From positions 1-60,814 of IMG/VR virus record IMGVR_UViG_3300032282_004007: 60,814 nucleotides of DNA; one strand, written 5' to 3'. Origin of the DNA: a virus. Each line of letters starts with the position of its first letter. The stretch's first letter is position 1. This document shows positions 1 through 60,814 of this stretch, piece after piece. The position numbers were made by a program, and so were the translations under genes. The notes below the pieces were generated by a model, which was not told the origin of the DNA, did not search any database, and saw nothing but the letters and a program-made list of their open reading frames with translations.

Positions 1-1
1 A

Positions 2-304
2 CAAGTAGGAACAGCACAAGCAAACAACGTTGCAATTAGTGGTTCAACATACGATTTTTATATAGGTGCTGATGGTTTATCTTCTGGGGACGGATTCCCA
101 GGTAAAATCACTAACTTCCGTTGGACAAATTCAGCGGTATATACTGGAAACTTTACAAAACCAAGTTCTCCGTTAGCCGTTTTACCTCAAACTAAGTTAT
201 TACTATTAGGAGGTTCACCAACAAACCCAGTTGTGGATTCAACAGGAATTAATATATTAACTAACTTTAACACAACCTGGGGTTCAGAAACGCCATTTAG
301 TTAA
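2..304 (+). CDS. C-terminal part of a LamG-like phage structural protein (partial)
   Basis: The reading frame is open from the left edge and ends at TAA 302-304; about 100 residues are visible. The segments GSTYDFYIGADG, GKITNFRWTNSAVYTG and TKLLLLGGSPTNP are typical of concanavalin A-like/LamG jelly-roll domains found at the ends of phage fibre or capsid-decoration proteins. Such domains usually bind glycans or oligomerise; the target here is unknown. It is followed directly by a strong terminator, so it closes a transcription unit. The start and upstream domains lie outside the window. Confidence 0.6.
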   Translation, partial: QVGTAQANNVAISGSTYDFYIGADGLSSGDGFPGKITNFRWTNSAVYTGNFTKPSSPLAVLPQTKLLLLGGSPTNPVVDSTGINILTNFNTTWGSETPFS

Positions 305-326
305 AAAATATTTTTTTAAATTAATC

Positions 327-357
327 AACCCGGATTTTTTAATTCGGGTTTTTTTTT
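327..357 (+). terminator. Rho-independent terminator after the LamG-like gene
   Basis: AACCCG at 327-332 pairs with CGGGTT at 345-350 across an AT-rich loop and is followed by a run of T. It separates the structural gene on the left from the gp32 unit. Confidence 0.8.
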
Positions 358-365
358 GTATATTA
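356..365 (+). promoter_or_regulatory. Candidate promoter for gp32 (TGTATATTA class)
   Basis: A T-run followed by TGTATATTAG lies 36 bases before the gp32 ATG. The same T-rich/TGTATATT pattern stands before the primase gene, the DUF1360-like gene and the Hc1-like gene, so it is a repeated element of this genome. It resembles the Bacteroidota -7 box (TAnnTTTG) loosely. The assignment is by recurrence and position only. Confidence 0.4.
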
Positions 366-401
366 GTTATCTAACAAATTTATTAATTAAAAACTACAGT
401 T

Positions 402-1238
402 ATGTCAGACAGTTTAGCCGCGGTATTATCGCAGTACGAAAAAAACAAACAATCATCGTTACCAGTTAATAAGGTAACATCGGAAGAAAGATTAAAAAAG
501 TATTTTGCTCCAATCTTAACTAAAGGGCAAACATCAGGTCAAAGAAGAATTAGAATCCTACCAATGAAGGATGGAAGTTCACCATTCAAAGAGGTTTGGT
601 TCCATGAGATTCAAGTTGACGGAAAATGGGTTAAGTTATATGATCCAGGAAAAAATGAAGGTAAAAGATCCCCATTAAACGAAGTAAATCAAACACTTAG
701 AAGCACTGGTTTAGAATCAGACAAAGAGTTGGCTAAGAATTATAACCCTAAAAAATTCTTTATCGTTAAGGTTATTGATCGCGATAATGAACAAGACGGA
801 GTTAAGTTTTGGAGATTCAAATATAACTCTAAGGGTGATGGTGTTTTCGATAAAATCTATTCTGTTATTAACTTAAAAGGTAATATCATGGATGAAGAGA
901 AAGGCCGTGATTTAATCATCTCTCTTAGTTTAACAAAAAAACCAAATGGCGGTGAGTACACAAACATTACATCAATTATTCCTGATGATATGTCACCATT
1001 ACATACTGATGCAGAAAAAGCAGGTGAGTGGGTTAACGATGCTTTAACATGGGCAGATGTTTATTCTAAAAAACCAGAAGAATATCTAGAAGGTGTTGCA
1101 AAAGGTTACACACCAAAATGGAATTCAGATACAAAAAAATGGAGTTATGGCGAAGAAGCACAAACAGAGTTTGCGCCAATCGTACCAACAATGGATCCAC
1201 AAAGTGAAGATGATGTAGACGAAGATCTACCGTTCTAA
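402..1238 (+). CDS. 32: gp32-like single-stranded DNA-binding protein
   Basis: This 278-residue protein matches the T4 gp32 pattern: a short polar N-terminus (SDSLAAVLSQYEKNKQ) that could act in cooperative self-contact, an OB-fold core containing QRRIRILPMKDGSSPFKEVW and FFIVKVIDRDNEQDGVKFWRF, and a strongly acidic tail. In this family it coats ssDNA at the fork and loads helicase and recombinase. Two things differ from T4. The zinc-binding cysteines are absent: the corresponding stretch around residues 80-95 has no Cys. The last residues are DEDLPF, which resembles the acidic tip of bacterial SSB proteins. The gene has its own promoter candidate and is followed by a long hairpin before uvsX. 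Confidence 0.88.
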   Translation: MSDSLAAVLSQYEKNKQSSLPVNKVTSEERLKKYFAPILTKGQTSGQRRIRILPMKDGSSPFKEVWFHEIQVDGKWVKLYDPGKNEGKRSPLNEVNQTLRSTGLESDKELAKNYNPKKFFIVKVIDRDNEQDGVKFWRFKYNSKGDGVFDKIYSVINLKGNIMDEEKGRDLIISLSLTKKPNGGEYTNITSIIPDDMSPLHTDAEKAGEWVNDALTWADVYSKKPEEYLEGVAKGYTPKWNSDTKKWSYGEEAQTEFAPIVPTMDPQSEDDVDEDLPF

Positions 1239-1246
1239 TTAAACAT

Positions 1247-1282
1247 ATCATGTATGGTATCTTATATGGTACCATACATGAT
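1247..1282 (+). terminator. 13-bp inverted repeat between gp32 and uvsX
   Basis: ATCATGTATGGTA (1247-1259) is perfectly complementary to TACCATACATGAT (1270-1282), with a 10-base loop and T-run 1282-1286 after it. The position and T-run fit an intrinsic terminator or attenuator that would make gp32 mRNA more abundant than uvsX mRNA. The stem is AT-rich, so termination may be partial. It also argues against the in-frame ATG at 1254, which lies inside it, as the uvsX start. Confidence 0.6.
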
Positions 1283-1298
1283 TTTTAAAAAAAAATAT

Positions 1299-2273
1299 AT
1301 GGCAGCGATTAAAAAAAATAGTTTTGAATCAATAAGAAAAAAGTTCTCTAAAGAGGCAGAATATAAACCAGAAAGATTTCTTGATTTGGGTGATGCATTC
1401 TTAGACGCTAGTGGTATTCCAGGTCCGGCTATTGGACATTTAAATATGCTTCTTGGTCACTCAGATACTGGTAAGACAACGGCATTAGTTAAATCTGCTG
1501 TTGACGCACAAAAGAAAGGTATGTTGCCAGTTCTTATTATTACAGAACAAAAATGGAATTGGGAACACGCAGAATTAATGGGTTTTGATCGTTCAGAAGA
1601 TTTTTATTTATTTAATAGTGATTTTGAATATATTGAACAAATTACAGATTATATCAATGAGTTATTGGACGCACAAGAAAAGGGTGAATTACCATACGAT
1701 TTACTTTTCCTTTGGGATTCCGTTGGTTCAGTACCATGCAAGATGACTTATGAAGGTAAGGGTGGAGCACAACACAACGCTAGAATTTTATCAGACAAAA
1801 TTGGTCAAGGATTAAACCAAAGAATCTCTGGCTCTCGTAGAACAGATAAAAAATATACAAATACTTTAGTTATTGTTAACCAACCTTGGGTTGAATTGCC
1901 AGATAACCCATATGGTCAACCAAAAATTAAAGCAAAAGGTGGTGAAGCGATTTGGTTAAACTCAACATTAGTATTTCGTTTTGGAAATGAAAAAAACGCT
2001 GGAACAACAAAGATAGCAATCCAAAAAGACGGAAGAAAAGTTAAGATTGCAACTAGAACTAAAATTTCTATCATGAAAAACCATGTTAATGGTTTAGGTT
2101 ATGAAGACGGTAGAATTATGGTTACGGCACATGGATTTATGGCCGCAAAAACAGAAACAGAAGAAAAGAAATCAATTGAAGAATACAAAAGAGACGCAGG
2201 TTCTTATATTAGTGAAAAACTAGGTGTTAATGTTGCTGACACGGGCGTAGAAGTGGTAACAGATGATGAATAA
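1299..2273 (+). CDS. uvsX: UvsX/RecA-like recombinase
   Basis: The protein forms filaments on ssDNA and carries out strand exchange in T4-type recombination-dependent replication. A Walker A motif GHSDTGKT is at residues 53-60. The conserved glutamate region IITEQKWNWEH follows, and the Walker B strand is DLLFLWDSVGS. Loop-like conserved sequence RISGSRRTDKKYTNTLVIVNQ and a lysine-rich C-terminal half with an acidic tail (VVTDDE) complete the fold. I start at 1299 (MAAIKKNSFES) rather than at the in-frame ATG 1254, because the extra 15 residues would be encoded by the hairpin and do not look like protein. It sits between gp32 and a 5' nuclease as part of the replication operon. Confidence 0.9.
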   Translation: MAAIKKNSFESIRKKFSKEAEYKPERFLDLGDAFLDASGIPGPAIGHLNMLLGHSDTGKTTALVKSAVDAQKKGMLPVLIITEQKWNWEHAELMGFDRSEDFYLFNSDFEYIEQITDYINELLDAQEKGELPYDLLFLWDSVGSVPCKMTYEGKGGAQHNARILSDKIGQGLNQRISGSRRTDKKYTNTLVIVNQPWVELPDNPYGQPKIKAKGGEAIWLNSTLVFRFGNEKNAGTTKIAIQKDGRKVKIATRTKISIMKNHVNGLGYEDGRIMVTAHGFMAAKTETEEKKSIEEYKRDAGSYISEKLGVNVADTGVEVVTDDE

Positions 2274-2291
2274 TAATAATTTAATTTTTTA

Positions 2292-3305
2292 ATGTCCGTA
2301 TTACTTGTTGATGGAGACAATTTACTTACGATTGGTTTCTTTGGTGTTAAGAACTACTTTTATAAAGGCAAACACTTTGGAGGAATATATCATTTTCTCA
2401 ATACTCTTAGGAGATCATTTGAGACGTACCATTTAGACAAGATCTGTGTATTTTGGGATGGTGAAGATAGTGCTCTTTCTCGCAGACAAATATATCATTT
2501 ATATAAAGAAAATAGAAGATCGGACAAATGGACCGATGAAGCGGAAAGTTCTTACGATTACCAAAGAGTAAGAATTAAACAATATCTAGAAGAATTATAT
2601 GTTAGACAAGGTGAATACTCAAGATGTGAATCAGATGACTGTATCGCATACTATACACAAAATTCACCAAAAGAAAAAAAGGTAATATTTTCTTCTGATA
2701 GAGATTTAGCACAATTAGTTTCTAAAGACACACAATTATACAATCCATCACATAGTAAGTTATACAGTGTAGGTGATAATATTGAATACGATCATGAAAC
2801 AATCCTTATTGAAAACGTTAAATTAGTTAAAATTTTATGTGGGGACCCTTCGGATAATATTCATGGAATTAAAGGTATGGGAATTAAAAGATTGGTCAAT
2901 TATTTCCCTGAGATGAAAACTAGGCAACTAACATTAAGTGAAGTTAGAGAACAATTTAATGTGTTTTTTGAAAAAGATAAACACAACAAATCAATTCAAA
3001 ACTTATTAACCGGAGTAACTAAATTAGGTGTATTTGGTGATGAGTTTTTTGAAATTAACGAAAAGGTTGTTGACCTAACCGAACCAATATTAACTGACCT
3101 AGCAAAAGAACAAATTGACTTATTAATAAACGAAACATTAGATCCTGAAGGTAGATCCTATAAAAATACTATGAAAATGATGATGGAAGACGGAATGTTT
3201 ACCGCCTTACCAAAACAAGAGGACGCCTGGATAAATTTCCTTAACCCATTTTTAAGATTAACAAGGAAGGAAAAAAATAAAAAAATAATTAAATTTAAAA
3301 TCTAA
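2292..3305 (+). CDS. rnh: 5'-3' exonuclease / flap nuclease (T4 RNase H-like)
   Basis: A 337-residue FEN/PIN-family nuclease expected to remove RNA primers and flaps from lagging-strand fragments. Metal-binding acidic positions are visible in order: LLVDGDNLL near the N-terminus, CVFWDGEDS, CESDDCIAYY, and FSSDRDLAQLV. The helix-hairpin-helix (H3TH) DNA-binding element is CGDPSDNIHGIKGMGIKRLV. Length and motif order fit T4 RNase H and the Pol I 5'-nuclease domain. It lies 18 bases after uvsX with no promoter in between, so it is probably co-transcribed. Confidence 0.88.
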   Translation: MSVLLVDGDNLLTIGFFGVKNYFYKGKHFGGIYHFLNTLRRSFETYHLDKICVFWDGEDSALSRRQIYHLYKENRRSDKWTDEAESSYDYQRVRIKQYLEELYVRQGEYSRCESDDCIAYYTQNSPKEKKVIFSSDRDLAQLVSKDTQLYNPSHSKLYSVGDNIEYDHETILIENVKLVKILCGDPSDNIHGIKGMGIKRLVNYFPEMKTRQLTLSEVREQFNVFFEKDKHNKSIQNLLTGVTKLGVFGDEFFEINEKVVDLTEPILTDLAKEQIDLLINETLDPEGRSYKNTMKMMMEDGMFTALPKQEDAWINFLNPFLRLTRKEKNKKIIKFKI

Positions 3306-3309
3306 ACAA

Positions 3310-3753
3310 ATGAACATCCAAGAACAAAACAAATTTGAATTCTTACTAACATTAGACAACAACATTATTTGTCAACGTTTTTTCAACGTAAGAGATTATA
3401 ACCCCCAAAGTAGACGATCTTTGGACCTTCACTATCTAGTAAAAGAAATTTGTGAAGAAATTGGTCAAGATCTGAAAATAAAAAGTTCCAATTATTTGGT
3501 TGAAAATCAAAACTATGTTTTGAATTCAGCGAATGTGGAAGAACAGTCATCGAATGAAGAACAACATTTTTTACTTCAAATCAAACAAAACGATGATGTA
3601 TTTATAGAAAGAATATTCTTGGCTAGTGTGTTTCACCCAAAAGTGAGATATTCTGTCGACATTAGACCAAAACTTAGAAGAATTTTGGCGGATCTGACTG
3701 AAACTATGTCAAGAGATGAGTTGGAAACAACTTATCTTCAATATGAACTATAA
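3310..3753 (+). CDS. Unknown protein made of two copies of one domain
   Basis: I do not recognise this 147-residue protein. It contains a visible internal duplication. Residues 11-51 (FLLTLDNNIICQRFFNVRDY, then a basic stretch and LVKEICEEI) align with residues 87-129 (FLLQIKQNDDVFIERIFLAS, then a basic stretch and LRRILADL). Each copy looks like a beta hairpin, an Arg-rich turn and an amphipathic helix, joined by a Gln/Glu-rich linker. It starts 4 bases after the nuclease stop and precedes gp41, so a replication accessory role is plausible but unproven. In T4 terms a helicase loader or primase accessory would be expected near here; no sequence link to gp59 is evident. Confidence 0.7.
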   Translation: MNIQEQNKFEFLLTLDNNIICQRFFNVRDYNPQSRRSLDLHYLVKEICEEIGQDLKIKSSNYLVENQNYVLNSANVEEQSSNEEQHFLLQIKQNDDVFIERIFLASVFHPKVRYSVDIRPKLRRILADLTETMSRDELETTYLQYEL

Positions 3754-3785
3754 AATATTAGTTAATTTTCGAAACAACAATAAAC

Positions 3786-5159
3786 ATGAAAGAAAAAAAT
3801 TTTGGGTATCTAGGTCAGAGTTTCCAACTATCACTACTAAAAACAATAATTGAAGATAAAAAATTTGGCGAATCAATTGTAGATGTAATTGATAGTCATT
3901 ATTTCGACGGAGGTTATTTTAGAACTGTAATGCAATACATAAAAGAAATGCATACACAGTTTAATATTATTCCATCATATGAAGCGTTAAGAACAAGAGT
4001 ACTTGCTGAAGAAACAAAAGAAGGTAGTAATAAAGTTATAATTGACACAATTGGTAATATCCAAAATCACGACCTACACGATCAGTTACATTACCAAAAT
4101 CAGGCACTTAATTTCTGTAAACAACAGGTATTAAAAAAGGCCATAAAAGAGATTGAAGCAATAAACACAGAAGGTGCGTTTGAACAATATAAACTTATTG
4201 AGGGTATCATTCAAAAGGCATTGCAAGTAGGTGTTAATAGTAATGACGCAACAGATGTTTTTGAAGATATTAAATCAGCATTAGAAAAAGATAATAGGCA
4301 CCCAATACCAACAGGTATCAATGGAATTGATAATTTACTTGACGGAGGATTAGGTAGAGGAGAATTAGGTGTTATATTAGCACCAACAGGCACTGGTAAA
4401 ACAACTGTTTTAACAAAAATCGCCAATGAAGCACATAGATGTGGTAAAAATGTTGTTCAAATATTTTTTGAAGATAATATAAACAACATTAAAAGAAAAC
4501 ATTTTACAATTTGGTCAAACATATCTGCAAATAATCAAGCAGATGATGCAGAAAAAGTAGAAGAACTAGTCATTAAGGCACAAAGTGAATCAAAAGGTCA
4601 CCTTAAGTTATTAAAATTGCCAAGCGATTCTGTTACCATGAGTGAAATCAAATCTAAATTAAGAAAAATGATTGCTGATGGTTTTAAAATCGACGTTTTA
4701 ACATTAGATTATATCGATTGTGTATCACCAGAGAGAGCATCATATGGTGAAGAATGGAAAGGCGAAGGTTCTATTATGAGACAACTAGAGGCAATGACGT
4801 CAGAATTTGATATTGCTATATGGACAGCAACACAAGGTAACAGAGAATCTATTTCGTCTGAAGTTGTAACAACAGATCAAATGGGTGGATCAATTAAGAA
4901 AGCACAAATCGGACACGTTGTCATATCTATTGGTAAAACATTAGATCAGAAAGAACACAATCTTGCAACATTAACTTTATTAAAGTCAAGAATTGGTAGA
5001 GATGGTGTAATATTTGGTAACTGTCATTTTAACAATGAATATCTAACAATTAATACTGACAAGACCACAACATTATTAGGTTTTGAGGAAGAAAAAGTAG
5101 AAAAAAACCTACAAAGAGTTAGACAAGTGATGGACAGAAAAGAGACAAGAAAAGTATAA
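3786..5159 (+). CDS. 41: Replicative DNA helicase, gp41/DnaB family
   Basis: This 457-residue protein has a helical N-terminal domain (about residues 1-165) and a RecA-like motor. Walker A is APTGTGKT near residues 199-206, preceded by the family signature GINGIDNLLDGGLGRGELGV. Walker B and the following motif read VLTLDYIDCVSPERASYG, and IAIWTATQGNRES holds the sensor Gln. DnaB-family hexamers encircle the lagging strand and unwind 5' to 3'. The length and order match T4 gp41. It is the last gene of the block that starts with gp32; the 123-base gap after it contains a separate promoter candidate. Confidence 0.9.
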   Translation: MKEKNFGYLGQSFQLSLLKTIIEDKKFGESIVDVIDSHYFDGGYFRTVMQYIKEMHTQFNIIPSYEALRTRVLAEETKEGSNKVIIDTIGNIQNHDLHDQLHYQNQALNFCKQQVLKKAIKEIEAINTEGAFEQYKLIEGIIQKALQVGVNSNDATDVFEDIKSALEKDNRHPIPTGINGIDNLLDGGLGRGELGVILAPTGTGKTTVLTKIANEAHRCGKNVVQIFFEDNINNIKRKHFTIWSNISANNQADDAEKVEELVIKAQSESKGHLKLLKLPSDSVTMSEIKSKLRKMIADGFKIDVLTLDYIDCVSPERASYGEEWKGEGSIMRQLEAMTSEFDIAIWTATQGNRESISSEVVTTDQMGGSIKKAQIGHVVISIGKTLDQKEHNLATLTLLKSRIGRDGVIFGNCHFNNEYLTINTDKTTTLLGFEEEKVEKNLQRVRQVMDRKETRKV

Positions 5160-5203
5160 AAAATAATTTTTTTTTATCCTTGGATTTTAACAAATATATA
5201 TGC

Positions 5204-5210
5204 TATTTAT
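5204..5210 (+). promoter_or_regulatory. TATTTAT promoter candidate for the ribonucleotide reductase gene
   Basis: TATTTAT is present 72 bases before the RNR ATG, the same heptamer found before many structural genes. The downstream leader can pair CCTC-TTTC (5216-5223) with GAAA-CCG-GAGG (5237-5247) around the palindrome CAGCGCTG (5230-5237). I see no recognisable cobalamin riboswitch elements in it. Confidence 0.35.
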
Positions 5211-5282
5211 TTTTACCTCTTTCAAAAAACAGCGCTGAAACCGGAGGATATAATTACTAAAAACGATAAAAAAAAAGAACAC

Positions 5283-7193
5283 ATGGATTTTAAAGAAATT
5301 GAAGTCCCCTGGGGGGAGATTGGCTACATTACATTTAAGAGAACGTACGCTAGAAGAGTTAAAGAAGAGGACGCAAATTCCAAAACAGAGGAATTTTGGC
5401 AAGTAATCCAAAGAGAATTGGATTCATCAGAAAAACAATTAAAAGTTGGTTTTACTGAGCAAGAGAAAAAAAGGTATGCTGAACTTAGAATGAAACTTAA
5501 GTTTTCAACAGCAGGTCGTTTTATGTGGCAATTAGGAACAAAAACAGTTGATAAATTAGGTTTACCATCATTGCAAAACTGTGCTTTCGTTGTCGTTAAT
5601 AACCCAATTAGACCATTTACCTGGTGTTTTGAAATGTTGATGTTAGGTAGCGGTGTGGGTTATAATATCCAAAAACATAATGTATATCAATTACCCAAAC
5701 TAAAGGGTAAAATAAAGATAGAAAGAAAGGATACCGGTGACGCTGACTACATTGTACCAGACACTAGAGAAGGGTGGGTTAAATTGCTTGGGAAGGTCCT
5801 TAAAGCGCATTTCTATAGCGGACAAGGATTCACTTACTCCACGATTTGTATTCGTTCTAAAGGCGCCCCAATCAAAGGATTTGGAGGAACAGCATCAGGA
5901 CCAGAAGATTTATGTTGGGGTATTGGTGAAATCCATAGAATTTTAAATTCTAGAGCCAATAAAAAATTAAAACCAGTTGATTGTTTAGATATTATGAATA
6001 TCATTGGATCAGTGGTGGTTGCTGGTAACGTTCGTCGTTCAGCGCAAATTGCTATTGGAGATTATGATGATTTAGAATTTCTTAAGTCAAAAAGATGGGA
6101 TTTAGGACAAATACCTAACTGGAGAGCAATGAGTAATAATTCAGTTGTTGCACCAGAAGATATGGATGATTTACCTAATGAGTTCTGGGAGACGTATAAC
6201 CAAGGCGAACCATATGGTTTAATTAATTTAGAATTATCAAGAACAGTTGGTAGAACAGGTGAAACACAATATCCAGATCCAGATGTCGAAGGTTTCAACC
6301 CATGTGCTGAACAATCGTTGGTTAACTTTGAAACATGTTGTTTGGCTGAAGTTTACTTACCAAATATTGAATCTTATGATGAATTACTAGAAGCAATAAC
6401 ATATGCTTACAGAATGAATAAGCATTCATTAGCCCTTCATTGTTCATTAAAAGAAACTGAAGATATTGTAAACAAAAACATGAGAATGGGTATCGGTATG
6501 ACTGGTATTTTACAAGCAACAGAAGAACAAAGAAGTTGGTTAAAAGAAGCATATGTTTGGTTAAGAAACTACGATGAGTGGTATTCAGGTGAACATGGAT
6601 TTCCTAAGAGTATTAAATTAACTACGGTTAAACCTAGTGGAACATTAAGTTTACTTGCTGGTGTTACACCTGGCGTTCATCCTAACCCTGCAGGCCCCTA
6701 TTATATTAGGAGAGTAAGAATTTCATCACATTCACCTTTGGTTGACGTTTGTAGAAAACACGGTTATCCAATTGAATACCAAAGAAAATTTGATGGTTCT
6801 GAAGATAAAACAACAATGGTTATTTCATTCCCTTGTAGGTTACCAGAAACTACTCCAGTTGCGGCCGACTTTGATTGGAGAACGCAGATGGATATGGTAA
6901 GAAGAATGCAATCAGAGTGGTCAGATAATTCAGTTAGTTGTACTGTTTATTATAGAAAAGAGGATTTAGAAGACATTAAACAATATCTTAAAGATCATTT
7001 TAGACATGAAATGAAAACAGTATCCTTCCTTTTATATCACGGACACGGTTTTGACCAAGCACCATACGAAACGATTAATAAAGATGAATATGACGCTATG
7101 GTTAGTAAAACAATACCAATTACCTCTGTTGAAATAAAAGAAGATGATATGGAATTACAAGATTGTGCGACAGGAGCGTGCCCAATTAAGTAA
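5283..7193 (+). CDS. nrdJ: Class II (adenosylcobalamin-dependent) ribonucleotide reductase
   Basis: The enzyme reduces ribonucleotides to deoxyribonucleotides using a B12-derived radical and needs no oxygen or small subunit. Motifs follow monomeric class II enzymes: FKRTYARRV near the start, STAGRFMWQLG, a first active-site Cys in SLQNCAF, the nucleotide-binding stretch MLMLGSGVGYN, and SVVVAGNVRRSAQIAIGD. The thiyl/acid pair is in NPCAEQ (Cys341, Glu343), then KPSGTLSLLAGVTPGVHPNP. A C-terminal CATGAC supplies the reducing cysteine pair. At 636 residues it is shorter than the well-studied Lactobacillus enzyme (739). Cys supply would come from thioredoxin or glutaredoxin, both encoded at 54375-54954. 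The gene has its own leader and is followed by a structured RNA. Confidence 0.9.
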   Translation: MDFKEIEVPWGEIGYITFKRTYARRVKEEDANSKTEEFWQVIQRELDSSEKQLKVGFTEQEKKRYAELRMKLKFSTAGRFMWQLGTKTVDKLGLPSLQNCAFVVVNNPIRPFTWCFEMLMLGSGVGYNIQKHNVYQLPKLKGKIKIERKDTGDADYIVPDTREGWVKLLGKVLKAHFYSGQGFTYSTICIRSKGAPIKGFGGTASGPEDLCWGIGEIHRILNSRANKKLKPVDCLDIMNIIGSVVVAGNVRRSAQIAIGDYDDLEFLKSKRWDLGQIPNWRAMSNNSVVAPEDMDDLPNEFWETYNQGEPYGLINLELSRTVGRTGETQYPDPDVEGFNPCAEQSLVNFETCCLAEVYLPNIESYDELLEAITYAYRMNKHSLALHCSLKETEDIVNKNMRMGIGMTGILQATEEQRSWLKEAYVWLRNYDEWYSGEHGFPKSIKLTTVKPSGTLSLLAGVTPGVHPNPAGPYYIRRVRISSHSPLVDVCRKHGYPIEYQRKFDGSEDKTTMVISFPCRLPETTPVAADFDWRTQMDMVRRMQSEWSDNSVSCTVYYRKEDLEDIKQYLKDHFRHEMKTVSFLLYHGHGFDQAPYETINKDEYDAMVSKTIPITSVEIKEDDMELQDCATGACPIK

Positions 7194-7261
7194 AATGAAA
7201 CATGATAATATGGTCCAAAATATTGTTAATTCAATTTATTTTAACATAAAAGGAAATAGAT

Positions 7262-7362
7262 TAAGATGACTCCCTAAAGTCAAGGTATCCTTGAGCATCT
7301 TAGATTAGGTTATACAGGAGTTGAAACCCTAGTCACTAATCCGGACATTTGTTCGGATTTTT
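7262..7362 (+). ncRNA. Candidate structured RNA with pseudoknot and terminator
   Basis: Three helices can be drawn. TAAGATG (7262-7268) pairs with CATCTTA (7296-7302) and encloses the hairpin TCAAGG/CCTTGA (7280-7285/7289-7294). GATTAGG (7303-7309) pairs with CCTAGTC (7328-7334). GGAGT in the second loop (7317-7321) is complementary to ACTCC in the first internal loop (7269-7273), a possible pseudoknot. It ends in AATCCG/CGGATT (7338-7343/7354-7359) plus T-run. An alternative pairing TGACT/AGTCA would break the first helix. It is not a tRNA. It may be a small RNA, or a structured 3' end of the RNR mRNA. I cannot assign a family. Confidence 0.5.
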
Positions 7363-7363
7363 T
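7338..7363 (+). terminator. Terminator between RNR and gp25
   Basis: AATCCG (7338-7343) and CGGATT (7354-7359) form a 6-bp stem around GACATTTGTT, followed by T-run 7358-7363. It ends the RNR unit and separates it from the baseplate genes. Confidence 0.75.
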
Positions 7364-7389
7364 ATTTAATACCATTTTATCATTCATTA

Positions 7390-7396
7390 TATTTAT
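7390..7396 (+). promoter_or_regulatory. TATTTAT late-promoter candidate for gp25
   Basis: The heptamer ends 4 bases before the gp25 ATG. If it acts as a -10 type element, transcription would begin at or within the start codon, giving a leaderless or near-leaderless mRNA. The same element with similar spacing stands before 9745, 26961 and 29902. Confidence 0.45.
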
Positions 7397-7400
7397 TTGT

Positions 7401-7853
7401 ATGGCTACATCGTATGGAGTTGATTTCCCATTTAGGGATAGTTTAATGGGTGATTATGTTAGATTGACTAGAACTCAAGATGAGGAGATTAGGGCTAATC
7501 TAATACATTTATTATTAACCAAAAAAGGTACTAGATATTTTTTACCTGATTTTGGAACTAGATTATATGAATACATTTTTGATCAAAATGACGTAGTTAC
7601 ATTTTCACATATTGAGGATGAAATCAGAGAATCAGTAAAAAAATATATACCTAAATTAGACATAAACTCAATAAAAGTGGTTAACGCTGAAGAAGATCCA
7701 GATACCGGAACAAGTATTAGTGAAGACGAAGACGCTAGATTATTTAGAGCATCTAGTGCATCAACTAAACCATACACTGCTAAGGTTAGAATTGATTATA
7801 CGGTTAATAATGGAACATTTGGAACTAGCGATTTTGTAATTATCAATATATAA
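7401..7853 (+). CDS. 25: Baseplate wedge protein, gp25-like
   Basis: A 150-residue member of the gpW/gp25 family, the small wedge subunit that joins gp6 dimers and starts sheath assembly on the baseplate. Family features seen are FPFRDSLMGDYVRLTRTQDE, then NLIHLLLTKKGTRYFLPDFGTRLYEYIFDQ (residues about 33-62), followed by a helix-strand half that ends in NNGTFGTSDFVIINI. An acidic insert (NAEEDPDTGTSISEDED) near residue 100 is unusual. The next gene starts one base after its stop, as gp25-gp6 are linked in T4, and the pair begins the tail block. Confidence 0.88.
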   Translation: MATSYGVDFPFRDSLMGDYVRLTRTQDEEIRANLIHLLLTKKGTRYFLPDFGTRLYEYIFDQNDVVTFSHIEDEIRESVKKYIPKLDINSIKVVNAEEDPDTGTSISEDEDARLFRASSASTKPYTAKVRIDYTVNNGTFGTSDFVIINI

Positions 7854-7854
7854 A

Positions 7855-9687
7855 ATGAGTAAAAAAATATCATACACCAACAGGGATTTTGCTGGAATAA
7901 GAGAAGAATTAGTAAACCTAACAAAAGATTATTACCCAGATATTGTCCAAAATACAAATGACGCTTCAATTTTTTCTGTGTCATTGGATTTAAATGCCGC
8001 TGTTGCGGATAACTTACATTATCATATTGATAGAGTATGGCAAGAAACTATGTTGGATTTTGCACAACAGAAACAATCTTTATTTCATATCGCTAAAACA
8101 TATGGAATTAGAGTACCTGGTTTAAGACCATCTGTTGCTTTATGTGATTTTAGTATTAATGTTCCAGTTAGAGGTGATAAAGATGACGACAGATATGAAG
8201 GTATATTAAGATCTGGCGCACAAATATCAGGAGGAGGCCAAGTATTTGAAACTATCGATGATATCGACTTTTCAAACCCATTTAATAACAGAGGAGAACC
8301 AAATAGATTAAAGATTCCAAACTTTGATGCTAATAACAAACTTCTTTCTTATACAATAACAAAAAGAGAGGCGGTAGTTAATGGCGTTACAAGAATTTTT
8401 AGAAGAACAATATCAACTAGAGACCAAAAACCATTTTTAAAATTCTATTTGCCCGAAAAAAATATATTAGGTATAACATCTGTTATCCATAAAGAAGGCA
8501 CATCATTTGGTGCTAACCCTAATGCTAGTGAATTTATAAATTCCGATAATAAATGGTATGAAGTAAAATCATTAGTTCAAGATAAAGTTTTTATTAAAGA
8601 CCCAACATCGGTCTCAGATAGAAAAAACTTTAGTGCTGGAACATATCTTAAAGTTTCAAATAAGTTTATATCTGAGTACACCCCAGAAGGATACTTATCA
8701 GTAACTTTCGGTTCAGGTAATGTTGATCCGTTAGATAATTTAGACAACTACGTTACCGGAACATTAAAAGTTACATTAGGAACATATTTAAATAACCTTT
8801 CTTTAGGTAATATACCTAAAGCAAATACAACGCTTTTCGTAAAATACAGAGTTGGTGGTGGAAAATCAACTAACTTAGGTATTGGTGTCATTAATACAGT
8901 TGAGAATGTTGAATTTATTTTAACTGGCCCACAATCAAATGTTAATAACCAAGTTCAACAATCACTACAAGTAACAAATATAACTCCTGCTGTAGGTGGG
9001 GCTGACCAACCAACTATAGAAGAATTAAGAAATATGATAGCATATAATTTTGCTGCTCAAAATAGAGCGGTAACATTAAATGACTACAAATCATTAATTG
9101 AAAACATGCCATCAACTTATGGAGCACCGGCAAAGGTTAACGTAATGGAAGAAGACAATAAAGTTAGAATTAAACTTCTTTCATACGACGAGAATGGTAA
9201 TCTAATAGATACGGTTTCTAATACACTGAGAACCAATATATTAAATTATCTATCAGAATTCAGAATGATCAATGATTATCTAGACATTGTTAGTGGTGAG
9301 GTAATTGATTTAGGTTTAGAAGTTGATTTAATCGTAGATAAGAATCAGAATCAATCAGAAATCGTTAAAGATTCGGTTAGCACTATTACCGATTATTTTT
9401 TAGTTGAAAAAAGAAAGATGGGCGATCCTCTTTTTGTTGGTGAATTAAAGAAAGCAATAACAGATGTCTCTGGAATAGTTCAAGTTATCGATGTAAGAGT
9501 TTTTGGTAAAACAGGTGGTGAATATTCAACATCTGAAGTTGCACAAGATTATAAAAATACAGCAACAAAAGAAATACTTCAAAGTGATATGACTGTATAT
9601 ATGAAAGCCAATCAAATCTTTCAAATAAGATTCCCAAATAAAGATATCAAAATAAGGGTTAAAACTCTGGGTTCCACTACATACTAA
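7855..9687 (+). CDS. 6: Baseplate wedge protein, gp6-like (J-type)
   Basis: At 610 residues this matches T4 gp6/baseplate J family in size and order after gp25. The N-terminus (ISYTNRDFAGIREELVNL, then DASIFSVSLDLNAAVADNLH) is the usual J-family start. The middle contains a beta-rich insertion (about residues 100-370) and the C-terminal half carries PTIEELRNMIAYNFAAQNRAV with TLNDYKSLIENMP, a widely conserved stretch of J proteins. gp6 dimers form the ring of the wedge and hold the baseplate together. It is translationally adjacent to gp25. Confidence 0.85.
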   Translation: MSKKISYTNRDFAGIREELVNLTKDYYPDIVQNTNDASIFSVSLDLNAAVADNLHYHIDRVWQETMLDFAQQKQSLFHIAKTYGIRVPGLRPSVALCDFSINVPVRGDKDDDRYEGILRSGAQISGGGQVFETIDDIDFSNPFNNRGEPNRLKIPNFDANNKLLSYTITKREAVVNGVTRIFRRTISTRDQKPFLKFYLPEKNILGITSVIHKEGTSFGANPNASEFINSDNKWYEVKSLVQDKVFIKDPTSVSDRKNFSAGTYLKVSNKFISEYTPEGYLSVTFGSGNVDPLDNLDNYVTGTLKVTLGTYLNNLSLGNIPKANTTLFVKYRVGGGKSTNLGIGVINTVENVEFILTGPQSNVNNQVQQSLQVTNITPAVGGADQPTIEELRNMIAYNFAAQNRAVTLNDYKSLIENMPSTYGAPAKVNVMEEDNKVRIKLLSYDENGNLIDTVSNTLRTNILNYLSEFRMINDYLDIVSGEVIDLGLEVDLIVDKNQNQSEIVKDSVSTITDYFLVEKRKMGDPLFVGELKKAITDVSGIVQVIDVRVFGKTGGEYSTSEVAQDYKNTATKEILQSDMTVYMKANQIFQIRFPNKDIKIRVKTLGSTTY

Positions 9688-9698
9688 GATAATTTTTG

Positions 9699-9742
9699 TG
9701 TATATTCTCCTTTAGAAATTCGGCGAGTTTCTATTTATATTA
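9699..9742 (+). promoter_or_regulatory. Tandem promoter candidates before the 1,325-residue tail gene
   Basis: TGTATATTCT (9699-9708) belongs to the host-like class and CTATTTATATTA (9731-9742) to the TATTTAT class. The second ends 2 bases before the ATG. The 12-mer is identical to the element upstream of the minus-strand gene starting at 43095, which supports it being a directional signal. Confidence 0.5.
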
Positions 9743-9744
9743 GT

Positions 9745-12700
9745 ATGAACCAAAAACATAGAATCTTAACAAATATTGGTAAGGATAAGACCGTAACGGT
9801 AAACTTAGAGCAGAAATTCGATTTATTAGAAATATTATCGTTAAAATTTACGCAATATGATGTTTATACGTCGTTATGTGCTGATTACGGTGTTGTTTGC
9901 GGTAGAGTATCAGTAAACAATGGTTTCGGTGTACCAAACGCTAGAGTTTCAATCTTTATTCCGTTAAAACAAGAAGACGAAGCAGATCCAGTAATATCTG
10001 CATTATATCCATTTAAAAGTACTCAAGACAAGACCGATAGCGGCTATAGATACAATTTATTACCATCCAGAAAGCAACATGGTGGACATGAGCCAACCGG
10101 TACCTTCCCTGATCAAAAAGATATATTAACCAGGGAAGAATATCTAGAAGTGTATGAAAAATATTACAAATACACGGTAAAAACAAATAGTTCCGGTGAT
10201 TTTATGATTTGGGGTGTTCCATTAGGCGAACAAACCATACATGTTGATGTTGACTTGTCTGATATGGGTTGCTTCTCACTTAGACCATATGATTTTATTA
10301 GAAATGGGTTTGGTGTTGATAGTTTTAAAAATACATACTCATTTAAGTCCAGCCAAGATATTGATTCGCTTCCACAAATTGTTTCTTTTGATAAAACAAT
10401 CGATGTCGTTCCATTTTGGGGTAACATTGATTTATGTGAATTAGGGATAACAAGAACTGATTTTGATTTATCAAATCAAGGAGTTAAAGTGGAACCAAAA
10501 GCATTTTTAATTGGGGGGACGTATACTGACACATCTAAAAATTCTATTAATAAAAATTGTCAACCAAGAAGAAAGATGGGTAGGAAGTGTGATTTAACAA
10601 CAAGCACCGGAACTATCGAGGCGATTAGATTTACCACAGAAAAAGATGTTGACAGTAGACCCGTTTTAGAAGAATATGATTTAAATGAAGATATACCAGA
10701 AGACGGAGGTTTTGTTTTTTCCGTACCCATGAACATGGATTATGTTTTCACAAACGAATTTGGAGAAAACGAAATAACAAATGATTCAAATAAAGGGATA
10801 CCAACATCCGCTTGTTATCGTTTTAGATTCAATCTAGGTGATGAAGGAAAAGAAAGAACAAGAAAAGTTGCATCATATATAGTACCAAACATTAGAGAAT
10901 ACTCAACACAAATAGATCAATCATATACATTTTCAACTAATTGGAAAGAGTACCCAACTTTAGCAGTTTCATCAGATTCAAATAGAGGGATACTATATAA
11001 CGATTTTGGTCAATACTACCCTAGAGATTATTTTTACAGGTTAACGTACGGTAAAGTTTACACAGTATCGTCTTTTCAAAATTCTTATTTTAAAGGCAAT
11101 ACTTTTAGCAATGACAGATATGTCGGGATAAAAGAAATTGTTCCTTCTGAAGAAGAAGATTGTTCAGACAATGTCGTAACACCACCAGTTAATTTTGGGA
11201 TAAAAAATTTCACATTTTCATTATTAATTGCAGATGTGCTTTTATTTTTTGAACATTTAATTAATTTAGTTACGTTAACATTATTTAACACATTAGCAAT
11301 TGTTTTTCATGATTTTGCTGATGCTGTTGACTTTAGACCAATCAGATTTTTGGCTAGGTCCGTTAGAAAATTTGCATATAGATTACAAGCGGCTGGCCAA
11401 AGACAATTATATTTAATAACATATCCAGAATGTGAAGAGTGTAATGGTGAAAATACATATGGTACATCTATTTCTGACACTAGTTCAAAAAATTATTGTG
11501 TTGTTGGGCAAGGTCAAATACAAGGATCAGTCGCCGGATCAACAAGGGTTGATTTTAATTCTGCTTCAATATATCCTGGAACTTCAAACTATTCTTGGGC
11601 CGGAGCAACACATAATTTAGGTACGTTACATCCAGAGGTTAGGGTTTTTATTGATAATGGTTTAGGTGGTTATACACAATTAATTGATTATAACTATACG
11701 GACCCAGGAACAGTACCTAGTAATTCATTTTATAAAACAGGAATTACAACTAGTTCAATGGATATTGTGTTTACCTTTGTTGACCCACAAGTTGGTTATG
11801 TTGAATTTAGTAGTGATGATAGTTCTGATTTATTATTTAATATAACAAACTACACTCAACAGCCATGTACTGGAGGAACTTCAACAGCAATCATTGATAA
11901 CGCTGATTTTGTTAGTAGGCAGAGCGACTATGGATTAATAATATCTGGTTCGAGTACGGGTGTTATTGAACTAGATGGAACAAATAATTCAATAACTACA
12001 AATGGGACCTCATTATTTTTAAATGATTCAACGAATTCTTTTTCTGAAAATAATTTATTTACTGTTTTTATTGTTGATTTAAATTCAGTACCCCCAAGTG
12101 TTGACACATTACTAGAGAGTGGTTGTCAACTATATGATACACCATATGACGAAGATATTGTTAGGTACTATTATATTGGTACAGGAAGAACAGTTTCATA
12201 CATATATCAACCAGACATAACTTCAACAAACATTTCAGATAGAAATGAAATTTTAGTAAAAGAATATAGAGGATTAAATTTCACACCAATAACACCTAGT
12301 GGTGAAAGTGAATTTAGTAACGGTATATTTTATTTTATTCCAGCAACACAAACAAATGCTCGACTTTATGAATACCTAAAGGAATATAGAAGAAGAAAAA
12401 GAGTTGGTAAATTATTTTGCGGCGGAATTGTAAACTATTCTTTTATTGATAATTGGTTATCAGGATCATTATACTTTTTTCAATTTAAAGGAAAAAAAGG
12501 AAAATATTGTGAAGATGTAATAAGGTATGTTGGTTCACAAGACAAATATTATTATAGATCAGCAATTTATAGTAATGAGAATAGTTGGGGCGTATCTAAA
12601 GGAATATATGGTAGAACATTAGGAAGACCAACAACATTAGTTGATTTAGGTCCTAGGGATGAATTCATAAAAGAAATATGTGTTGACCCAACATTAGATC

Positions 12701-13722
12701 CAAACTGTTCGGTGTCTAGATCAATTGGACCAACATCATTTCAATCATTCGGCGAATTGTTAGGTTTAGCAATAAACTATAGAATGGATGTAAGCAACAA
12801 CACCTTTGACATAAAAGATTTTTTTGATAATACTGGATTTAAATTTACAAACAAAGTTTTTGATGGAGATATTACACAATTGATTTCAATAAATAATGAG
12901 GCAGGTATTCAAGAATTTGATTTACAAAGTCCAAAATATCTTGGTTACTCATACCAGGTATTAGACCCAGACATATATCCACAAGTATTCAAACCAAATG
13001 GATATTGGGGAGCGTTACCCGTTACATTTGAATTCGATGATGACGGTGAAAGAGTTAGAGCGTGTTTAAACGAACCAACACACCTAGCAAACGATGGAGT
13101 TACATATGTTCAAGGAAGATTAACTGAATCGTCACAAAAGGTTCCATTTTTCCTTTGGGATAAAAAAGGAACTGGTTTTGGTGGAATAAATGAAGCCACG
13201 TCAGATAATCAATCTTGGGATTACACAGATGTTCAGGTGCAACCATTACAAGGTATGACATATGCCTATAATTTAAACAATAGTTCAGACGATTCATCTG
13301 ATAGATATTTGTTATTACCTATAACATATGATTTTAGTGGATTAACAGTTAATACTGGTAATGCGACTAATGATGTTGAATTTGATGCTGTAATTGATGG
13401 TAACACATTCCCTGTTGGCTATCATGATTACGATAGTGAATATCCAGGATTTACTGTTTTAGCAGTAACAAGTGGTAGTACAGTTAACCCAATTAGTGGA
13501 ACGTTATATACAAGATATAGCCACGCTGGGACTTGGAATTCCCAATCATGGGACTACACGGATGATTTTATAATTAGAAAAACACAAGATTATTATAGCG
13601 GAACAAGACAAATTTTATCAACACCGTTCATGTTCTATTTTGGATTGAAAGCAGGTAAAACCGGGCTTGATAAATTTGTACAAATGTTTGGTCCAAAAGG
13701 AGCATTCCCATCAGCAGAATAA
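9745..13722 (+). CDS. Very large baseplate/tail protein (positional gp7 counterpart)
   Basis: This 1,325-residue protein follows gp6, where T4 has the large wedge protein gp7; the match is by position and size only. Near residues 45-170 is a carboxypeptidase-regulatory-like beta sandwich: VVCGRVSVNNGFGVPNARVS and, after a long loop, NSSGDFMIWGVPLGEQTIHV. Around residues 483-525 there is a strikingly hydrophobic stretch (FSLLIADVLLFFEHLINLVT, then TLFNTLAIVFHDFADAVDF), followed by a basic helix and the Cys pair CEEC. The rest is Asn/Ser/Thr/Gly-rich beta sequence, typical of virion surface proteins. It overlaps the next gene by one base (TAATG). Confidence 0.7.
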   Translation: MNQKHRILTNIGKDKTVTVNLEQKFDLLEILSLKFTQYDVYTSLCADYGVVCGRVSVNNGFGVPNARVSIFIPLKQEDEADPVISALYPFKSTQDKTDSGYRYNLLPSRKQHGGHEPTGTFPDQKDILTREEYLEVYEKYYKYTVKTNSSGDFMIWGVPLGEQTIHVDVDLSDMGCFSLRPYDFIRNGFGVDSFKNTYSFKSSQDIDSLPQIVSFDKTIDVVPFWGNIDLCELGITRTDFDLSNQGVKVEPKAFLIGGTYTDTSKNSINKNCQPRRKMGRKCDLTTSTGTIEAIRFTTEKDVDSRPVLEEYDLNEDIPEDGGFVFSVPMNMDYVFTNEFGENEITNDSNKGIPTSACYRFRFNLGDEGKERTRKVASYIVPNIREYSTQIDQSYTFSTNWKEYPTLAVSSDSNRGILYNDFGQYYPRDYFYRLTYGKVYTVSSFQNSYFKGNTFSNDRYVGIKEIVPSEEEDCSDNVVTPPVNFGIKNFTFSLLIADVLLFFEHLINLVTLTLFNTLAIVFHDFADAVDFRPIRFLARSVRKFAYRLQAAGQRQLYLITYPECEECNGENTYGTSISDTSSKNYCVVGQGQIQGSVAGSTRVDFNSASIYPGTSNYSWAGATHNLGTLHPEVRVFIDNGLGGYTQLIDYNYTDPGTVPSNSFYKTGITTSSMDIVFTFVDPQVGYVEFSSDDSSDLLFNITNYTQQPCTGGTSTAIIDNADFVSRQSDYGLIISGSSTGVIELDGTNNSITTNGTSLFLNDSTNSFSENNLFTVFIVDLNSVPPSVDTLLESGCQLYDTPYDEDIVRYYYIGTGRTVSYIYQPDITSTNISDRNEILVKEYRGLNFTPITPSGESEFSNGIFYFIPATQTNARLYEYLKEYRRRKRVGKLFCGGIVNYSFIDNWLSGSLYFFQFKGKKGKYCEDVIRYVGSQDKYYYRSAIYSNENSWGVSKGIYGRTLGRPTTLVDLGPRDEFIKEICVDPTLDPNCSVSRSIGPTSFQSFGELLGLAINYRMDVSNNTFDIKDFFDNTGFKFTNKVFDGDITQLISINNEAGIQEFDLQSPKYLGYSYQVLDPDIYPQVFKPNGYWGALPVTFEFDDDGERVRACLNEPTHLANDGVTYVQGRLTESSQKVPFFLWDKKGTGFGGINEATSDNQSWDYTDVQVQPLQGMTYAYNLNNSSDDSSDRYLLLPITYDFSGLTVNTGNATNDVEFDAVIDGNTFPVGYHDYDSEYPGFTVLAVTSGSTVNPISGTLYTRYSHAGTWNSQSWDYTDDFIIRKTQDYYSGTRQILSTPFMFYFGLKAGKTGLDKFVQMFGPKGAFPSAE

Positions 13723-15473
13723 TGGAAAAGAAACAAATCATATTACCAAATAAAGAGTACGCAAAGGCGCCAGAAAAAGATATACAAACCAAAATAGGTT
13801 TGGAATCTTCAGAAGAGTTATTGCGTGAAGGTGATCGTAACATACTTTTAGATATTGATCAATTATATAACGATGAAAGAAATGAAAGTAAAAAATATAA
13901 GATTTATGGGAAATTAAAAATGATTTTCAGAAATTTATATTCAGGATCAACTGGTTATAGTGATCTTACAAAAACATTATACTTAAATGGTGATGGCGCG
14001 GCAGGAGATAATCAAGGGTTTTTACCTTATAATGAATTCGCTTTTCTTAGACGCGACTTACAACGCGAAGTAATATCGGTACCAACAGTTAGCACAGGAT
14101 CAACTATGGGTACCTACGATTCATCTGGAGTAAGTACGATCGGAACCGGTGGACACAGAGACATATCAATAATGGAAGCACCATATTTTAATTGGAATTT
14201 TTATTTATCATATGTACATGATAGTGATCCAGAACATTATATTGCATACACACTAACAGGAGGAACACAAACACCAGTTGGGACAAAGGCAAAACATGGA
14301 ATCCCAACTAGGGTCTCAGATGAGGGTACATATTACAAGTTAACAACACCAGTTCCGCATGGAATTAGCGAAAATGAATTTATTCTTATAAGTGGTGCAT
14401 CACAATATAATACAACGGCTTATTCAATAATGAGAGTTGGAGATGAAATATATGATTCAGAAAAATACGTATTAAATATTAATAAAACTGAACTTAGTGG
14501 TAGAACATTAAATGGTGTTGTATTAATTAAAAGATGTTTAGATAAAGAAGATGTTACAGGTACCACTTGTTCATACTATGTTCATAAACATAAAACATTA
14601 ACTGAAGTTGATGCTTATATTATGGATAAGGCGGGTTTTGAGAGTCCAATATTTGAAGATGAAAAAAAATTATTATTTGAAAATAGTGTTGGTGAAAATG
14701 ATGTTTTAGTTGAAAGAAACAGAATGGAATCTGTGATATTTGATTTTAGGGAACCATTTGTTTTAACCGGAATAACAAACAACTTGAATTACACACCAAA
14801 TGAGATTTATTTAACAACAATTTTTAGAAATGGTTCTGGTTATTTTGAATACCCACCAAAAGTTGGTTATAAATTTCACCTACATAATTCTTGGGTAGAT
14901 AATCATTATAGCGGAACTACCGCTAATGAAACAACTATTAGCGGAACCTCTTGGAATGTAAGTGGAATTACATTTACTAGTGGAAACACCCTACCAACAG
15001 GAACAGTATTAACAGGCGCGTTCGTTGAATACGATCACGTTAACATGAAAGAAAGGGTTATTAGTGAAGCGTTACATAAGATAACTAACCCAGTTAATAT
15101 TTTTGATTTTAATCAAAACGATTCTGCTTATTATACGAATGTTAATACCTCAAATAAACTAGGATTATATTATCAACCACATTATAAAATAAAGTTAAGA
15201 CAAGAATCGCCTTACATTGAAAGTTCAGATACTAAAAATATTTATAATCTCCCAGACAATGCTGAATTTTACGAAAAAACAAAAACATGGAGATGGAGAG
15301 ATATATATGATCACGGTTATGTTGATGATCTTGGATTTGGAACTGATTTTCCATTTGTAAATGGTCAACATTATGTGATGTCAGATATTAATTTTTATTT
15401 AAGAAATGAATATGCATTTTTAAATAAATCAGACGGAATAAGGGAATTTGGAAAGAAAAACACAAATTGCTAA
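13722..15473 (+). CDS. Large tail/baseplate structural protein, unknown family
   Basis: I do not recognise the 583-residue protein. It begins with a charged helical segment (about residues 1-75), then Gly/Ser/Thr-rich beta sequence with several GTT/SG stretches, and ends in an aromatic, charged C-terminus (FYLRNEYAFLNKSDGIREFG). Start and stop codons overlap with the neighbours as TAATG on both sides, so it is translated together with the 9745 and 15473 genes and is likely part of the same particle substructure. In T4 gene order gp8 would be here, but no sequence evidence supports that name. Confidence 0.65.
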   Translation: MEKKQIILPNKEYAKAPEKDIQTKIGLESSEELLREGDRNILLDIDQLYNDERNESKKYKIYGKLKMIFRNLYSGSTGYSDLTKTLYLNGDGAAGDNQGFLPYNEFAFLRRDLQREVISVPTVSTGSTMGTYDSSGVSTIGTGGHRDISIMEAPYFNWNFYLSYVHDSDPEHYIAYTLTGGTQTPVGTKAKHGIPTRVSDEGTYYKLTTPVPHGISENEFILISGASQYNTTAYSIMRVGDEIYDSEKYVLNINKTELSGRTLNGVVLIKRCLDKEDVTGTTCSYYVHKHKTLTEVDAYIMDKAGFESPIFEDEKKLLFENSVGENDVLVERNRMESVIFDFREPFVLTGITNNLNYTPNEIYLTTIFRNGSGYFEYPPKVGYKFHLHNSWVDNHYSGTTANETTISGTSWNVSGITFTSGNTLPTGTVLTGAFVEYDHVNMKERVISEALHKITNPVNIFDFNQNDSAYYTNVNTSNKLGLYYQPHYKIKLRQESPYIESSDTKNIYNLPDNAEFYEKTKTWRWRDIYDHGYVDDLGFGTDFPFVNGQHYVMSDINFYLRNEYAFLNKSDGIREFGKKNTNC

Positions 15474-16237
15474 TGAAAATATTAACAACAACATCTGATA
15501 TCAATTTAAACATTTCTGGCGAACAAGATTTTAAAACAAATCTTGGGTGGCATGAGAATTTTCAAGAGTTTGAAGACAAGGCACTTAGAACTATTATAAA
15601 TCCTGTTGATAATTACGAAACAACAAGATACATACATGAACCATATACCGGAATAACTTCTGGAATTTCACAATGTGATATTTGGTTTTATTTTTATTTT
15701 TTAGACGCAAGTAATGGGTATACTAAAGGACTTGATTACGATTTAGTAGGTTTATCACCAAAAGAAAATGCTTTAATGTTAAAACAAACAGTTAAAAGTT
15801 TTTTTAGATTAGAGTTTTTTACAACGCCATTTAGAGAAAATCAAAAATTAATATACGCTAAAACATTATCATTACCATTAGGTCAAAAAGTTTATTTAAG
15901 CGATTTAAATGATTTTATTCGTGTACCAGTTTTTACTGGTAACAATTATAGTAACACAGAGAATATGTATTTTTTCTGGTTTCAAGATAACAGTGTTTAT
16001 AGTGGAACAACTTTCTATATGAGTGCTAGGTTTTTTAATGCCGAAGATGGCTCAATAGTTCCTTTTGTAAATAAAGATGTTTCCGCGTCTTCATTTATTG
16101 ATAAAAATGATCTATATTATCAAATCACAATAGACCAAACAAAACATTCATATGTTGTTAAAGAATACAATGGTTCAGTTGGTAGTAGAAAGGGTTTTAA
16201 AAACACACCCATAAATTTTTATGAAATTAGAACATAA
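15473..16237 (+). CDS. Tail/baseplate structural protein, unknown family
   Basis: The 254-residue protein is beta-rich with many aromatic residues (IWFYFYFLD, MYFFWFQD). An ATG at 15467 is in frame, but I choose the ATG at 15473 because it forms the TAATG overlap with the previous stop that this operon uses repeatedly. No motif gives a function. It has the look of a wedge or fibre-attachment protein and is co-translated with both neighbours. Confidence 0.65.
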   Translation: MKILTTTSDINLNISGEQDFKTNLGWHENFQEFEDKALRTIINPVDNYETTRYIHEPYTGITSGISQCDIWFYFYFLDASNGYTKGLDYDLVGLSPKENALMLKQTVKSFFRLEFFTTPFRENQKLIYAKTLSLPLGQKVYLSDLNDFIRVPVFTGNNYSNTENMYFFWFQDNSVYSGTTFYMSARFFNAEDGSIVPFVNKDVSASSFIDKNDLYYQITIDQTKHSYVVKEYNGSVGSRKGFKNTPINFYEIRT

Positions 16238-17352
16238 TGAGAACTAAGAAATTTGAAATATTACGAGAAAATATTGTTAGTGGCTCGTTAGTGTCATTGA
16301 GTAGTCAAAATTGGTACGATAGAGACGGTTCTTTAATTCCTTGGTCTGGAAGTGTATATATTGGTCCAAATCTAGGAGATGTTATCTATAACACAAATAC
16401 TGGTAGTTTTTCGGAAGGTTATTATAAATGGGGCGGAACTACCTGGTCTAACATAACTAAACCAGAAGCGTACGGTGATAAACAATTACCATTATTTTTG
16501 GAAGTTGATCTTGATGAAATGGGTGTCATGGTAGAATTTGATGGCGAAATTGAACAGGTTGAACAATTATGTAATTTTACATATTCTGGTAATGGTAACA
16601 TTATAACAGTTTATAACACCGGAAGCACAAACAGGTTAAAAAAACTTGTTGATGCTGAATTCACAATTGATTGGGGTGACGGGACAATTTTTACCGGATT
16701 CACCTTATTATCAAACATTTCACATACCTACAGCACAACAGGAGAAACAACAATTAAACTCACCATGGATAGTCCCTGGTCGGTAGAAAACGTTGAAAAA
16801 ATAGTCCATATACCCATAACGTCAGGGTATACTGGCTCAAATCCGTTAGGTACGTTAACATTTAATGTACCGTATACCTCCATAACTGGTGCAACACAAG
16901 ATTATATTAATGATTATGACAATAATTTAACGGGTTATACTGGAACAACAATATTCACCGCTATTGGGACTAGCAGAATTGATGAATTAAGATTATACGG
17001 CTCATCAAACACCTACTCTGGATTAACCACTGGCACAACTACTATGGATGGGGAAACCTACACATATAGCGGATACACGTTAGACAACTTATCTTATATG
17101 GATTTATCTGATGGAACCACTTTAATTACTGGCAACACATCAAATTATGATCCCGAGTTTGTAATCAATACAATGCTCACAAGAAATGAACATTTTCTAG
17201 GTTTTATCACCGACCCAATAGTATATTCCGATGTTTTTGTTGAGAGAGGTAAACAAGGCGTGACCGAATATAATTTACGACTTGGTGAAATTGACAATCT
17301 CGGTGAGTTAGATGTATACGGAAATGGTTATTTTAAAGTTAGAAAACAATAA
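16237..17352 (+). CDS. Tail structural protein with a PKD-like domain
   Basis: The 371-residue protein contains, near residues 140-185, a PKD/Ig-like signature: EFTIDWGDGTIFTGF followed by ISHTYSTTGETTIKLTM, where WGDG and the HTY-G pattern are characteristic. PKD domains are extracellular beta sandwiches often found in adhesins. The N-terminus (residues 1-100) carries YIGPNLGDVIYNTNTGSF and YKWGGTTWSN, resembling fibre attachment repeats. The remainder is Gly/Thr-rich. It begins in a TAATG overlap and ends the run of overlapping genes. Confidence 0.65.
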   Translation: MRTKKFEILRENIVSGSLVSLSSQNWYDRDGSLIPWSGSVYIGPNLGDVIYNTNTGSFSEGYYKWGGTTWSNITKPEAYGDKQLPLFLEVDLDEMGVMVEFDGEIEQVEQLCNFTYSGNGNIITVYNTGSTNRLKKLVDAEFTIDWGDGTIFTGFTLLSNISHTYSTTGETTIKLTMDSPWSVENVEKIVHIPITSGYTGSNPLGTLTFNVPYTSITGATQDYINDYDNNLTGYTGTTIFTAIGTSRIDELRLYGSSNTYSGLTTGTTTMDGETYTYSGYTLDNLSYMDLSDGTTLITGNTSNYDPEFVINTMLTRNEHFLGFITDPIVYSDVFVERGKQGVTEYNLRLGEIDNLGELDVYGNGYFKVRKQ

Positions 17353-17358
17353 AAATTA

Positions 17359-17365
17359 TATTTAT
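17359..17365 (+). promoter_or_regulatory. TATTTAT late-promoter candidate
   Basis: TATTTAT lies 11 bases before the ATG at 17377, in the short gap after the overlapping baseplate genes. Confidence 0.4.
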
Positions 17366-17376
17366 CATTAAAAGAC

Positions 17377-18282
17377 ATGGCAGTAGGTTCATACGGAATA
17401 ATTAGACCAGCAGACGTTTCACCAGAAGATGTTGAAATACTGTACCACTATGTGGAAAATAGGTCAACAGATTCCACCCCAATATTAAAAAAATTAACAT
17501 CAACAGACATTTTAACCCCGGTATTTCATAATAGTAATACTGGAGGTTTAAACGGTACTGAAATATTGGGAGGAATGTACAACTTAAAATTATTAGCCGA
17601 CGATTTTACAGATTTAGGTATATATACGTTACATATTCGCCCAAAACAGATCAGAGCAACAATTACTGACTGCGGAATATTAGCAGCACTACCTTCTGTT
17701 AGGGGGTTAGTGATCGACTTAAACGATATCGCATCTGACGATAGAAACAAATTTATACCACAAGGTCTTGTTGGGTATAGAATCGAATATATTGACGATA
17801 ATAACAGAAAAGTACCTAATTTCTATAGATTAGTCACATCTTCTTTTTATTGTGAACCAATAATATCTAACCTAACAAATTCTTCACAGAAGTCAATTAG
17901 ATATAGATATACCGACACAACAAGTAATTTGGTGTTTTTGACGTTAACTCCGTCATCTGCGCCTTCAAATAGACCAAATAGTATACCTTTTATCGGTAAA
18001 CCGACACAATCGATCATTTTAACAAATACTTTCTTTAACCCAACAACAGTTGAGATAGAAATGGTTGAACATGACGCATCGACACTTGCACATGCATTAT
18101 ATGGTAATCAAACCAAAGCGATTTCTAGTGGAATATACACTGTTTACGGTGACAATAATAACATTTACAAACAATTCAACCTTTACGAAGTTAAAGATGA
18201 ATTTAATGAGACATTATATGAGGTTCGTGAAGAAAGAACTAACATAGATGAGACCTTAAACTTTGATGATATCACAAAATAA
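17377..18282 (+). CDS. Structural protein, unknown family
   Basis: The protein is 301 residues and starts MAVGSYGIIRPADVSPEDVE. Its sequence alternates beta segments (IYTLHIRPKQIRATITDCG, FIGKPTQSIILTNTFFNPT) and ends in an acidic helical tail (EVKDEFNETLYEVREERTN). It overlaps the giant gene downstream by one base (TAATG), so the two products are probably made in similar amounts and assembled together. A neck, tail-terminator or connector role would be a guess. Confidence 0.6.
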   Translation: MAVGSYGIIRPADVSPEDVEILYHYVENRSTDSTPILKKLTSTDILTPVFHNSNTGGLNGTEILGGMYNLKLLADDFTDLGIYTLHIRPKQIRATITDCGILAALPSVRGLVIDLNDIASDDRNKFIPQGLVGYRIEYIDDNNRKVPNFYRLVTSSFYCEPIISNLTNSSQKSIRYRYTDTTSNLVFLTLTPSSAPSNRPNSIPFIGKPTQSIILTNTFFNPTTVEIEMVEHDASTLAHALYGNQTKAISSGIYTVYGDNNNIYKQFNLYEVKDEFNETLYEVREERTNIDETLNFDDITK

Positions 18283-21200
18283 TGGCAAAAAGGAAAGTAC
18301 CAAGTCAGGCGGCATCGGGAAAAGAAACATTTTCAGATAGTTTAATCGGGAGTCAAATTACCGATGGAACTAGTCAACTGACTAATAGTGTATTTGCTGT
18401 TGATAAAGTGATTCCTCAAAAAGACGCTAAATCATTTAAAACAGCCCCATTCTCAGATTTTTTAACTTTAGATGATTTAAAAATTGAAACAGATTCTCCA
18501 ACTACAGTAGCACAATCTACAGGAGAAAAAAGACCAATTAAGTTTAATGACTCTAAAAATGATGCTAGCAAATCTTTATTTGGTTCATTAAGAGAAAGAT
18601 TTGCGGTATCTACTGGTAGAATTATAAAAAATTTTCCAGCGGTTTTTATGGTTGACCCAACGTCACCAATCGCATCGTCAATTTATTCAGCAGAAAATAT
18701 TTCATATGATGTTTTAACCGATAGAACAACATTCACACTACAAACATCAATAATTTATAACCCATTGGATATTTCTTTTATTGCTCCAGTAGTGACAAAA
18801 GAAAATAATGAAGAAAACCCAATAAGAAAATTCTACTCTTCTTATAAAAAATATGTTTTAGATGTAAACGATGAAACGTATCCAATTGTATCTTATACTG
18901 AACCAGACACCAATAACCAAATAACATTAAAAGTTATTGGTAAAGCATTTACTGGCACCTCATATACAAATTCATATATTGTTAGACCTAGTAATGGAGT
19001 TGTTGAAGAGTTTTATATCGGTTTAGATGATTTAGAACAAACATTATTAAATAGAGAAACCTATCCAAAATATAAAGCAGGGTTTCAAGTCCCTAAAGAT
19101 ACTTTAGGTGGCGGTAAAACCGAACTTATAACAGAATATGCCACCTGGCCAATATCTAAAGACGGTTGGAACATTAAAATAGTCGGAGTTGATTTTGAAA
19201 CATATCTTGATACAGTTAATTCTTTAGCGATTGAGATTGATGATTATAAATCAAATTTAATTGTTAGATTTTTAACAGCACCACAACTTTTTGAATTTGA
19301 TACCGAAGACCAGAAGATGAATAAAATCTTCCAACTTTATGGTCAAAGTTTTGATAGGGTAAAAAAATATATAGACAACATTGCTTACATGCGTAATGTG
19401 AGTTATGACACTATTAACAACCTACCAGATGTTTTTTTAAAAAATTTAGCAAATACGTTAGGTTTAAATACTGTTAATTTATTTGATCAAAAAACATTAG
19501 AAGAGCAATTATATAATTTAGGTGGGCAAACATATCAAGGTGTACCCATAGGCAAAACATTAGTTGATGCTGAAATAGAATTTTATAGAAGAATTTTAGT
19601 TAACCTTGCGCACATCTATAAATCAAAAGGAACTAGAAGTAGTTTAGAATTTTTCTTAAAATTCATCGGTGCCCCCGATCCAATGATTAAGATTGATGAG
19701 TTTGTGTATAATGTTACGTCAAGCATACCAACAGGTAGAATCGAAAGCGACATTAACGAAGTTATACAAGGAGGTAAAGTCACCAAAATATTAGAATTCA
19801 ATCCAACAACATTTTCGTATGATATTAATGAAATTGTTGGTGGCAATGCTTTTAATGAGAGAACAGATTTTCCAGTTGATACTACAACAGGATTACCATC
19901 AGCACCAACAACAAACCAAGATAACATATTTTTCCAAATGGGTGCTGGCTGGTATGAGCAAACGTTAGATCATAGAGCACACGATATATTGAACACACAA
20001 AGTTCTATTACAACTGGAAGAACAAAAACTTTAATAACAAAATCAAAACCATTCACATATGGTGAAGATTACTATGATATATATAGAACCATCCCTGGGC
20101 TTGATTATGGTTATGATTTAAGAAACGCTATTGATAATGTTAAAGGGCAAGTTGTTGATGATTTAGACACAGCAAGATTAGTTTTAAACAGAAAAAATAT
20201 AAATGTATTTGTTTCAACCGCAAAAGCGATTGATTATGACATATGGAAAAAATCACAAAACTTAGATTTAACGTTTGGAACATTACCAGTACAAACTGGT
20301 GTAACATACGCTCAATTTACACAAGACCTATTAAGTCAACAAATAAAAAATTCTCATACAATAAAATATAAGAAAAATTACATTGTATTAGAAGAAATTT
20401 TTAGAGAATACTATTCACATCCAGGGTTTACATCATATGATTTTATTGATGTTTATAATTTTGTTGATGTAATGAGTCCTTATTGGACAAATATCTTAGA
20501 TCAGATAATTCCAGCAACAACATTATGGTTGGGTGGTAATTTGATTGAAAACAATATTTTAGGTAGACCAAAATATCCATACAGATTCCCATGTCAACCT
20601 ACTGAGTTTGTGGATAATTTATATCCTGACTTTGAAACAACAATTGAAGAAGATTTAGAAACTATTTTAGGTGGAGAAGAAAATCTAAGAGGTTTAATTA
20701 AATTTAGCGGCATAACTTATTCATTAGTTATTGATATTGATGGTGTTGAATATACGGGATCAACAACAGTTGATTTATTTGGTGAAACATTATTTGACAC
20801 ATTTACACCTGGTGCTACATGTACAGATTTAACAACATCATCAACCTATGTACCATTAATATGTGAATACAAAGATTGGATAAGTCCAGATATATCAGCA
20901 ATAAAAATCCAATGGAAAAACGCGTTAGCCAATTTAGTTGATGAAATTAACACAACCTACACTGGTTATACCGAAGGTTGTATACCAACTTATGAACCAT
21001 ATAACGAAATAACATCTGGGGCGACTTGTACCGGGTACACGCCAATAATTTCTTATGAAATTTTTACAGATGTGGATGGTATTGAAAAAATTAAATTTTA
21101 TTCATATAAAAATGGATATAATGAATGTACAATAAAAGATTATATAGATTTCTTTTTCTTGGCCGATTATATCTATACTCCACCAACATGTGAATTAGAA

Positions 21201-24200
21201 GTTTACGCAACAGCACCATGTGATGTTTTTGAATCAGGTACTGAAAATTGTAGATTAAAAAGTGACGTTTATCTTAATATAAGTGGCGCAACAGGAAATG
21301 AAGACGATATTTGGGGTGTAAACATTTTCTATAATTGTGATGAGAATTACAATGACGGAATTTCCCCAGTACAAATACAAAGATCCGTAATGGACCCATG
21401 TGTTTTTATTGTTAAAGATGTTTATGAAGATGGTGATATTAACGGTAATCCAATAGATTTAATTATTACTGATGCAGCAAACTGTGAACAAAAATTAAAA
21501 ATAGAAGGATTACAAATAAAGATAGAACACGATCCATATCCGTTATCAACATCTGGACGTAGTCACACACAATTATTTGAACTATCATCATTAGATGGTT
21601 ATGGTAACACAGTTTCAGTTATTTCTGGGGTTACATATTGTGACACATATACCGGTTATACAATCACACCTAAAATTCAATATAGACAAACTTTTAATTA
21701 CGGAATAAAAAAAGGAACGTTTGTATTGAAAGCAAGCGGAAGCACCATTAACATAGATACTTGGATAGATGTTCAAGACGCTATATCATCAGGTGTGATA
21801 ACTGAAACTTTAATCGAGAATATTGCTAATGGTGATTATTTGTTATCGGCAGAATTTTTAAATTGTCCATTCCCAACAAATGATTTTAGAAATATACCAA
21901 TAAGTGGTTACTCTTTTGGTTACAATTATAAATTAATACAAATTAATAATATTGATTGTTTAGGTTCAATTAAAAAACATATCATTAATAATGAATTTGA
22001 AGTTTTACCAACAACAGAATTAAGAATATATAGAGATGGTAAATTTATTAGTGAGTATCCAGAGAATTTAATTATTAAACCAGATACACCTATTGAACCA
22101 TGTTGTGATGTAGATGAATCATATTTTAATAATCACGGCGATTATCTTTTAGATCAAACCGGTTTCCCAATCGAAGTTGAAACAGTTGAATTAGATTATT
22201 GTTCTAGAAGTATTTTTTACCATTTAAATTTCATTGGTACTGGAGATGTTGTTTTATTTAACGGAAATAGCGATTCTCAAATATTAATGTCGTTTACACA
22301 AAATAAATTTAATAATCTTGATTTTGAATTAGAACAATTTTATGCAAATGGTTCATGTGTAAATGATTATAACCCAAGAGAGTATACTGGAGAAACTTGT
22401 AATAATACACCAGTTGTTAGTTGCGGCACGCACCATAGTAATGCTACACCAACACCTACACCAACAATTACACCAACGATCACACCTACATTTACGATTA
22501 CACCAACGCAATCTATTACACCAACGCAATCAGTTACACCAACCTTAACAATTACCCAATCAGTTACACCAACCTTAACAATTACCCAATCAGTTACACC
22601 AACTGAAACAGTAACACCAACTATAACATTAACTCCAACTTTAACTATTACTCAATCGATTACTCCAACACAGTCGATTACTCCAACATATACTATAACA
22701 CCAACTATAACACCAACACTAACAATAACACCAACCATAACATTAACTCCGACCCAAACTATTACACCAACATTGACTATAACACAGTCAATTACACCTA
22801 CTCAAACCATTACTCCGACTTATACTATCACACCAACTAAAACAATAACACCAACTGTAACAATTACTCAGTCGATAACACCAACTCAAACAATAACACC
22901 AACATATACTTTAACTCCAACATTAACTGAGACAGTTACGTTAACGCCAACTCAAACTATTACTCCGACTTATACATTAACGCCAACCTTAACTATAACA
23001 CAGTCAATAACACCAACGGAAACGTTAACACCTACGTATACTAGCACACCAACACTAACTGAAACAGTTACTTTAACACCAACACAAACCATCACACCAA
23101 CATATACGATTACTCCGACTGTAACAGAAACAATTACACTTACTCCGACTCAAACTATTACACCTACTGAGACAGTTACACCAACGTATACTATTACTCC
23201 AACTATCACACCTACATACACATTAACACCTACACTAACACAAACAGTTACACCAAGTTCAACTGAAACACCAACAGTCACACCTACGTTAACACCAACA
23301 TTGACTATAACACAGTCAATTACTCCAACTCAAACTATTACCCCAACTGAAACGCTTACGCCAACTATTACGTCTACATATACAATCACACCAACATATA
23401 CAATTACTCCGACCCAAACTATTACACCAACAGTAACAGAAACAATTACATTAACACCAACACAAACTATTACTCCAACTGAAACACTTACGCCAACAGT
23501 AACGATTACACAATCTATTACGCCTACATTTACGATTACACCAACGCAATCTATTACACCAACATTGACCATAACTCAATCAATAACACCTACGCAGACC
23601 ATAACACCAACGGAAACATTAACACCAACGGTTACTATAACTCAATCTATTACACCGACTCAAACTATAACACCAACTGAGACCCTTACGCCAACTATAA
23701 CAATTACTCAATCAGTAACACCTACTGAAACATTAACACCGACTATTACACCAACATACACTATCACACCAACATTGACTATAACACAGTCGATTACACC
23801 AACTGAGACACTTACGCCAACTTATACATTAACCCCAACACTTACACCAACACAAACTATAACTCCGACTCAAACTATAACTCCAACCTTAACAATTACT
23901 CAATCGATAACCCCAACTGAAACATTAACACCGACAGTAACAATTACTCAATCGATAACCCCAACTGAAACATTAACACCGACAGTAACAATTACTCAAT
24001 CGATAACCCCAACTCAAACTATCACACCAACTTATACGGTTACACCAACTATCACTCCAACGTTAACGATCACTCAATCGATAACACCAACTATTACGAT
24101 AACGCCGACTTATACTATAACACCAACATTAACAATCACCCCGACCGTTACGGAAACACTTACACCAACTGTAACAGAAACACTAACGCCAACATTGACT

Positions 24201-26912
24201 ATAACTCAGTCAATTACACCAACCTTTACTATCACACCAACTCAAACAATTACACCTACCTATACGTTAACACCAACAGTAACAGAAACAGTTACGTTAA
24301 CACCTACGCAGACCATAACACCAACGGAAACATTAACACCAACGTTAACGATAACTCAATCTATCACACCTACACAAACCATTACCCCAACTGAAACGTT
24401 AACTCCAACATTGACCATAACTCAGTCAATCACACCTACACAAACCATTACTCCAACTTATACGTTAACGCCAACAGTTACAGAAACTGTTACGTTAACA
24501 CCTACACAAACTATTACACCTACTTATACTATAACACCTACGTACACCATTACTCCAACTATTACCCCAACTGAAACTCTTACACCTACATTAACACAAA
24601 CAGTAACACCAAGTTCAACTGAAACCCCAACCCCAACACCAACCATTACACCAACTGTAACAATAACACAATCTATTACTCCAACTCAAACTATTACACC
24701 AACTGAAACACTTACACCTACTGTCACTATTACTCAATCAGTAACACCAACATATACTATTACACCAACCCAAACTATTACACCAACACTTACTGAAACT
24801 GTTACGTTAACACCTACTCAAACTATTACTCCAACTGAAACGTTAACACCAACATTAACGATAACACAATCTATTACACCAACATTTACCCTAACACCTA
24901 CGCAAACAATAACACCAACATTAACAATTACTCAATCTATTACACCAACCCAAACTATAACTCCAACTTATACTATAACACCAACAGTAACGCCTACAGA
25001 AACGTTAACACCAACATTAACGATTACTCAATCCATTACACCAACCCAAACTATAACTCCGACATATACTATAACTCCAACTTATACTATAACACCGACA
25101 ATCACACCAACCGAAACGCTAACACCAACATTAACGATAACACAATCTATTACACCAACCCAAACTATTACCCCAACTCAAACCATTACCCCAACATTAA
25201 CGATAACACAATCTATTACACCAACCCAAACTATTACCCCAACATATACTATAACCCCTACCATTACACCAACATATACCATTACACCAACATATACCAT
25301 TACACCAACTCAAACTATCACACCAACAGTTACTGAAACAATAACATTAACACCAACCCAAACTATTACACCAACTTATACGTTAACCCCAACCATAACA
25401 CCAACTCAAACAATTACACCAACACAAACAATTACTCCAACTCAAACAATTACACCAACATTTACACTAACACCTACATATACGTTAACACCAACCGTAA
25501 CACCAACTTGTGATTGTCCTGCTGGATTCACATTGACATCTGATGGAAATAGTTGTTATAGAGTTTTAACAACTAGCCCAACAAGTGTTGCAAGTTTATA
25601 TGTTGGTGACGGCGGTTTCAACTCATCATATGGTCAATATGGTGTTAAAATTTATAACGTAAATGATTATAACACATCTGGCGGATCTGTAAGTGGAAAT
25701 TTAGCATTTTCAGGATTTACTAATGCTTATGACTCGTCTAGCACAACATCTGTTGAGGCATATTGGGCTAGCGTTATGAACGATAATAATGTTTGGGTTT
25801 CAGGAAACACATACTGGCCTGGTCCAGCATCTCCAAATTATCCAAATTATATTAGTTTATGTGCAACATTTACTTTATCAACAACTAAGACATATTATAT
25901 TGGTGTTGCGGGAGACAACGATATTACAATTAAATTAAATTCTGTTACATTAGTTAACCAACCAGACAACCAACCAGTAGATAACTTCAGATTCTATCAC
26001 ATATATCCTGTAGTTTTACAAGCAGGACCAAATATTATTGAAATAGAAAACTGGAACAGAAGTAGTGTTGGTTCGTTCGTTGCTGAAATTTATGATAACA
26101 CATTATCACAACTTACATCAGCAACAAATAGTGCAATGGTAACTAAAGTATTCAGCACAGGTGATTATTTACCTGGAGGACCGCATGCTGGTGAACAATA
26201 CTGTAGTAACTATAGTTGTCCAGCAACATATAGTTTAGATTTCTCAAACCCAAGTATTCCAGTTTGTAAAAAAATTGAATATGTTGATTGCGGAGTTACA
26301 CCTACACCTACACCAACAGTTACTATAACACAATCTATCACACCTACGTTTACGTTAACTCCAACTCAAACAATCACACCAACCATAACATTAACACCTA
26401 CGTATACATTAACGCCAACTCAAACCATTACTCCAACACAAACAATTACGCCAACATATACTATTACTCCAACTCAAACAATCACACCAACCATAACATT
26501 AACACCTACGTATACGGTTACATCTTTCTATCAAAACTGTGGTTATGGTTGTCAAGCGTATGAAACAGACCAATCTTGTACGCCTTGTGATCCTGCTGGA
26601 ACACAAATCGATATTACTGGTTGCGCTGAATTCACAGGAGGAAATAGCGTAACAATGACCTTATTTAGTTCAGTGAACCTCTCAACAAATGTGACCGTAA
26701 ATTTTGTTATTGACGGTGATTTGGGTACACATATTGAAAGCAGTTTAGTAATATATAGCGGTACATCATATGCTTCTAATAATGTTGGCTTACACTACAA
26801 TTACGAAATAATTGGTAATGCTTACATCACCTCAGTAAGCCCAGCGTCTTATGGTAGTGAATCATATGTTCCTGGTACAGTAGCATATGGCTCAGGATGT
26901 ACTCCACCATAA
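18282..26912 (+). CDS. Giant tail/adhesin protein with about 1,000 residues of Thr-Pro repeats
   Basis: This 2,876-residue protein has four parts. Residues about 1-830 look like a baseplate-associated module. Residues about 326-470 contain RFLTAPQLFEFDTEDQKM and YKSKGTRSSLEFFLKFIGAP, a pattern reminiscent of the tail protein I family that links baseplate to fibres. Residues about 830-1390 are beta-rich with paired cysteines. Residues about 1390-2408 are nearly pure Thr-Pro repeats of the form ITPTQT/LTPTET with ITQS interruptions. Then come a Cys-capped beta sandwich (CDCPAGFTLT, then YYIGVAGDNDITIKLN and FRFYHIYPVVLQAGPNIIEI), a second short Thr-Pro stretch (about 2670-2748) and a final Cys-rich domain. 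The repeat should form a long, stiff, extended stalk. No charged residue except Glu and one Lys occurs in it. Confidence 0.8.
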   Translation: MAKRKVPSQAASGKETFSDSLIGSQITDGTSQLTNSVFAVDKVIPQKDAKSFKTAPFSDFLTLDDLKIETDSPTTVAQSTGEKRPIKFNDSKNDASKSLFGSLRERFAVSTGRIIKNFPAVFMVDPTSPIASSIYSAENISYDVLTDRTTFTLQTSIIYNPLDISFIAPVVTKENNEENPIRKFYSSYKKYVLDVNDETYPIVSYTEPDTNNQITLKVIGKAFTGTSYTNSYIVRPSNGVVEEFYIGLDDLEQTLLNRETYPKYKAGFQVPKDTLGGGKTELITEYATWPISKDGWNIKIVGVDFETYLDTVNSLAIEIDDYKSNLIVRFLTAPQLFEFDTEDQKMNKIFQLYGQSFDRVKKYIDNIAYMRNVSYDTINNLPDVFLKNLANTLGLNTVNLFDQKTLEEQLYNLGGQTYQGVPIGKTLVDAEIEFYRRILVNLAHIYKSKGTRSSLEFFLKFIGAPDPMIKIDEFVYNVTSSIPTGRIESDINEVIQGGKVTKILEFNPTTFSYDINEIVGGNAFNERTDFPVDTTTGLPSAPTTNQDNIFFQMGAGWYEQTLDHRAHDILNTQSSITTGRTKTLITKSKPFTYGEDYYDIYRTIPGLDYGYDLRNAIDNVKGQVVDDLDTARLVLNRKNINVFVSTAKAIDYDIWKKSQNLDLTFGTLPVQTGVTYAQFTQDLLSQQIKNSHTIKYKKNYIVLEEIFREYYSHPGFTSYDFIDVYNFVDVMSPYWTNILDQIIPATTLWLGGNLIENNILGRPKYPYRFPCQPTEFVDNLYPDFETTIEEDLETILGGEENLRGLIKFSGITYSLVIDIDGVEYTGSTTVDLFGETLFDTFTPGATCTDLTTSSTYVPLICEYKDWISPDISAIKIQWKNALANLVDEINTTYTGYTEGCIPTYEPYNEITSGATCTGYTPIISYEIFTDVDGIEKIKFYSYKNGYNECTIKDYIDFFFLADYIYTPPTCELEVYATAPCDVFESGTENCRLKSDVYLNISGATGNEDDIWGVNIFYNCDENYNDGISPVQIQRSVMDPCVFIVKDVYEDGDINGNPIDLIITDAANCEQKLKIEGLQIKIEHDPYPLSTSGRSHTQLFELSSLDGYGNTVSVISGVTYCDTYTGYTITPKIQYRQTFNYGIKKGTFVLKASGSTINIDTWIDVQDAISSGVITETLIENIANGDYLLSAEFLNCPFPTNDFRNIPISGYSFGYNYKLIQINNIDCLGSIKKHIINNEFEVLPTTELRIYRDGKFISEYPENLIIKPDTPIEPCCDVDESYFNNHGDYLLDQTGFPIEVETVELDYCSRSIFYHLNFIGTGDVVLFNGNSDSQILMSFTQNKFNNLDFELEQFYANGSCVNDYNPREYTGETCNNTPVVSCGTHHSNATPTPTPTITPTITPTFTITPTQSITPTQSVTPTLTITQSVTPTLTITQSVTPTETVTPTITLTPTLTITQSITPTQSITPTYTITPTITPTLTITPTITLTPTQTITPTLTITQSITPTQTITPTYTITPTKTITPTVTITQSITPTQTITPTYTLTPTLTETVTLTPTQTITPTYTLTPTLTITQSITPTETLTPTYTSTPTLTETVTLTPTQTITPTYTITPTVTETITLTPTQTITPTETVTPTYTITPTITPTYTLTPTLTQTVTPSSTETPTVTPTLTPTLTITQSITPTQTITPTETLTPTITSTYTITPTYTITPTQTITPTVTETITLTPTQTITPTETLTPTVTITQSITPTFTITPTQSITPTLTITQSITPTQTITPTETLTPTVTITQSITPTQTITPTETLTPTITITQSVTPTETLTPTITPTYTITPTLTITQSITPTETLTPTYTLTPTLTPTQTITPTQTITPTLTITQSITPTETLTPTVTITQSITPTETLTPTVTITQSITPTQTITPTYTVTPTITPTLTITQSITPTITITPTYTITPTLTITPTVTETLTPTVTETLTPTLTITQSITPTFTITPTQTITPTYTLTPTVTETVTLTPTQTITPTETLTPTLTITQSITPTQTITPTETLTPTLTITQSITPTQTITPTYTLTPTVTETVTLTPTQTITPTYTITPTYTITPTITPTETLTPTLTQTVTPSSTETPTPTPTITPTVTITQSITPTQTITPTETLTPTVTITQSVTPTYTITPTQTITPTLTETVTLTPTQTITPTETLTPTLTITQSITPTFTLTPTQTITPTLTITQSITPTQTITPTYTITPTVTPTETLTPTLTITQSITPTQTITPTYTITPTYTITPTITPTETLTPTLTITQSITPTQTITPTQTITPTLTITQSITPTQTITPTYTITPTITPTYTITPTYTITPTQTITPTVTETITLTPTQTITPTYTLTPTITPTQTITPTQTITPTQTITPTFTLTPTYTLTPTVTPTCDCPAGFTLTSDGNSCYRVLTTSPTSVASLYVGDGGFNSSYGQYGVKIYNVNDYNTSGGSVSGNLAFSGFTNAYDSSSTTSVEAYWASVMNDNNVWVSGNTYWPGPASPNYPNYISLCATFTLSTTKTYYIGVAGDNDITIKLNSVTLVNQPDNQPVDNFRFYHIYPVVLQAGPNIIEIENWNRSSVGSFVAEIYDNTLSQLTSATNSAMVTKVFSTGDYLPGGPHAGEQYCSNYSCPATYSLDFSNPSIPVCKKIEYVDCGVTPTPTPTVTITQSITPTFTLTPTQTITPTITLTPTYTLTPTQTITPTQTITPTYTITPTQTITPTITLTPTYTVTSFYQNCGYGCQAYETDQSCTPCDPAGTQIDITGCAEFTGGNSVTMTLFSSVNLSTNVTVNFVIDGDLGTHIESSLVIYSGTSYASNNVGLHYNYEIIGNAYITSVSPASYGSESYVPGTVAYGSGCTPP
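22442..25509 (+). repeat. Thr-Pro coding repeat, about 3 kb
   Basis: Degenerate tandem units of about 18 bases (six residues, consensus x-T-P-T-x-T) fill this stretch, with a recurrent larger unit TLTITQSITPTQTITPT. Codon choice varies freely between copies (aca/acc/acg/act for Thr), so the amino-acid pattern is kept by selection or by conversion between diverged units, not by recent simple slippage. Some longer nucleotide blocks are repeated exactly, for example around 23910-24010. Confidence 0.9.
26293..26525 (+). repeat. Second Thr-Pro coding repeat in the giant gene
   Basis: The same six-residue Thr-Pro units return between the Cys-capped beta sandwich and the C-terminal domain. A block reading attccaactcaaacaatcac recurs within it and in the larger array. 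Confidence 0.85.
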
Positions 26913-26947
26913 TTTTTTACTATTTACATATAAAAAAATAGATTCGA

Positions 26948-26954
26948 TATTTAT
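26948..26954 (+). promoter_or_regulatory. TATTTAT late-promoter candidate
   Basis: TATTTATGTTAAT lies directly upstream of the ATG at 26961, 6 bases from the heptamer, matching the extended form seen at 55018 (TATTTATGTTAAA). Confidence 0.45.
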
Positions 26955-26960
26955 GTTAAT

Positions 26961-27338
26961 ATGGGAATATCGATCAGATTAACTAACATAAATTGTCCGA
27001 ATTCGTTCACTTTAGGGTACTCAACGTCACCTTATGGATCATTTACGAACGTAGGTTATTCCGGCTCAACACCAACTGTTTTGATTACCGGTGCAACCTT
27101 CAATTTTGACACCCAATATTTTATAAAATTAACAGATTCTGGGACAAGTAGATATATTATTGAAAACATATATATACATGATAGCAAAGCGTTCCCTTGT
27201 TATGATACAATAGATTTTGACTTATCAGCACAATGTGTCGTTACCCCAACACCAACATTAACACCTAGTCAAACAATCACATTAACACCAACACAAACCA
27301 TAACACCTACGGTTACTCAAACTGTTACCCCAACTTAA
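26961..27338 (+). CDS. Small beta-domain protein with Thr-Pro tail
   Basis: The 125-residue protein has an N-terminal domain of about 90 residues (MGISIRLTNINCPNSFTLGY, TPTVLITGATFNFDTQYFIK) and ends in about 33 residues of Thr-Pro repeat, stopping right after TPT with three consecutive stop codons (TAATAATAA). It is the shortest member of a set of three consecutive genes that combine a small N-terminal beta domain with Thr-Pro repeats. Either it lost a C-terminal head or the repeat is itself the interaction end. Probably a virion adhesin or fibre component. Confidence 0.65.
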   Translation: MGISIRLTNINCPNSFTLGYSTSPYGSFTNVGYSGSTPTVLITGATFNFDTQYFIKLTDSGTSRYIIENIYIHDSKAFPCYDTIDFDLSAQCVVTPTPTLTPSQTITLTPTQTITPTVTQTVTPT

Positions 27339-27344
27339 TAATAA

Positions 27345-28532
27345 ATGCCATCGTATAATATAACCATATCAAACATAACCGGAAGTACAACACCTTGTAA
27401 TACTTATAATATTTACACTGGTTTAACAATTGATTTCCCAGAATCTATTTTATTTTCTGGTGCCACAATTGATCCAGTAAGTGGGTACACTTTTGTTATG
27501 CAATATGATGGTGAATCCGAAGCATTATTTGTTTTTGTTGAACATTGTGATGGTCATTCAATACCTATTGATGATTTATCATGTTGTGGTGAGCCAGAAA
27601 AAAATCAAGGCGGATATCAGGTTAGAATGGTTAAATTATATTGTGAACCAACCCCAACACCAACGCTTACACCAACAGTAACACCAACAGTAACACCAAC
27701 AGAATCAATCCCTTGTTTTGATTGTCCAACTGGTTATACTTGGACATCAATAGGATCTGGCGTTTGTACTTCAATTGATGTTATTTCAGCAACTCCACCA
27801 ACAAGTCCATATACAGCATACGAAAGAAAATATTTTGAATATAGTATGAGCGGTACCACTGTTTATCAACCAGGTTGGAACGTAAATGGAACCGGAACTG
27901 AACAAATACATTTGAATACTGCTGATGTTTGGAAAAATACAACCGGTTATTATTCATACAATAATAGTCACCCTGGCAACGGTCCATTAAACAGAACTGG
28001 CCTTTGGGCTAATTTAGATACTGCTGATGATGTTGATTATCCATTAGATACATGGCTAGGATTCAACTATTGTCTTACCGGTATAACAGGTGGACAATAT
28101 TATATTGGTATTGGTGCAGACAATGAATTTAGATTGGAAATTGATGGAGTAACAATATTAGATACATATGCAAATTCTGGATTAGATGAAATTGCTAAAT
28201 TTAGAGAATGGCATGTTTATCCAATTACATTAAATGCTGGCGATCATATTATTGGATTATATGGTTATAACTTAATTGGTACTGGAATTAACCCAGCAGG
28301 TTTTGGTTGTGAAATATATCAAAATAGTTTAACAGAATTAACAACAGCAAATGTATTGACGGATCTTAACATTATATTCACCTCAACCGATTTTATAGGG
28401 GAAATAATTCCGGTTATTAAAGACGTTAATGGAAATTATTTATCAGCCGGATATAGTTGCGCAAGTGGATATGAATATGCTCAGTGCGATGGCAACTGTT
28501 GGAAAGTAATATATTGCCCAGAACAAAATTAA
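27345..28532 (+). CDS. Adhesin-like protein: beta domain, Thr-Pro linker, Cys-capped sandwich
   Basis: The 395-residue protein has an N-terminal domain (residues 1-100, with YNIYTGLTIDFPESILFSGA and Cys pairs), a short Thr-Pro linker (about residues 101-122), and a C-terminal domain opened by CFDCPTGYTWTS. The C-terminal domain is paralogous to residues about 2408-2670 of the giant protein: QYYIGIGADNEFRLEIDGVT, EWHVYPITLNAGDHIIGLYG and CEIYQNSLTELTTANV align with the corresponding stretches there. PA14- or carbohydrate-binding-like folds have this kind of sequence, but the family is not certain. Receptor binding is the natural inference. Confidence 0.7.
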   Translation: MPSYNITISNITGSTTPCNTYNIYTGLTIDFPESILFSGATIDPVSGYTFVMQYDGESEALFVFVEHCDGHSIPIDDLSCCGEPEKNQGGYQVRMVKLYCEPTPTPTLTPTVTPTVTPTESIPCFDCPTGYTWTSIGSGVCTSIDVISATPPTSPYTAYERKYFEYSMSGTTVYQPGWNVNGTGTEQIHLNTADVWKNTTGYYSYNNSHPGNGPLNRTGLWANLDTADDVDYPLDTWLGFNYCLTGITGGQYYIGIGADNEFRLEIDGVTILDTYANSGLDEIAKFREWHVYPITLNAGDHIIGLYGYNLIGTGINPAGFGCEIYQNSLTELTTANVLTDLNIIFTSTDFIGEIIPVIKDVNGNYLSAGYSCASGYEYAQCDGNCWKVIYCPEQN

Positions 28533-28542
28533 AAAATAAAAA

Positions 28543-29874
28543 ATGAGTAAAGGAGTATTAATAAATTTTAAAATAGATTCAGATCACACTCAATCAAATT
28601 TTCCGCAGAGTGTTTATACTGGGTTAACTATCGATTCTGTTACCGGTGAAACAATTTGTATGAATGTTACAGGAGACACATGTAATCTTGAAGGGTTAGA
28701 TGATAGCACGCCATTTATTTATGTTAAAATAACTTGTAATGGATGTGATGAACAAATATTCAAAGTTGAATACCCAACACCAACACCAACATTAACCCCA
28801 ACATTTACATTAACCCCAACGTATACTATTACACCAACACTTACATTAAGTCCAACACAATCTATTACTCCAACGTATACATTAACACCAACACAAACTA
28901 TTACACCAACGATTAATGCAACCGAAACATTAACACCTACATTAACACCTACATTAACTCCAACATTAACAATTACTCAAACTGTTACACCGACACCAAA
29001 TATTGATTGTGATTGCACCTACTATGATATAGTTGTTACCAGTATCGACATTGATAGCGCTACAGGTAACACAACGCCAAATTGGAATAATACTGTTTGG
29101 GTTAGATATTACGATTGTAACACAGGATCACCTTTGGATATGATTTTTGATGCTGCTGATCCGTACTATAATGTGTTATGTAATAATAATCTTTATGGTG
29201 TTCCATATTTATACAACCATATAGATGATAACACAAGTTTCACAACCTCATCGACAGTAACAAATAATTTCGTTTGCTGTGTTAGCGATACACCAACCCC
29301 GACACCAACCTTAACTATTACACAAACACCGACACCTACAATAACATCTACTTGCGTTGTTTGCGAAAGATATGTTAATAGTACATTTGTTACTCAAGAA
29401 ATAGATTATCAATCTTGCGAAGGATATTGGTATTATAGTGCAATCATTAACCCTAATGATAGTGTTTGTATTATTCCAGGAACTGGAGGTGGAACAAATT
29501 GGTCTAATATGTCATATCAAAGCAACTGTTCAGACCCTTGTCCGGCACAAATTGACATAAGTAACACTTCATTGGATATTATAGTAAATTCTGTTTACGT
29601 CAATGGTGTGTTAGCAACATATCTTAGTGGTGTATCATTACCAAATACAAGTGGAAATAATGTTAGTTTATCAACAAATCAAATTGGTACATACGATATC
29701 GTAATATATTATAGTACGTTAATTCCTGAACAACATATTACATTAACAGATAGCGACTTAAACACTACTTGCCAAAATACTGGGTATGGCTCAAACAGTT
29801 TAACTTGGAGTGGATCAGTAGTACAAAGTTATCACCCAATAACTATTGATGTAACAGATGGTACATGCATTTAA
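28543..29874 (+). CDS. Adhesin-like protein with two Thr-Pro linkers and Cys-rich domains
   Basis: The 443-residue protein starts with a domain related to the previous gene (SVYTGLTIDSVTGETICMNV, then a Cys-x-x-Cys). A Thr-Pro stretch of about 75 residues follows, then a domain opening with CDCTYYDIVV, a short second Thr-Pro linker (TPTPTPTLTITQTPTPTI), and a final domain opening with CVVCERYVNS. Cys-x-Cys or Cys-x-x-Cys at each linker boundary is shared with the giant protein, suggesting interchangeable modules. It is 10 bases after the previous stop and no promoter is evident, so co-expression is likely. Confidence 0.7.
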   Translation: MSKGVLINFKIDSDHTQSNFPQSVYTGLTIDSVTGETICMNVTGDTCNLEGLDDSTPFIYVKITCNGCDEQIFKVEYPTPTPTLTPTFTLTPTYTITPTLTLSPTQSITPTYTLTPTQTITPTINATETLTPTLTPTLTPTLTITQTVTPTPNIDCDCTYYDIVVTSIDIDSATGNTTPNWNNTVWVRYYDCNTGSPLDMIFDAADPYYNVLCNNNLYGVPYLYNHIDDNTSFTTSSTVTNNFVCCVSDTPTPTPTLTITQTPTPTITSTCVVCERYVNSTFVTQEIDYQSCEGYWYYSAIINPNDSVCIIPGTGGGTNWSNMSYQSNCSDPCPAQIDISNTSLDIIVNSVYVNGVLATYLSGVSLPNTSGNNVSLSTNQIGTYDIVIYYSTLIPEQHITLTDSDLNTTCQNTGYGSNSLTWSGSVVQSYHPITIDVTDGTCI

Positions 29875-29889
29875 AATAATAAAAGTAAA

Positions 29890-29897
29890 TATTTATA
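29890..29897 (+). promoter_or_regulatory. TATTTATA late-promoter candidate
   Basis: TATTTATA ends 4 bases before the ATG at 29902. Confidence 0.45.
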
Positions 29898-29901
29898 ACA
29901 T

Positions 29902-32013
29902 ATGAGTTTCTTAAACAGTAATAATTCAGAATTTTTAACAGCAAGATTAACCCAAAAAGGTAGAAAATCAATTGCTGAAGGTAATTTTGTTATCAGTTAT
30001 TTCCAAGTCGGAGATTCTGAATTTGATTATAATTTTACAGGGTTTACTGGTCAAGGAACAATACCACATCAAAAAGTTTTGGCTCCGTTCGATAAAGATA
30101 CTCAAGTTAAATATCCATACAAATTAACACCAACAGAATCATTAACATACGGTAATCCTATTAGACAAAATACTCTAGAAACAATCAAGAATGTTATGGG
30201 ACCAGCAGGTTTTGTTTCTGATTATCATGAATACGATTCTGATGCATGTACTGGTACAACAATAAATTGCGAAGTACAAGAAATTGATTTATCAAAAGTT
30301 GACGGAACAAATATTTTAACAGTTTTAACAGGTGAAACATATAATGGATGTGAATATATAACTGTTCTTTTTAATAATAGAACAGTTAATGATATCCCAA
30401 CCTTAACAGAAAACTCAAGTAGTTTAGTTTATAAAATAATTTCAATAGATGGTAATGAAATAACATTAGATAGAGTAATGCCAGATTTTACATCACTTTC
30501 TGGCTATGCTCAAGTTATATGTCATAATTGTAATGTTGAATATGGTGTAGAATCAACAGTCGCACCAGTTTGTTCACCAAACCCAGTAGATCCTGCAGAT
30601 GCCCATGATCCATGGAGAATGGAATTTGTTTGGACACAAAAACCAGCAGGTTTAGATGATTTAAACGAAACGTTACTTGGTTATACTGGTACTCAGTACG
30701 CATCAACAAAGGAATATCTTGGTTACACATCAAGTTCAGGTCAAACATTCACAAACTTCACAGGTGGAACAATAAGTCACCCAACAAGTTATTTAAATTC
30801 ATTTGATGAAGAAATTGAATTAACACCCGAAGAGACAAAAGTAATTGCTATTATACATTTTTCTGAATTAGGTGATTCAATCAATGACCCAGAAAGATTT
30901 TTTAAATATGACGATTATATTGCGGGTGAAGACAGTGATGATATCGATAGTTTTGAAGTTTATATACCTTTTTTAATGTACCATAGAAATCCTAACTTAT
31001 CAACAATTGGTGCAGTATTTCATATGGACGACACTAACTATTATGTTACATCATCTAAAAATGATAAACCAAATACAAATAATGTTGTTTTTAGATATCT
31101 GTTAGATGAAAATAACTACAAAGTAGGTAAAATATTCACAGGTAAAAAAATAATAGTAATTGATGATCAAGAAATCGTTGCTGCATTAGAATACAAATCA
31201 AATAGAAGATTTACCTTACCAGCGCCTAGAGTTAGTTCAGTGCCTGTTGACCTACCATGTGCTATTGGTGACGAACCAATTATAATAACAGGAGAAACAG
31301 CATATTTAACATATCTTTTAGAGTATACCGGAGACACAGCATTAAGCGGTCTTCATTGTAATTATTACAGCAAAATTACAGGATCAACAAGTTGTAACAT
31401 TTCATTGAAATTTAAAACCGACGATTTTAAATATATGAATCATGACGCTAGTTTATATGCTAGCACAACAGGATTTAGAGCAAATAAGTTTAGTGCTTTG
31501 GTTCAAATTGTATCTGGAAAAACACAACCTGAAACAGACGGATGGGTTAAAATTGACATAACAGACCAAATACCAAACCACACTATTGGTAATATGATTG
31601 ACCCGGTAAATTTATGTAACAAACAATATGTTATTACTAAAAATATGTTTGACAATGACGGTGTTTTATATTCAATAGGTGATAATTCCTCAATAACAGA
31701 TTTTTTAATTGGTAACCAACCAGATTTAACCCTTAGTGGCTCAACATTACCACAATTCGGTGATAGTCAACCATTTGCGGGTAGCGTTAAATTAACAAGA
31801 GCAACGGATGTTGAGGTTATGACGTTTATGATTAATTTACCAAGTAGTCAATTTACCGAAACACAGAATCCAACGTATATCACAGGTTCACAAAAAAGAA
31901 TAACAGAAGTCGCTTTGTTAGATGAAAATAAGTATGTGTTAGCCATGTCAAAAACAGCCAAACCTGTCCTCAGATCAGGTACCCAAGTTTTTGCAGTTAA
32001 AATTGATTTTTAA
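29902..32013 (+). CDS. Large tail structural protein, unknown family
   Basis: A 703-residue virion-type protein. The N-terminus (SEFLTARLTQKGRKSIAEGN, then YFQVGDSEFDY) looks like the attachment end of a baseplate or fibre protein. The body is Thr/Ser/Gly/Asn-rich with scattered cysteines and ends in SQKRITEVALLDENKYVLAM followed by a beta-strand C-terminus, a pattern often seen in gp9/gp10-like baseplate proteins of large phages. That comparison is a resemblance, not an identification. It closes the tail block and lies directly upstream of a resolvase gene with a different type of promoter. Confidence 0.6.
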   Translation: MSFLNSNNSEFLTARLTQKGRKSIAEGNFVISYFQVGDSEFDYNFTGFTGQGTIPHQKVLAPFDKDTQVKYPYKLTPTESLTYGNPIRQNTLETIKNVMGPAGFVSDYHEYDSDACTGTTINCEVQEIDLSKVDGTNILTVLTGETYNGCEYITVLFNNRTVNDIPTLTENSSSLVYKIISIDGNEITLDRVMPDFTSLSGYAQVICHNCNVEYGVESTVAPVCSPNPVDPADAHDPWRMEFVWTQKPAGLDDLNETLLGYTGTQYASTKEYLGYTSSSGQTFTNFTGGTISHPTSYLNSFDEEIELTPEETKVIAIIHFSELGDSINDPERFFKYDDYIAGEDSDDIDSFEVYIPFLMYHRNPNLSTIGAVFHMDDTNYYVTSSKNDKPNTNNVVFRYLLDENNYKVGKIFTGKKIIVIDDQEIVAALEYKSNRRFTLPAPRVSSVPVDLPCAIGDEPIIITGETAYLTYLLEYTGDTALSGLHCNYYSKITGSTSCNISLKFKTDDFKYMNHDASLYASTTGFRANKFSALVQIVSGKTQPETDGWVKIDITDQIPNHTIGNMIDPVNLCNKQYVITKNMFDNDGVLYSIGDNSSITDFLIGNQPDLTLSGSTLPQFGDSQPFAGSVKLTRATDVEVMTFMINLPSSQFTETQNPTYITGSQKRITEVALLDENKYVLAMSKTAKPVLRSGTQVFAVKIDF

Positions 32014-32039
32014 CACTTTACAAATTTATTTTTTAACAG

Positions 32040-32047
32040 TATTCTTG
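32040..32047 (+). promoter_or_regulatory. Host-like promoter candidate (TATTCTTG)
   Basis: TATTCTTG matches the Bacteroidota -7 box TAnnTTTG at seven of eight positions counting N, and lies 4 bases before the resolvase ATG. Confidence 0.35.
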
Positions 32048-32051
32048 TTTT

Positions 32052-32651
32052 ATGGATACAAAATTGAAAAACAAATCTAAGATTTTAGGGTTAGATATTT
32101 CTACTAAAACAATTGGATGGGCATTATTTGACCTAACCGGTAAAAAATTATTAGAATTAACCCATTTTTCGCCTAAAATTAAACCACAACCAGAAGATAA
32201 GTTAGAAGAACTTATTAAAAAGGCGGATGCTTTTAAGGCACAATTAGAAAAATACAGAGATTTAGGTATTTTAAAGGTTGTAATTGAAGAACCCCTATTA
32301 AATTCAAATAATATCTATACTGTTGGTACGCTATTGCGTTATAACACCATGATCTGTAAAGCAGTTTATGATGTGTTAGGCCTTGTGCCGACCTTTATAT
32401 CCACATACAATGCCAGAAAATATGCTTTTCCGGATTTAGTTAACCTTAATGATAAAGGTAAAAATGTTTTATTCGGAGGTTATCCCAAAGATATTGACAA
32501 AAAGCACGTCATTTGGGAACATGTTAATGCTGTTTGCCCTGAGGTAAAATGGTTATACGGTAAGACAGGACAACTAAAGAAAGAATGTTATGATATGTCT
32601 GATGCTGCAACGGCAGTCATTGGTTATATCAATAAGTTAAAAGCGGAATAA
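32052..32651 (+). CDS. RuvC-like Holliday junction resolvase
   Basis: The 199-residue protein has the RNase H-fold order of RuvC-type nucleases. A first Asp is in KILGLDISTKTIGWALFDL, a conserved Glu in LKVVIEEPLL, and a late acidic pair in YDMSDAATAVIGYI. It would cut branched DNA during recombination or packaging, doing the job of T4 gp49 (a different fold). The substrate could also be general branched structures. It stands alone between the tail block and the primase, followed by a probable small RNA and terminator. Confidence 0.8.
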   Translation: MDTKLKNKSKILGLDISTKTIGWALFDLTGKKLLELTHFSPKIKPQPEDKLEELIKKADAFKAQLEKYRDLGILKVVIEEPLLNSNNIYTVGTLLRYNTMICKAVYDVLGLVPTFISTYNARKYAFPDLVNLNDKGKNVLFGGYPKDIDKKHVIWEHVNAVCPEVKWLYGKTGQLKKECYDMSDAATAVIGYINKLKAE

Positions 32652-32692
32652 ATTCGGCAAGTATCATTTTTTTTAACACTTTTTTTGTGCTA

Positions 32693-32700
32693 TATTTATA
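32693..32700 (+). promoter_or_regulatory. TATTTATA promoter candidate for a small RNA
   Basis: A T-rich tract and TATTTATA precede the two-hairpin region 32711-32773. No protein start follows before the terminator, so the element would drive a short transcript. Confidence 0.4.
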
Positions 32701-32705
32701 CTTAT

Positions 32706-32773
32706 GACGGAGCATGTAGAAATACATGTTTAGTTGGTGTTCCCCCGGGGTGGTGTCCGGGGGATTTTTTTTT
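32706..32773 (+). ncRNA. Candidate small RNA ending in a GC-rich terminator
   Basis: Two hairpins are present. AGCATGTA (32711-32718) pairs with TACATGTT (32723-32730, one G-U pair), closed by a GAAA tetraloop of the GNRA type. TCCCCCGG (32741-32748) pairs with CCGGGGGA (32757-32764) and is followed by nine T. With the TATTTATA element just upstream this would give a transcript of about 68 bases. The GC-rich stem stands out strongly in this AT-rich genome. A long in-frame extension of the primase could cover it (MFSWCSPG...), but that peptide is an artefact of reading the hairpin. It may instead just terminate the resolvase mRNA. Confidence 0.5.
32741..32773 (+). terminator. Strong intrinsic terminator
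   Basis: Perfect 8-bp GC-rich stem TCCCCCGG/CCGGGGGA with an 8-base loop, followed by T 32765-32773. Confidence 0.88.
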
Positions 32774-32786
32774 AACATATTTTTTC

Positions 32787-32796
32787 TGTATATTAA
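32787..32796 (+). promoter_or_regulatory. TGTATATTAA promoter candidate for primase
   Basis: A T-run and TGTATATTAA end 4 bases before the primase ATG at 32801; the same element as upstream of gp32. Confidence 0.4.
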
Positions 32797-32800
32797 TCTC

Positions 32801-33739
32801 ATGCCTCAAACCGAGTTAGATTATTTACCTATAATTGAGATCCTAGAAGAAATCCTAGGAGAACCTCATATGCACAATGATTACAAGTGCCAAATCTCAT
32901 TTGACTGTCCGGTATGTTCATATGATTTAAAGGGTTTAGATGAAGGTGATGGTAAGGGGAATTTGGAGGTAAATTATCGTTTTGGCGTTTATAAATGCTG
33001 GGCTTGTGGTGAAACTAACAACACACATGGAAACATTTATAAACTTATAAAAAAATACGGAACCCAAAGGCATCTTAAAAAATATGAACTATTAAGGCCA
33101 GACGAAATCGAGGAGTTTAGAAAAGTAACCAAAGTTGCTAGATTACCAAAGGAATTTATTTCATTAACCAATGTAAGTGCAGGTTTAAAACTTACGCATT
33201 ACTATAGACAAGCGATGAATTACTTGAAAACTAGAAATGTTACTGATGAAATGATATTAAGATATAACATAGGGTTTGCGTATGATGGCCTGTATGCTAA
33301 TAGAATTATTATCCCATCATATGACTCAGAAATGAAATTAAATTATTTCATTGCTAGATCTTACTTAACCAAAACAAAATTAAAATATAAAAATCCAGAT
33401 GTTAGAAAAGAAATAATCATATTCAATGAACATCTACTCAATTGGGATGAAACTATTTATATTGTTGAGGGAGCATTTGATAGCATATTTGTACCAAATT
33501 CAATCCCATTATTAGGTAAGGTTATGAGCGATTATGTATTTAGCAAAGTATATGAGAACGCTAAAAAAGTAGTTGTGTTATTAGATGGTGATGCGTGGAA
33601 TGATGCACAAAGAATCTATGACAAACTAAACGGCGGAAATTTATTTGGTAAAGTATGGATTGTTAGATTACCTGACGATAGCGACATTGCCGATTTACAA
33701 GGAAATTTAGAAAATTATCAACCATTTCAATTATATTAA
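32801..33739 (+). CDS. 61: DNA primase, zinc-finger plus TOPRIM
   Basis: The 312-residue protein synthesises RNA primers for the gp41 helicase. The N-terminal zinc ribbon has CPVC (Cys36, Cys39) and CWAC (Cys66, Cys69). After a linker helix region comes a catalytic core (YNIGFAYDGLYANRIIIPSY) and a TOPRIM domain with IVEGAFDSIFVPNS and the acidic pair in VVLLDGDAWNDAQ. The domain order is that of DnaG/T7-type primases and of phage gp61 analogues. I place the start at 32801 (MPQTELDY); an in-frame ATG at 32726 would read through a terminator hairpin. A PD-(D/E)XK nuclease gene follows 2 bases later. Confidence 0.88.
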   Translation: MPQTELDYLPIIEILEEILGEPHMHNDYKCQISFDCPVCSYDLKGLDEGDGKGNLEVNYRFGVYKCWACGETNNTHGNIYKLIKKYGTQRHLKKYELLRPDEIEEFRKVTKVARLPKEFISLTNVSAGLKLTHYYRQAMNYLKTRNVTDEMILRYNIGFAYDGLYANRIIIPSYDSEMKLNYFIARSYLTKTKLKYKNPDVRKEIIIFNEHLLNWDETIYIVEGAFDSIFVPNSIPLLGKVMSDYVFSKVYENAKKVVVLLDGDAWNDAQRIYDKLNGGNLFGKVWIVRLPDDSDIADLQGNLENYQPFQLY

Positions 33740-33741
33740 AA

Positions 33742-34596
33742 ATGAATCTACAAGAAATCTCATTAGAAATTAGAGACCTATTAGAAAAAAGAAGACAAGA
33801 ATTAGCATTAACTTTCGTAGAAGAGAAACACATCTACTTCATGAAAGATTTAGAAGGTAACATTAGATCGGACTATCCATCTGTTTCAAAGGTTATAAAG
33901 AAATTTCATAAACAATTTGATGCCCCAGCAAAAGCATTAGAAATGTCTAAAGGTGATAGATCTAAACAACAACAGTTATTAGCGGAATGGAGAGCAGCCG
34001 GAGATTACTCAACAAACATGGGTAGTAGAGTCCATTTTATTTTAGAAAATGAAACAATTTCCAAGTATGGTAATTACAAAGAGGTTAGACAACCAATTTT
34101 TAATTGTGACGATTCACAAATAACAAAAGGTGATAACATGATTACCGCAGGTAGAGAATTTTTAAATCTAATGGAAGAAAGAGGCGGAGTTCTTTTAGAT
34201 ACCGAAATTATTTCAGGTGATAACGAGTTGGGGTATACTGGTCAACCAGATAAAGTATGGTTAATGATGAACAAAGACAAAACTGATTTTGGTTTTGTGT
34301 TAACTGACTGGAAAACAAACCAACCAAAGAACTTTGAAGTTCAATCGTATACTGGTAAAATGTATCCACCTTTTCAAAATTACCATGATAATGCTTTAGG
34401 TCATTATTATTTACAACTTCCATTATATGCAAGATTGATATTAAAAATGTTACAAGGAACAAAATATGAAGGAATAAAATCATTAGGTGGTGTTGTTGTT
34501 CTTCTTAAAGACGACGCAACATTTGTAGAATACAAGGTACCTGCAGATATTAACTCAATGATTATGAGAATAGATATTACAAAATACACAAAATAA
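33742..34596 (+). CDS. PD-(D/E)XK nuclease, RecB/Cas4-like
   Basis: The 284-residue protein carries the nuclease core order: a helix with GSRVHFILENE, a Gly-Tyr-Thr-Gly-x-x-Asp motif (LGYTGQPDKVW), the D-x-K strand (LTDWKTNQ), and the terminal motif QLPLYARLILKML. These are the acidic and lysine residues of the family. It probably processes DNA ends or primers, and it overlaps the gp47 start by one base (TAATG). T4 has no equivalent in this position, although Cas4/RecB-like nucleases are common in replication modules of other phages. Confidence 0.8.
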   Translation: MNLQEISLEIRDLLEKRRQELALTFVEEKHIYFMKDLEGNIRSDYPSVSKVIKKFHKQFDAPAKALEMSKGDRSKQQQLLAEWRAAGDYSTNMGSRVHFILENETISKYGNYKEVRQPIFNCDDSQITKGDNMITAGREFLNLMEERGGVLLDTEIISGDNELGYTGQPDKVWLMMNKDKTDFGFVLTDWKTNQPKNFEVQSYTGKMYPPFQNYHDNALGHYYLQLPLYARLILKMLQGTKYEGIKSLGGVVVLLKDDATFVEYKVPADINSMIMRIDITKYTK

Positions 34597-35414
34597 TGGT
34601 AAAAAAAATAATACATATTGCTGACATACATATCAGAACAATTCAAATGCATGATTTGTATAAAGAACAATTTGAAACATTAATTGACGAAATCCGTGAA
34701 CATAACATAATATGGCATCAAGAAGGTATTCAATATGAAGAAATTCGTATCGTTGTTGCTGGGGATATTGCACATCAAAAAATTAATATTTCAAATGAAC
34801 AACTATTATTAACAAGTTGGTTCTTAAAGGAATTATCCAAATATGGTAAAGTAATAATCATACCGGGTAATCATGATTTTTTAGAAAATAACACACAAAG
34901 ATTGGATAGTATAACACCAGTAGTTCAACTACTAGACGATCCAACTATTGTTTATTATAAAGATAGTGGTGACTATATTGATGAGAACATACAATGGGTT
35001 GTTTATTCTTTATACCAACATAACGCTCGTCCTGAATTTGTCAAAGATGAATCTAAATTAACTGTAGGATTATTTCACGGACCTATTCAGGGAATGTCCA
35101 CTGATTTAGGTTTTGAATTTGAAGACGCTTACGATCGTTTAAACTTTGTTGATTTAGATTTATTATTATGTGGTGATATACACAAGAGACAACAATTTAA
35201 ATTACCTAATGGTGGTAAAGCGGTGATGGTCGGTTCATTAATACAACAGAATTTTGGTGAAACAATCAAACACCATGGATATGGCATTTATGATGTTAGT
35301 ACCGACGAATATACATTCCATGATCTTATAAACGAACAGCCATTTCTACATTTTAAAATAAACGACATTAAAGATATCGAAAATGAAAAAGAAGAACTCG
35401 TTAATCTTGGATGA
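34596..35414 (+). CDS. 47: gp47-like Mre11/SbcD nuclease subunit
   Basis: All metallophosphoesterase motifs are visible in order: IIHIADIHIRT, VVAGDIAHQK, IIPGNHDFLEN, VGLFHGPI and LLLCGDIHKRQ, followed by a small C-terminal cap. With gp46 it resects double-strand ends to give the ssDNA needed for recombination-dependent replication. The 272-residue length is somewhat short for the family. Unlike T4, where 47 and 46 are close, three genes (a coiled coil, a membrane protein and a DHH-like protein) separate the pair here. Its 3' end overlaps the next gene by 32 bases. Confidence 0.9.
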   Translation: MVKKIIHIADIHIRTIQMHDLYKEQFETLIDEIREHNIIWHQEGIQYEEIRIVVAGDIAHQKINISNEQLLLTSWFLKELSKYGKVIIIPGNHDFLENNTQRLDSITPVVQLLDDPTIVYYKDSGDYIDENIQWVVYSLYQHNARPEFVKDESKLTVGLFHGPIQGMSTDLGFEFEDAYDRLNFVDLDLLLCGDIHKRQQFKLPNGGKAVMVGSLIQQNFGETIKHHGYGIYDVSTDEYTFHDLINEQPFLHFKINDIKDIENEKEELVNLG

Positions 35415-35859
35415 TGAGTTCATACAATATTGCGAACTAAACAATATTAAAGACCCAGACAAGTTAGCAAAAAAAATATTTAATCAAGGGTTTTCAATTG
35501 AAAAGTATGGCGAAACCCCCAATGGTGTTAAACCAAAAGAAACGATTATCGAGAAAGAAGTTATTAAAGAAGTTATCAAAGAGATAGTGGTCATTAAAGA
35601 GGTACCGGTTGAAAAAATAATCGAAAAGATAATCGAAGTTGAAGTTATCAAAGAGGTCCCAGTTAAAGGTGATACAACAGTGGTAACTAAAGAAGTAATC
35701 AAAGAAGTTAAAATAACCGATAATGCTGAAATTGAAAGATTATTATTGGAAAATAAAAAACTAAATGATGAATTAAATAAGATTACTAACGCAATGGAAA
35801 AATTCAATAAAGCAAAGTATCATAAAAGCAGCAATCTAACTGATTTATATGACGAATAA
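35383..35859 (+). CDS. Coiled-coil protein with Val/Ile-Lys-Glu-Val repeats
   Basis: The 158-residue protein is not recognised. Residues 50-110 repeat EVIKEVIKEIVV, KEVPVEKIIEKIIEVEVIKE and VTKEVIKEVKI, a strongly alternating beta or coiled-coil pattern, followed by a leucine-rich coiled coil (ERLLLENKKLNDELNKITNA). The start lies inside the 3' end of gp47 in another frame, which suggests translational coupling. A structural or scaffolding role in the recombination module or virion is possible. Confidence 0.65.
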   Translation: MKKKNSLILDDEFIQYCELNNIKDPDKLAKKIFNQGFSIEKYGETPNGVKPKETIIEKEVIKEVIKEIVVIKEVPVEKIIEKIIEVEVIKEVPVKGDTTVVTKEVIKEVKITDNAEIERLLLENKKLNDELNKITNAMEKFNKAKYHKSSNLTDLYDE

Positions 35860-35881
35860 TTTTTTTTTACAACAAAAAAAA

Positions 35882-35891
35882 TGTATATTAA
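35882..35891 (+). promoter_or_regulatory. TGTATATTAA promoter candidate
   Basis: A T-rich and A-rich tract followed by TGTATATTAATTAA lies 15 bases before the ATG at 35907. Confidence 0.4.
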
Positions 35892-35906
35892 TTAAATTTA
35901 AAATCT

Positions 35907-36218
35907 ATGGCATTATTATTATTTTGGGCGTTAATGGGGTATGGAATGACTTCCATATTAGTTTGGGGGTCAATTTTTGAAAAACAAAGAGATTGGTTAA
36001 GAAGACATTCTAAATTTTTCGGCGATCTTATTTCCTGTGTTTTATGTACTGGTACCTGGGTTGGTTTTTTTCTTTCAATAACATTAGGTGGGTTAGCCAC
36101 AAGGTTATTAGATGTTAATTGGTTTGTTTCAGTATTCTATGATGGAATTTATACCGCTGGTGCGGTATGGATGATAAATGCGATTATTGAGTTTTTTGAA
36201 GAATCTAGAATAAAATAA
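35907..36218 (+). CDS. Small membrane protein, DUF1360-like
   Basis: The 103-residue protein has a membrane helix at the N-terminus (ALLLFWALMGYGMTSILVWG), the signature ISCVLCTGTWVGFFLS with its two cysteines and Trp, and another hydrophobic segment near residues 75-95. This Cys-x-x-Cys-x-x-x-Trp pattern is that of DUF1360 proteins, found in several phages and some bacteria with no known function. It is surrounded by recombination genes but has its own promoter candidate. Confidence 0.7.
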   Translation: MALLLFWALMGYGMTSILVWGSIFEKQRDWLRRHSKFFGDLISCVLCTGTWVGFFLSITLGGLATRLLDVNWFVSVFYDGIYTAGAVWMINAIIEFFEESRIK

Positions 36219-36239
36219 AATATTATATAAAATTAAAAA

Positions 36240-37187
36240 ATGAGTTTAACTAAAGAAGAGTTCCACACAAAAAAAGAGCAATGGTTAGAAAATGTGAAAA
36301 CCAAAAAGGGAATCATTGCACAATTAGATGCAGATGGAATGTGTTCAGCATATATTTTGAATAAGATCACTGGGTTACCCGTCGTTGGGATAACCGATTT
36401 GTATAATACCATCTATGGTATTGGTAAAGGTGATAATGTAAGTGACTATGTGTTTGTTGATGTTGAGATTTTTGATGAAAGCGTTTACTCTATTGGTAAT
36501 CACAATAATGTAACTAATGATGAGGTATTAACTGAGTTGTTAGAGAATAGATTATCTAATTGTTTAAATCCAAATTATCAATTCGGTGTTACAGTTACAG
36601 ATTATCGTCAAAAATATCCTTACAGTACTTCATTATACTTAATGGAGTTATTTGGTGACATATTTGATATGAACGAAATGCTTTCAAATGAAAAAATTAA
36701 AACTTGTTTAATATTCTCTGACGGCATCTATAACAACGTATGGAAATATAGAGCAAATTCAGAAGATTGGCAAAAGAAACTTTTTACTAATCCAATCATC
36801 AACGAACAAATGTTAAATCCTCTTTTTGAAATAAAAGATAGATCAGCATACGAAAGAACAATTTTAGACGACATTAAAAGAAATTTCAATAACTTTGATA
36901 CTAAGAGCAAATGTGATAAGAATGTGGAAACAATCGATGCGTTCACTAAAAGGAAATTGGAAAATATGTCAGCACCATTTACGGACAGTGGATTTACTAC
37001 CGAAGTTAATTTTGATAAAAAAATCACCTTAGATAGTAAAATATATAGTCCAAAATTTTATAACCCCATTCCAAGGGAGTATCATTGTGACCCAATTCTA
37101 ATTTATGAAAACACGTTTACCATAAATTACATTTATCAAGACAGCATTTCGTTAACAAATATACCAACAGAAGACAGATATGTATAA
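36240..37187 (+). CDS. DHH-phosphoesterase-like protein between gp47 and gp46
   Basis: The 315-residue protein opens with KGIIAQLDADGMCSAYIL (Asp30 and Asp32), which matches motif I of DHH-family enzymes. A second conserved-looking stretch VFVDVEIFDESVYSIGNHNN (71-90) sits where DHH proteins have their Asp and DHH motifs, but here the triplet is GNHN. Later motifs (FSDGIYNNVW) are less clear. RecJ- and NrnA-type DHH proteins degrade DNA or short oligonucleotides. The altered motif III makes catalysis uncertain. It overlaps the gp46 start by 8 bases, so it is translated with gp46. Confidence 0.55.
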   Translation: MSLTKEEFHTKKEQWLENVKTKKGIIAQLDADGMCSAYILNKITGLPVVGITDLYNTIYGIGKGDNVSDYVFVDVEIFDESVYSIGNHNNVTNDEVLTELLENRLSNCLNPNYQFGVTVTDYRQKYPYSTSLYLMELFGDIFDMNEMLSNEKIKTCLIFSDGIYNNVWKYRANSEDWQKKLFTNPIINEQMLNPLFEIKDRSAYERTILDDIKRNFNNFDTKSKCDKNVETIDAFTKRKLENMSAPFTDSGFTTEVNFDKKITLDSKIYSPKFYNPIPREYHCDPILIYENTFTINYIYQDSISLTNIPTEDRYV

Positions 37188-39519
37188 TAACCCGTTTATT
37201 AAAGTTGAGTGGGAAGATGTTCCAGAGAACTTAACACAAGAACGTATAAAAAGAGTAAAAACTTATTTCCAAACTAAGTACAACTCAACCAATGTTAAGA
37301 TTGTCACAAAAGTGATTAGTAATTTGGCTAACACAAAATTAAAATCACTAGAGGCAAGTGATAATATTTTAGATCCACAGTATCAGAAGAATCTTGTTAA
37401 AGATTTCATGAGTGAAAATAGTATTAATATAAAATGGGACTTAATTAATCGATTAGATGATAAAGTAAATTCAGAAATCGATAAGTTAAACCAAAATAAA
37501 GTTAGATACAACAAATGGTTTATAAAGAAAGTTGAGTTTTCTAATTTTCTTTCTTATGGCGAGAATAATGTAATTGAATTTACTGATTTAGATGGTATTA
37601 CTGTTATTGAATCCACACCTAGGAATTTCGGCGGTAAGTCAACTGCAACTGTTGATCTATTAATGTTTTTATTTTTCAATTCAACAACAAAAACTAAAAC
37701 GAATATTGAGATATTCAATAAGTTTTCTGATGCTGATGAGGTTAAAGTTAAAGGTGAGGTTATTATTGATGGTGACACCTATATCATATCAAGAAATGTA
37801 ACTAGAAAGAAAAGTAAATCCGGTGAATATACAGTCAAAAACGATTTAGAGTTCTTTAAAAAAGCGGAAGACGGAAGCATTACTAATTTATCTGGAGAAC
37901 AAAGGAAAGAGACGGAAACATTAATTACCTCTGCTATAGGTACCCAAGAAGATTTTCTCTCAACAATTCTTACAACTGGTTACAACCTAGAGGAATTAAT
38001 TGAAAGTAAACCAACAGCAAGAGGACAAATCATCACAAAATTTTTAGGTTTAGAATCACTTAAAAATAAAGAAGATATTGTTAAAGAAATGTATAGTGAA
38101 TGGAGTAAGAAATTAATTTCAAACACAAATAACATTGCTGATCTCGATAACCAAAATAATACAGCATTAGAATCTATTGAAAATTCAAAAGAACAAGTTG
38201 AGACATTAACTACCGCTCTGAATGATTTTGAAGAAAAAGTAAAAAGGTTAAACGAAAGAAAAGAACATATTTTAACGTTAAAAAATAATGATGTTGATAG
38301 AGAACTAATCAATACAAACCCAACTTTACTTGAAAGAGAAATAAATGAAATTATTTCCCAAAGAAATGCCAGTCAAAAAAATGCAGATGGCGTTAACGCA
38401 ATAGAACCATCACAATATTATCACGAAGATCAACACAAAGAGTTAAAAGGTGAGATGGCTAATCTCCAAGGTGGTAATGTTGCACTTAATCATGAAAAAA
38501 CATCTAAACAGAAGTTAATTAAACAATTAACCGAAGGGGCTGTTTGCCCAACTTGTCACAGATCACTAGACGATGTTGACCATAGTGAAGAAATTGAAAA
38601 AATAAAAAAAGAAATTGAAAATATTGGAAAAGATATTGAAACAAACGGGTTAGCGTTTGATTCATTAAAGACGCAATCCGATCTTTTGGAATCTTTAAAA
38701 ACTGAATTTGATAATTACGAAAGAAATAAACTTCGTAAAGCAAGATACGAGTTGGAAGTTGAACAAAAGCAACATGAGATTAATACAAAACAGTCCAGAT
38801 TAGACAATTACGAAAGAAACAAAAGTAAATTAGAAGAAAATAAAAAAATTGATGGTGAGTTAATTACATTAAGAACACAAATAGAAACCGCCGGTGCCGA
38901 TATTTCTGTAACCAATAATAATATTAATAAACACAATAATAATATTACTAATATGGAAGAAAAGATCGATATAAATAATAAGTTGATCGAGAAGATAAAA
39001 GCAGAGGAAGAATACCAGCAAGTGTTTAAAACATATTTAACAATTTTTGGTAAGAATGGTATCTCTAAAATTATATTAAAGAACATGATCCCATTACTTA
39101 ATCAAGAATTACATCGTTTATTATCTGATAGTTGTTATTTCACGCTTGAGTTAAACATTAACGACAAGAATGAAGTTGAGTTTATTATGATTGATAATGA
39201 AACAAGAGTAATTAAACCCCTTAACGCCGGATCAGGTTATGAAAGAACAATATCTTCATTGGCGTTGAGAAGTGTATTAACAAAAGTATCGTCTTTACCT
39301 AAACCAAACATTGTGGTAATGGATGAAGTGTTTGGAAAAATCGCAGATGAAAATCTGGAGATGGTAGGTGAATTTTTCAAGAAAATCAAAAATTATTTTG
39401 AACATATCTTAGTAATTTCACACAATCCGTTAATTCGTAACTGGTCAGACAACATTATCATGGTTAAAAAGGATGATAACATATCCAGTATTGAATATGT
39501 AACGACCAAAATTTCTTAA
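37180..39519 (+). CDS. 46: gp46-like Rad50/SbcC ATPase subunit
   Basis: This 779-residue SMC-type protein has an ATPase head (VEFSNFLSYGENNVIEF), a P-loop near residues 144-153, long coiled coils, and a zinc hook CPTC near residue 455. The signature motif is NAGSGYERTISSLALRSVL and Walker B is PNIVVMDEVFGKIADENL. Two points are unusual. About 110 residues precede the ATPase head, where T4 gp46 and SbcC begin almost at the head. The P-loop reads STPRNFGGKST, lacking the usual first Gly and Asn-Gly. With gp47 it forms the end-resection complex. Confidence 0.9.
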   Translation: MYNNPFIKVEWEDVPENLTQERIKRVKTYFQTKYNSTNVKIVTKVISNLANTKLKSLEASDNILDPQYQKNLVKDFMSENSINIKWDLINRLDDKVNSEIDKLNQNKVRYNKWFIKKVEFSNFLSYGENNVIEFTDLDGITVIESTPRNFGGKSTATVDLLMFLFFNSTTKTKTNIEIFNKFSDADEVKVKGEVIIDGDTYIISRNVTRKKSKSGEYTVKNDLEFFKKAEDGSITNLSGEQRKETETLITSAIGTQEDFLSTILTTGYNLEELIESKPTARGQIITKFLGLESLKNKEDIVKEMYSEWSKKLISNTNNIADLDNQNNTALESIENSKEQVETLTTALNDFEEKVKRLNERKEHILTLKNNDVDRELINTNPTLLEREINEIISQRNASQKNADGVNAIEPSQYYHEDQHKELKGEMANLQGGNVALNHEKTSKQKLIKQLTEGAVCPTCHRSLDDVDHSEEIEKIKKEIENIGKDIETNGLAFDSLKTQSDLLESLKTEFDNYERNKLRKARYELEVEQKQHEINTKQSRLDNYERNKSKLEENKKIDGELITLRTQIETAGADISVTNNNINKHNNNITNMEEKIDINNKLIEKIKAEEEYQQVFKTYLTIFGKNGISKIILKNMIPLLNQELHRLLSDSCYFTLELNINDKNEVEFIMIDNETRVIKPLNAGSGYERTISSLALRSVLTKVSSLPKPNIVVMDEVFGKIADENLEMVGEFFKKIKNYFEHILVISHNPLIRNWSDNIIMVKKDDNISSIEYVTTKIS

Positions 39520-39535
39520 TTTAATTTTTTTTAAT

Positions 39536-39543
39536 TATATTTG
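39536..39543 (+). promoter_or_regulatory. TAnnTTTG promoter box for the ClpP-like gene
   Basis: TATATTTG is an exact match to the Bacteroidota -7 consensus TAnnTTTG, 13 bases before the ATG at 39557. No clear -33 TTTG is seen. Confidence 0.45.
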
Positions 39544-39556
39544 TAAAAACAATTTT

Positions 39557-40252
39557 ATGACACCAAAAGAATACAGCAGATTCGGTCTTTTTGCTAAAAG
39601 CATGGGGATTAGTTCCTCCAAGATCGACTATTTCACAAAAAACCTAGAATCATACCTAGGGCTTAAGAGTAGTTTAACACCATATGTTCTTGAAGAAAGA
39701 CAAATGAACGTAACACAGATTGATGTGTTTAGTAGATTGATGATGGAACGTATTATATGGGTTGCCGGCGAGGTAAACGATAGTATGTCAGTTATTACAC
39801 AAGCGCAACTTATGTTTTTAGACAGTTTGGACAACACTGATATTACAATGCATATTGATAGCCCTGGCGGAAGCGTTAAATCTGGTTTATCAATGGTAGA
39901 TGTTATGGATTACATTGATTCAGATATTAGAACAATCAATACTGGCATGGCGGCATCTATGGGTTCAATTTTACTCGGCGCCGGTGCAAAAGGGAAAAGA
40001 GGATCACTTAGATTTTCTAGGACAATGTTACATCAAAGTTCAGGAGGTTTTCAAGGAAATATTCAAGATGCCAAAATCGACATGATCGAATGGGAAAAAA
40101 TTAACAATACTTTATTTGAATTATTAGGTGGGTATTGTGGTAAAGATGCTGAAGTGGTTAAACAAGATGCGTCAAGAGATTTATGGTTATCATCTGAAGA
40201 CGCTTTGGCTTATGGTATTATAGATGAAATTGTAACTAAAAAGAAGAAATAA
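39557..40252 (+). CDS. ClpP-like serine protease
   Basis: The 231-residue protein has the ClpP fold motifs: IDSPGGSVKSGLSMVDVM, the nucleophile in NTGMAASMGSILL (Ser134), the histidine in TMLHQSSGG (His159) and an Asp in KQDASRDLWLSSEDALAYGI (probably Asp204). All three catalytic residues are therefore present. An extra N-terminal region of about 50 residues is not typical of host ClpP. In some phages ClpP-like enzymes serve as capsid maturation proteases; here no capsid genes are nearby, so a role in host proteostasis or regulation is equally possible. It is followed by a terminator. Confidence 0.85.
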   Translation: MTPKEYSRFGLFAKSMGISSSKIDYFTKNLESYLGLKSSLTPYVLEERQMNVTQIDVFSRLMMERIIWVAGEVNDSMSVITQAQLMFLDSLDNTDITMHIDSPGGSVKSGLSMVDVMDYIDSDIRTINTGMAASMGSILLGAGAKGKRGSLRFSRTMLHQSSGGFQGNIQDAKIDMIEWEKINNTLFELLGGYCGKDAEVVKQDASRDLWLSSEDALAYGIIDEIVTKKKK

Positions 40253-40279
40253 TTTTTAGGTTAAGTAATAAATAAAATT

Positions 40280-40306
40280 GGGAGGTGCTTACACTTCCCT
40301 TTTTTT
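40280..40306 (+). terminator. Terminator after the ClpP-like gene
   Basis: GGGAGGTG (40280-40287) and CACTTCCC (40292-40299) form an 8-bp stem with one G-U pair and a CTTA loop, followed by T 40300-40306. Confidence 0.85.
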
Positions 40307-40316
40307 ATTTTTATAT

Positions 40317-40324
40317 TATATTTA
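40317..40324 (+). promoter_or_regulatory. Promoter box of the isolated zinc-ribbon gene
   Basis: TATATTTA differs from TAnnTTTG by one base and lies about 6 bases before TTAGACCTTGTG. The implied start of transcription is near 40330. Confidence 0.35.
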
Positions 40325-40327
40325 ATA

Positions 40328-40423
40328 TTAGACCTTGTGGTTGAATCGGAAGTGTCCTTGTGGCATTTGAGTTGGAATTGATACCAACAAATTCGGGTTC
40401 AAATACAAAAAAATATAAGGAAA
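40328..40423 (+). promoter_or_regulatory. Structured 5' leader of the zinc-ribbon gene
   Basis: This leader of about 95 bases is long for this genome. ATTTGAGTTGG (40365-40375) forms a bulged hairpin with CCAAC (40384-40388) and TCAAAT (40399-40404). CCTTGTGG occurs twice (40333-40340, 40355-40362). The first 12 bases, TTAGACCTTGTG (40328-40339), are the exact reverse complement of CACAAGGTCTAA at 41231-41242, immediately before the terminator. Confidence 0.5.
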
Positions 40424-41218
40424 ATGAAACAAACTATTTGGGTGACATCCTTGTCACGACCACAATCTTTTATTACCAAGAGTAAACAAAGATTAAAACA
40501 GTACATTGATACTGTCTATTTAAAAAACGGAGACGAGTTCGAAATTGAACTTTTCAATCCCACGCAAAATAAAATTTTAGCAAAAATCGAGATGAATGGT
40601 AATACCATTGGTAATGGTATTATACTTCGTCCAGGTGAACGTGTATTCCTTGAAAGGTATCTCGATGAAGCAAAGAAGTTTTTGTTCGAAACATACGTTG
40701 TAAATGATAATAATGAGGAAGTACAACAAGCGATTGCAAATAATGGTGATGTTGTTATTAAATTTTATGACGAAATAAAATTACCATCATATTATAGCAG
40801 TGGTTCCAGCACAATAACAATTAGCAATCCGGCTTGGATAAATACAGGTACACCATATTATGGTAATACTTTTACCACAACATCTACCGGTACAAACACG
40901 TTTTATAACACTTCGTTAACCAGCGGAACATTTAGTGCCTCAAATACGTTCTTAAATAATCCGGACAAAGTTAAAAAATCAACAAGACAATTTGAAACGG
41001 GTAGAGTGGAAAAAGGTTCAGAGTCCAACCAATCATTTGTGGAAGGTAATGCTAGATTTAATTCCTACCCAATTGAAACAAATTGGTGGAAAATCAAACC
41101 TCAATCAGAAAAGTTATATGTAACTAAGGATGATTTGATGATTTATTGTACCGAGTGCGGCTCAAAACGCAAAAAAGATACACATAAGTTCTGTCCACAA
41201 TGCGGAACAAAGTTCTAA
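40424..41218 (+). CDS. Zinc-ribbon protein with N-terminal beta domain
   Basis: The 264-residue protein has an N-terminal domain of about 115 residues (VYLKNGDEFEIELFNPTQNK, IILRPGERVFLERYLDEAKK) that looks like a compact beta structure. A low-complexity Ser/Thr/Asn linker follows, and a C-terminal zinc ribbon has two Cys pairs (YCTECGSKRKK and FCPQCGTKF). The beta domain resembles decoration or tail-tube-like folds, but I cannot assign it. The gene is isolated: it is bounded by terminators on both sides and has its own leader, which suggests independent and possibly high-level control. Confidence 0.7.
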   Translation: MKQTIWVTSLSRPQSFITKSKQRLKQYIDTVYLKNGDEFEIELFNPTQNKILAKIEMNGNTIGNGIILRPGERVFLERYLDEAKKFLFETYVVNDNNEEVQQAIANNGDVVIKFYDEIKLPSYYSSGSSTITISNPAWINTGTPYYGNTFTTTSTGTNTFYNTSLTSGTFSASNTFLNNPDKVKKSTRQFETGRVEKGSESNQSFVEGNARFNSYPIETNWWKIKPQSEKLYVTKDDLMIYCTECGSKRKKDTHKFCPQCGTKF

Positions 41219-41243
41219 TAATAAACTAATCACAAGGTCTAAG

Positions 41244-41267
41244 CGGGGTACTTTTTGTACCCCGTTT
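41244..41267 (+). terminator. Terminator after the zinc-ribbon gene
   Basis: CGGGGTAC (41244-41251) pairs perfectly with GTACCCCG (41257-41264) around TTTTT, followed by TTT. One base upstream lies CACAAGGTCTAA, the partner of the leader sequence. Confidence 0.85.
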
Positions 41268-41268
41268 G

Positions 41269-41275
41269 TATTTAT
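41269..41275 (+). promoter_or_regulatory. TATTTAT late-promoter candidate for the membrane/coiled-coil cluster
   Basis: TATTTATATTAA follows the terminator and lies 14 bases before the ATG at 41290. Confidence 0.5.
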
Positions 41276-41289
41276 ATTAAAATACGCAT

Positions 41290-41634
41290 ATGAAGATCAA
41301 TAAAACGAATATACTGCTTGTTATTGTCATTATTTTGGCTGGATATACTATTTTCCAGGGAAGTAAGATAAGAACCGATGTAGCGGGTTATAATAGCAAA
41401 ATTGACTCTATTCAAAATGAGATCGATTCAGTAGAAATGTTAAATATCAAATTAACTGAACAAATCGGTATTATCGACCAAGAAATCGATAAAGTAGACG
41501 GAAGCATAAATAATGTTACAAAAAACATAACAATCATCAAAAACCAAACACATGAAAAAATTGATTCTGTTAATAATTATAATTTTTCTGACCTCGAAAA
41601 GTTTTTCTCAGACCGTTATAAAGACCAACATTGA
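41290..41634 (+). CDS. Single-helix membrane protein with coiled coil, i-spanin-like
   Basis: The 114-residue protein has one N-terminal membrane helix (ILLVIVIILAGYTIFQG, residues about 9-25) and an extended coiled coil, ending in NYNFSDLEKFFSDRYKDQH. This is the layout of Rz-type inner-membrane spanins: a type II anchor with a periplasmic coil. The following gene starts inside its 3' end in another frame, as Rz1 does in Rz. No sequence similarity to known Rz can be claimed. The TATTTAT element suggests late expression, consistent with lysis. Confidence 0.6.
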   Translation: MKINKTNILLVIVIILAGYTIFQGSKIRTDVAGYNSKIDSIQNEIDSVEMLNIKLTEQIGIIDQEIDKVDGSINNVTKNITIIKNQTHEKIDSVNNYNFSDLEKFFSDRYKDQH

Positions 41635-41968
41635 TACTATTGTACCGATAAAGGTACCGATAGCAAAAATGATAATTAAGGACTTAATTAAGGGTGACGG
41701 TGCTCAGACCGAGATCGTGGAACTTAATAAGGTAATATCTCTTAAAGATGACCAAATTATCCTTTTTAAACAAAAAGATACCCTTAAAGACCAAAAGATC
41801 GGTAATTTAGAGTTAATTATTACTAAAAAGGACCAACAATTTGATCTAGAAAGGGCTAAATCCGAAAGTTTATTAAAAGAACTTAAAGGACAAAGAAGAA
41901 AGACCTTCTTTTATAAAGCCGGTTCATTTATCGGTATAATTGCTACAACAATGCTATTATTGAAATAA
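41552..41968 (+). CDS. Exported coiled-coil protein nested with the previous gene
   Basis: The 138-residue protein has a signal peptide (MKKLILLIIIIFLTSKSFSQ), with cleavage plausible after SFS or SFSQ and no lipobox cysteine. A charged coiled coil follows (VISLKDDQIILFKQKDTLKD) and then a C-terminal hydrophobic segment (GSFIGIIATTMLLL). The start overlaps the previous gene by 83 bases. An o-spanin would normally be a lipoprotein, so if this pair is a spanin complex it anchors differently, perhaps by the C-terminal helix. It ends 1 base before the next ATG. Confidence 0.6.
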   Translation: MKKLILLIIIIFLTSKSFSQTVIKTNIDTIVPIKVPIAKMIIKDLIKGDGAQTEIVELNKVISLKDDQIILFKQKDTLKDQKIGNLELIITKKDQQFDLERAKSESLLKELKGQRRKTFFYKAGSFIGIIATTMLLLK

Positions 41969-41969
41969 A

Positions 41970-42626
41970 ATGAAGAAATTACTTGACGTTAGAAATATTA
42001 TTATCGTTATTCTTCTATTATTGGCTTTAATTGAGTTTTTAAACCCTAAGGGGTTCATGCCTGGCAGAACTAAGTTAGTTACCCAAATCGACTCCGTTCC
42101 TTATCCAGTGCACGATACAATCCCATTTGAGACCGAGGTTGAAGTACCCATCGAAGTCGAGGTTCCAGTTGATAGGCCGGTAGAAGTAAGGGTTGAAGTT
42201 GAGAAACCAGTAGATACCGCCGAAATTTTAAAAATGTTCGCGGAAAATAAGCAAACCAAAAAAGATGTTTTAGAATTACCAAACAACATTGGAACGGTAA
42301 CAGTTTTTGATACAATTTCTAACAATAGGATATTAGGTAGGTCGTTTACCAGCAAAGTAAAGAAACAAATAGTAAAAGACACCATCTATACACCCGTACC
42401 ACCAAAACGATTATATTATATTGGGATTGACGCTAAATTTGACAAACCTAATATGATAAACCTATTAGGTGTTAGTATGATGATTAAAACAAAAGATGAA
42501 AAAATCTATAAATTTGGTGTTGGTGTGCAAAATATTGTAGGCCCAGACGGTATAAACGGATCTTTAGTACCAAATATAGGCGGAGGCGTTTATTGGAAAA
42601 TTAATCTTCAAAAGGATAAAAAATAA
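41970..42626 (+). CDS. Membrane-anchored protein with Glu/Val-Pro repeats and beta domain
   Basis: The 218-residue protein has an N-terminal helix (IIIVILLLLALIEFLNP), a repeating segment EVEVPIEVEVPVDRPVEVRV (residues about 50-75), and a C-terminal beta region (YYIGIDAKFDKPNMINLLGV, GVGVQNIVGPDGINGSLVPN) that resembles a small outer-membrane-like barrel or sheet. Similar proteins with Val-Pro-rich spacers occur in Bacteroidota phages without known function. Its location and type suggest it belongs with the two previous genes as an envelope-spanning or lysis unit. It overlaps the convergent minus-strand gene by 26 bases. Confidence 0.6.
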   Translation: MKKLLDVRNIIIVILLLLALIEFLNPKGFMPGRTKLVTQIDSVPYPVHDTIPFETEVEVPIEVEVPVDRPVEVRVEVEKPVDTAEILKMFAENKQTKKDVLELPNNIGTVTVFDTISNNRILGRSFTSKVKKQIVKDTIYTPVPPKRLYYIGIDAKFDKPNMINLLGVSMMIKTKDEKIYKFGVGVQNIVGPDGINGSLVPNIGGGVYWKINLQKDKK

Positions 42627-43095
42627 TTTTTTCTTGGAAAAAACCTTCATCTAAAATAAGTAATATTTTACGTAATGTGGTTTGTAGATCAACGTTTACG
42701 TTCTCACTATATGCGTTTGAAGTGTCTAACTCAAGATTTTTTTCTTCCCAGTTTAGTTTGATAGTGTGATAAAAAGTATCATAATCATCAATTTCTTCAT
42801 TATAAACGTCAAATTCAATTTCAATTTCCTTAGGTCCTCTAATATTTACTACACCAATACTTTCAATACCCCATTTTCTTTCATATATGTATAAATCAAA
42901 AATAACATCAATATGTTCTGGATGTCTGATTTCATCAATATCTTTCCCCTCAAATCGATTATTACTCTCAATATCGAACTCAACTTTAGTTCTGTAACCC
43001 GAAAAACGGTCTTCATCTTCTTTTAAAAGAGAACCTTTGACGGTCTTAACAATATTTGTTAATTTTTTAATGTCTAATTTTCTAATTTCTTTCAT
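42601..43095 (-). CDS. Unknown 164-residue protein (minus strand)
   Basis: Not recognised. The protein is acidic with alternating strands and a C-terminal helix (LQTTLRKILLILDEGFFQEK). It has a clear promoter element CTATTTATATTA on the minus strand (43132-43121) and a 14-base palindrome between the promoter and the start. It is one of only three minus-strand genes in the window and converges with the 41970 gene, which may limit read-through in both directions. Confidence 0.7.
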   Translation of the reverse strand: MKEIRKLDIKKLTNIVKTVKGSLLKEDEDRFSGYRTKVEFDIESNNRFEGKDIDEIRHPEHIDVIFDLYIYERKWGIESIGVVNIRGPKEIEIEFDVYNEEIDDYDTFYHTIKLNWEEKNLELDTSNAYSENVNVDLQTTLRKILLILDEGFFQEKIIFYPFED

Positions 43096-43103
43096 GGTCT
43101 AAA

Positions 43104-43117
43104 ATACTGTACAGTAT
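43104..43117. promoter_or_regulatory. 14-base perfect palindrome, operator candidate
   Basis: ATACTGTACAGTAT reads the same on both strands. It lies about 6 bases downstream of the minus-strand TATTTATA element, so it would overlap the start of transcription of the 42601-43095 gene, where a dimeric repressor could block RNA polymerase. Confidence 0.4.
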
Positions 43118-43120
43118 GCT

Positions 43121-43132
43121 AATATAAATAGT
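43121..43132 (-). promoter_or_regulatory. CTATTTATATTA promoter on the minus strand
   Basis: Read on the minus strand this 12-mer is identical to the element at 9731-9742. Because it points at the only minus-strand gene nearby, it supports the direction of the motif. On the plus strand it reads TATAAATA, the T4 late box, which may be coincidental. Confidence 0.5.
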
Positions 43133-43148
43133 TATATTAAGGAGAAAT

Positions 43149-43586
43149 ATGGGGACATTTATATTATTTGTTTTTGGGGATTTTGAAGACCATGGTGATA
43201 TTGAGTTTTTCTGCTTAGAACATTTTTCGGAAATATCTGAAAAGGGTGTTAAGTATGTTATTGAAAATGATGGTAACTGTATTATTATTTTTGAGACCGA
43301 AAAAACAAAACAAGAACTACACGATAAATTAAGCGTTTTATTAGCAATTGAGCAAATAAAGTTTTACTTTCTTTTTGAACGGTCATCTATAGTTTCTACC
43401 TACCTACCCGAAACCCTAAAGGACTTCGTTTTTAAACCAATGAGCGAGGAAAATATCAAGTTATTAATGGAAAGCAAACCCAAACCCAGTATGGACTTGG
43501 ACGATATTTTAGATAAAATTGACCAACAGGGTGTTAACAGTTTAACAGACGACGAAAAAAAATTTTTAGACGATTTTGGTAAATAA
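43149..43586 (+). CDS. Unknown protein with DUF6576-like C-terminus
   Basis: The 145-residue protein has an N-terminal alpha/beta domain (FILFVFGDFEDHGDIEFFCL, CIIIFETEKTKQELHDKL) and ends in MDLDDILDKIDQQGVNSLTD plus EEK-like residues and FLDDFGK. That ending matches the short C-terminal motif (DUF6576 type) seen in many Bacteroidota proteins. It is one of the few genes with a clear Shine-Dalgarno (AGGAG, 9 bases before the ATG). It precedes the sigma factor gene, so a regulatory role is possible, but not shown. Confidence 0.65.
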   Translation: MGTFILFVFGDFEDHGDIEFFCLEHFSEISEKGVKYVIENDGNCIIIFETEKTKQELHDKLSVLLAIEQIKFYFLFERSSIVSTYLPETLKDFVFKPMSEENIKLLMESKPKPSMDLDDILDKIDQQGVNSLTDDEKKFLDDFGK

Positions 43587-43606
43587 GAATTTTTTGTGTA
43601 ATATTG
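43575..43606 (+). promoter_or_regulatory. Host-type promoter for the sigma factor gene
   Basis: TTTG (43575-43578), a 20-base spacer and TAATATTG (43599-43606) fit the Bacteroidota TTTG-N19/20-TAnnTTTG promoter closely. It lies at the 3' end of the preceding gene and 17 bases before the sigma ATG, as expected for a gene that must be read by host polymerase. Confidence 0.5.
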
Positions 43607-43623
43607 TTATCTAATACCAGCAT

Positions 43624-44430
43624 ATGAAGAAAACCGCACCAGTTCAAAAAACTGACGAATTAAATTACTACATAAAGGATTTGAAAAAAATCCCAGTGAT
43701 TGACCCCAAAAGAGAGTATGAGGTTTTTGTACTTCTTAAGGATAAAAAACTAAGTAAAGAAGTCCGACAGAAGTTAACGGATGAAATGGTTGTAGGTAAT
43801 TTACGTTTTGTTATATCTGTTGCGAAAATGTATCAAAATCAAGGATTAGATCTTTTGGATCTAATATCTGAAGGAAACATTGGTTTAATAAAAGCAATTG
43901 AAAGATTTGATATTACATCTGGTTTTAAATTTATCTCGTATGCTGTTTGGTGGGTTAAACAATCTATTATGGCTGCGTTAAATGAATATGCTAGAACAAT
44001 ACGCATACCGTCTAATGTTTTACAAGATGCACAAAAGCAAAAGAAGATAGATGAAAATGATGACAATTATTTAATTGAGTACAACGACACATCTTTGATT
44101 GGCATCCCATCAACTGTAGATTTATTTAAAGAAATTAATGAAGATGGCGATACTTTAATTGAAGTAATTAATAACCCTAACGCTGAAGATCCTATGTCAG
44201 CATTAAATAATTTAGACGAGGTTAAAAAACGAATGAAATACATGTTATCCATATTGGATGACAGAGAAAAAACAATAATTGAAGGTTATTTTGGTTTATG
44301 TGGCTCCGAACGCAATTTAGATGACCTAGGAGAAGAATTTGGTTGCACTAAAGAAAGAATTAGACAACTAAAAGACAAGGCCCTAAAGAAACTAAGGAAC
44401 GAGAGTTTTGGGCTATTAAACTATTTATAA
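43624..44430 (+). CDS. Sigma-70 family factor (phage-encoded)
   Basis: The 268-residue protein contains region 1.2 (DELNYYIKDLKKIPVIDPKR), region 2 with the core-binding and -10 recognition segments (DLISEGNIGLIKAIERFDIT, GFKFISYAVWWVKQSIMAAL, EYARTIRIPSN), a region 3 linker, and region 4 with a helix-turn-helix (LDDLGEEFGCTKERIRQLKD). It is closest in style to Bacteroidota primary sigma factors, not to T4 gp55, which is much more reduced. It likely directs host RNA polymerase to phage promoters, the TATTTAT class being the best candidate. The membrane protein gene follows 5 bases later. Confidence 0.9.
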   Translation: MKKTAPVQKTDELNYYIKDLKKIPVIDPKREYEVFVLLKDKKLSKEVRQKLTDEMVVGNLRFVISVAKMYQNQGLDLLDLISEGNIGLIKAIERFDITSGFKFISYAVWWVKQSIMAALNEYARTIRIPSNVLQDAQKQKKIDENDDNYLIEYNDTSLIGIPSTVDLFKEINEDGDTLIEVINNPNAEDPMSALNNLDEVKKRMKYMLSILDDREKTIIEGYFGLCGSERNLDDLGEEFGCTKERIRQLKDKALKKLRNESFGLLNYL

Positions 44431-44435
44431 TCTAT

Positions 44436-45872
44436 ATGAATAAAAATTGGTTAAAATACTTAGTAGCGATTTCCGCTATTATGATTGCAGGTAGCGCGGC
44501 TTACTTTTCCGTAACAGGGTTAGGTGTTTTATTTAGCGGCGCAGCAATCGCTGTAATGATCATGGCTGGTTCATTAGAGTTTGCTAAGTTAGTTACTGCA
44601 ACATATCTTAAACAAGAATGGAAGACGATTAGCGGTGTTAATAAGTGGTATCTAACATCGGCTGTGGTAATTTTAATGGCGATCACATCTGCAGGTATTT
44701 TTGGTTATCTATCAAATGCATTCCAACAACAAAATATTAAATTAGAACAAGTACAAAGAGAAATTGATGTTTGGAATAATAAAATAACCTATGCCAATCA
44801 ACAAATCACCACATTACAAAGTCAACAAAAAGATTTATCAACCACTCAAAATACTTTAATAACAAAAGGTAATGTTAATAGTAGATTATTACGTTCAGTT
44901 GATAATCGTGATAAACAATCTAATACCGTTAATAAAAAAATAAACTCTTTACAAGATTCTATTGTTGCTTATAATGGTAAGATTAATGATGTTAAAAACG
45001 CTAACATTGATATCGAAAGAGAAGTTGGTGGATTTAGATTTGTTGCTGAAGCGTTTGGTGTTGAATTAAAATCGGTTGTTAAGTTTTTTATATTTTTAAT
45101 TGTAATAGTATTTGACCCATTGGCGGTTGCCTTGGTAATTTCATTTAATCAGTTAGTAATGACAAAAAGAAAAGACGAAGAAGAAATAAATGAAAAAGAA
45201 GAAGTTGATGTAAAAGATATCGTCCACGAATCTGCTAGATTAAAACTATCAGAAGAAGATTTGAAAAAATTAGAAGAAATATTATTAAATCCACCCCCAC
45301 CAAACGAAGCATTAAAAAATGCCGCTAAAAAATATGAAGAAGAAATTGTAGAAAAGAAATCAATTTTCCCTAAAGAGGTTGAATATGATGAGGAGTATAC
45401 TCGCCCTGTCTACACTAATGAATTTAGTGATGAAAAAGTAAGACAAAGAGAGTTATTAGCGGAAATTATAAAAAACGACGAAGAGTTAGGTTTATATAAT
45501 GAACCATTTGATAACCCAATGATTAAGGAAGAACCAAAAATAACCGAAGATAATATTTCAGATTTGGATGTAACATTAATGGATGAATCTGACAAAGATT
45601 GGGAAAGTTTTCAACAGCATTGGATTAAACAAACAGAACAAGAACTTTCCACTATAGAACCAACTGAAGAAGAAGAAAGTAGAAATTTTTCTAATATAAC
45701 CCCAGAATCAACGAATTTTTTCCAAAAAGATGAATATATTCAATCATTATCTGATGAAGAGGTTAATGAAATGGTTTTAGATGAATGGGAAAGAAATTTA
45801 GATATGGAAGAGGAAGAAGAGCAAACCGGAATAGATGATCAAACATCTGATGCCGAAAAAAAAAAGAACTAG
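44436..45872 (+). CDS. Four-helix membrane protein with coiled coil (zero-frame product)
   Basis: The 478-residue protein has hydrophobic helices at about residues 4-27, 29-50, 71-93 and 212-236. A Gln/Asn-rich coiled coil lies between the third and fourth (about 95-190), and a long acidic cytoplasmic-type tail runs to residue 478. The zero frame stops at TAG 45870-45872 after a run of ten A. Across that run the heptamer A AAA AAG is in the correct phase for a -1 slip, and the -1 frame is open for 117 more codons. The extended product would be 594 residues. I see no family name; the arrangement suggests a membrane stress or envelope-binding protein. Confidence 0.75.
   Translation: MNKNWLKYLVAISAIMIAGSAAYFSVTGLGVLFSGAAIAVMIMAGSLEFAKLVTATYLKQEWKTISGVNKWYLTSAVVILMAITSAGIFGYLSNAFQQQNIKLEQVQREIDVWNNKITYANQQITTLQSQQKDLSTTQNTLITKGNVNSRLLRSVDNRDKQSNTVNKKINSLQDSIVAYNGKINDVKNANIDIEREVGGFRFVAEAFGVELKSVVKFFIFLIVIVFDPLAVALVISFNQLVMTKRKDEEEINEKEEVDVKDIVHESARLKLSEEDLKKLEEILLNPPPPNEALKNAAKKYEEEIVEKKSIFPKEVEYDEEYTRPVYTNEFSDEKVRQRELLAEIIKNDEELGLYNEPFDNPMIKEEPKITEDNISDLDVTLMDESDKDWESFQQHWIKQTEQELSTIEPTEEEESRNFSNITPESTNFFQKDEYIQSLSDEEVNEMVLDEWERNLDMEEEEEQTGIDDQTSDAEKKKN
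45860..45866 (+). promoter_or_regulatory. Slippery heptamer A AAA AAG (-1 frameshift site candidate)
   Basis: Zero-frame codons are AAA (45861-45863) and AAG (45864-45866), preceded by A at 45860, the same heptamer used by Escherichia coli dnaX. It lies 3 bases before the zero-frame stop codon. I see no strong stimulatory hairpin downstream; only a 4-bp CTAT/ATAG stem. Confidence 0.55.
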
Positions 45873-46219
45873 AATTCCTATCAGAAGAAATAGTTTCAAC
45901 CCCTACTAATACACCAACAGAAACACCCACACCAACACCAACTATAACTCCAACAGAAACTGTTACGCCTACCCCTACTAACACACCAACAGAAACTGTT
46001 ACACCAACACCAACAATAACACCAACCGATCTTCAAGAAGTGGATTCATTGTATCTAGAAGACGGAGAATTACCAGTTGAATTAAAAGAAGAAGAAACAC
46101 CAGCCGAGATTACATATGATGAAGATGGGGTTAATAATGCGTTTATTCCAATCATAAGGCCAACAAGTAAAATTATTCAGAGAAATGTTAGCAATTCGAA
46201 ACGTAGAGGTTTTAGATAA
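45866..46219 (+). CDS. -1 frame continuation with Thr-Pro repeats (frameshift product)
   Basis: In the -1 frame the sequence continues [11 protein letters not shown], then about 40 residues of Thr-Pro repeat ([20 protein letters not shown] and similar). An acidic segment ([18 protein letters not shown]) and a basic end ([12 protein letters not shown]) follow before TAA 46217-46219. The -1 frame has no ATG or GTG between the slip site and the repeat. The region would otherwise be a 312-base gap. The Thr-Pro pattern is the same as in the tail adhesins. The end overlaps the next gene start by 35 bases. A homopolymer sequencing error (11 A instead of 10) would give the same fusion without slippage. 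Confidence 0.65.
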
Positions 46220-46811
46220 CATAAAATTCAAATCCAAAAAGACAAAGGTAAAAAAGAAGCAAATTCTTCTATTCGACACACATAGAAGGGTAAATGACTA
46301 TTTTATGATGTTAAAACATAGAAAAAATGGTAATTACGCCGATATACCACATTTTTGTGTTGATAAAATAGGTAACATATATAAAATATTAGATATTGAT
46401 CGATCATCCAATACCTTTAACTCACCTAAAATTGATAATACCCAGATAAAAATAGCAATAGAAAACCTGGGCTGGTTAAACAAGAATACCATTACAGGTA
46501 TCTACATGAATTGGATAAATGACCCATACAGAGGTGATCCGTACATCAAAAGTTGGAGAAACCATTACTACTGGGATAACTACACTGAACCTCAAATAAG
46601 TTCCTTAATTGACCTAGTTATGACACTATGTGTTGAACATAATATAAACTATTATGCAGTTCCTTCATCTGGTTTAATTGAAAACGCAGAAAAGTTCCTC
46701 GGGATTGTCAGTAAATCCAACTTTTCTGATATTTATACAGATATAAACCCGTCATTTAATTTTAATATTTTTGAAGATTATGTCAAACAAATCGAAATGG
46801 GGCTACGATGA
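46185..46811 (+). CDS. Amidase-like protein (amidase_2/PGRP-type fold)
   Basis: The 208-residue protein has ILLFDTHRRVNDYFMMLKHR, then PHFCVDKIGNIYKILDIDR and IKIAIENLGWL, a layout like N-acetylmuramoyl-L-alanine amidase domains (T7 lysozyme, PGRP), where a first His, HF-DxxG-x-I-Y and IGIE-type strands recur. The expected zinc ligands are only partly clear: His in DTHRR, His in PHF. It may be a lysis or virion amidase, or a degenerate version. It starts within the 3' end of the frameshift extension. Confidence 0.55.
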   Translation: MLAIRNVEVLDNIKFKSKKTKVKKKQILLFDTHRRVNDYFMMLKHRKNGNYADIPHFCVDKIGNIYKILDIDRSSNTFNSPKIDNTQIKIAIENLGWLNKNTITGIYMNWINDPYRGDPYIKSWRNHYYWDNYTEPQISSLIDLVMTLCVEHNINYYAVPSSGLIENAEKFLGIVSKSNFSDIYTDINPSFNFNIFEDYVKQIEMGLR

Positions 46812-47301
46812 AGCCAAAACAATGCTAAATAAGATTAGATCTTTAAACGAATCTATTGCTTCAAAGAACCTAATAATGGAAGATGAATCACAAGATCCTA
46901 CGCTTGATGATCAAAGTACACAAAATAAAGATTTCACTGTTATAAACGACGTTGAGGTTAAAATCCATTCTTCAGATAGTGCGGATTTAGAGATAAGTGA
47001 GGAAGAAAAAAATGCTATCTCATCATTAATTGATAATTTTCACCAACAAGTGGCGGAAATGACAGAGTTTACCGAAGGTTTTAATATAACTGATGAACAA
47101 GTTCGTTTAGATGGTAAAATCACAGATAAAGATGTAAGTTTTGTGTTTATTACTGGTAATGACGAATCTGGGGTTTATGTAAATGCCGATATGTTAAAAT
47201 TAGACCAAAAGGTTATTACAACAATACAAAAACTAGAAAAGTTTTTCCATACATTCACTGACTCAATGAATGAATTAATTTTAAATAGAAAGAACAATTA
47301 A
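46780..47301 (+). CDS. Unknown acidic protein
   Basis: Not recognised. I start at ATG 46780 (MSNKSKWGYDEAKTMLNKIR) and not at an in-frame TTG three codons upstream. The 173-residue protein has a helical N-terminus with SLNES and ISEEEKNAISSLIDNFHQQV, then a beta-rich part (VSFVFITGNDESGVYVNADM) and a C-terminal helix. It overlaps the amidase-like gene by 32 bases and continues into the next genes with 2-base spacing, so it belongs to the same transcription unit. Virion or scaffold roles are possible. Confidence 0.65.
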   Translation: MSNKSKWGYDEAKTMLNKIRSLNESIASKNLIMEDESQDPTLDDQSTQNKDFTVINDVEVKIHSSDSADLEISEEEKNAISSLIDNFHQQVAEMTEFTEGFNITDEQVRLDGKITDKDVSFVFITGNDESGVYVNADMLKLDQKVITTIQKLEKFFHTFTDSMNELILNRKNN

Positions 47302-47303
47302 AA

Positions 47304-47543
47304 ATGGCACTAAGTAACGACGATAAAAAGGAAATTGAGAAGATAGTTAAAAAGGAGATTAAAGATTTCATGGACACAACCAAGGCCCATGAAGTTGTCG
47401 TTAAAATAATTCAGAAAGAACTAGGCACAAAAAAAATTGACGAGAAAATAGTGGACTTATCTACAAAAGTAGTTGTCGAACTCTTCAAAACACTTTGGCA
47501 AAGGAAATCTTTCTGGGAATCACCATTAAAAGGTGTTAGATAA
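47304..47543 (+). CDS. Small helical protein
   Basis: The 79-residue protein is almost entirely helical and basic-acidic (KKEIEKIVKKEIKDFMDTTK, LSTKVVVELFKTLWQRKSFW). Small proteins with a similar Trp/Arg-rich C-terminus occur in other T4-like marine phages without known function. It is 2 bases after the preceding gene and overlaps the next by one base (TAATG). Confidence 0.65.
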   Translation: MALSNDDKKEIEKIVKKEIKDFMDTTKAHEVVVKIIQKELGTKKIDEKIVDLSTKVVVELFKTLWQRKSFWESPLKGVR

Positions 47544-48394
47544 TGAAATATAGTAAACCAAATTTTGAACACGAGTGGAATGAAGCCACTAGATACCCTT
47601 TCTTTGAAGAAATGGGTAAGGAAGATTGGTTTAAGTTTGTTATGGAGAATTCTTCAATCAAAAACTATAGTGATATTAAAAAGGAATTAGGTAATGTTGA
47701 TTTAGATTTTGAAAATTTAAATAAAGAGAAACAAGAAAGATTCATTAAAAATTTTAAAACCGGTAAAATTGAGTTACCAATCGCAGTTAAGATTTATTCT
47801 GATTATTATGACTTAGTTGCAGGTAACACTAGAATTGCTGGTTTAGTAAAAAACAAAATTGATCCTAAAATATTAGTTATAGACGCCACTAAGGTTATTC
47901 CAGAAGACGAAAAATTTGAGTTGGAAGAAACTGGTGCAGAATCTGCAGGTGCATTCGATGCAAATGCTTTTGGATCTAGCACAGTTAAAGGCACTGGTGA
48001 GTTATCTAACACAAAGGAGTATAATGTACAGGGTGAGTTTAAAGAAGCCACAGATGCATCATCTGCAGGCGCTTTTGATGTACCATTATTTGGATCAACA
48101 AAAGGTAGAAGAGACCCATTAAGAATAGATGGCGAAAAGAGTATTATGCGTAGTAGAGCAGTTGTTGATAAGAAATTTCCTAAATGGGGTGGCCCAGGTA
48201 GTAAATTTGTTAGAGTTAAGGATAAGTGTAAAAAATTCCCATATTGTAACCAAGGGGACACCGGAGCGATTGAAATGTATGAGCAAGTAAGCGAATTAAG
48301 AGTAGTTATTCAAAACGCCGCTAAAAAACACGGTATTTCAATGAAAGATGTGGAAAAACTAGTGTTAAATGACATTAAAGATATATTTATTTAG
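47543..48394 (+). CDS. ParB-like fold protein with repeated SAGAFD motif
   Basis: In the 283-residue protein, residues about 70-105 (KTGKIELPIAVKIYSDYYDL, VAGNTRIAGLVKNK) fit the ParB/sulfiredoxin-like nuclease fold, whose key motif is a Gly-x-x-Arg loop. Then two copies of a short motif appear, SAGAFDANAFGS and SAGAFDVPLFGS, separated by about 30 residues. The C-terminal domain (CKKFPYCNQGD, then helices) is distinct. Such repeated short motifs in phage virion proteins can be binding or cleavage sites. Function is not known. Confidence 0.6.
   Translation: MKYSKPNFEHEWNEATRYPFFEEMGKEDWFKFVMENSSIKNYSDIKKELGNVDLDFENLNKEKQERFIKNFKTGKIELPIAVKIYSDYYDLVAGNTRIAGLVKNKIDPKILVIDATKVIPEDEKFELEETGAESAGAFDANAFGSSTVKGTGELSNTKEYNVQGEFKEATDASSAGAFDVPLFGSTKGRRDPLRIDGEKSIMRSRAVVDKKFPKWGGPGSKFVRVKDKCKKFPYCNQGDTGAIEMYEQVSELRVVIQNAAKKHGISMKDVEKLVLNDIKDIFI
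48384..48390 (+). promoter_or_regulatory. TATTTAT promoter candidate inside the end of the previous gene
   Basis: TATTTAT is 5 bases before the ATG at 48396. It also encodes the last residues of the previous protein, so it may be chance. Confidence 0.3.
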
Positions 48395-48395
48395 T

Positions 48396-49814
48396 ATGAA
48401 AGTTAAAGAATTAAAACAATTAATAGAAAGCACAATAACTAGTGAGGTTAAGAAAAGAATTACCGAGAGTACGGAAGAAGTGTATATTATAAAAAATAAA
48501 AAGGGTGAACCCGTTGAGATGTGTGACACTCAAGAAGAGGCCGATCAAAAATTAGATAGTTACCAAAAAGGTGACAAGGGCCAAGAGTTTATCATTGAAA
48601 AAGGACCTAAATTGTCTTTTGATGATTTAGATAATATGGGAGAAAAATTTGAAAACATGAAACAAAAACAAACAGTAGACGAAAAATTAATCGGCGGACA
48701 AAAGAAATTAGACAAGAACCACAATGGTGAATTAGATAAAGAAGATTTCGAAATGATGCAAGCCAATGAAGAAAAAGAGTGTGCTGAATGTGGCGGTGGC
48801 GCAATGCTAGAAGTTGATGATTACGCATTACCAGAAAGTGACGAAGACGCTGCTGGTCGTATGTTCGGTGTTTCTGACGATGAAGGTGATGATTCTAATG
48901 AACATGGCGGTGCTGAAGATATCACATCATTAGAAGATTTAAAAAGTTTTGCAAAAAGCGCTGGCGGCTGCAGAATATTTAGAAAAGGTTCAATGACAGT
49001 TATCTTAAGAAATGAAGATGAACAAATTGAATATTTTTATGATGTACTTGCTAACGACATGTCAGATGCTAACCCTGAATTAGAATATACACACCAAGAA
49101 GAATTTGATGCATCGCCTGATGAATTAGGTGAAGATAATGGAGTTTGTTCTGAGTGTGGAAAAGAAGTATGTGAATGTGGCACCGGAATGTATGAATCCA
49201 AAAAGAAGGTTGTTCGTTTAACTGAAAGTGAGATGATTAAGTTTATTGCAAACTTAGTTGAAGATAGTATACCTGGCAAAAGAAAAGCAGAAGATATGCG
49301 CATAAAAAGCGGTCAAATTAATAAAGCAGGAAATAGTGCATCAATGAAGAATGTTGAGAATTCACAAAAAATTCAAAACAGTGATGACCCTAAGTTTCCG
49401 AATCAAGTGAACGCTAAAAAAGAAAAAGAAGCAAGAGTTAATTCAGACGAAGAAAACGAATATGTTGAAGATTGGAGAGGCGGTAATCCATTACATATGG
49501 AATATGATAGCGAACCATCAAAACAATTTAAAGATAGAATGAAAAAATCATTAGAGGGGCACAGCACAACTGGTAACTCTCAAGATGAATCAAAAGTAGC
49601 CAACGTTATAAAAAGCGATTTGGGTGCTAATATGGCTAAAGCGGCTGAAAGAAAGATCAAAAAGGTTAAGGAGATGCCAATGTATATTAAAGATAAACAA
49701 CCAACAACAACAAAAGAACCGGTTGCTGAATCTAAAGATACCGTTAATCAAGTAATTTCTGAAGAAATCAGAAGAATGAAAGAAATGGCAAAATACAATA
49801 AGAGCACTCAATAA
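48396..49814 (+). CDS. Virion-type protein with EF-hand-like loop and Cys clusters
   Basis: The 472-residue protein starts at ATG 48396 (MKVKELKQLIESTITSEVKK), just after the previous stop; an in-frame ATG 27 bases upstream would overlap it. The segment LDKNHNGELDKEDFEMM is a canonical EF-hand/dockerin-type calcium loop. Two Cys clusters follow, CAECGGG and CSECGKEVCECG, possibly one zinc site. The C-terminal part is Lys/Glu-rich and mostly disordered, ending in a helix (VISEEIRRMKEMAKYN) that resembles its N-terminal helix. Similar motifs occur in structural proteins of T4-like marine phages. Confidence 0.65.
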   Translation: MKVKELKQLIESTITSEVKKRITESTEEVYIIKNKKGEPVEMCDTQEEADQKLDSYQKGDKGQEFIIEKGPKLSFDDLDNMGEKFENMKQKQTVDEKLIGGQKKLDKNHNGELDKEDFEMMQANEEKECAECGGGAMLEVDDYALPESDEDAAGRMFGVSDDEGDDSNEHGGAEDITSLEDLKSFAKSAGGCRIFRKGSMTVILRNEDEQIEYFYDVLANDMSDANPELEYTHQEEFDASPDELGEDNGVCSECGKEVCECGTGMYESKKKVVRLTESEMIKFIANLVEDSIPGKRKAEDMRIKSGQINKAGNSASMKNVENSQKIQNSDDPKFPNQVNAKKEKEARVNSDEENEYVEDWRGGNPLHMEYDSEPSKQFKDRMKKSLEGHSTTGNSQDESKVANVIKSDLGANMAKAAERKIKKVKEMPMYIKDKQPTTTKEPVAESKDTVNQVISEEIRRMKEMAKYNKSTQ

Positions 49815-49853
49815 TAACCTTTTAAAATTTTTCTTTTATCCTTATATTTTAAT

Positions 49854-49861
49854 TATATTTG
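49854..49861 (+). promoter_or_regulatory. TAnnTTTG promoter box
   Basis: TATATTTG, an exact match to the Bacteroidota -7 consensus, ends 4 bases before the ATG at 49866. Confidence 0.45.
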
Positions 49862-49865
49862 GGTT

Positions 49866-50321
49866 ATGAGAAAACAAGAGGGTTATTTAGAGTTTATCGC
49901 ATCAGAAAACTACAAGAATCAAGTAGAAGTTTGGTACAAAGCATATAATATTACTCGTGAAAAGATAGAGTTATTTCACGACTTTATATTAAGTTTACAT
50001 GATTTAATAGAGGAAACTTATTTGGGTGCAGATGTTCTTTTTGAAGATAAAGAACAAATGAACCACTTCAATTGGTGTTGGAGAAAAACCATAGAAAATT
50101 TCGAGAAAGAAAATATTCCCTTTAAAGAAACTGGAGCCCACCATAACTACTTTTGGGCTTTTTTTCATGAAGCGTACTATCAAAATGAACTAGAAGGTAA
50201 AACCAATAGAATTAAAGATTATTTTTATAAGTTATTCAGTTTCAATAACAAAAAGTCAAGATCGGAGTTGGATTTGCTGACTGAGATCTACAAAACCATG
50301 GAGTCAAATATCAAAAAGTGA
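49866..50321 (+). CDS. Unknown helical protein
   Basis: Not recognised. The 151-residue protein is rich in aromatic and acidic residues (FIASENYKNQVEVWYKAYNI, HHNYFWAFFHEAYYQNEL) and is probably all helical. It has its own host-like promoter candidate, the pattern expected for early or middle genes. The neighbours on the right are small early-type genes. Confidence 0.65.
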   Translation: MRKQEGYLEFIASENYKNQVEVWYKAYNITREKIELFHDFILSLHDLIEETYLGADVLFEDKEQMNHFNWCWRKTIENFEKENIPFKETGAHHNYFWAFFHEAYYQNELEGKTNRIKDYFYKLFSFNNKKSRSELDLLTEIYKTMESNIKK

Positions 50322-50341
50322 AAAAAAATACAGATATTCGC

Positions 50342-50371
50342 TTTGAAAACCGGAATTTATTTTGTATATTG
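50342..50371 (+). promoter_or_regulatory. Host-type promoter for the Hc1-like gene
   Basis: TTTG (50342-50345), 19 bases, then TATATTG (50365-50371) within TTTTGTATATTGA. This is the clearest -33/-7 pair of the TGTATATT class and links that class to the Bacteroidota consensus. Confidence 0.5.
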
Positions 50372-50387
50372 AACTAAAATAACGCAT

Positions 50388-50576
50388 ATGGAAACTTTGA
50401 AAAAAATCAAAGAACTTGTTGAAAAAATGTCTGTTGACACACAAAAAGTGTACGAAAAGGGCAACAGAAGTGCATCAATTAGAGCAAGAAAGCATGCACA
50501 AGAAATAAAAGCACTACTTGGTGTTTATAGAAAAGAAATTCTAGAAGAAATTAAAAATCATGCTGAGTCAAATTAA
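50388..50576 (+). CDS. Histone H1-like (Hc1 family) DNA-binding protein
   Basis: The 62-residue protein has KIKELVEKMSVDTQKVYEKG, then NRSASIRARKHAQEIKALL and a closing helix. The pattern (two helices joined by K-GN-x-x-A-x-x-x-R-x-R-K) is that of the small histone H1-like proteins widespread in Bacteroidota, which bind and compact DNA. The phage copy may organise phage DNA, shut off host transcription, or mimic the host protein. It is expressed from a host-type promoter and overlaps a small membrane protein gene. Confidence 0.75.
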   Translation: METLKKIKELVEKMSVDTQKVYEKGNRSASIRARKHAQEIKALLGVYRKEILEEIKNHAESN

Positions 50577-50739
50577 AATTTACTTTTTTGTACTTAGTTT
50601 AATTTTTTTACTAAAATTCATTTTTGAATTCGTATCAAAATTAAGAGACGAAAACCCCAAAGCAATGGATGTATCTAAAACTGAATTAAGTTTTATTTAC
50701 TTATCCATAGCATACATAATAACATTCATTATAACTTAG
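50560..50739 (+). CDS. Small membrane protein (59 residues)
   Basis: ATG 50560 to TAG 50737-50739 encodes MLSQIKIYFFVLSLIFLLKF at the N-terminus, a charged middle (SKLRDENPKAMD) and a second hydrophobic segment (LSFIYLSIAYIITFIIT). Two membrane helices in a hairpin are likely. The start overlaps the end of the Hc1-like gene by 17 bases and the next gene begins 3 bases after its stop, which fits a real gene in an operon. Holins can have this size and layout, but so do many other small phage proteins. Confidence 0.6.
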   Translation: MLSQIKIYFFVLSLIFLLKFIFEFVSKLRDENPKAMDVSKTELSFIYLSIAYIITFIIT

Positions 50740-50742
50740 AAC

Positions 50743-51207
50743 GTGTACGAATTAATATCAGATCTTAGACCTTATTTTTTCTCATTAAGAGAAATAAAAC
50801 AAAATGTTAGTTTAGACATTAGAATTCCAATAAACTGGAAACTAGAGCATGTACATCAGGTCGTTGAGCAGTATAAAGCATTATCATATCAAGTTCAAGA
50901 TAAAAATGACAAAAGCGTTCTTATATCTCTTATCAGTACCGCTGATCAAGAAGGTTATAATGTTGCTAGAACTTGCGCTTTAGAAATAATCACATATAAT
51001 AAAGAAATTGAAGAGAAAGAAAGATTATTTAAACTTAAGCAAAAGGAATTACAAGACATGTACCAAAAGCAACTTAAAGAGTTGGAAAACACATTTAAGA
51101 ACGAACCTTTGGACAAATTAAAAGACCCTAATTTTCATACAGGAGATGGACAAGAGAATACAACAAGGATTGGATTGGTTAAACAAGGAGATGAAGAAGG
51201 ACAGTGA
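50743..51207 (+). CDS. Unknown protein with C-terminal coiled coil (GTG start)
   Basis: The 154-residue protein begins at GTG 50743, three bases after the previous stop; no suitable ATG is near. It has an N-terminal globular region (ELISDLRPYFFSLREIKQNV, IPINWKLEHVHQVVEQY), a helix with ADQEGYNVARTCALEIIT, and a long charged coiled coil at the end. I do not recognise the family. The next gene starts inside its 3' end. Confidence 0.65.
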   Translation: MYELISDLRPYFFSLREIKQNVSLDIRIPINWKLEHVHQVVEQYKALSYQVQDKNDKSVLISLISTADQEGYNVARTCALEIITYNKEIEEKERLFKLKQKELQDMYQKQLKELENTFKNEPLDKLKDPNFHTGDGQENTTRIGLVKQGDEEGQ

Positions 51208-51349
51208 GGAAATAAAAACTCACAAGAAAAAAATAATTGACGAAATAAAGAAAGTAGATAAGGATAAAATCTTCAAGCCAATACCAAAAAAGAAGATATC
51301 TATAATAGAAAAGATATTAATAATATTTGGATATGGAAAAAAAAGGTGA
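51146..51349 (+). CDS. Small basic protein
   Basis: The 67-residue Lys-rich protein (KKDSEEIKTHKKKIIDEIKK) ends in a short hydrophobic segment and a basic tail (IIEKILIIFGYGKKR). It overlaps the preceding gene by 62 bases and the next by 17, so it belongs to a tightly packed set of small genes. The composition suggests nucleic-acid or membrane surface binding; nothing specific can be said. Confidence 0.5.
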   Translation: MDKRIQQGLDWLNKEMKKDSEEIKTHKKKIIDEIKKVDKDKIFKPIPKKKISIIEKILIIFGYGKKR

Positions 51350-51566
51350 TTTATTTAATCAATTAGCAATCATATCTGATTTGATTGAAAAATGTAATTT
51401 AGAATCAGATAATAGCACAATCATCTTTGAGGTTAATAAAAAAGAATTTGAGAGAATCTATAATATGGTTGCTAGAAAAATTAGATTATCTGGCGGATTA
51501 CCAAAAGATAGTTTTAATATTAAAATAGGTGAAATCAACATTGTTTTTAATATGAGTAATGTCTAA
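51333..51566 (+). CDS. Small unknown protein
   Basis: From ATG 51333 (MEKKGDLFNQLAIISDLIEK) the protein is 77 residues: two helices followed by two strands (NSTIIFEVNKKEFERIYNMV, FNIKIGEINIVFNM). An in-frame TTG two codons upstream is less likely. It converges with a minus-strand gene, overlapping it by 20 bases. Confidence 0.6.
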   Translation: MEKKGDLFNQLAIISDLIEKCNLESDNSTIIFEVNKKEFERIYNMVARKIRLSGGLPKDSFNIKIGEINIVFNMSNV

Positions 51567-52194
51567 ACAACTCTCTTCTACTAAAACCCTTACTCATTAA
51601 AAAATCATAAAGTTGTTTACGTTGGTATGTTGTAACATCTTTAATAAAAAGAAAATTCTTTTTCTTTTTTGAATGTAAGTGTAATTTTAAAATTTCAAAT
51701 AATCTATCAGTATCGTATAGATTTTTATTACCAAATACTTTTACATCATTCTCTATTTGAACAAATATTTTATTATTCAAAGTGAAAATTTGACAAACTT
51801 CTTGAATGGCCGTTATTTTATCATACATTTCGTAATAACGAATATGTTTTTTTGTTTCAAAATCAAAAACTTTTTCCTCTTCCCACCACGGCAATATTTC
51901 TTTAATTCTAAAATTAGGATCGTCTAATGTTATTGGAATATTTCTACCTAATTCGTCTTTTTTATACGCTTTGTCTGTTACAGACCATCTAGTTAACGGG
52001 TAGATTAAAAACAGTTCAAAATTTAGTTTGGATCTTTTTCTCCCTCTAATCTCAGCACAATATTGCGGTTTTTTTTGTGTTTTATATTCAGACCAATAGT
52101 CCATAATTCTACCCCTAGTAATTGTTTTATGTAGGACCTTCTTTTTTTTACCATTTAAATAAAGTATAATAAAATATCTAAATTTCGACTTCAT
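51547..52194 (-). CDS. Unknown basic protein (minus strand)
   Basis: The 215-residue protein starts at 52194 (MKSKFRYFIILYLNGKKKKV); this choice is supported by an ATGA overlap with the small membrane gene upstream on the same strand. It is rich in Lys, Tyr and Trp, with LPWWEEEKVFDFETKKHIRY and a C-terminal segment (LYDFLMSKGFSRRELFRHYS) resembling an RNA- or DNA-binding helix pair. No family identified. It is part of the only two-gene minus-strand operon in the window. Confidence 0.65.
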   Translation of the reverse strand: MKSKFRYFIILYLNGKKKKVLHKTITRGRIMDYWSEYKTQKKPQYCAEIRGRKRSKLNFELFLIYPLTRWSVTDKAYKKDELGRNIPITLDDPNFRIKEILPWWEEEKVFDFETKKHIRYYEMYDKITAIQEVCQIFTLNNKIFVQIENDVKVFGNKNLYDTDRLFEILKLHLHSKKKKNFLFIKDVTTYQRKQLYDFLMSKGFSRRELFRHYSY

Positions 52195-52343
52195 ATAAAT
52201 TTGGTTATTAATGAGTATAACCCGTAAATAGCAAGGGCTGACCACACAATTACGAAGATAATCGTGTACTTTTCAATGTACGAAGTGGACTTCTCGTACT
52301 TTTCTTTAAATTCCGATTTTTTCTTACATTCTTTACAACTCAT
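52191..52343 (-). CDS. Small membrane protein (50 residues, minus strand)
   Basis: The reading frame gives MSCKECKKKSEFKEKYEKS, then one membrane helix (IFVIVWSALAIYGLYSLI) and a short end. The Cys-x-x-Cys near the start could bind metal. Its stop overlaps the next start as ATGA, so the two genes are translationally coupled. A promoter candidate lies just upstream. Confidence 0.65.
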   Translation of the reverse strand: MSCKECKKKSEFKEKYEKSTSYIEKYTIIFVIVWSALAIYGLYSLITKFI

Positions 52344-52346
52344 GTA

Positions 52347-52357
52347 CCAATATAAGC
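52347..52357 (-). promoter_or_regulatory. Minus-strand promoter candidate (TTATATTGG)
   Basis: Read on the minus strand this is GCTTATATTGG, close to the TTATATTAA before the AAA ATPase gene, with a T-rich and C-rich tract upstream, and 3 bases before the ATG at 52343. Confidence 0.4.
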
Positions 52358-52431
52358 AATTTTGGGGGTTTTTTCAACCTATCGTTTTATTTTTCAACAA
52401 TTTTCTATTATATTTAACTAATAAAATAAAA

Positions 52432-52439
52432 TATTTATA
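52432..52439 (+). promoter_or_regulatory. TATTTATA promoter candidate for the NusG-like gene
   Basis: TATTTATA lies 15 bases before the ATG at 52455, opposite to the minus-strand promoter, making this a divergent control region. Confidence 0.45.
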
Positions 52440-52454
52440 GAATATAAAAATATT

Positions 52455-52979
52455 ATGTTAAACAATTGGTACGTGTTAAAAGTAACACCAGGAAAAGAAA
52501 GACAAATGAGCGATCACTTCAATACCTTAATATCATTAGGTAGAATGGAGTACGTTACTAGGTTTATATGCCCAACAGAAAGGGAATTAATAACAACAAA
52601 AAAGAAGAAAACATATAGAGACAGAGTGTTATATAATGGTTACCTCTATTTTGAAGCCCAAAGCAAATTGAATGATGAAGAATTGAAAGAAATCTCAGTT
52701 TTTCCTTCAGTTATGTCCATGTTAGGGGATAAAAGACCTAAATTGATGGGACCTAATGATATTCAAAAGATAATCAAAGACGATAAATTAGATTTACACA
52801 GAGAAAACAAATTAGTGACATTTATGGTTGGTGAAGAGGTAACATTAACGGATGGCCCCTTTACTTCATTTGTTGGAACAATAACAGATATTAAAGTCGA
52901 TAAGGTCACATTAAATGTTAGGATTTTCGGTAGATTTACGTCAGTAACTATTGATATTGAACACATAAAAAAAACATAG
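52455..52979 (+). CDS. NusG-like transcription elongation factor
   Basis: The 174-residue protein has the full NusG layout. The N-terminal NGN domain opens with NNWYVLKVTPGKERQMSDHF and contains KKTYRDRVLYNGYLYFEAQS. The C-terminal KOW domain reads VGEEVTLTDGPFTSFVGTIT, almost the family consensus (V-DGPF-x-x-F-x-G-x-I), followed by strands ending in DIEHIKKT. NusG binds RNA polymerase across the cleft and affects pausing, termination and translation coupling; specialised paralogues such as RfaH act on chosen operons. With the phage sigma factor this suggests phage control of both initiation and elongation. Confidence 0.88.
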   Translation: MLNNWYVLKVTPGKERQMSDHFNTLISLGRMEYVTRFICPTERELITTKKKKTYRDRVLYNGYLYFEAQSKLNDEELKEISVFPSVMSMLGDKRPKLMGPNDIQKIIKDDKLDLHRENKLVTFMVGEEVTLTDGPFTSFVGTITDIKVDKVTLNVRIFGRFTSVTIDIEHIKKT

Positions 52980-52980
52980 A

Positions 52981-53277
52981 ATGACTAACCCGGAAGTATT
53001 AATATATTTGGATCGCATTAAAACATTTTTTAAAACAAATGATGAAGCGAGAGATTATTTTATTAACGACGGAGATGAAATCAAATTTTATGAGCACCTA
53101 CTTGAAATTTCTGAGAAAAATTATAAAACAGAGGGCGCCCCAGAATTAACAAGAGAGCAGTTAGAGTTATTAAGAGTTACTTTGATTGCAGAAAGAATTA
53201 CCAAACAAAATTACTTCTATAGTGAAGACGGCTTATTTTTATTTTATGAAGAATATGATCCGGTTTGTATGAATTAA
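52981..53277 (+). CDS. Unknown small protein
   Basis: The 98-residue protein starts one base after the nusG stop (ATG 52981), so it is probably made with it. It is helical and acidic (VLIYLDRIKTFFKTNDEARD, ELTREQLELLRVTLIAERIT), ending in YYEEYDPVC-like residues. A partner of the NusG homologue would be a natural guess, without direct evidence. Confidence 0.6.
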   Translation: MTNPEVLIYLDRIKTFFKTNDEARDYFINDGDEIKFYEHLLEISEKNYKTEGAPELTREQLELLRVTLIAERITKQNYFYSEDGLFLFYEEYDPVCMN

Positions 53278-53300
53278 TTTTTTATTTTCGTTTTTTTTAC

Positions 53301-53310
53301 TTATATTAAA
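53301..53310 (+). promoter_or_regulatory. TTATATTAAA promoter candidate
   Basis: A T-run, AC and TTATATTAAA end 3 bases before the ATG at 53314, the host-like class. Confidence 0.35.
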
Positions 53311-53313
53311 CCT

Positions 53314-54375
53314 ATGAAAAGAATATTTCCCGAAGATTTATATTTGTATGAATCATCATATGGCTCCGACCAGCCAACAGACCAACTTTTTTTATTTTAT
53401 TTTGATTCGGTAGTTTCCAAAGAATCAGGAAGAGAATTATATACATCAGATTTATTTCAATTTTTAATTGAAAATAATTTTGTTTTAGATCTAAAAGTTA
53501 TCAGGAATAGACGACATGATATGCAAAAAGATTTTGTGTATGTTAATAAAGAAAAATGTTTGATGGTTAAGGCATCTGGAATGACAGAAAGGGATGCTAA
53601 TTTATATGTTGTTGAATTTCTTTACGATATTAAAAGAGGGGAACTACAAAAGCAATTAGATTTTACTGAGATTAAAAAATTCCAAAAAGAAAGAAAAAAA
53701 GGTAATATTTCATTGGTTAGAAGTGAGATGGGTCATTTGGATACACAGGAATATGATTTAGACATCGCTGATATGGATTTACGCTTAAATTACGGCGAAG
53801 ATTTTATCAAAGTACATGATGTTATTATTGAAAAGTTAAACAAACCAAAAGGTAAGGGAATTATATTATTACATGGTGATCCAGGCACTGGTAAAACTTC
53901 ATATTTAAAATATCTTACTAAATTAATAAAAGAAAAAGATATTTTATTTATTCCACCGTCATTGGCTGAAGCATTATCAGAACCAAGCATTATTCCTTTT
54001 CTAATGGAACACAAGGATAGCATTTTAATTATTGAAGATGCAGAAAGAGTTATTGCGGATAGAGAAGGTAGTGGTTCACAAGCCGGAGTATCGAACGTTC
54101 TTAATATTACGGATGGAATTCTTGGAGATTGTTTGAATATTCAAATTGTAGCAACCTTCAACATGAAAAGAGAAAGGATTGATCAAGCATTATTAAGAAA
54201 GGGTCGTTTAATCGCTGAACATAAATTTGAAAAACTTAACTTAGAGCAAACAAATGCTTTATTGAATAGTTTAGGTAAAGACGTTGTGTCAGATAAAGCA
54301 ATGAACTTGGCTGATATATATAATATTGAAGTTGAATTAATAAAATCAAAAACAACAAGTAAAATAGGATTCTAA
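53314..54375 (+). CDS. AAA+ ATPase, BCS1/FtsH-like core
   Basis: The 353-residue protein has an N-terminal domain of about 160 residues without known motif, followed by an AAA core. Walker A is LLHGDPGTGKTSYLKYL near residue 187. Walker B is SILIIEDAERVI, and the second region IVATFNMKRERIDQALLRKG carries sensor and arginine-finger residues. The form of Walker B and following motif is like BCS1 and classical AAA remodelling enzymes rather than clamp loaders. A role as a virion-assembly or protein-unfolding chaperone is likely. It overlaps thioredoxin by one base (TAATG). Confidence 0.8.
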   Translation: MKRIFPEDLYLYESSYGSDQPTDQLFLFYFDSVVSKESGRELYTSDLFQFLIENNFVLDLKVIRNRRHDMQKDFVYVNKEKCLMVKASGMTERDANLYVVEFLYDIKRGELQKQLDFTEIKKFQKERKKGNISLVRSEMGHLDTQEYDLDIADMDLRLNYGEDFIKVHDVIIEKLNKPKGKGIILLHGDPGTGKTSYLKYLTKLIKEKDILFIPPSLAEALSEPSIIPFLMEHKDSILIIEDAERVIADREGSGSQAGVSNVLNITDGILGDCLNIQIVATFNMKRERIDQALLRKGRLIAEHKFEKLNLEQTNALLNSLGKDVVSDKAMNLADIYNIEVELIKSKTTSKIGF

Positions 54376-54680
54376 TGGAATTAATTACATCGGAGCAATT
54401 AAAAGAAAGACAAAATAATGGCGAAAAATTATTAGTAGATTTTTTCGCAACATGGTGTGGACCATGCAAAGCGCTATTACCAAGATTAGAAAGAATGGAG
54501 AGTGAATATCCAAATATCAAATTTGTAAAAATTGATGTTGATAAGAATATGGAATATGCTGGTGAAATTGGCATTAGATCCGTACCAACCGTAGCATTCT
54601 TTAACGGTAATAATTTAATAACCATGAGCGTTGGTGCAAACACTGATGGATTCTATAAAGATATCTTAACCAGTTTGTAA
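54375..54680 (+). CDS. Thioredoxin
   Basis: A 101-residue thioredoxin with the active site WCGPC (Cys28, Cys31) in LVDFFATWCGPCKALLPRLE and a cis-proline loop SVPTVAFFNG. It reduces disulfides, and in T4-type phages is the electron donor for ribonucleotide reductase; here the likely client is the class II enzyme at 5283-7193. It is between the AAA ATPase (one-base overlap) and a glutaredoxin gene (one base apart). Confidence 0.92.
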   Translation: MELITSEQLKERQNNGEKLLVDFFATWCGPCKALLPRLERMESEYPNIKFVKIDVDKNMEYAGEIGIRSVPTVAFFNGNNLITMSVGANTDGFYKDILTSL

Positions 54681-54681
54681 T

Positions 54682-54954
54682 ATGTATAATGTTAATATCT
54701 TTACATTAAATGGTTGTAGCCATTGTGTGGAACTTAAAAACATTTTAAAAGAAAATAAAATAGATTTTAACGAGTTTGAGATAAGTCAAAACAAAGAGGT
54801 TTTTGACGAAATAATCAAACTAACTGGACATAACTCTTTACCAACAACTTTCTTACAAGATCCGAAAACAAATTCAGGACCGGTATTTGTGCCCGGTAGG
54901 GACTATAAAAGCAAGGAAGAATTGCTTGAAAAGATACAAAATTTGTTAAAGTAA
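54682..54954 (+). CDS. Glutaredoxin-like protein
   Basis: A 90-residue protein with the redox motif GCSHC (Cys12, Cys15) in IFTLNGCSHCVELKNILKEN, and a cis-Pro loop HNSLPTTFLQ. The Cys-Ser-His-Cys motif is a variant of CPYC. The pairing with thioredoxin suggests two routes of electron supply to the reductase. It ends the operon, directly before a strong terminator. Confidence 0.85.
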   Translation: MYNVNIFTLNGCSHCVELKNILKENKIDFNEFEISQNKEVFDEIIKLTGHNSLPTTFLQDPKTNSGPVFVPGRDYKSKEELLEKIQNLLK

Positions 54955-54965
54955 AAATTATTTTT

Positions 54966-54994
54966 AAAAAGGAGATATAAAAATCTCCTTTTTT
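54966..54994 (+). terminator. Terminator after glutaredoxin
   Basis: AAAAAGGAGAT (54966-54976) pairs with ATCTCCTTTTT (54983-54993), an 11-bp stem ending in T-run. It separates early-type genes from the fibre genes. Confidence 0.85.
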
Positions 54995-55017
54995 CATACC
55001 TAGAAACAGAATAAAAG

Positions 55018-55024
55018 TATTTAT
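55018..55024 (+). promoter_or_regulatory. TATTTAT late-promoter candidate
   Basis: TATTTATGTTAAA is 20 bases before the ATG at 55045, allowing a short normal leader. Confidence 0.5.
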
Positions 55025-55044
55025 GTTAAAGTAAGATAATATAG

Positions 55045-55779
55045 ATGCCTTTACAACAGATTAACTGGTTACAGATTGACACCCAGACAATACCTTCCGG
55101 TTCCCAGATCACATTAGGGGGACCTAGCAATCGTTTTGAAGCAGTTTATGCTAAAAATTTAAACACTTCAGGTTCTTTATTAATTACTGGTAGTATAGAA
55201 ACTACCGGAGACCTTTTTGTTGGTGGTAACCTTACTGTTGCTGGAACAACAACAGCCGTGAATTCAACAATAATTGAATTAGGTGATAATATTATCGCAT
55301 TAAACGGTTCTGAAGGTGCATTTGGTGGTATTCAGGTAAATGACCCAACAAACCCAAACAAAATTTCCGGTTCATTATTGTGGGATACTCTAGAAGATTA
55401 CTGGATCGCCGGTCCTTCTGGAAGTGAACAAAGAATCATCTTAGAAGACGAATTTTTAGCCCTGTCTGCTTCAATAAACACTTCCATCGCTGGTAGTGGT
55501 ATTTGGGGTCAAACTGGCTCATTCTGGGCCACAACAAACGATTTACAGGTAACTGGTTCAATGGTTATTAAAGGTGATTTAAGGGTAGAAGGAACAACAA
55601 CTTTAGTTCAGACGGTTGATCCTAACATGGAATCATTAATTGTTTCTGGAGCAATGAGTATTGTTAAAAATCAAATAACTACACAGATAGTTTCAGCGTC
55701 ACTTGCAATTGAGAACTTAGGAACAATTGCAGACAGAAGCAAATTTGCGGTAATTGACTGTGGAGATGGGTTTTTCTAA
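55045..55779 (+). CDS. Tail-fibre/structural protein with beta-repeat segments
   Basis: The 244-residue protein contains short repeats typical of trimeric fibre shafts (SGSLLITGSIETTGDLFVGG, LQVTGSMVIKGDLRVEGTTT). A module STIIELGDNIIALNG, then SGSLLWDTLEDYWIAGPSGS, recurs in the next gene in altered form (SQVVELDDNIIRLNA, then MLWDSLNDYWMFVSASG). The shared module suggests duplication and exchange between fibre genes. It lacks an obvious receptor-binding end. Confidence 0.75.
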   Translation: MPLQQINWLQIDTQTIPSGSQITLGGPSNRFEAVYAKNLNTSGSLLITGSIETTGDLFVGGNLTVAGTTTAVNSTIIELGDNIIALNGSEGAFGGIQVNDPTNPNKISGSLLWDTLEDYWIAGPSGSEQRIILEDEFLALSASINTSIAGSGIWGQTGSFWATTNDLQVTGSMVIKGDLRVEGTTTLVQTVDPNMESLIVSGAMSIVKNQITTQIVSASLAIENLGTIADRSKFAVIDCGDGFF

Positions 55780-55791
55780 TTAAAAATAAAG

Positions 55792-55798
55792 TATTTAT
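55792..55798 (+). promoter_or_regulatory. TATTTAT late-promoter candidate
   Basis: TATTTATATAA is 24 bases before the ATG at 55823. Confidence 0.5.
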
Positions 55799-55822
55799 AT
55801 AAAAACAACTAAATCATAACAA

Positions 55823-58132
55823 ATGGCACAAATAATTAAACACAGAAGGGGTGGGATCACGCAACTTAAAGACGTTACAGCGAGAATAGGTGAAGTGGTG
55901 ATGGCTACCGGTTCAATAAGCGACTTAAACGGTCCCTTTTTATTCGTCGGTGAATCCGAAGGTGTTGCAGGCGCTTATCGTCCAGCATCTAAGATCTACC
56001 AAGGAACAACAGCGCCTACTCTAACAGCAGGTTCACACGGATCGGTATTAGATGGTACTCCGTTCTATGCTGCGGGGAATAAATCATTCTACATTTTAAG
56101 CCAAGCAGGTAATAGTAGAATAAATTTAACAGGTAATATTGAAGGAAACACAATTTCAGGTGTAACAATCAATAACCTAACTGGTAGTATCGGTACTTTT
56201 GATACTTACGTATCTGCATCAGCAGTTAACGTTACTGGTAACACACAAATAGGCGGTACTTTAACGGTTCAGGGCGCAACAAGTATTAACGATGACTTAT
56301 ATATTACAGGTAACACATACCAAACTGGTTCGATTTATCTTACAGGTGATGTTGTTTTATCCGGTAGCATTAATATTGGCGACAATATTAGCACAGACAT
56401 TATTAACTTCCAAGGAGAGGTTAGTTCGTCAATTATACCAAAATTAAATAATACATTTGATTTAGGTTCACCAACAAATGCTTGGCAAGATCTTTATGTT
56501 AGCGGAACTGCACATATTGAAAATATTTCTATCGGTGGAATCTCCACAACAAATTTATATCTTCCTGGCGATTTAGTGGTAAGTGGTACAACAATATTGT
56601 CTGGTTCAGTCCACATTGAAAACACATTAAATGTATCAAGCAGTGCAGCAATAACTGGCGGATTATATGTTGGTGGAGATTTTACAGCCAACGGTAGTAA
56701 TTCGACACTTACAGCAAATTATGGTGGTAATAGCATCTCATTAAATACATATAATGGTGCAACTATTAATTTATCTGGCCCAACAAATATTAATGGTGAT
56801 ACTAGTGTAACTGGCGCGTTAAATGTTGGTGGTAACACAAATTTTAGTGGATCAGTTTACGTTGAGGATTTAACTCAAAAAAGATTGGTTGTTGTTGGTG
56901 CGGATGGTTTATTAACCGATTATAGTGGTTTAACTTTCGATAATGGTAACTTAAATGTTTCAGGAGCAATCGAAGTAACAAATATTCAAGGTACTGGTTC
57001 ATTATATTTGAAACCTGACCAAGCCGACGGAAGATATTTTGAAATTTATAACACAGGTGCAAGTGATACGCACATTAAATCTAGTGGTGGCTTAAGTTTC
57101 TTTGGTGATGATACGAATTACTTAAAAGTCGACGACTATTCACAAACAGCAACACTTGTTGGTGTAAATGGTGTAATTGTTAGTTCTTCATTACAAGTAA
57201 CAGGTTCAGTGTTCACTGACAAAATTTTAGGTACTGGTTCACTTTATTTACAACCCGATCAAATCGACGGAAGATATTTTGAAATTTATAACACAGGCGC
57301 AAGTGATGTACACATTAAATCTAGTAATGGTTTAAGTTTCTTTGGTGATGATACCAATTACTTAATGATTAATGATAGTGCACAAACAGTAACAATTGTT
57401 GGTGTAAATGGTGTAAACATTAGTTCTTCATTAACTGTTACTGGGGCAACAACAATACATGGTGATGAAACCGTTAATGGTATTTTAACTGTTACAGGTA
57501 ACACTCAATTAGGTGGTAACTTATACATTTCTGGAACATTAGAGGTTTTAGGTTCTGCAACTGAAGTACACATTCAATCACAAGTTGTTGAGTTGGATGA
57601 TAACATCATCAGATTAAACGCTTATTCTCCATTTGAAAGGTATGCTGGATTTGAGGTTATGGATTCTGGTTCTTCTGGAATTTCTGCTTCAATGCTTTGG
57701 GATTCTTTAAATGATTACTGGATGTTTGTTTCAGCAAGTGGTCAAACAAGTAAATTTGTTGGTACAACAGCAGGAGCATATGGTTCAGAAGTTAGTTTAA
57801 CAACAAATAGCATTGTAAAAGCAACCGGAGCAAGCACAATTGGAGATAGTTTATTGGTTGACAACGGTACAACATTATCTTACAACACAAATAAGTTTAT
57901 TATAACGGGTTCAACAGGTGAAACCTTAATTTACGGTAATGTGACATTAAGTGCTGTTGGTGGTACTGATGCGGGTACAAAAACATCTGCTATCATGTTC
58001 AGAAACTCTTCAAATGTTCTTGGTTATGTATCTACAACTACAGGAACTGTTGAAACAAATGCTTTACTTGGTTATAAACAATCAGATGGAACATTAGTAT
58101 TCTCAGATTTAATTGACGGAGGTTCATACTAA
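55823..58132 (+). CDS. Long tail-fibre protein with tandem repeats
   Basis: The 769-residue protein starts MAQIIKHRRGGITQLKDVTA, an N-terminus like that of other phage fibre proteins in this window (MSQIVKLRRSSV). The body consists of short beta repeats VTGNTQIGGTLTVQG and LSGSVHIENTLNVSSS. Two near-identical blocks of 80 residues occur (GSLYLKPDQADGRYFEIYNT and GSLYLQPDQIDGRYFEIYNT). The LWDSLNDYW module follows, and the C-terminus (TGTVETNALLGYKQSDGTLV) looks like a trimer-closing end. It probably forms a long fibre shaft. Confidence 0.8.
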   Translation: MAQIIKHRRGGITQLKDVTARIGEVVMATGSISDLNGPFLFVGESEGVAGAYRPASKIYQGTTAPTLTAGSHGSVLDGTPFYAAGNKSFYILSQAGNSRINLTGNIEGNTISGVTINNLTGSIGTFDTYVSASAVNVTGNTQIGGTLTVQGATSINDDLYITGNTYQTGSIYLTGDVVLSGSINIGDNISTDIINFQGEVSSSIIPKLNNTFDLGSPTNAWQDLYVSGTAHIENISIGGISTTNLYLPGDLVVSGTTILSGSVHIENTLNVSSSAAITGGLYVGGDFTANGSNSTLTANYGGNSISLNTYNGATINLSGPTNINGDTSVTGALNVGGNTNFSGSVYVEDLTQKRLVVVGADGLLTDYSGLTFDNGNLNVSGAIEVTNIQGTGSLYLKPDQADGRYFEIYNTGASDTHIKSSGGLSFFGDDTNYLKVDDYSQTATLVGVNGVIVSSSLQVTGSVFTDKILGTGSLYLQPDQIDGRYFEIYNTGASDVHIKSSNGLSFFGDDTNYLMINDSAQTVTIVGVNGVNISSSLTVTGATTIHGDETVNGILTVTGNTQLGGNLYISGTLEVLGSATEVHIQSQVVELDDNIIRLNAYSPFERYAGFEVMDSGSSGISASMLWDSLNDYWMFVSASGQTSKFVGTTAGAYGSEVSLTTNSIVKATGASTIGDSLLVDNGTTLSYNTNKFIITGSTGETLIYGNVTLSAVGGTDAGTKTSAIMFRNSSNVLGYVSTTTGTVETNALLGYKQSDGTLVFSDLIDGGSY
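56991..57430 (+). repeat. 240-base tandem duplication in the fibre gene
   Basis: The block starting at 56991 (gtactggttc...) is repeated with the same phase at 57231, exactly 240 bases (80 codons) later. The two copies differ at scattered positions, many of them third codon positions, so the duplication is not recent. Confidence 0.85.
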
Positions 58133-58152
58133 AGTTAAAAATAGATAAAATG

Positions 58153-58182
58153 AAAAGGGAACTCAAAAGGTTCCCTTTTTTG
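58153..58182 (+). terminator. Terminator after the long fibre gene
   Basis: AAAAGGGAAC (58153-58162) and GTTCCCTTTT (58170-58179) form a 10-bp stem followed by further T. Confidence 0.85.
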
Positions 58183-58273
58183 TGTGTTTATGGTAGACAT
58201 TCTTACACAAAACAAAATTAAAATTTTCAACAAGATTTATTGGTATTTCATTTATTTAATCTAAAGTTTTATG

Positions 58274-58280
58274 TATTTAT
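58274..58280 (+). promoter_or_regulatory. TATTTAT late-promoter candidate
   Basis: GTATTTATAGTAAG is 64 bases before the ATG at 58345, giving the longest leader of this class. Confidence 0.45.
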
Positions 58281-58284
58281 AGTA

Positions 58285-58334
58285 AGATCTAAATAGATCT
58301 AATAACCGTGGTACATACCACAATACATAGGAGA
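58285..58334 (+). promoter_or_regulatory. Leader hairpins and Shine-Dalgarno of the beta-helix fibre gene
   Basis: AGATCT occurs twice in 16 bases (58285-58290, 58295-58300). GTGGT/ACCAC (58308-58312/58317-58321) forms a small hairpin, then AGGAG (58329-58333) precedes the ATG by 11 bases. An explicit ribosome site is rare in this genome. Confidence 0.45.
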
Positions 58335-58344
58335 GAACATATAT

Positions 58345-60249
58345 ATGTCACAAATAGTAAAACTGCGTAGGAGTAGTGTACCCGGTCAAAAACCCACTAA
58401 CTCAAATTTACAATTAGGCGAATTAGCGTTAAACACTACCGACGGTAAAGTTTACATGGCTGTTTCCGGTTCTCTCGGACCATCAGTTGAAGAATTAATT
58501 TCAACAAACACGGTTAATACTGGTTCAATCAATGTTAGTGGTAGTATTAATTTAATTGGTGATCAAAATGTTACTGGTTCAGTTATCGCAACATCATTTG
58601 TTGGTAATGGTAGCGGACTAACAAATATTGGTTACACAGAAAAATTATTTTACGTTAGCGAGGATGGAAATGATTTAAATGATGGTAAAACATTATCTAC
58701 CGCATTTAGAACTATTAAAGCAGCGGCATTAGCGGCAGCAGATTTAGTTGCATTAAATCCTCCAAACCCATATCCGTATAGAACAAGTATTCATGTTAAA
58801 ACAGGTTATTATGTTGAGGAAGCACCAATAGTGTTAGTTAATAACGTATCAGTTTTAGGTGATGATTTAAGATCAGTAGTTGTTCGTCCAACGGATGCAA
58901 CAAAGAACCAGAATTTGTTTTTAATGAACAATGCAACATATGTTCATGGTCTTAGATTAGAGGGTTGTGAAATTGATGATTTAGAAAACCCAAGAAATGG
59001 TTTCTTTTTTGCTTTCCAACCAGGAGCATATATCACAACGTCACCATACGTTCAAAACTGTTCAGCAATTAATACACCATTCTCTAAGTTCTATACTCCA
59101 TTAGATTTTGATAATGGTAACCCACTAGTTGGTAATGGTCCTGGAGGAATGTTAATTGATGATTCAGTACTAGACCCGTATAGCCCACTTCACTCAATGA
59201 TTGTGGATTCATATACACAGGTTGCCTTCAATGGTATTGGTATGTGTGCAAGAGGTAGAGGTTATGGTCAAATGGTATCGTTCTTTACTAACTTTAGTAG
59301 AGTTGGTGTTTATTGTATTGATGGTGGGCACGCTTCATTATTAAACTCAAACACAACATTTGGTGATTATGGTTTACGTTCCAAAGGAATGAGAATTTTA
59401 GTTAAACCAGATACAACAATAGTAACAGGTACAACAGTTGACCCAACGGCGTCGGCATATATTGCAACAAAGAAAACACAAATCCAATCATATATGATGT
59501 CACAATTAGCACTTTATGGTACTTATGCGTCATCTTATAGTAATACTGGGTCAACAATATATCAATCAACAATAAAAGATTCTGGTTTATTATTAAATGC
59601 AATTTGTGATGATTTATTATCACCAGTTGTTACCCGTGTTTCACAAATAGCATCAGGATTTTTTATCGGTCAAGATACATCTGTGGGTAGTGTTTATACA
59701 TTACCTGTTCAAAGCGGATTCACACAAGGCGCAATTGCTGCCTTCCCTGTAACTTCAGGCCACACTGGTATTGCTGAAGATTTTGTTTTAGCATATCAAT
59801 ACATTAGAGATTATTTTGTAAATGATCCTGATAATATATTTGGTTCAATAAGCGGCGCAACAATTACAAAAATAAGTCAATTATTAAGTGTTGTCGAAGA
59901 TACTGTACAACGAGTAATTGTTGATCAAGCAGGCGGTGATTTATTAGTTGAATTTGGTTCATTAATCACATCAACGTCACATGATTTCTCATATGCAGGT
60001 TCAGGTGTTAACTTTTTAGCACTTCCTGTTAACCAAGGTGGTGTGGGTGTTACAAATTTAGATATTAGAATTTATCAAGAAAGTGGTGGTAGAGTTTATT
60101 ATACTGCTGGTGATGAAACCGGTGACCAATATCAAGGTAATGATTTCGTTATTAGACAAAAGACAGGAACTATTGAGGGTAGAACATTTTATAAATCAAT
60201 ATCGTCAGTAATTACACCAATAAACTTAGCATTAGAGAGTAACTTTTAA
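58345..60249 (+). CDS. Tail fibre/tailspike with beta-helix domain
   Basis: The 634-residue protein begins with a fibre attachment signature (MSQIVKLRRSSVPGQKPTNS, LQLGELALNTTDGKVYMAVS). After short beta repeats comes a pectate-lyase-like right-handed beta-helix (YVSEDGNDLNDGKTLSTAFR, IHVKTGYYVEEAPIVLVNNV, GGMLIDDSVLDPY, GYGQMVSFFTNFSRVGVYCI), about residues 105-350. The C-terminal part is helical then beta-rich. Such beta-helices often carry polysaccharide binding or depolymerising activity; no catalytic residues can be assigned by eye. It has its own promoter, leader and Shine-Dalgarno. Confidence 0.82.
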   Translation: MSQIVKLRRSSVPGQKPTNSNLQLGELALNTTDGKVYMAVSGSLGPSVEELISTNTVNTGSINVSGSINLIGDQNVTGSVIATSFVGNGSGLTNIGYTEKLFYVSEDGNDLNDGKTLSTAFRTIKAAALAAADLVALNPPNPYPYRTSIHVKTGYYVEEAPIVLVNNVSVLGDDLRSVVVRPTDATKNQNLFLMNNATYVHGLRLEGCEIDDLENPRNGFFFAFQPGAYITTSPYVQNCSAINTPFSKFYTPLDFDNGNPLVGNGPGGMLIDDSVLDPYSPLHSMIVDSYTQVAFNGIGMCARGRGYGQMVSFFTNFSRVGVYCIDGGHASLLNSNTTFGDYGLRSKGMRILVKPDTTIVTGTTVDPTASAYIATKKTQIQSYMMSQLALYGTYASSYSNTGSTIYQSTIKDSGLLLNAICDDLLSPVVTRVSQIASGFFIGQDTSVGSVYTLPVQSGFTQGAIAAFPVTSGHTGIAEDFVLAYQYIRDYFVNDPDNIFGSISGATITKISQLLSVVEDTVQRVIVDQAGGDLLVEFGSLITSTSHDFSYAGSGVNFLALPVNQGGVGVTNLDIRIYQESGGRVYYTAGDETGDQYQGNDFVIRQKTGTIEGRTFYKSISSVITPINLALESNF

Positions 60250-60260
60250 AATATAGGAAT

Positions 60261-60614
60261 ATGCCAATAGTAAATAATTTACCGTTAAATAAATTCAGAT
60301 TGATCACCGCAAATTTAAGTAGTGGTGATAATGTGATATATCAAGAAGATTTAGATGTTGCATCAATTGTATTGTCTTGTCAAATAACAAACATTACTGG
60401 AACAACGCAAACAGCAACAATACAAATTCAAAAGAGCGGAACAACTGGAAATAATATCACATTATTTAAGAACGGTGTGATACCCCCTAACGAATCATTT
60501 AATCCAATAGGTGGTAAAGTAGTTCTTGAAAGAAATGACGCGCTCATTATAAATACTAATCAAACAGGTGCATTAGATGTGGTGTTATCTGTTCTTGAGA
60601 ATGCAATTAACTAA
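60261..60614 (+). CDS. Small beta structural protein
   Basis: A 117-residue beta protein (PLNKFRLITANLSSGDNVIY, QTATIQIQKSGTTGNNITLF, ALIINTNQTGALDVVLSVLE). Small proteins of this kind are often found downstream of fibre genes in marine T4-like phages and may be fibre tips or decoration proteins. Not identified further. It is 11 bases after the beta-helix gene stop. Confidence 0.65.
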   Translation: MPIVNNLPLNKFRLITANLSSGDNVIYQEDLDVASIVLSCQITNITGTTQTATIQIQKSGTTGNNITLFKNGVIPPNESFNPIGGKVVLERNDALIINTNQTGALDVVLSVLENAIN

Positions 60615-60623
60615 GGATAAAAA

Positions 60624-60814
60624 ATGTCTAAATTAATAGGTAGAAAACCAGTTGAAACAAAATTATCGGATTTACAAAATAATCATTTACCAATATATGA
60701 TTCAGGAAGTAGGTCGTGGAGCACAATAGACGCTGCAGATTTAGTATCTGGTAGTGCGATTACTGGTGGAACAAACACCTTTACCGCTGATCAAATTATT
60801 AGCGGAAGTTTAGA
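60624..60814 (+). CDS. Fibre protein, N-terminal part (runs off the window)
   Basis: ATG 60624 opens a frame that remains open to the right edge. It starts MSKLIGRKPVETKLSDLQNN and contains TGGTNTFTADQIISGSL, the kind of short beta repeat found in the other fibre genes here. The end is outside the window. Confidence 0.6.
   Translation, partial: MSKLIGRKPVETKLSDLQNNHLPIYDSGSRSWSTIDAADLVSGSAITGGTNTFTADQIISGSL

Follow-up and report, generated by a model that had tools for sequence, protein, structure and literature searches.

Programmed slippage on poly-A runs has been documented in insertion sequences, in secretion systems and in a few bacterial genes (PMC5009743, PMC1088944), and both the bacterial use of such slippage to obtain two products and the extension of phage proteins by -1 shifts are already known. 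In Shigella flexneri, slippage in spa13 adds an extension of 112 aa, which overlaps spa32, and has a strong effect on spa32 expression (PMC5009743). In the case of Citrobacter rodentium tssM1 and Yersinia pseudotuberculosis tssM3, the product of slippage is the longer protein for one species but the shorter for the other, while both length variants are needed and the default form may be either short or long (PMC4256274). Among phages, the lambda G/GT tail chaperone and T7 gene 10A/10B represent minor, C-terminally extended proteins that result from -1 shifting close to the 3' end of the gene.

The locus described here is located in a 60,814-nt stretch of viral DNA, designated the window, and comprises a membrane-protein gene, a tail reading frame in the -1 frame and an adjoining amidase gene (Table 1). 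It shares with spa13/spa32 a C-terminal extension of similar size, with its end overlapping the beginning of the following gene, although spa13/spa32 is part of a bacterial type III secretion locus for which transcriptional slippage is proven, whereas in this phage module the mechanism is one that we infer. The resemblance to tssM1/tssM3 resides in an A-run (A11 in that case) ahead of a premature stop, in a membrane-protein gene with two length variants (PMC4256274). In contrast, the long tssM form requires a shift to the +1 frame, with the stop 28 nt past the run, while the phage family employs the -1 frame with a stop 0-4 codons on; furthermore, tssM comprises two cases only, whereas the phage tract is family-wide. 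The window gene, like those of lambda and T7, would give rise to an extended product through a -1 shift near its 3' end, yet those encode virion or assembly proteins, whereas it encodes a membrane protein, adjoins an amidase gene and carries a long A tract without any recognised stimulator. Finally, Thermus thermophilus dnaX possesses an A9 run and forms two products by transcriptional slippage (PMC5009743), which is a likeness, but in dnaX slippage produces the shorter product, unlike the slippage proposed for the phage module. No report of this module, or of family-wide poly-A slippage in a dsDNA phage, was found in the literature searched.

Table 1. Positions of the module and its neighbouring features in the window.
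Feature	Position	Strand	Basis
Sigma-70-type factor gene, conserved upstream neighbour	43624..44430	+	Pfam Sigma70_r2 and r4
Zero-frame membrane-protein gene, 478 aa	44436..45872	+	ORF; relatives in other viral contigs
Linker segment similar to TacA/DUF1778 (toxin-binding C-terminus), residues ~258-302	45207..45341	+	Pfam, PDB matches
Putative A10 slippage tract, codon phase GAA AAA AAA AAG	45856..45865	+	Sequence; A9-A11 kept in 65/72 distinct loci
-1-frame tail, 117 codons + TAA; Thr-Pro repeats, LYLE motif, basic C-terminus	45866..46219	+	Selection; relatives' tails
Zero-frame stop TAG, 4 nt past tract	45870..45872	+	Stop 0-4 codons past tract in 57/57 split loci
Amidase_2-like gene, ATG 35 nt inside tail (46185-46219)	46185..46811	+	Pfam PF01510

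The split-frame junction and its conservation

The zero frame of the 44436 gene ends with GCC GAA AAA AAA AAG AAC TAG, in which A AAA AAG occupies the zero phase at 45860-45866, while the open stretch of the -1 frame spans 45866-46216 and is closed by TAA at 46217-46219. A -1 shift at this point results in a product of 477 + 117 = 594 residues, and the insertion of one A in the mRNA leads to a 594-residue protein identical to that of a ribosomal -1 shift, so that the protein alone cannot separate the two mechanisms. An earlier note, made from the sequence of this DNA, had described the junction, and re-reading of the window sequence confirmed its gene coordinates, the phase of the heptamer and the product lengths of 478 and 594 residues. 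The statement that the tail frame is devoid of a start codon holds true for ATG, but an in-frame GTG (46040) and TTG (46049) are present; initiation at these codons would yield just 59 or 56 residues, respectively, omitting the Thr-Pro repeats, which extend from ~45902 to 46030.

Related viral contigs were searched with the membrane domain and the amidase as queries, and the census, taken by amidase presence, comprised 131 amidase-bearing loci with 72 distinct upstream regions. In 65 of these 72 loci a pure A9-A11 run precedes the amidase ATG by 116-431 nt, with A10 phase 1, A11 phase 1, A10 phase 2 and A9 phase 2 as the observed combinations of run length and codon phase. Relative to the gene upstream, 57 of the 65 tract loci (the split loci) have the tail in the -1 frame and six (L006, L132, L169, L187, L177 and L182) have it in the zero frame, with the tract still present, while two (L127 and L122) have it in the +1 frame. 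The constancy of the -1 relation across A9, A10 and A11 runs and two codon phases suggests that the flanking sequences have adjusted to maintain it. For example, the nearest relatives, L001, L002 and L003 (82%, 58% and 51% identity, respectively), possess a ten-A run in the codon phase of the window, a zero-frame stop one or two codons on, and -1 tails of ~90-113 codons that end at the amidase gene. The seven loci without a run encode a short continuous protein ending at the amidase start; six of these seven could be placed in the amidase tree, where they form a distant branch. Clustering of the 71 placed amidases at 80% identity resulted in 36 groups, of which 30 include a run, and tract, phase and tail recur together in about 25-30 such groups.

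The proposal of the earlier note that two products arise through a shift into the -1 frame is thereby sustained, as the relatives retain both tract and split frames, instead of having a continuous frame without a slippery site. Its emphasis on A AAA AAG is not, since this heptamer is present in only eight of the 57 split loci and it is the uninterrupted A9-A11 run that is kept. The zero-frame stop is found 0-1 codon past the run in 52 of the 57 split loci and at most four codons past it in all 57, compared to a stop density of 0.067 per codon deeper inside the tails. The split-frame arrangement does not stem from a sequencing artefact.

In the -1 frame, the tail evolves under purifying selection. 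Across 17 independent tail pairs, which are 73-96% identical at the DNA level and were compared with the amidase overlap excluded, the dN/dS in this frame is 0.30 with zero stops, whereas the same tails read in the two other frames return values of 1.15 and 0.76 and contain 130+ stops; the corresponding value for the zero-frame linker upstream of the tract is 0.35. The observed tails have a median length of 80 codons, while at random points of homologous genes the -1 frame was open for at least 50 codons in 0.09% of 2,280 trials. Synonymous codon use predicts, if anything, more A-runs of at least nine nucleotides for the window's own genes than are found there. For the residues EKK(K/N) under the window's codon usage, however, a pure run is expected by chance about half the time per lineage, and the argument for a slippage tract therefore rests on the number of lineages. 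The conservation of tract, stop and tail, combined with purifying selection on the -1 tail, indicates that the split-frame design is programmed. The stop pattern of the +1 frame in the in-frame loci hints at bidirectional slippage, although these numbers are small and were not relied on.

Some relatives depart from the common layout. The L177 and L182 genes each carry two separate A9/A10 runs, with the tail in the zero frame for both. The L038 gene (4001-5739) encodes the same membrane anchor with no adjoining amidase, and possesses an A9 run followed by a stop one codon on, after which 294 codons of coiled coil can be read in the -1 frame, i.e., the same device with a different tail. Membrane-protein relatives without tail or amidase are found in L099 and L105, where an A10 run is in frame, 126 codons before the end of the gene, and where a -1 shift would terminate after one codon.

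Proposed polymerase slippage and competing explanations

It is most likely that, as the A10 tract is copied, RNA polymerase slips and a fraction of the mRNAs gains one A. Unslipped mRNA would encode the 478-aa membrane protein ending just past the tract, while slipped mRNA would encode the 594-aa form with its 117-residue C-terminal tail. The tail frame runs into the amidase start, and slipped mRNAs would thus bring ribosomes there, such that a single tract would set the ratio of the two membrane-protein forms as well as part of the amidase output. We regard this explanation as a whole, i.e., a programmed slippage site, most likely acted upon by RNA polymerase, with coupling to the amidase, as reasonably probable from the comparative sequence data, and the polymerase as a likelier agent than the ribosome.

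The tract is never shorter than A9 in the tract-bearing loci, and A9 is the length from which many bacterial genomes begin to avoid such runs (PMC1088944). Slippage of RNA polymerase on A/T runs is dominated by single-base insertions, equivalent to a shift into the -1 frame, and climbs steeply with run length (PMC5574713). Polymerase slippage is favoured by the minimum of nine A's, by this dominance of insertions, by the low frequency of A AAA AAG and by the lack of a common stimulator: no common downstream stem-loop was found among 51 loci (mean z of -0.7; the modelling covered folds without pseudoknots), and no consistent SD-like stimulator was found upstream of the tract in the split loci. 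It is also favoured by the retention of the tract in the six in-frame loci, which is comparable to tssM1 and tssM3 with their opposite defaults. In ten of the 51 loci the downstream sequence folds fairly stably (z < -2), which counts against the polymerase reading.

Ribosomal -1 frameshifting on A AAA AAA or A AAA AAN without strong stimulators, which would make the same proteins from unaltered mRNA, is less likely, though the strongest of the alternatives. It predicts a -1 tail equally well, as is seen in the 57 split loci, and in the window A AAA AAG is in exact phase with the stop one codon on, a stop placement that suits the ribosome too. Some ribosomal shifts need no stimulators. Furthermore, -1 ribosomal shifts are common in phages, lambda G/GT being an example (PMC5009743), and long AAA runs also disturb ribosomes (PMC4363877). 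A AAA AAA is contained in any A9-A11 run in the phases seen. However, a heptamer of 7 nt would suffice for the ribosome, yet pure A9-A11 runs are kept while the third codon is free to vary (in the split loci AAT 23, AAA 22, AAG 8 and AAC 4). The absence of a common stimulatory structure or SD-like element in the modelled loci argues in the same direction, as does the presence of SD-like leaders in just four of 46 window genes. In the absence of a shared stimulator, polymerase slippage would appear at least as likely as a ribosomal -1 shift. Transcription factors can alter polymerase slippage, and the window encodes a NusG-like protein (52455-52979; Pfam PF02357 and KOW).

Phase variation, in which the length of the A-run changes during DNA replication and the tail is switched on or off within a population, is improbable. 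A homopolymer is indeed present at the junction, and L127 (A10) and L128 (A11), which are 98.8% identical over 2.1 kb, differ by a one-base gap at the tract, reflecting either real variation or a sequencing error. Nevertheless, the frames are divided 57:6:2, which is not a mixture, no near-identical phage pair differs in having the tail on versus off, and an identical A10 is retained in one locus across 12 contigs (L206 and its duplicates), while the in-frame loci differ by their flanks and not by tract length.

The possibility that the tail is a separate gene, started at an internal GTG or TTG or by re-initiation with no need for slippage, is more remote still: in-frame candidates do exist in the window and, as a TTG, in L003, but no conserved start is found near the tract, the window starts would lose half of the tail, the tail is fused in frame in six lineages, and the tract would be left unexplained. 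The loss of one A from an ordinary continuous 594-codon gene through sequencing or assembly error, which the earlier note had offered as its alternative on account of the error-prone ten-A homopolymer and of which L127 may be a case, is close to negligible, given that the relatives keep the tract and split frames, that independent contigs from many samples display the same -1 relation at different tract lengths and phases, that stops cluster 0-1 codon past the tract, and that data of the same type read continuous A10 genes in the six in-frame loci.

The amidase and the virus group

The PF01510 profile matches the window amidase with 24.8 bits, just under the cutoff of 26, and that of the relative L131 with 35.4 bits, above the cutoff. 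Gene order around the module is kept, with the sigma gene present at 71 and the gene after the amidase at all 72 of the distinct amidase loci. In all 57 split loci the tail stop is positioned between -24 and +35 nt from the amidase ATG, while the zero-frame stop precedes the amidase start by 105-420 nt. Since the tail always terminates near the amidase start, as in Shigella spa13/spa32, slippage probably also couples translation of the amidase. A role in cell-envelope change or in lysis control is a guess prompted by the adjoining amidase. The membrane domain has distant relatives in a Pelagibacter phage and in a Flavobacterium phage, where a glucosaminidase, or a chitinase and a holin, are encoded nearby.

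The module is carried by a large and so far uncultured group of bacterial viruses, with related contigs reaching 335 kb. No amidase relative was detected among 50,697 GenBank phage records, and the clade is therefore without a deposited isolate there; similarly, two scans of bacterial and archaeal genomes returned no relatives and hence no host link. The G+C content of 32% and the near-absence of SD leaders would fit a Bacteroidota host, which is a weak hint. Within the clade, a single slippage site exists in about 30 naturally diverged forms, some of them natural reversals with the tail in frame, and these allow one to ask what a slippage site requires and what the two-product ratio serves. 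Automatic annotation truncates these membrane proteins and loses their tails clade-wide.

Membrane anchors, linker and tail

The window protein is predicted to consist of three hydrophobic helices, a long coiled coil, a fourth hydrophobic helix and an acidic linker, and a model of residues 1-300 is all-helical, with low confidence (pLDDT 66). Several matches to this region reflect general resemblance: an Rz-like spanin identity (phrog_739, E=0.008) was rejected as coiled-coil resemblance only, PDB sequence matches to EnvC, GCN4 and keratin represent coiled-coil or long-helix resemblance, and matches to AhlC/AhlB-type folds represent long-helix resemblance of a low-confidence model; no function was inferred from any of these. 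The linker (residues 260-301) matches PF08681 above the Pfam cutoff (E=2e-6) and solved TacA-type antitoxins among PDB sequences (E=1e-4), while a Foldseek search returned the TacT3-bound TacA3 peptide (54% identity across 28 residues), for which the E-value was, however, 4.9. The PF08681 alignment covers profile positions 38-79 of 80 only, and the protein is not itself a TacA antitoxin, as the N-terminal ribbon-helix-helix half is absent with a membrane domain in its place. The linker segment may thus represent a binding motif that is TacA-like in its binding. A strict regular expression for the motif proved too narrow for census use.

About 50 of the 72 loci encode a different four-helix membrane domain (consensus ...WYGISNP...), for which a fold search returned nothing significant. 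The TacA-like segment is also found in relatives with this other anchor, and profile comparison aligned the linker segments of the two anchor families with 62% identity and a probability of 95%. Homology of the two membrane domains, both of which have four hydrophobic helices, was not detected by hhalign, which aligned the linker only. The two anchors alternate along the amidase tree, even between near-identical amidases (L155 versus L141/L145), which shows that the anchor has been exchanged while linker, tract, tail and amidase were retained. The near-identical amidases and tails of L155, L141 and L145 on different anchors point to a recent exchange. It is quite possible, and tentatively proposed, that this represents a clade-wide phage module in which a polymerase-slippage tract would jointly set the ratio of membrane forms and amidase translation, with the anchor swapped between unrelated-looking families and tract, tail and amidase kept.

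Many tails have in common a segment similar to LYWEKDDxNPNQVIYDLENNKVIIP, and most are closed by a basic RNVxNxxRRRxxR sequence, which is encoded partly in the amidase overlap and is thus constrained by two frames at once. The earlier note had also viewed the tail as a Thr-Pro repeat stalk on a membrane protein. The repeats are indeed present in the window tail, but by a simple count Thr/Ser-Pro-rich tails account for 12 of 65, and in L006 the repeats are located in the protein body, upstream of the run; a Thr-Pro stalk was therefore dropped as the purpose of the tail. Moreover, the topology places linker and tail probably on the cytoplasmic side, making a surface stalk unlikely. Elsewhere in the window, Thr-Pro repeats are numerous in a very long tail protein encoded at 18282-26912 (2876 codons); they resemble those of the -1 tail at the DNA level, and recombination between genes may spread them.
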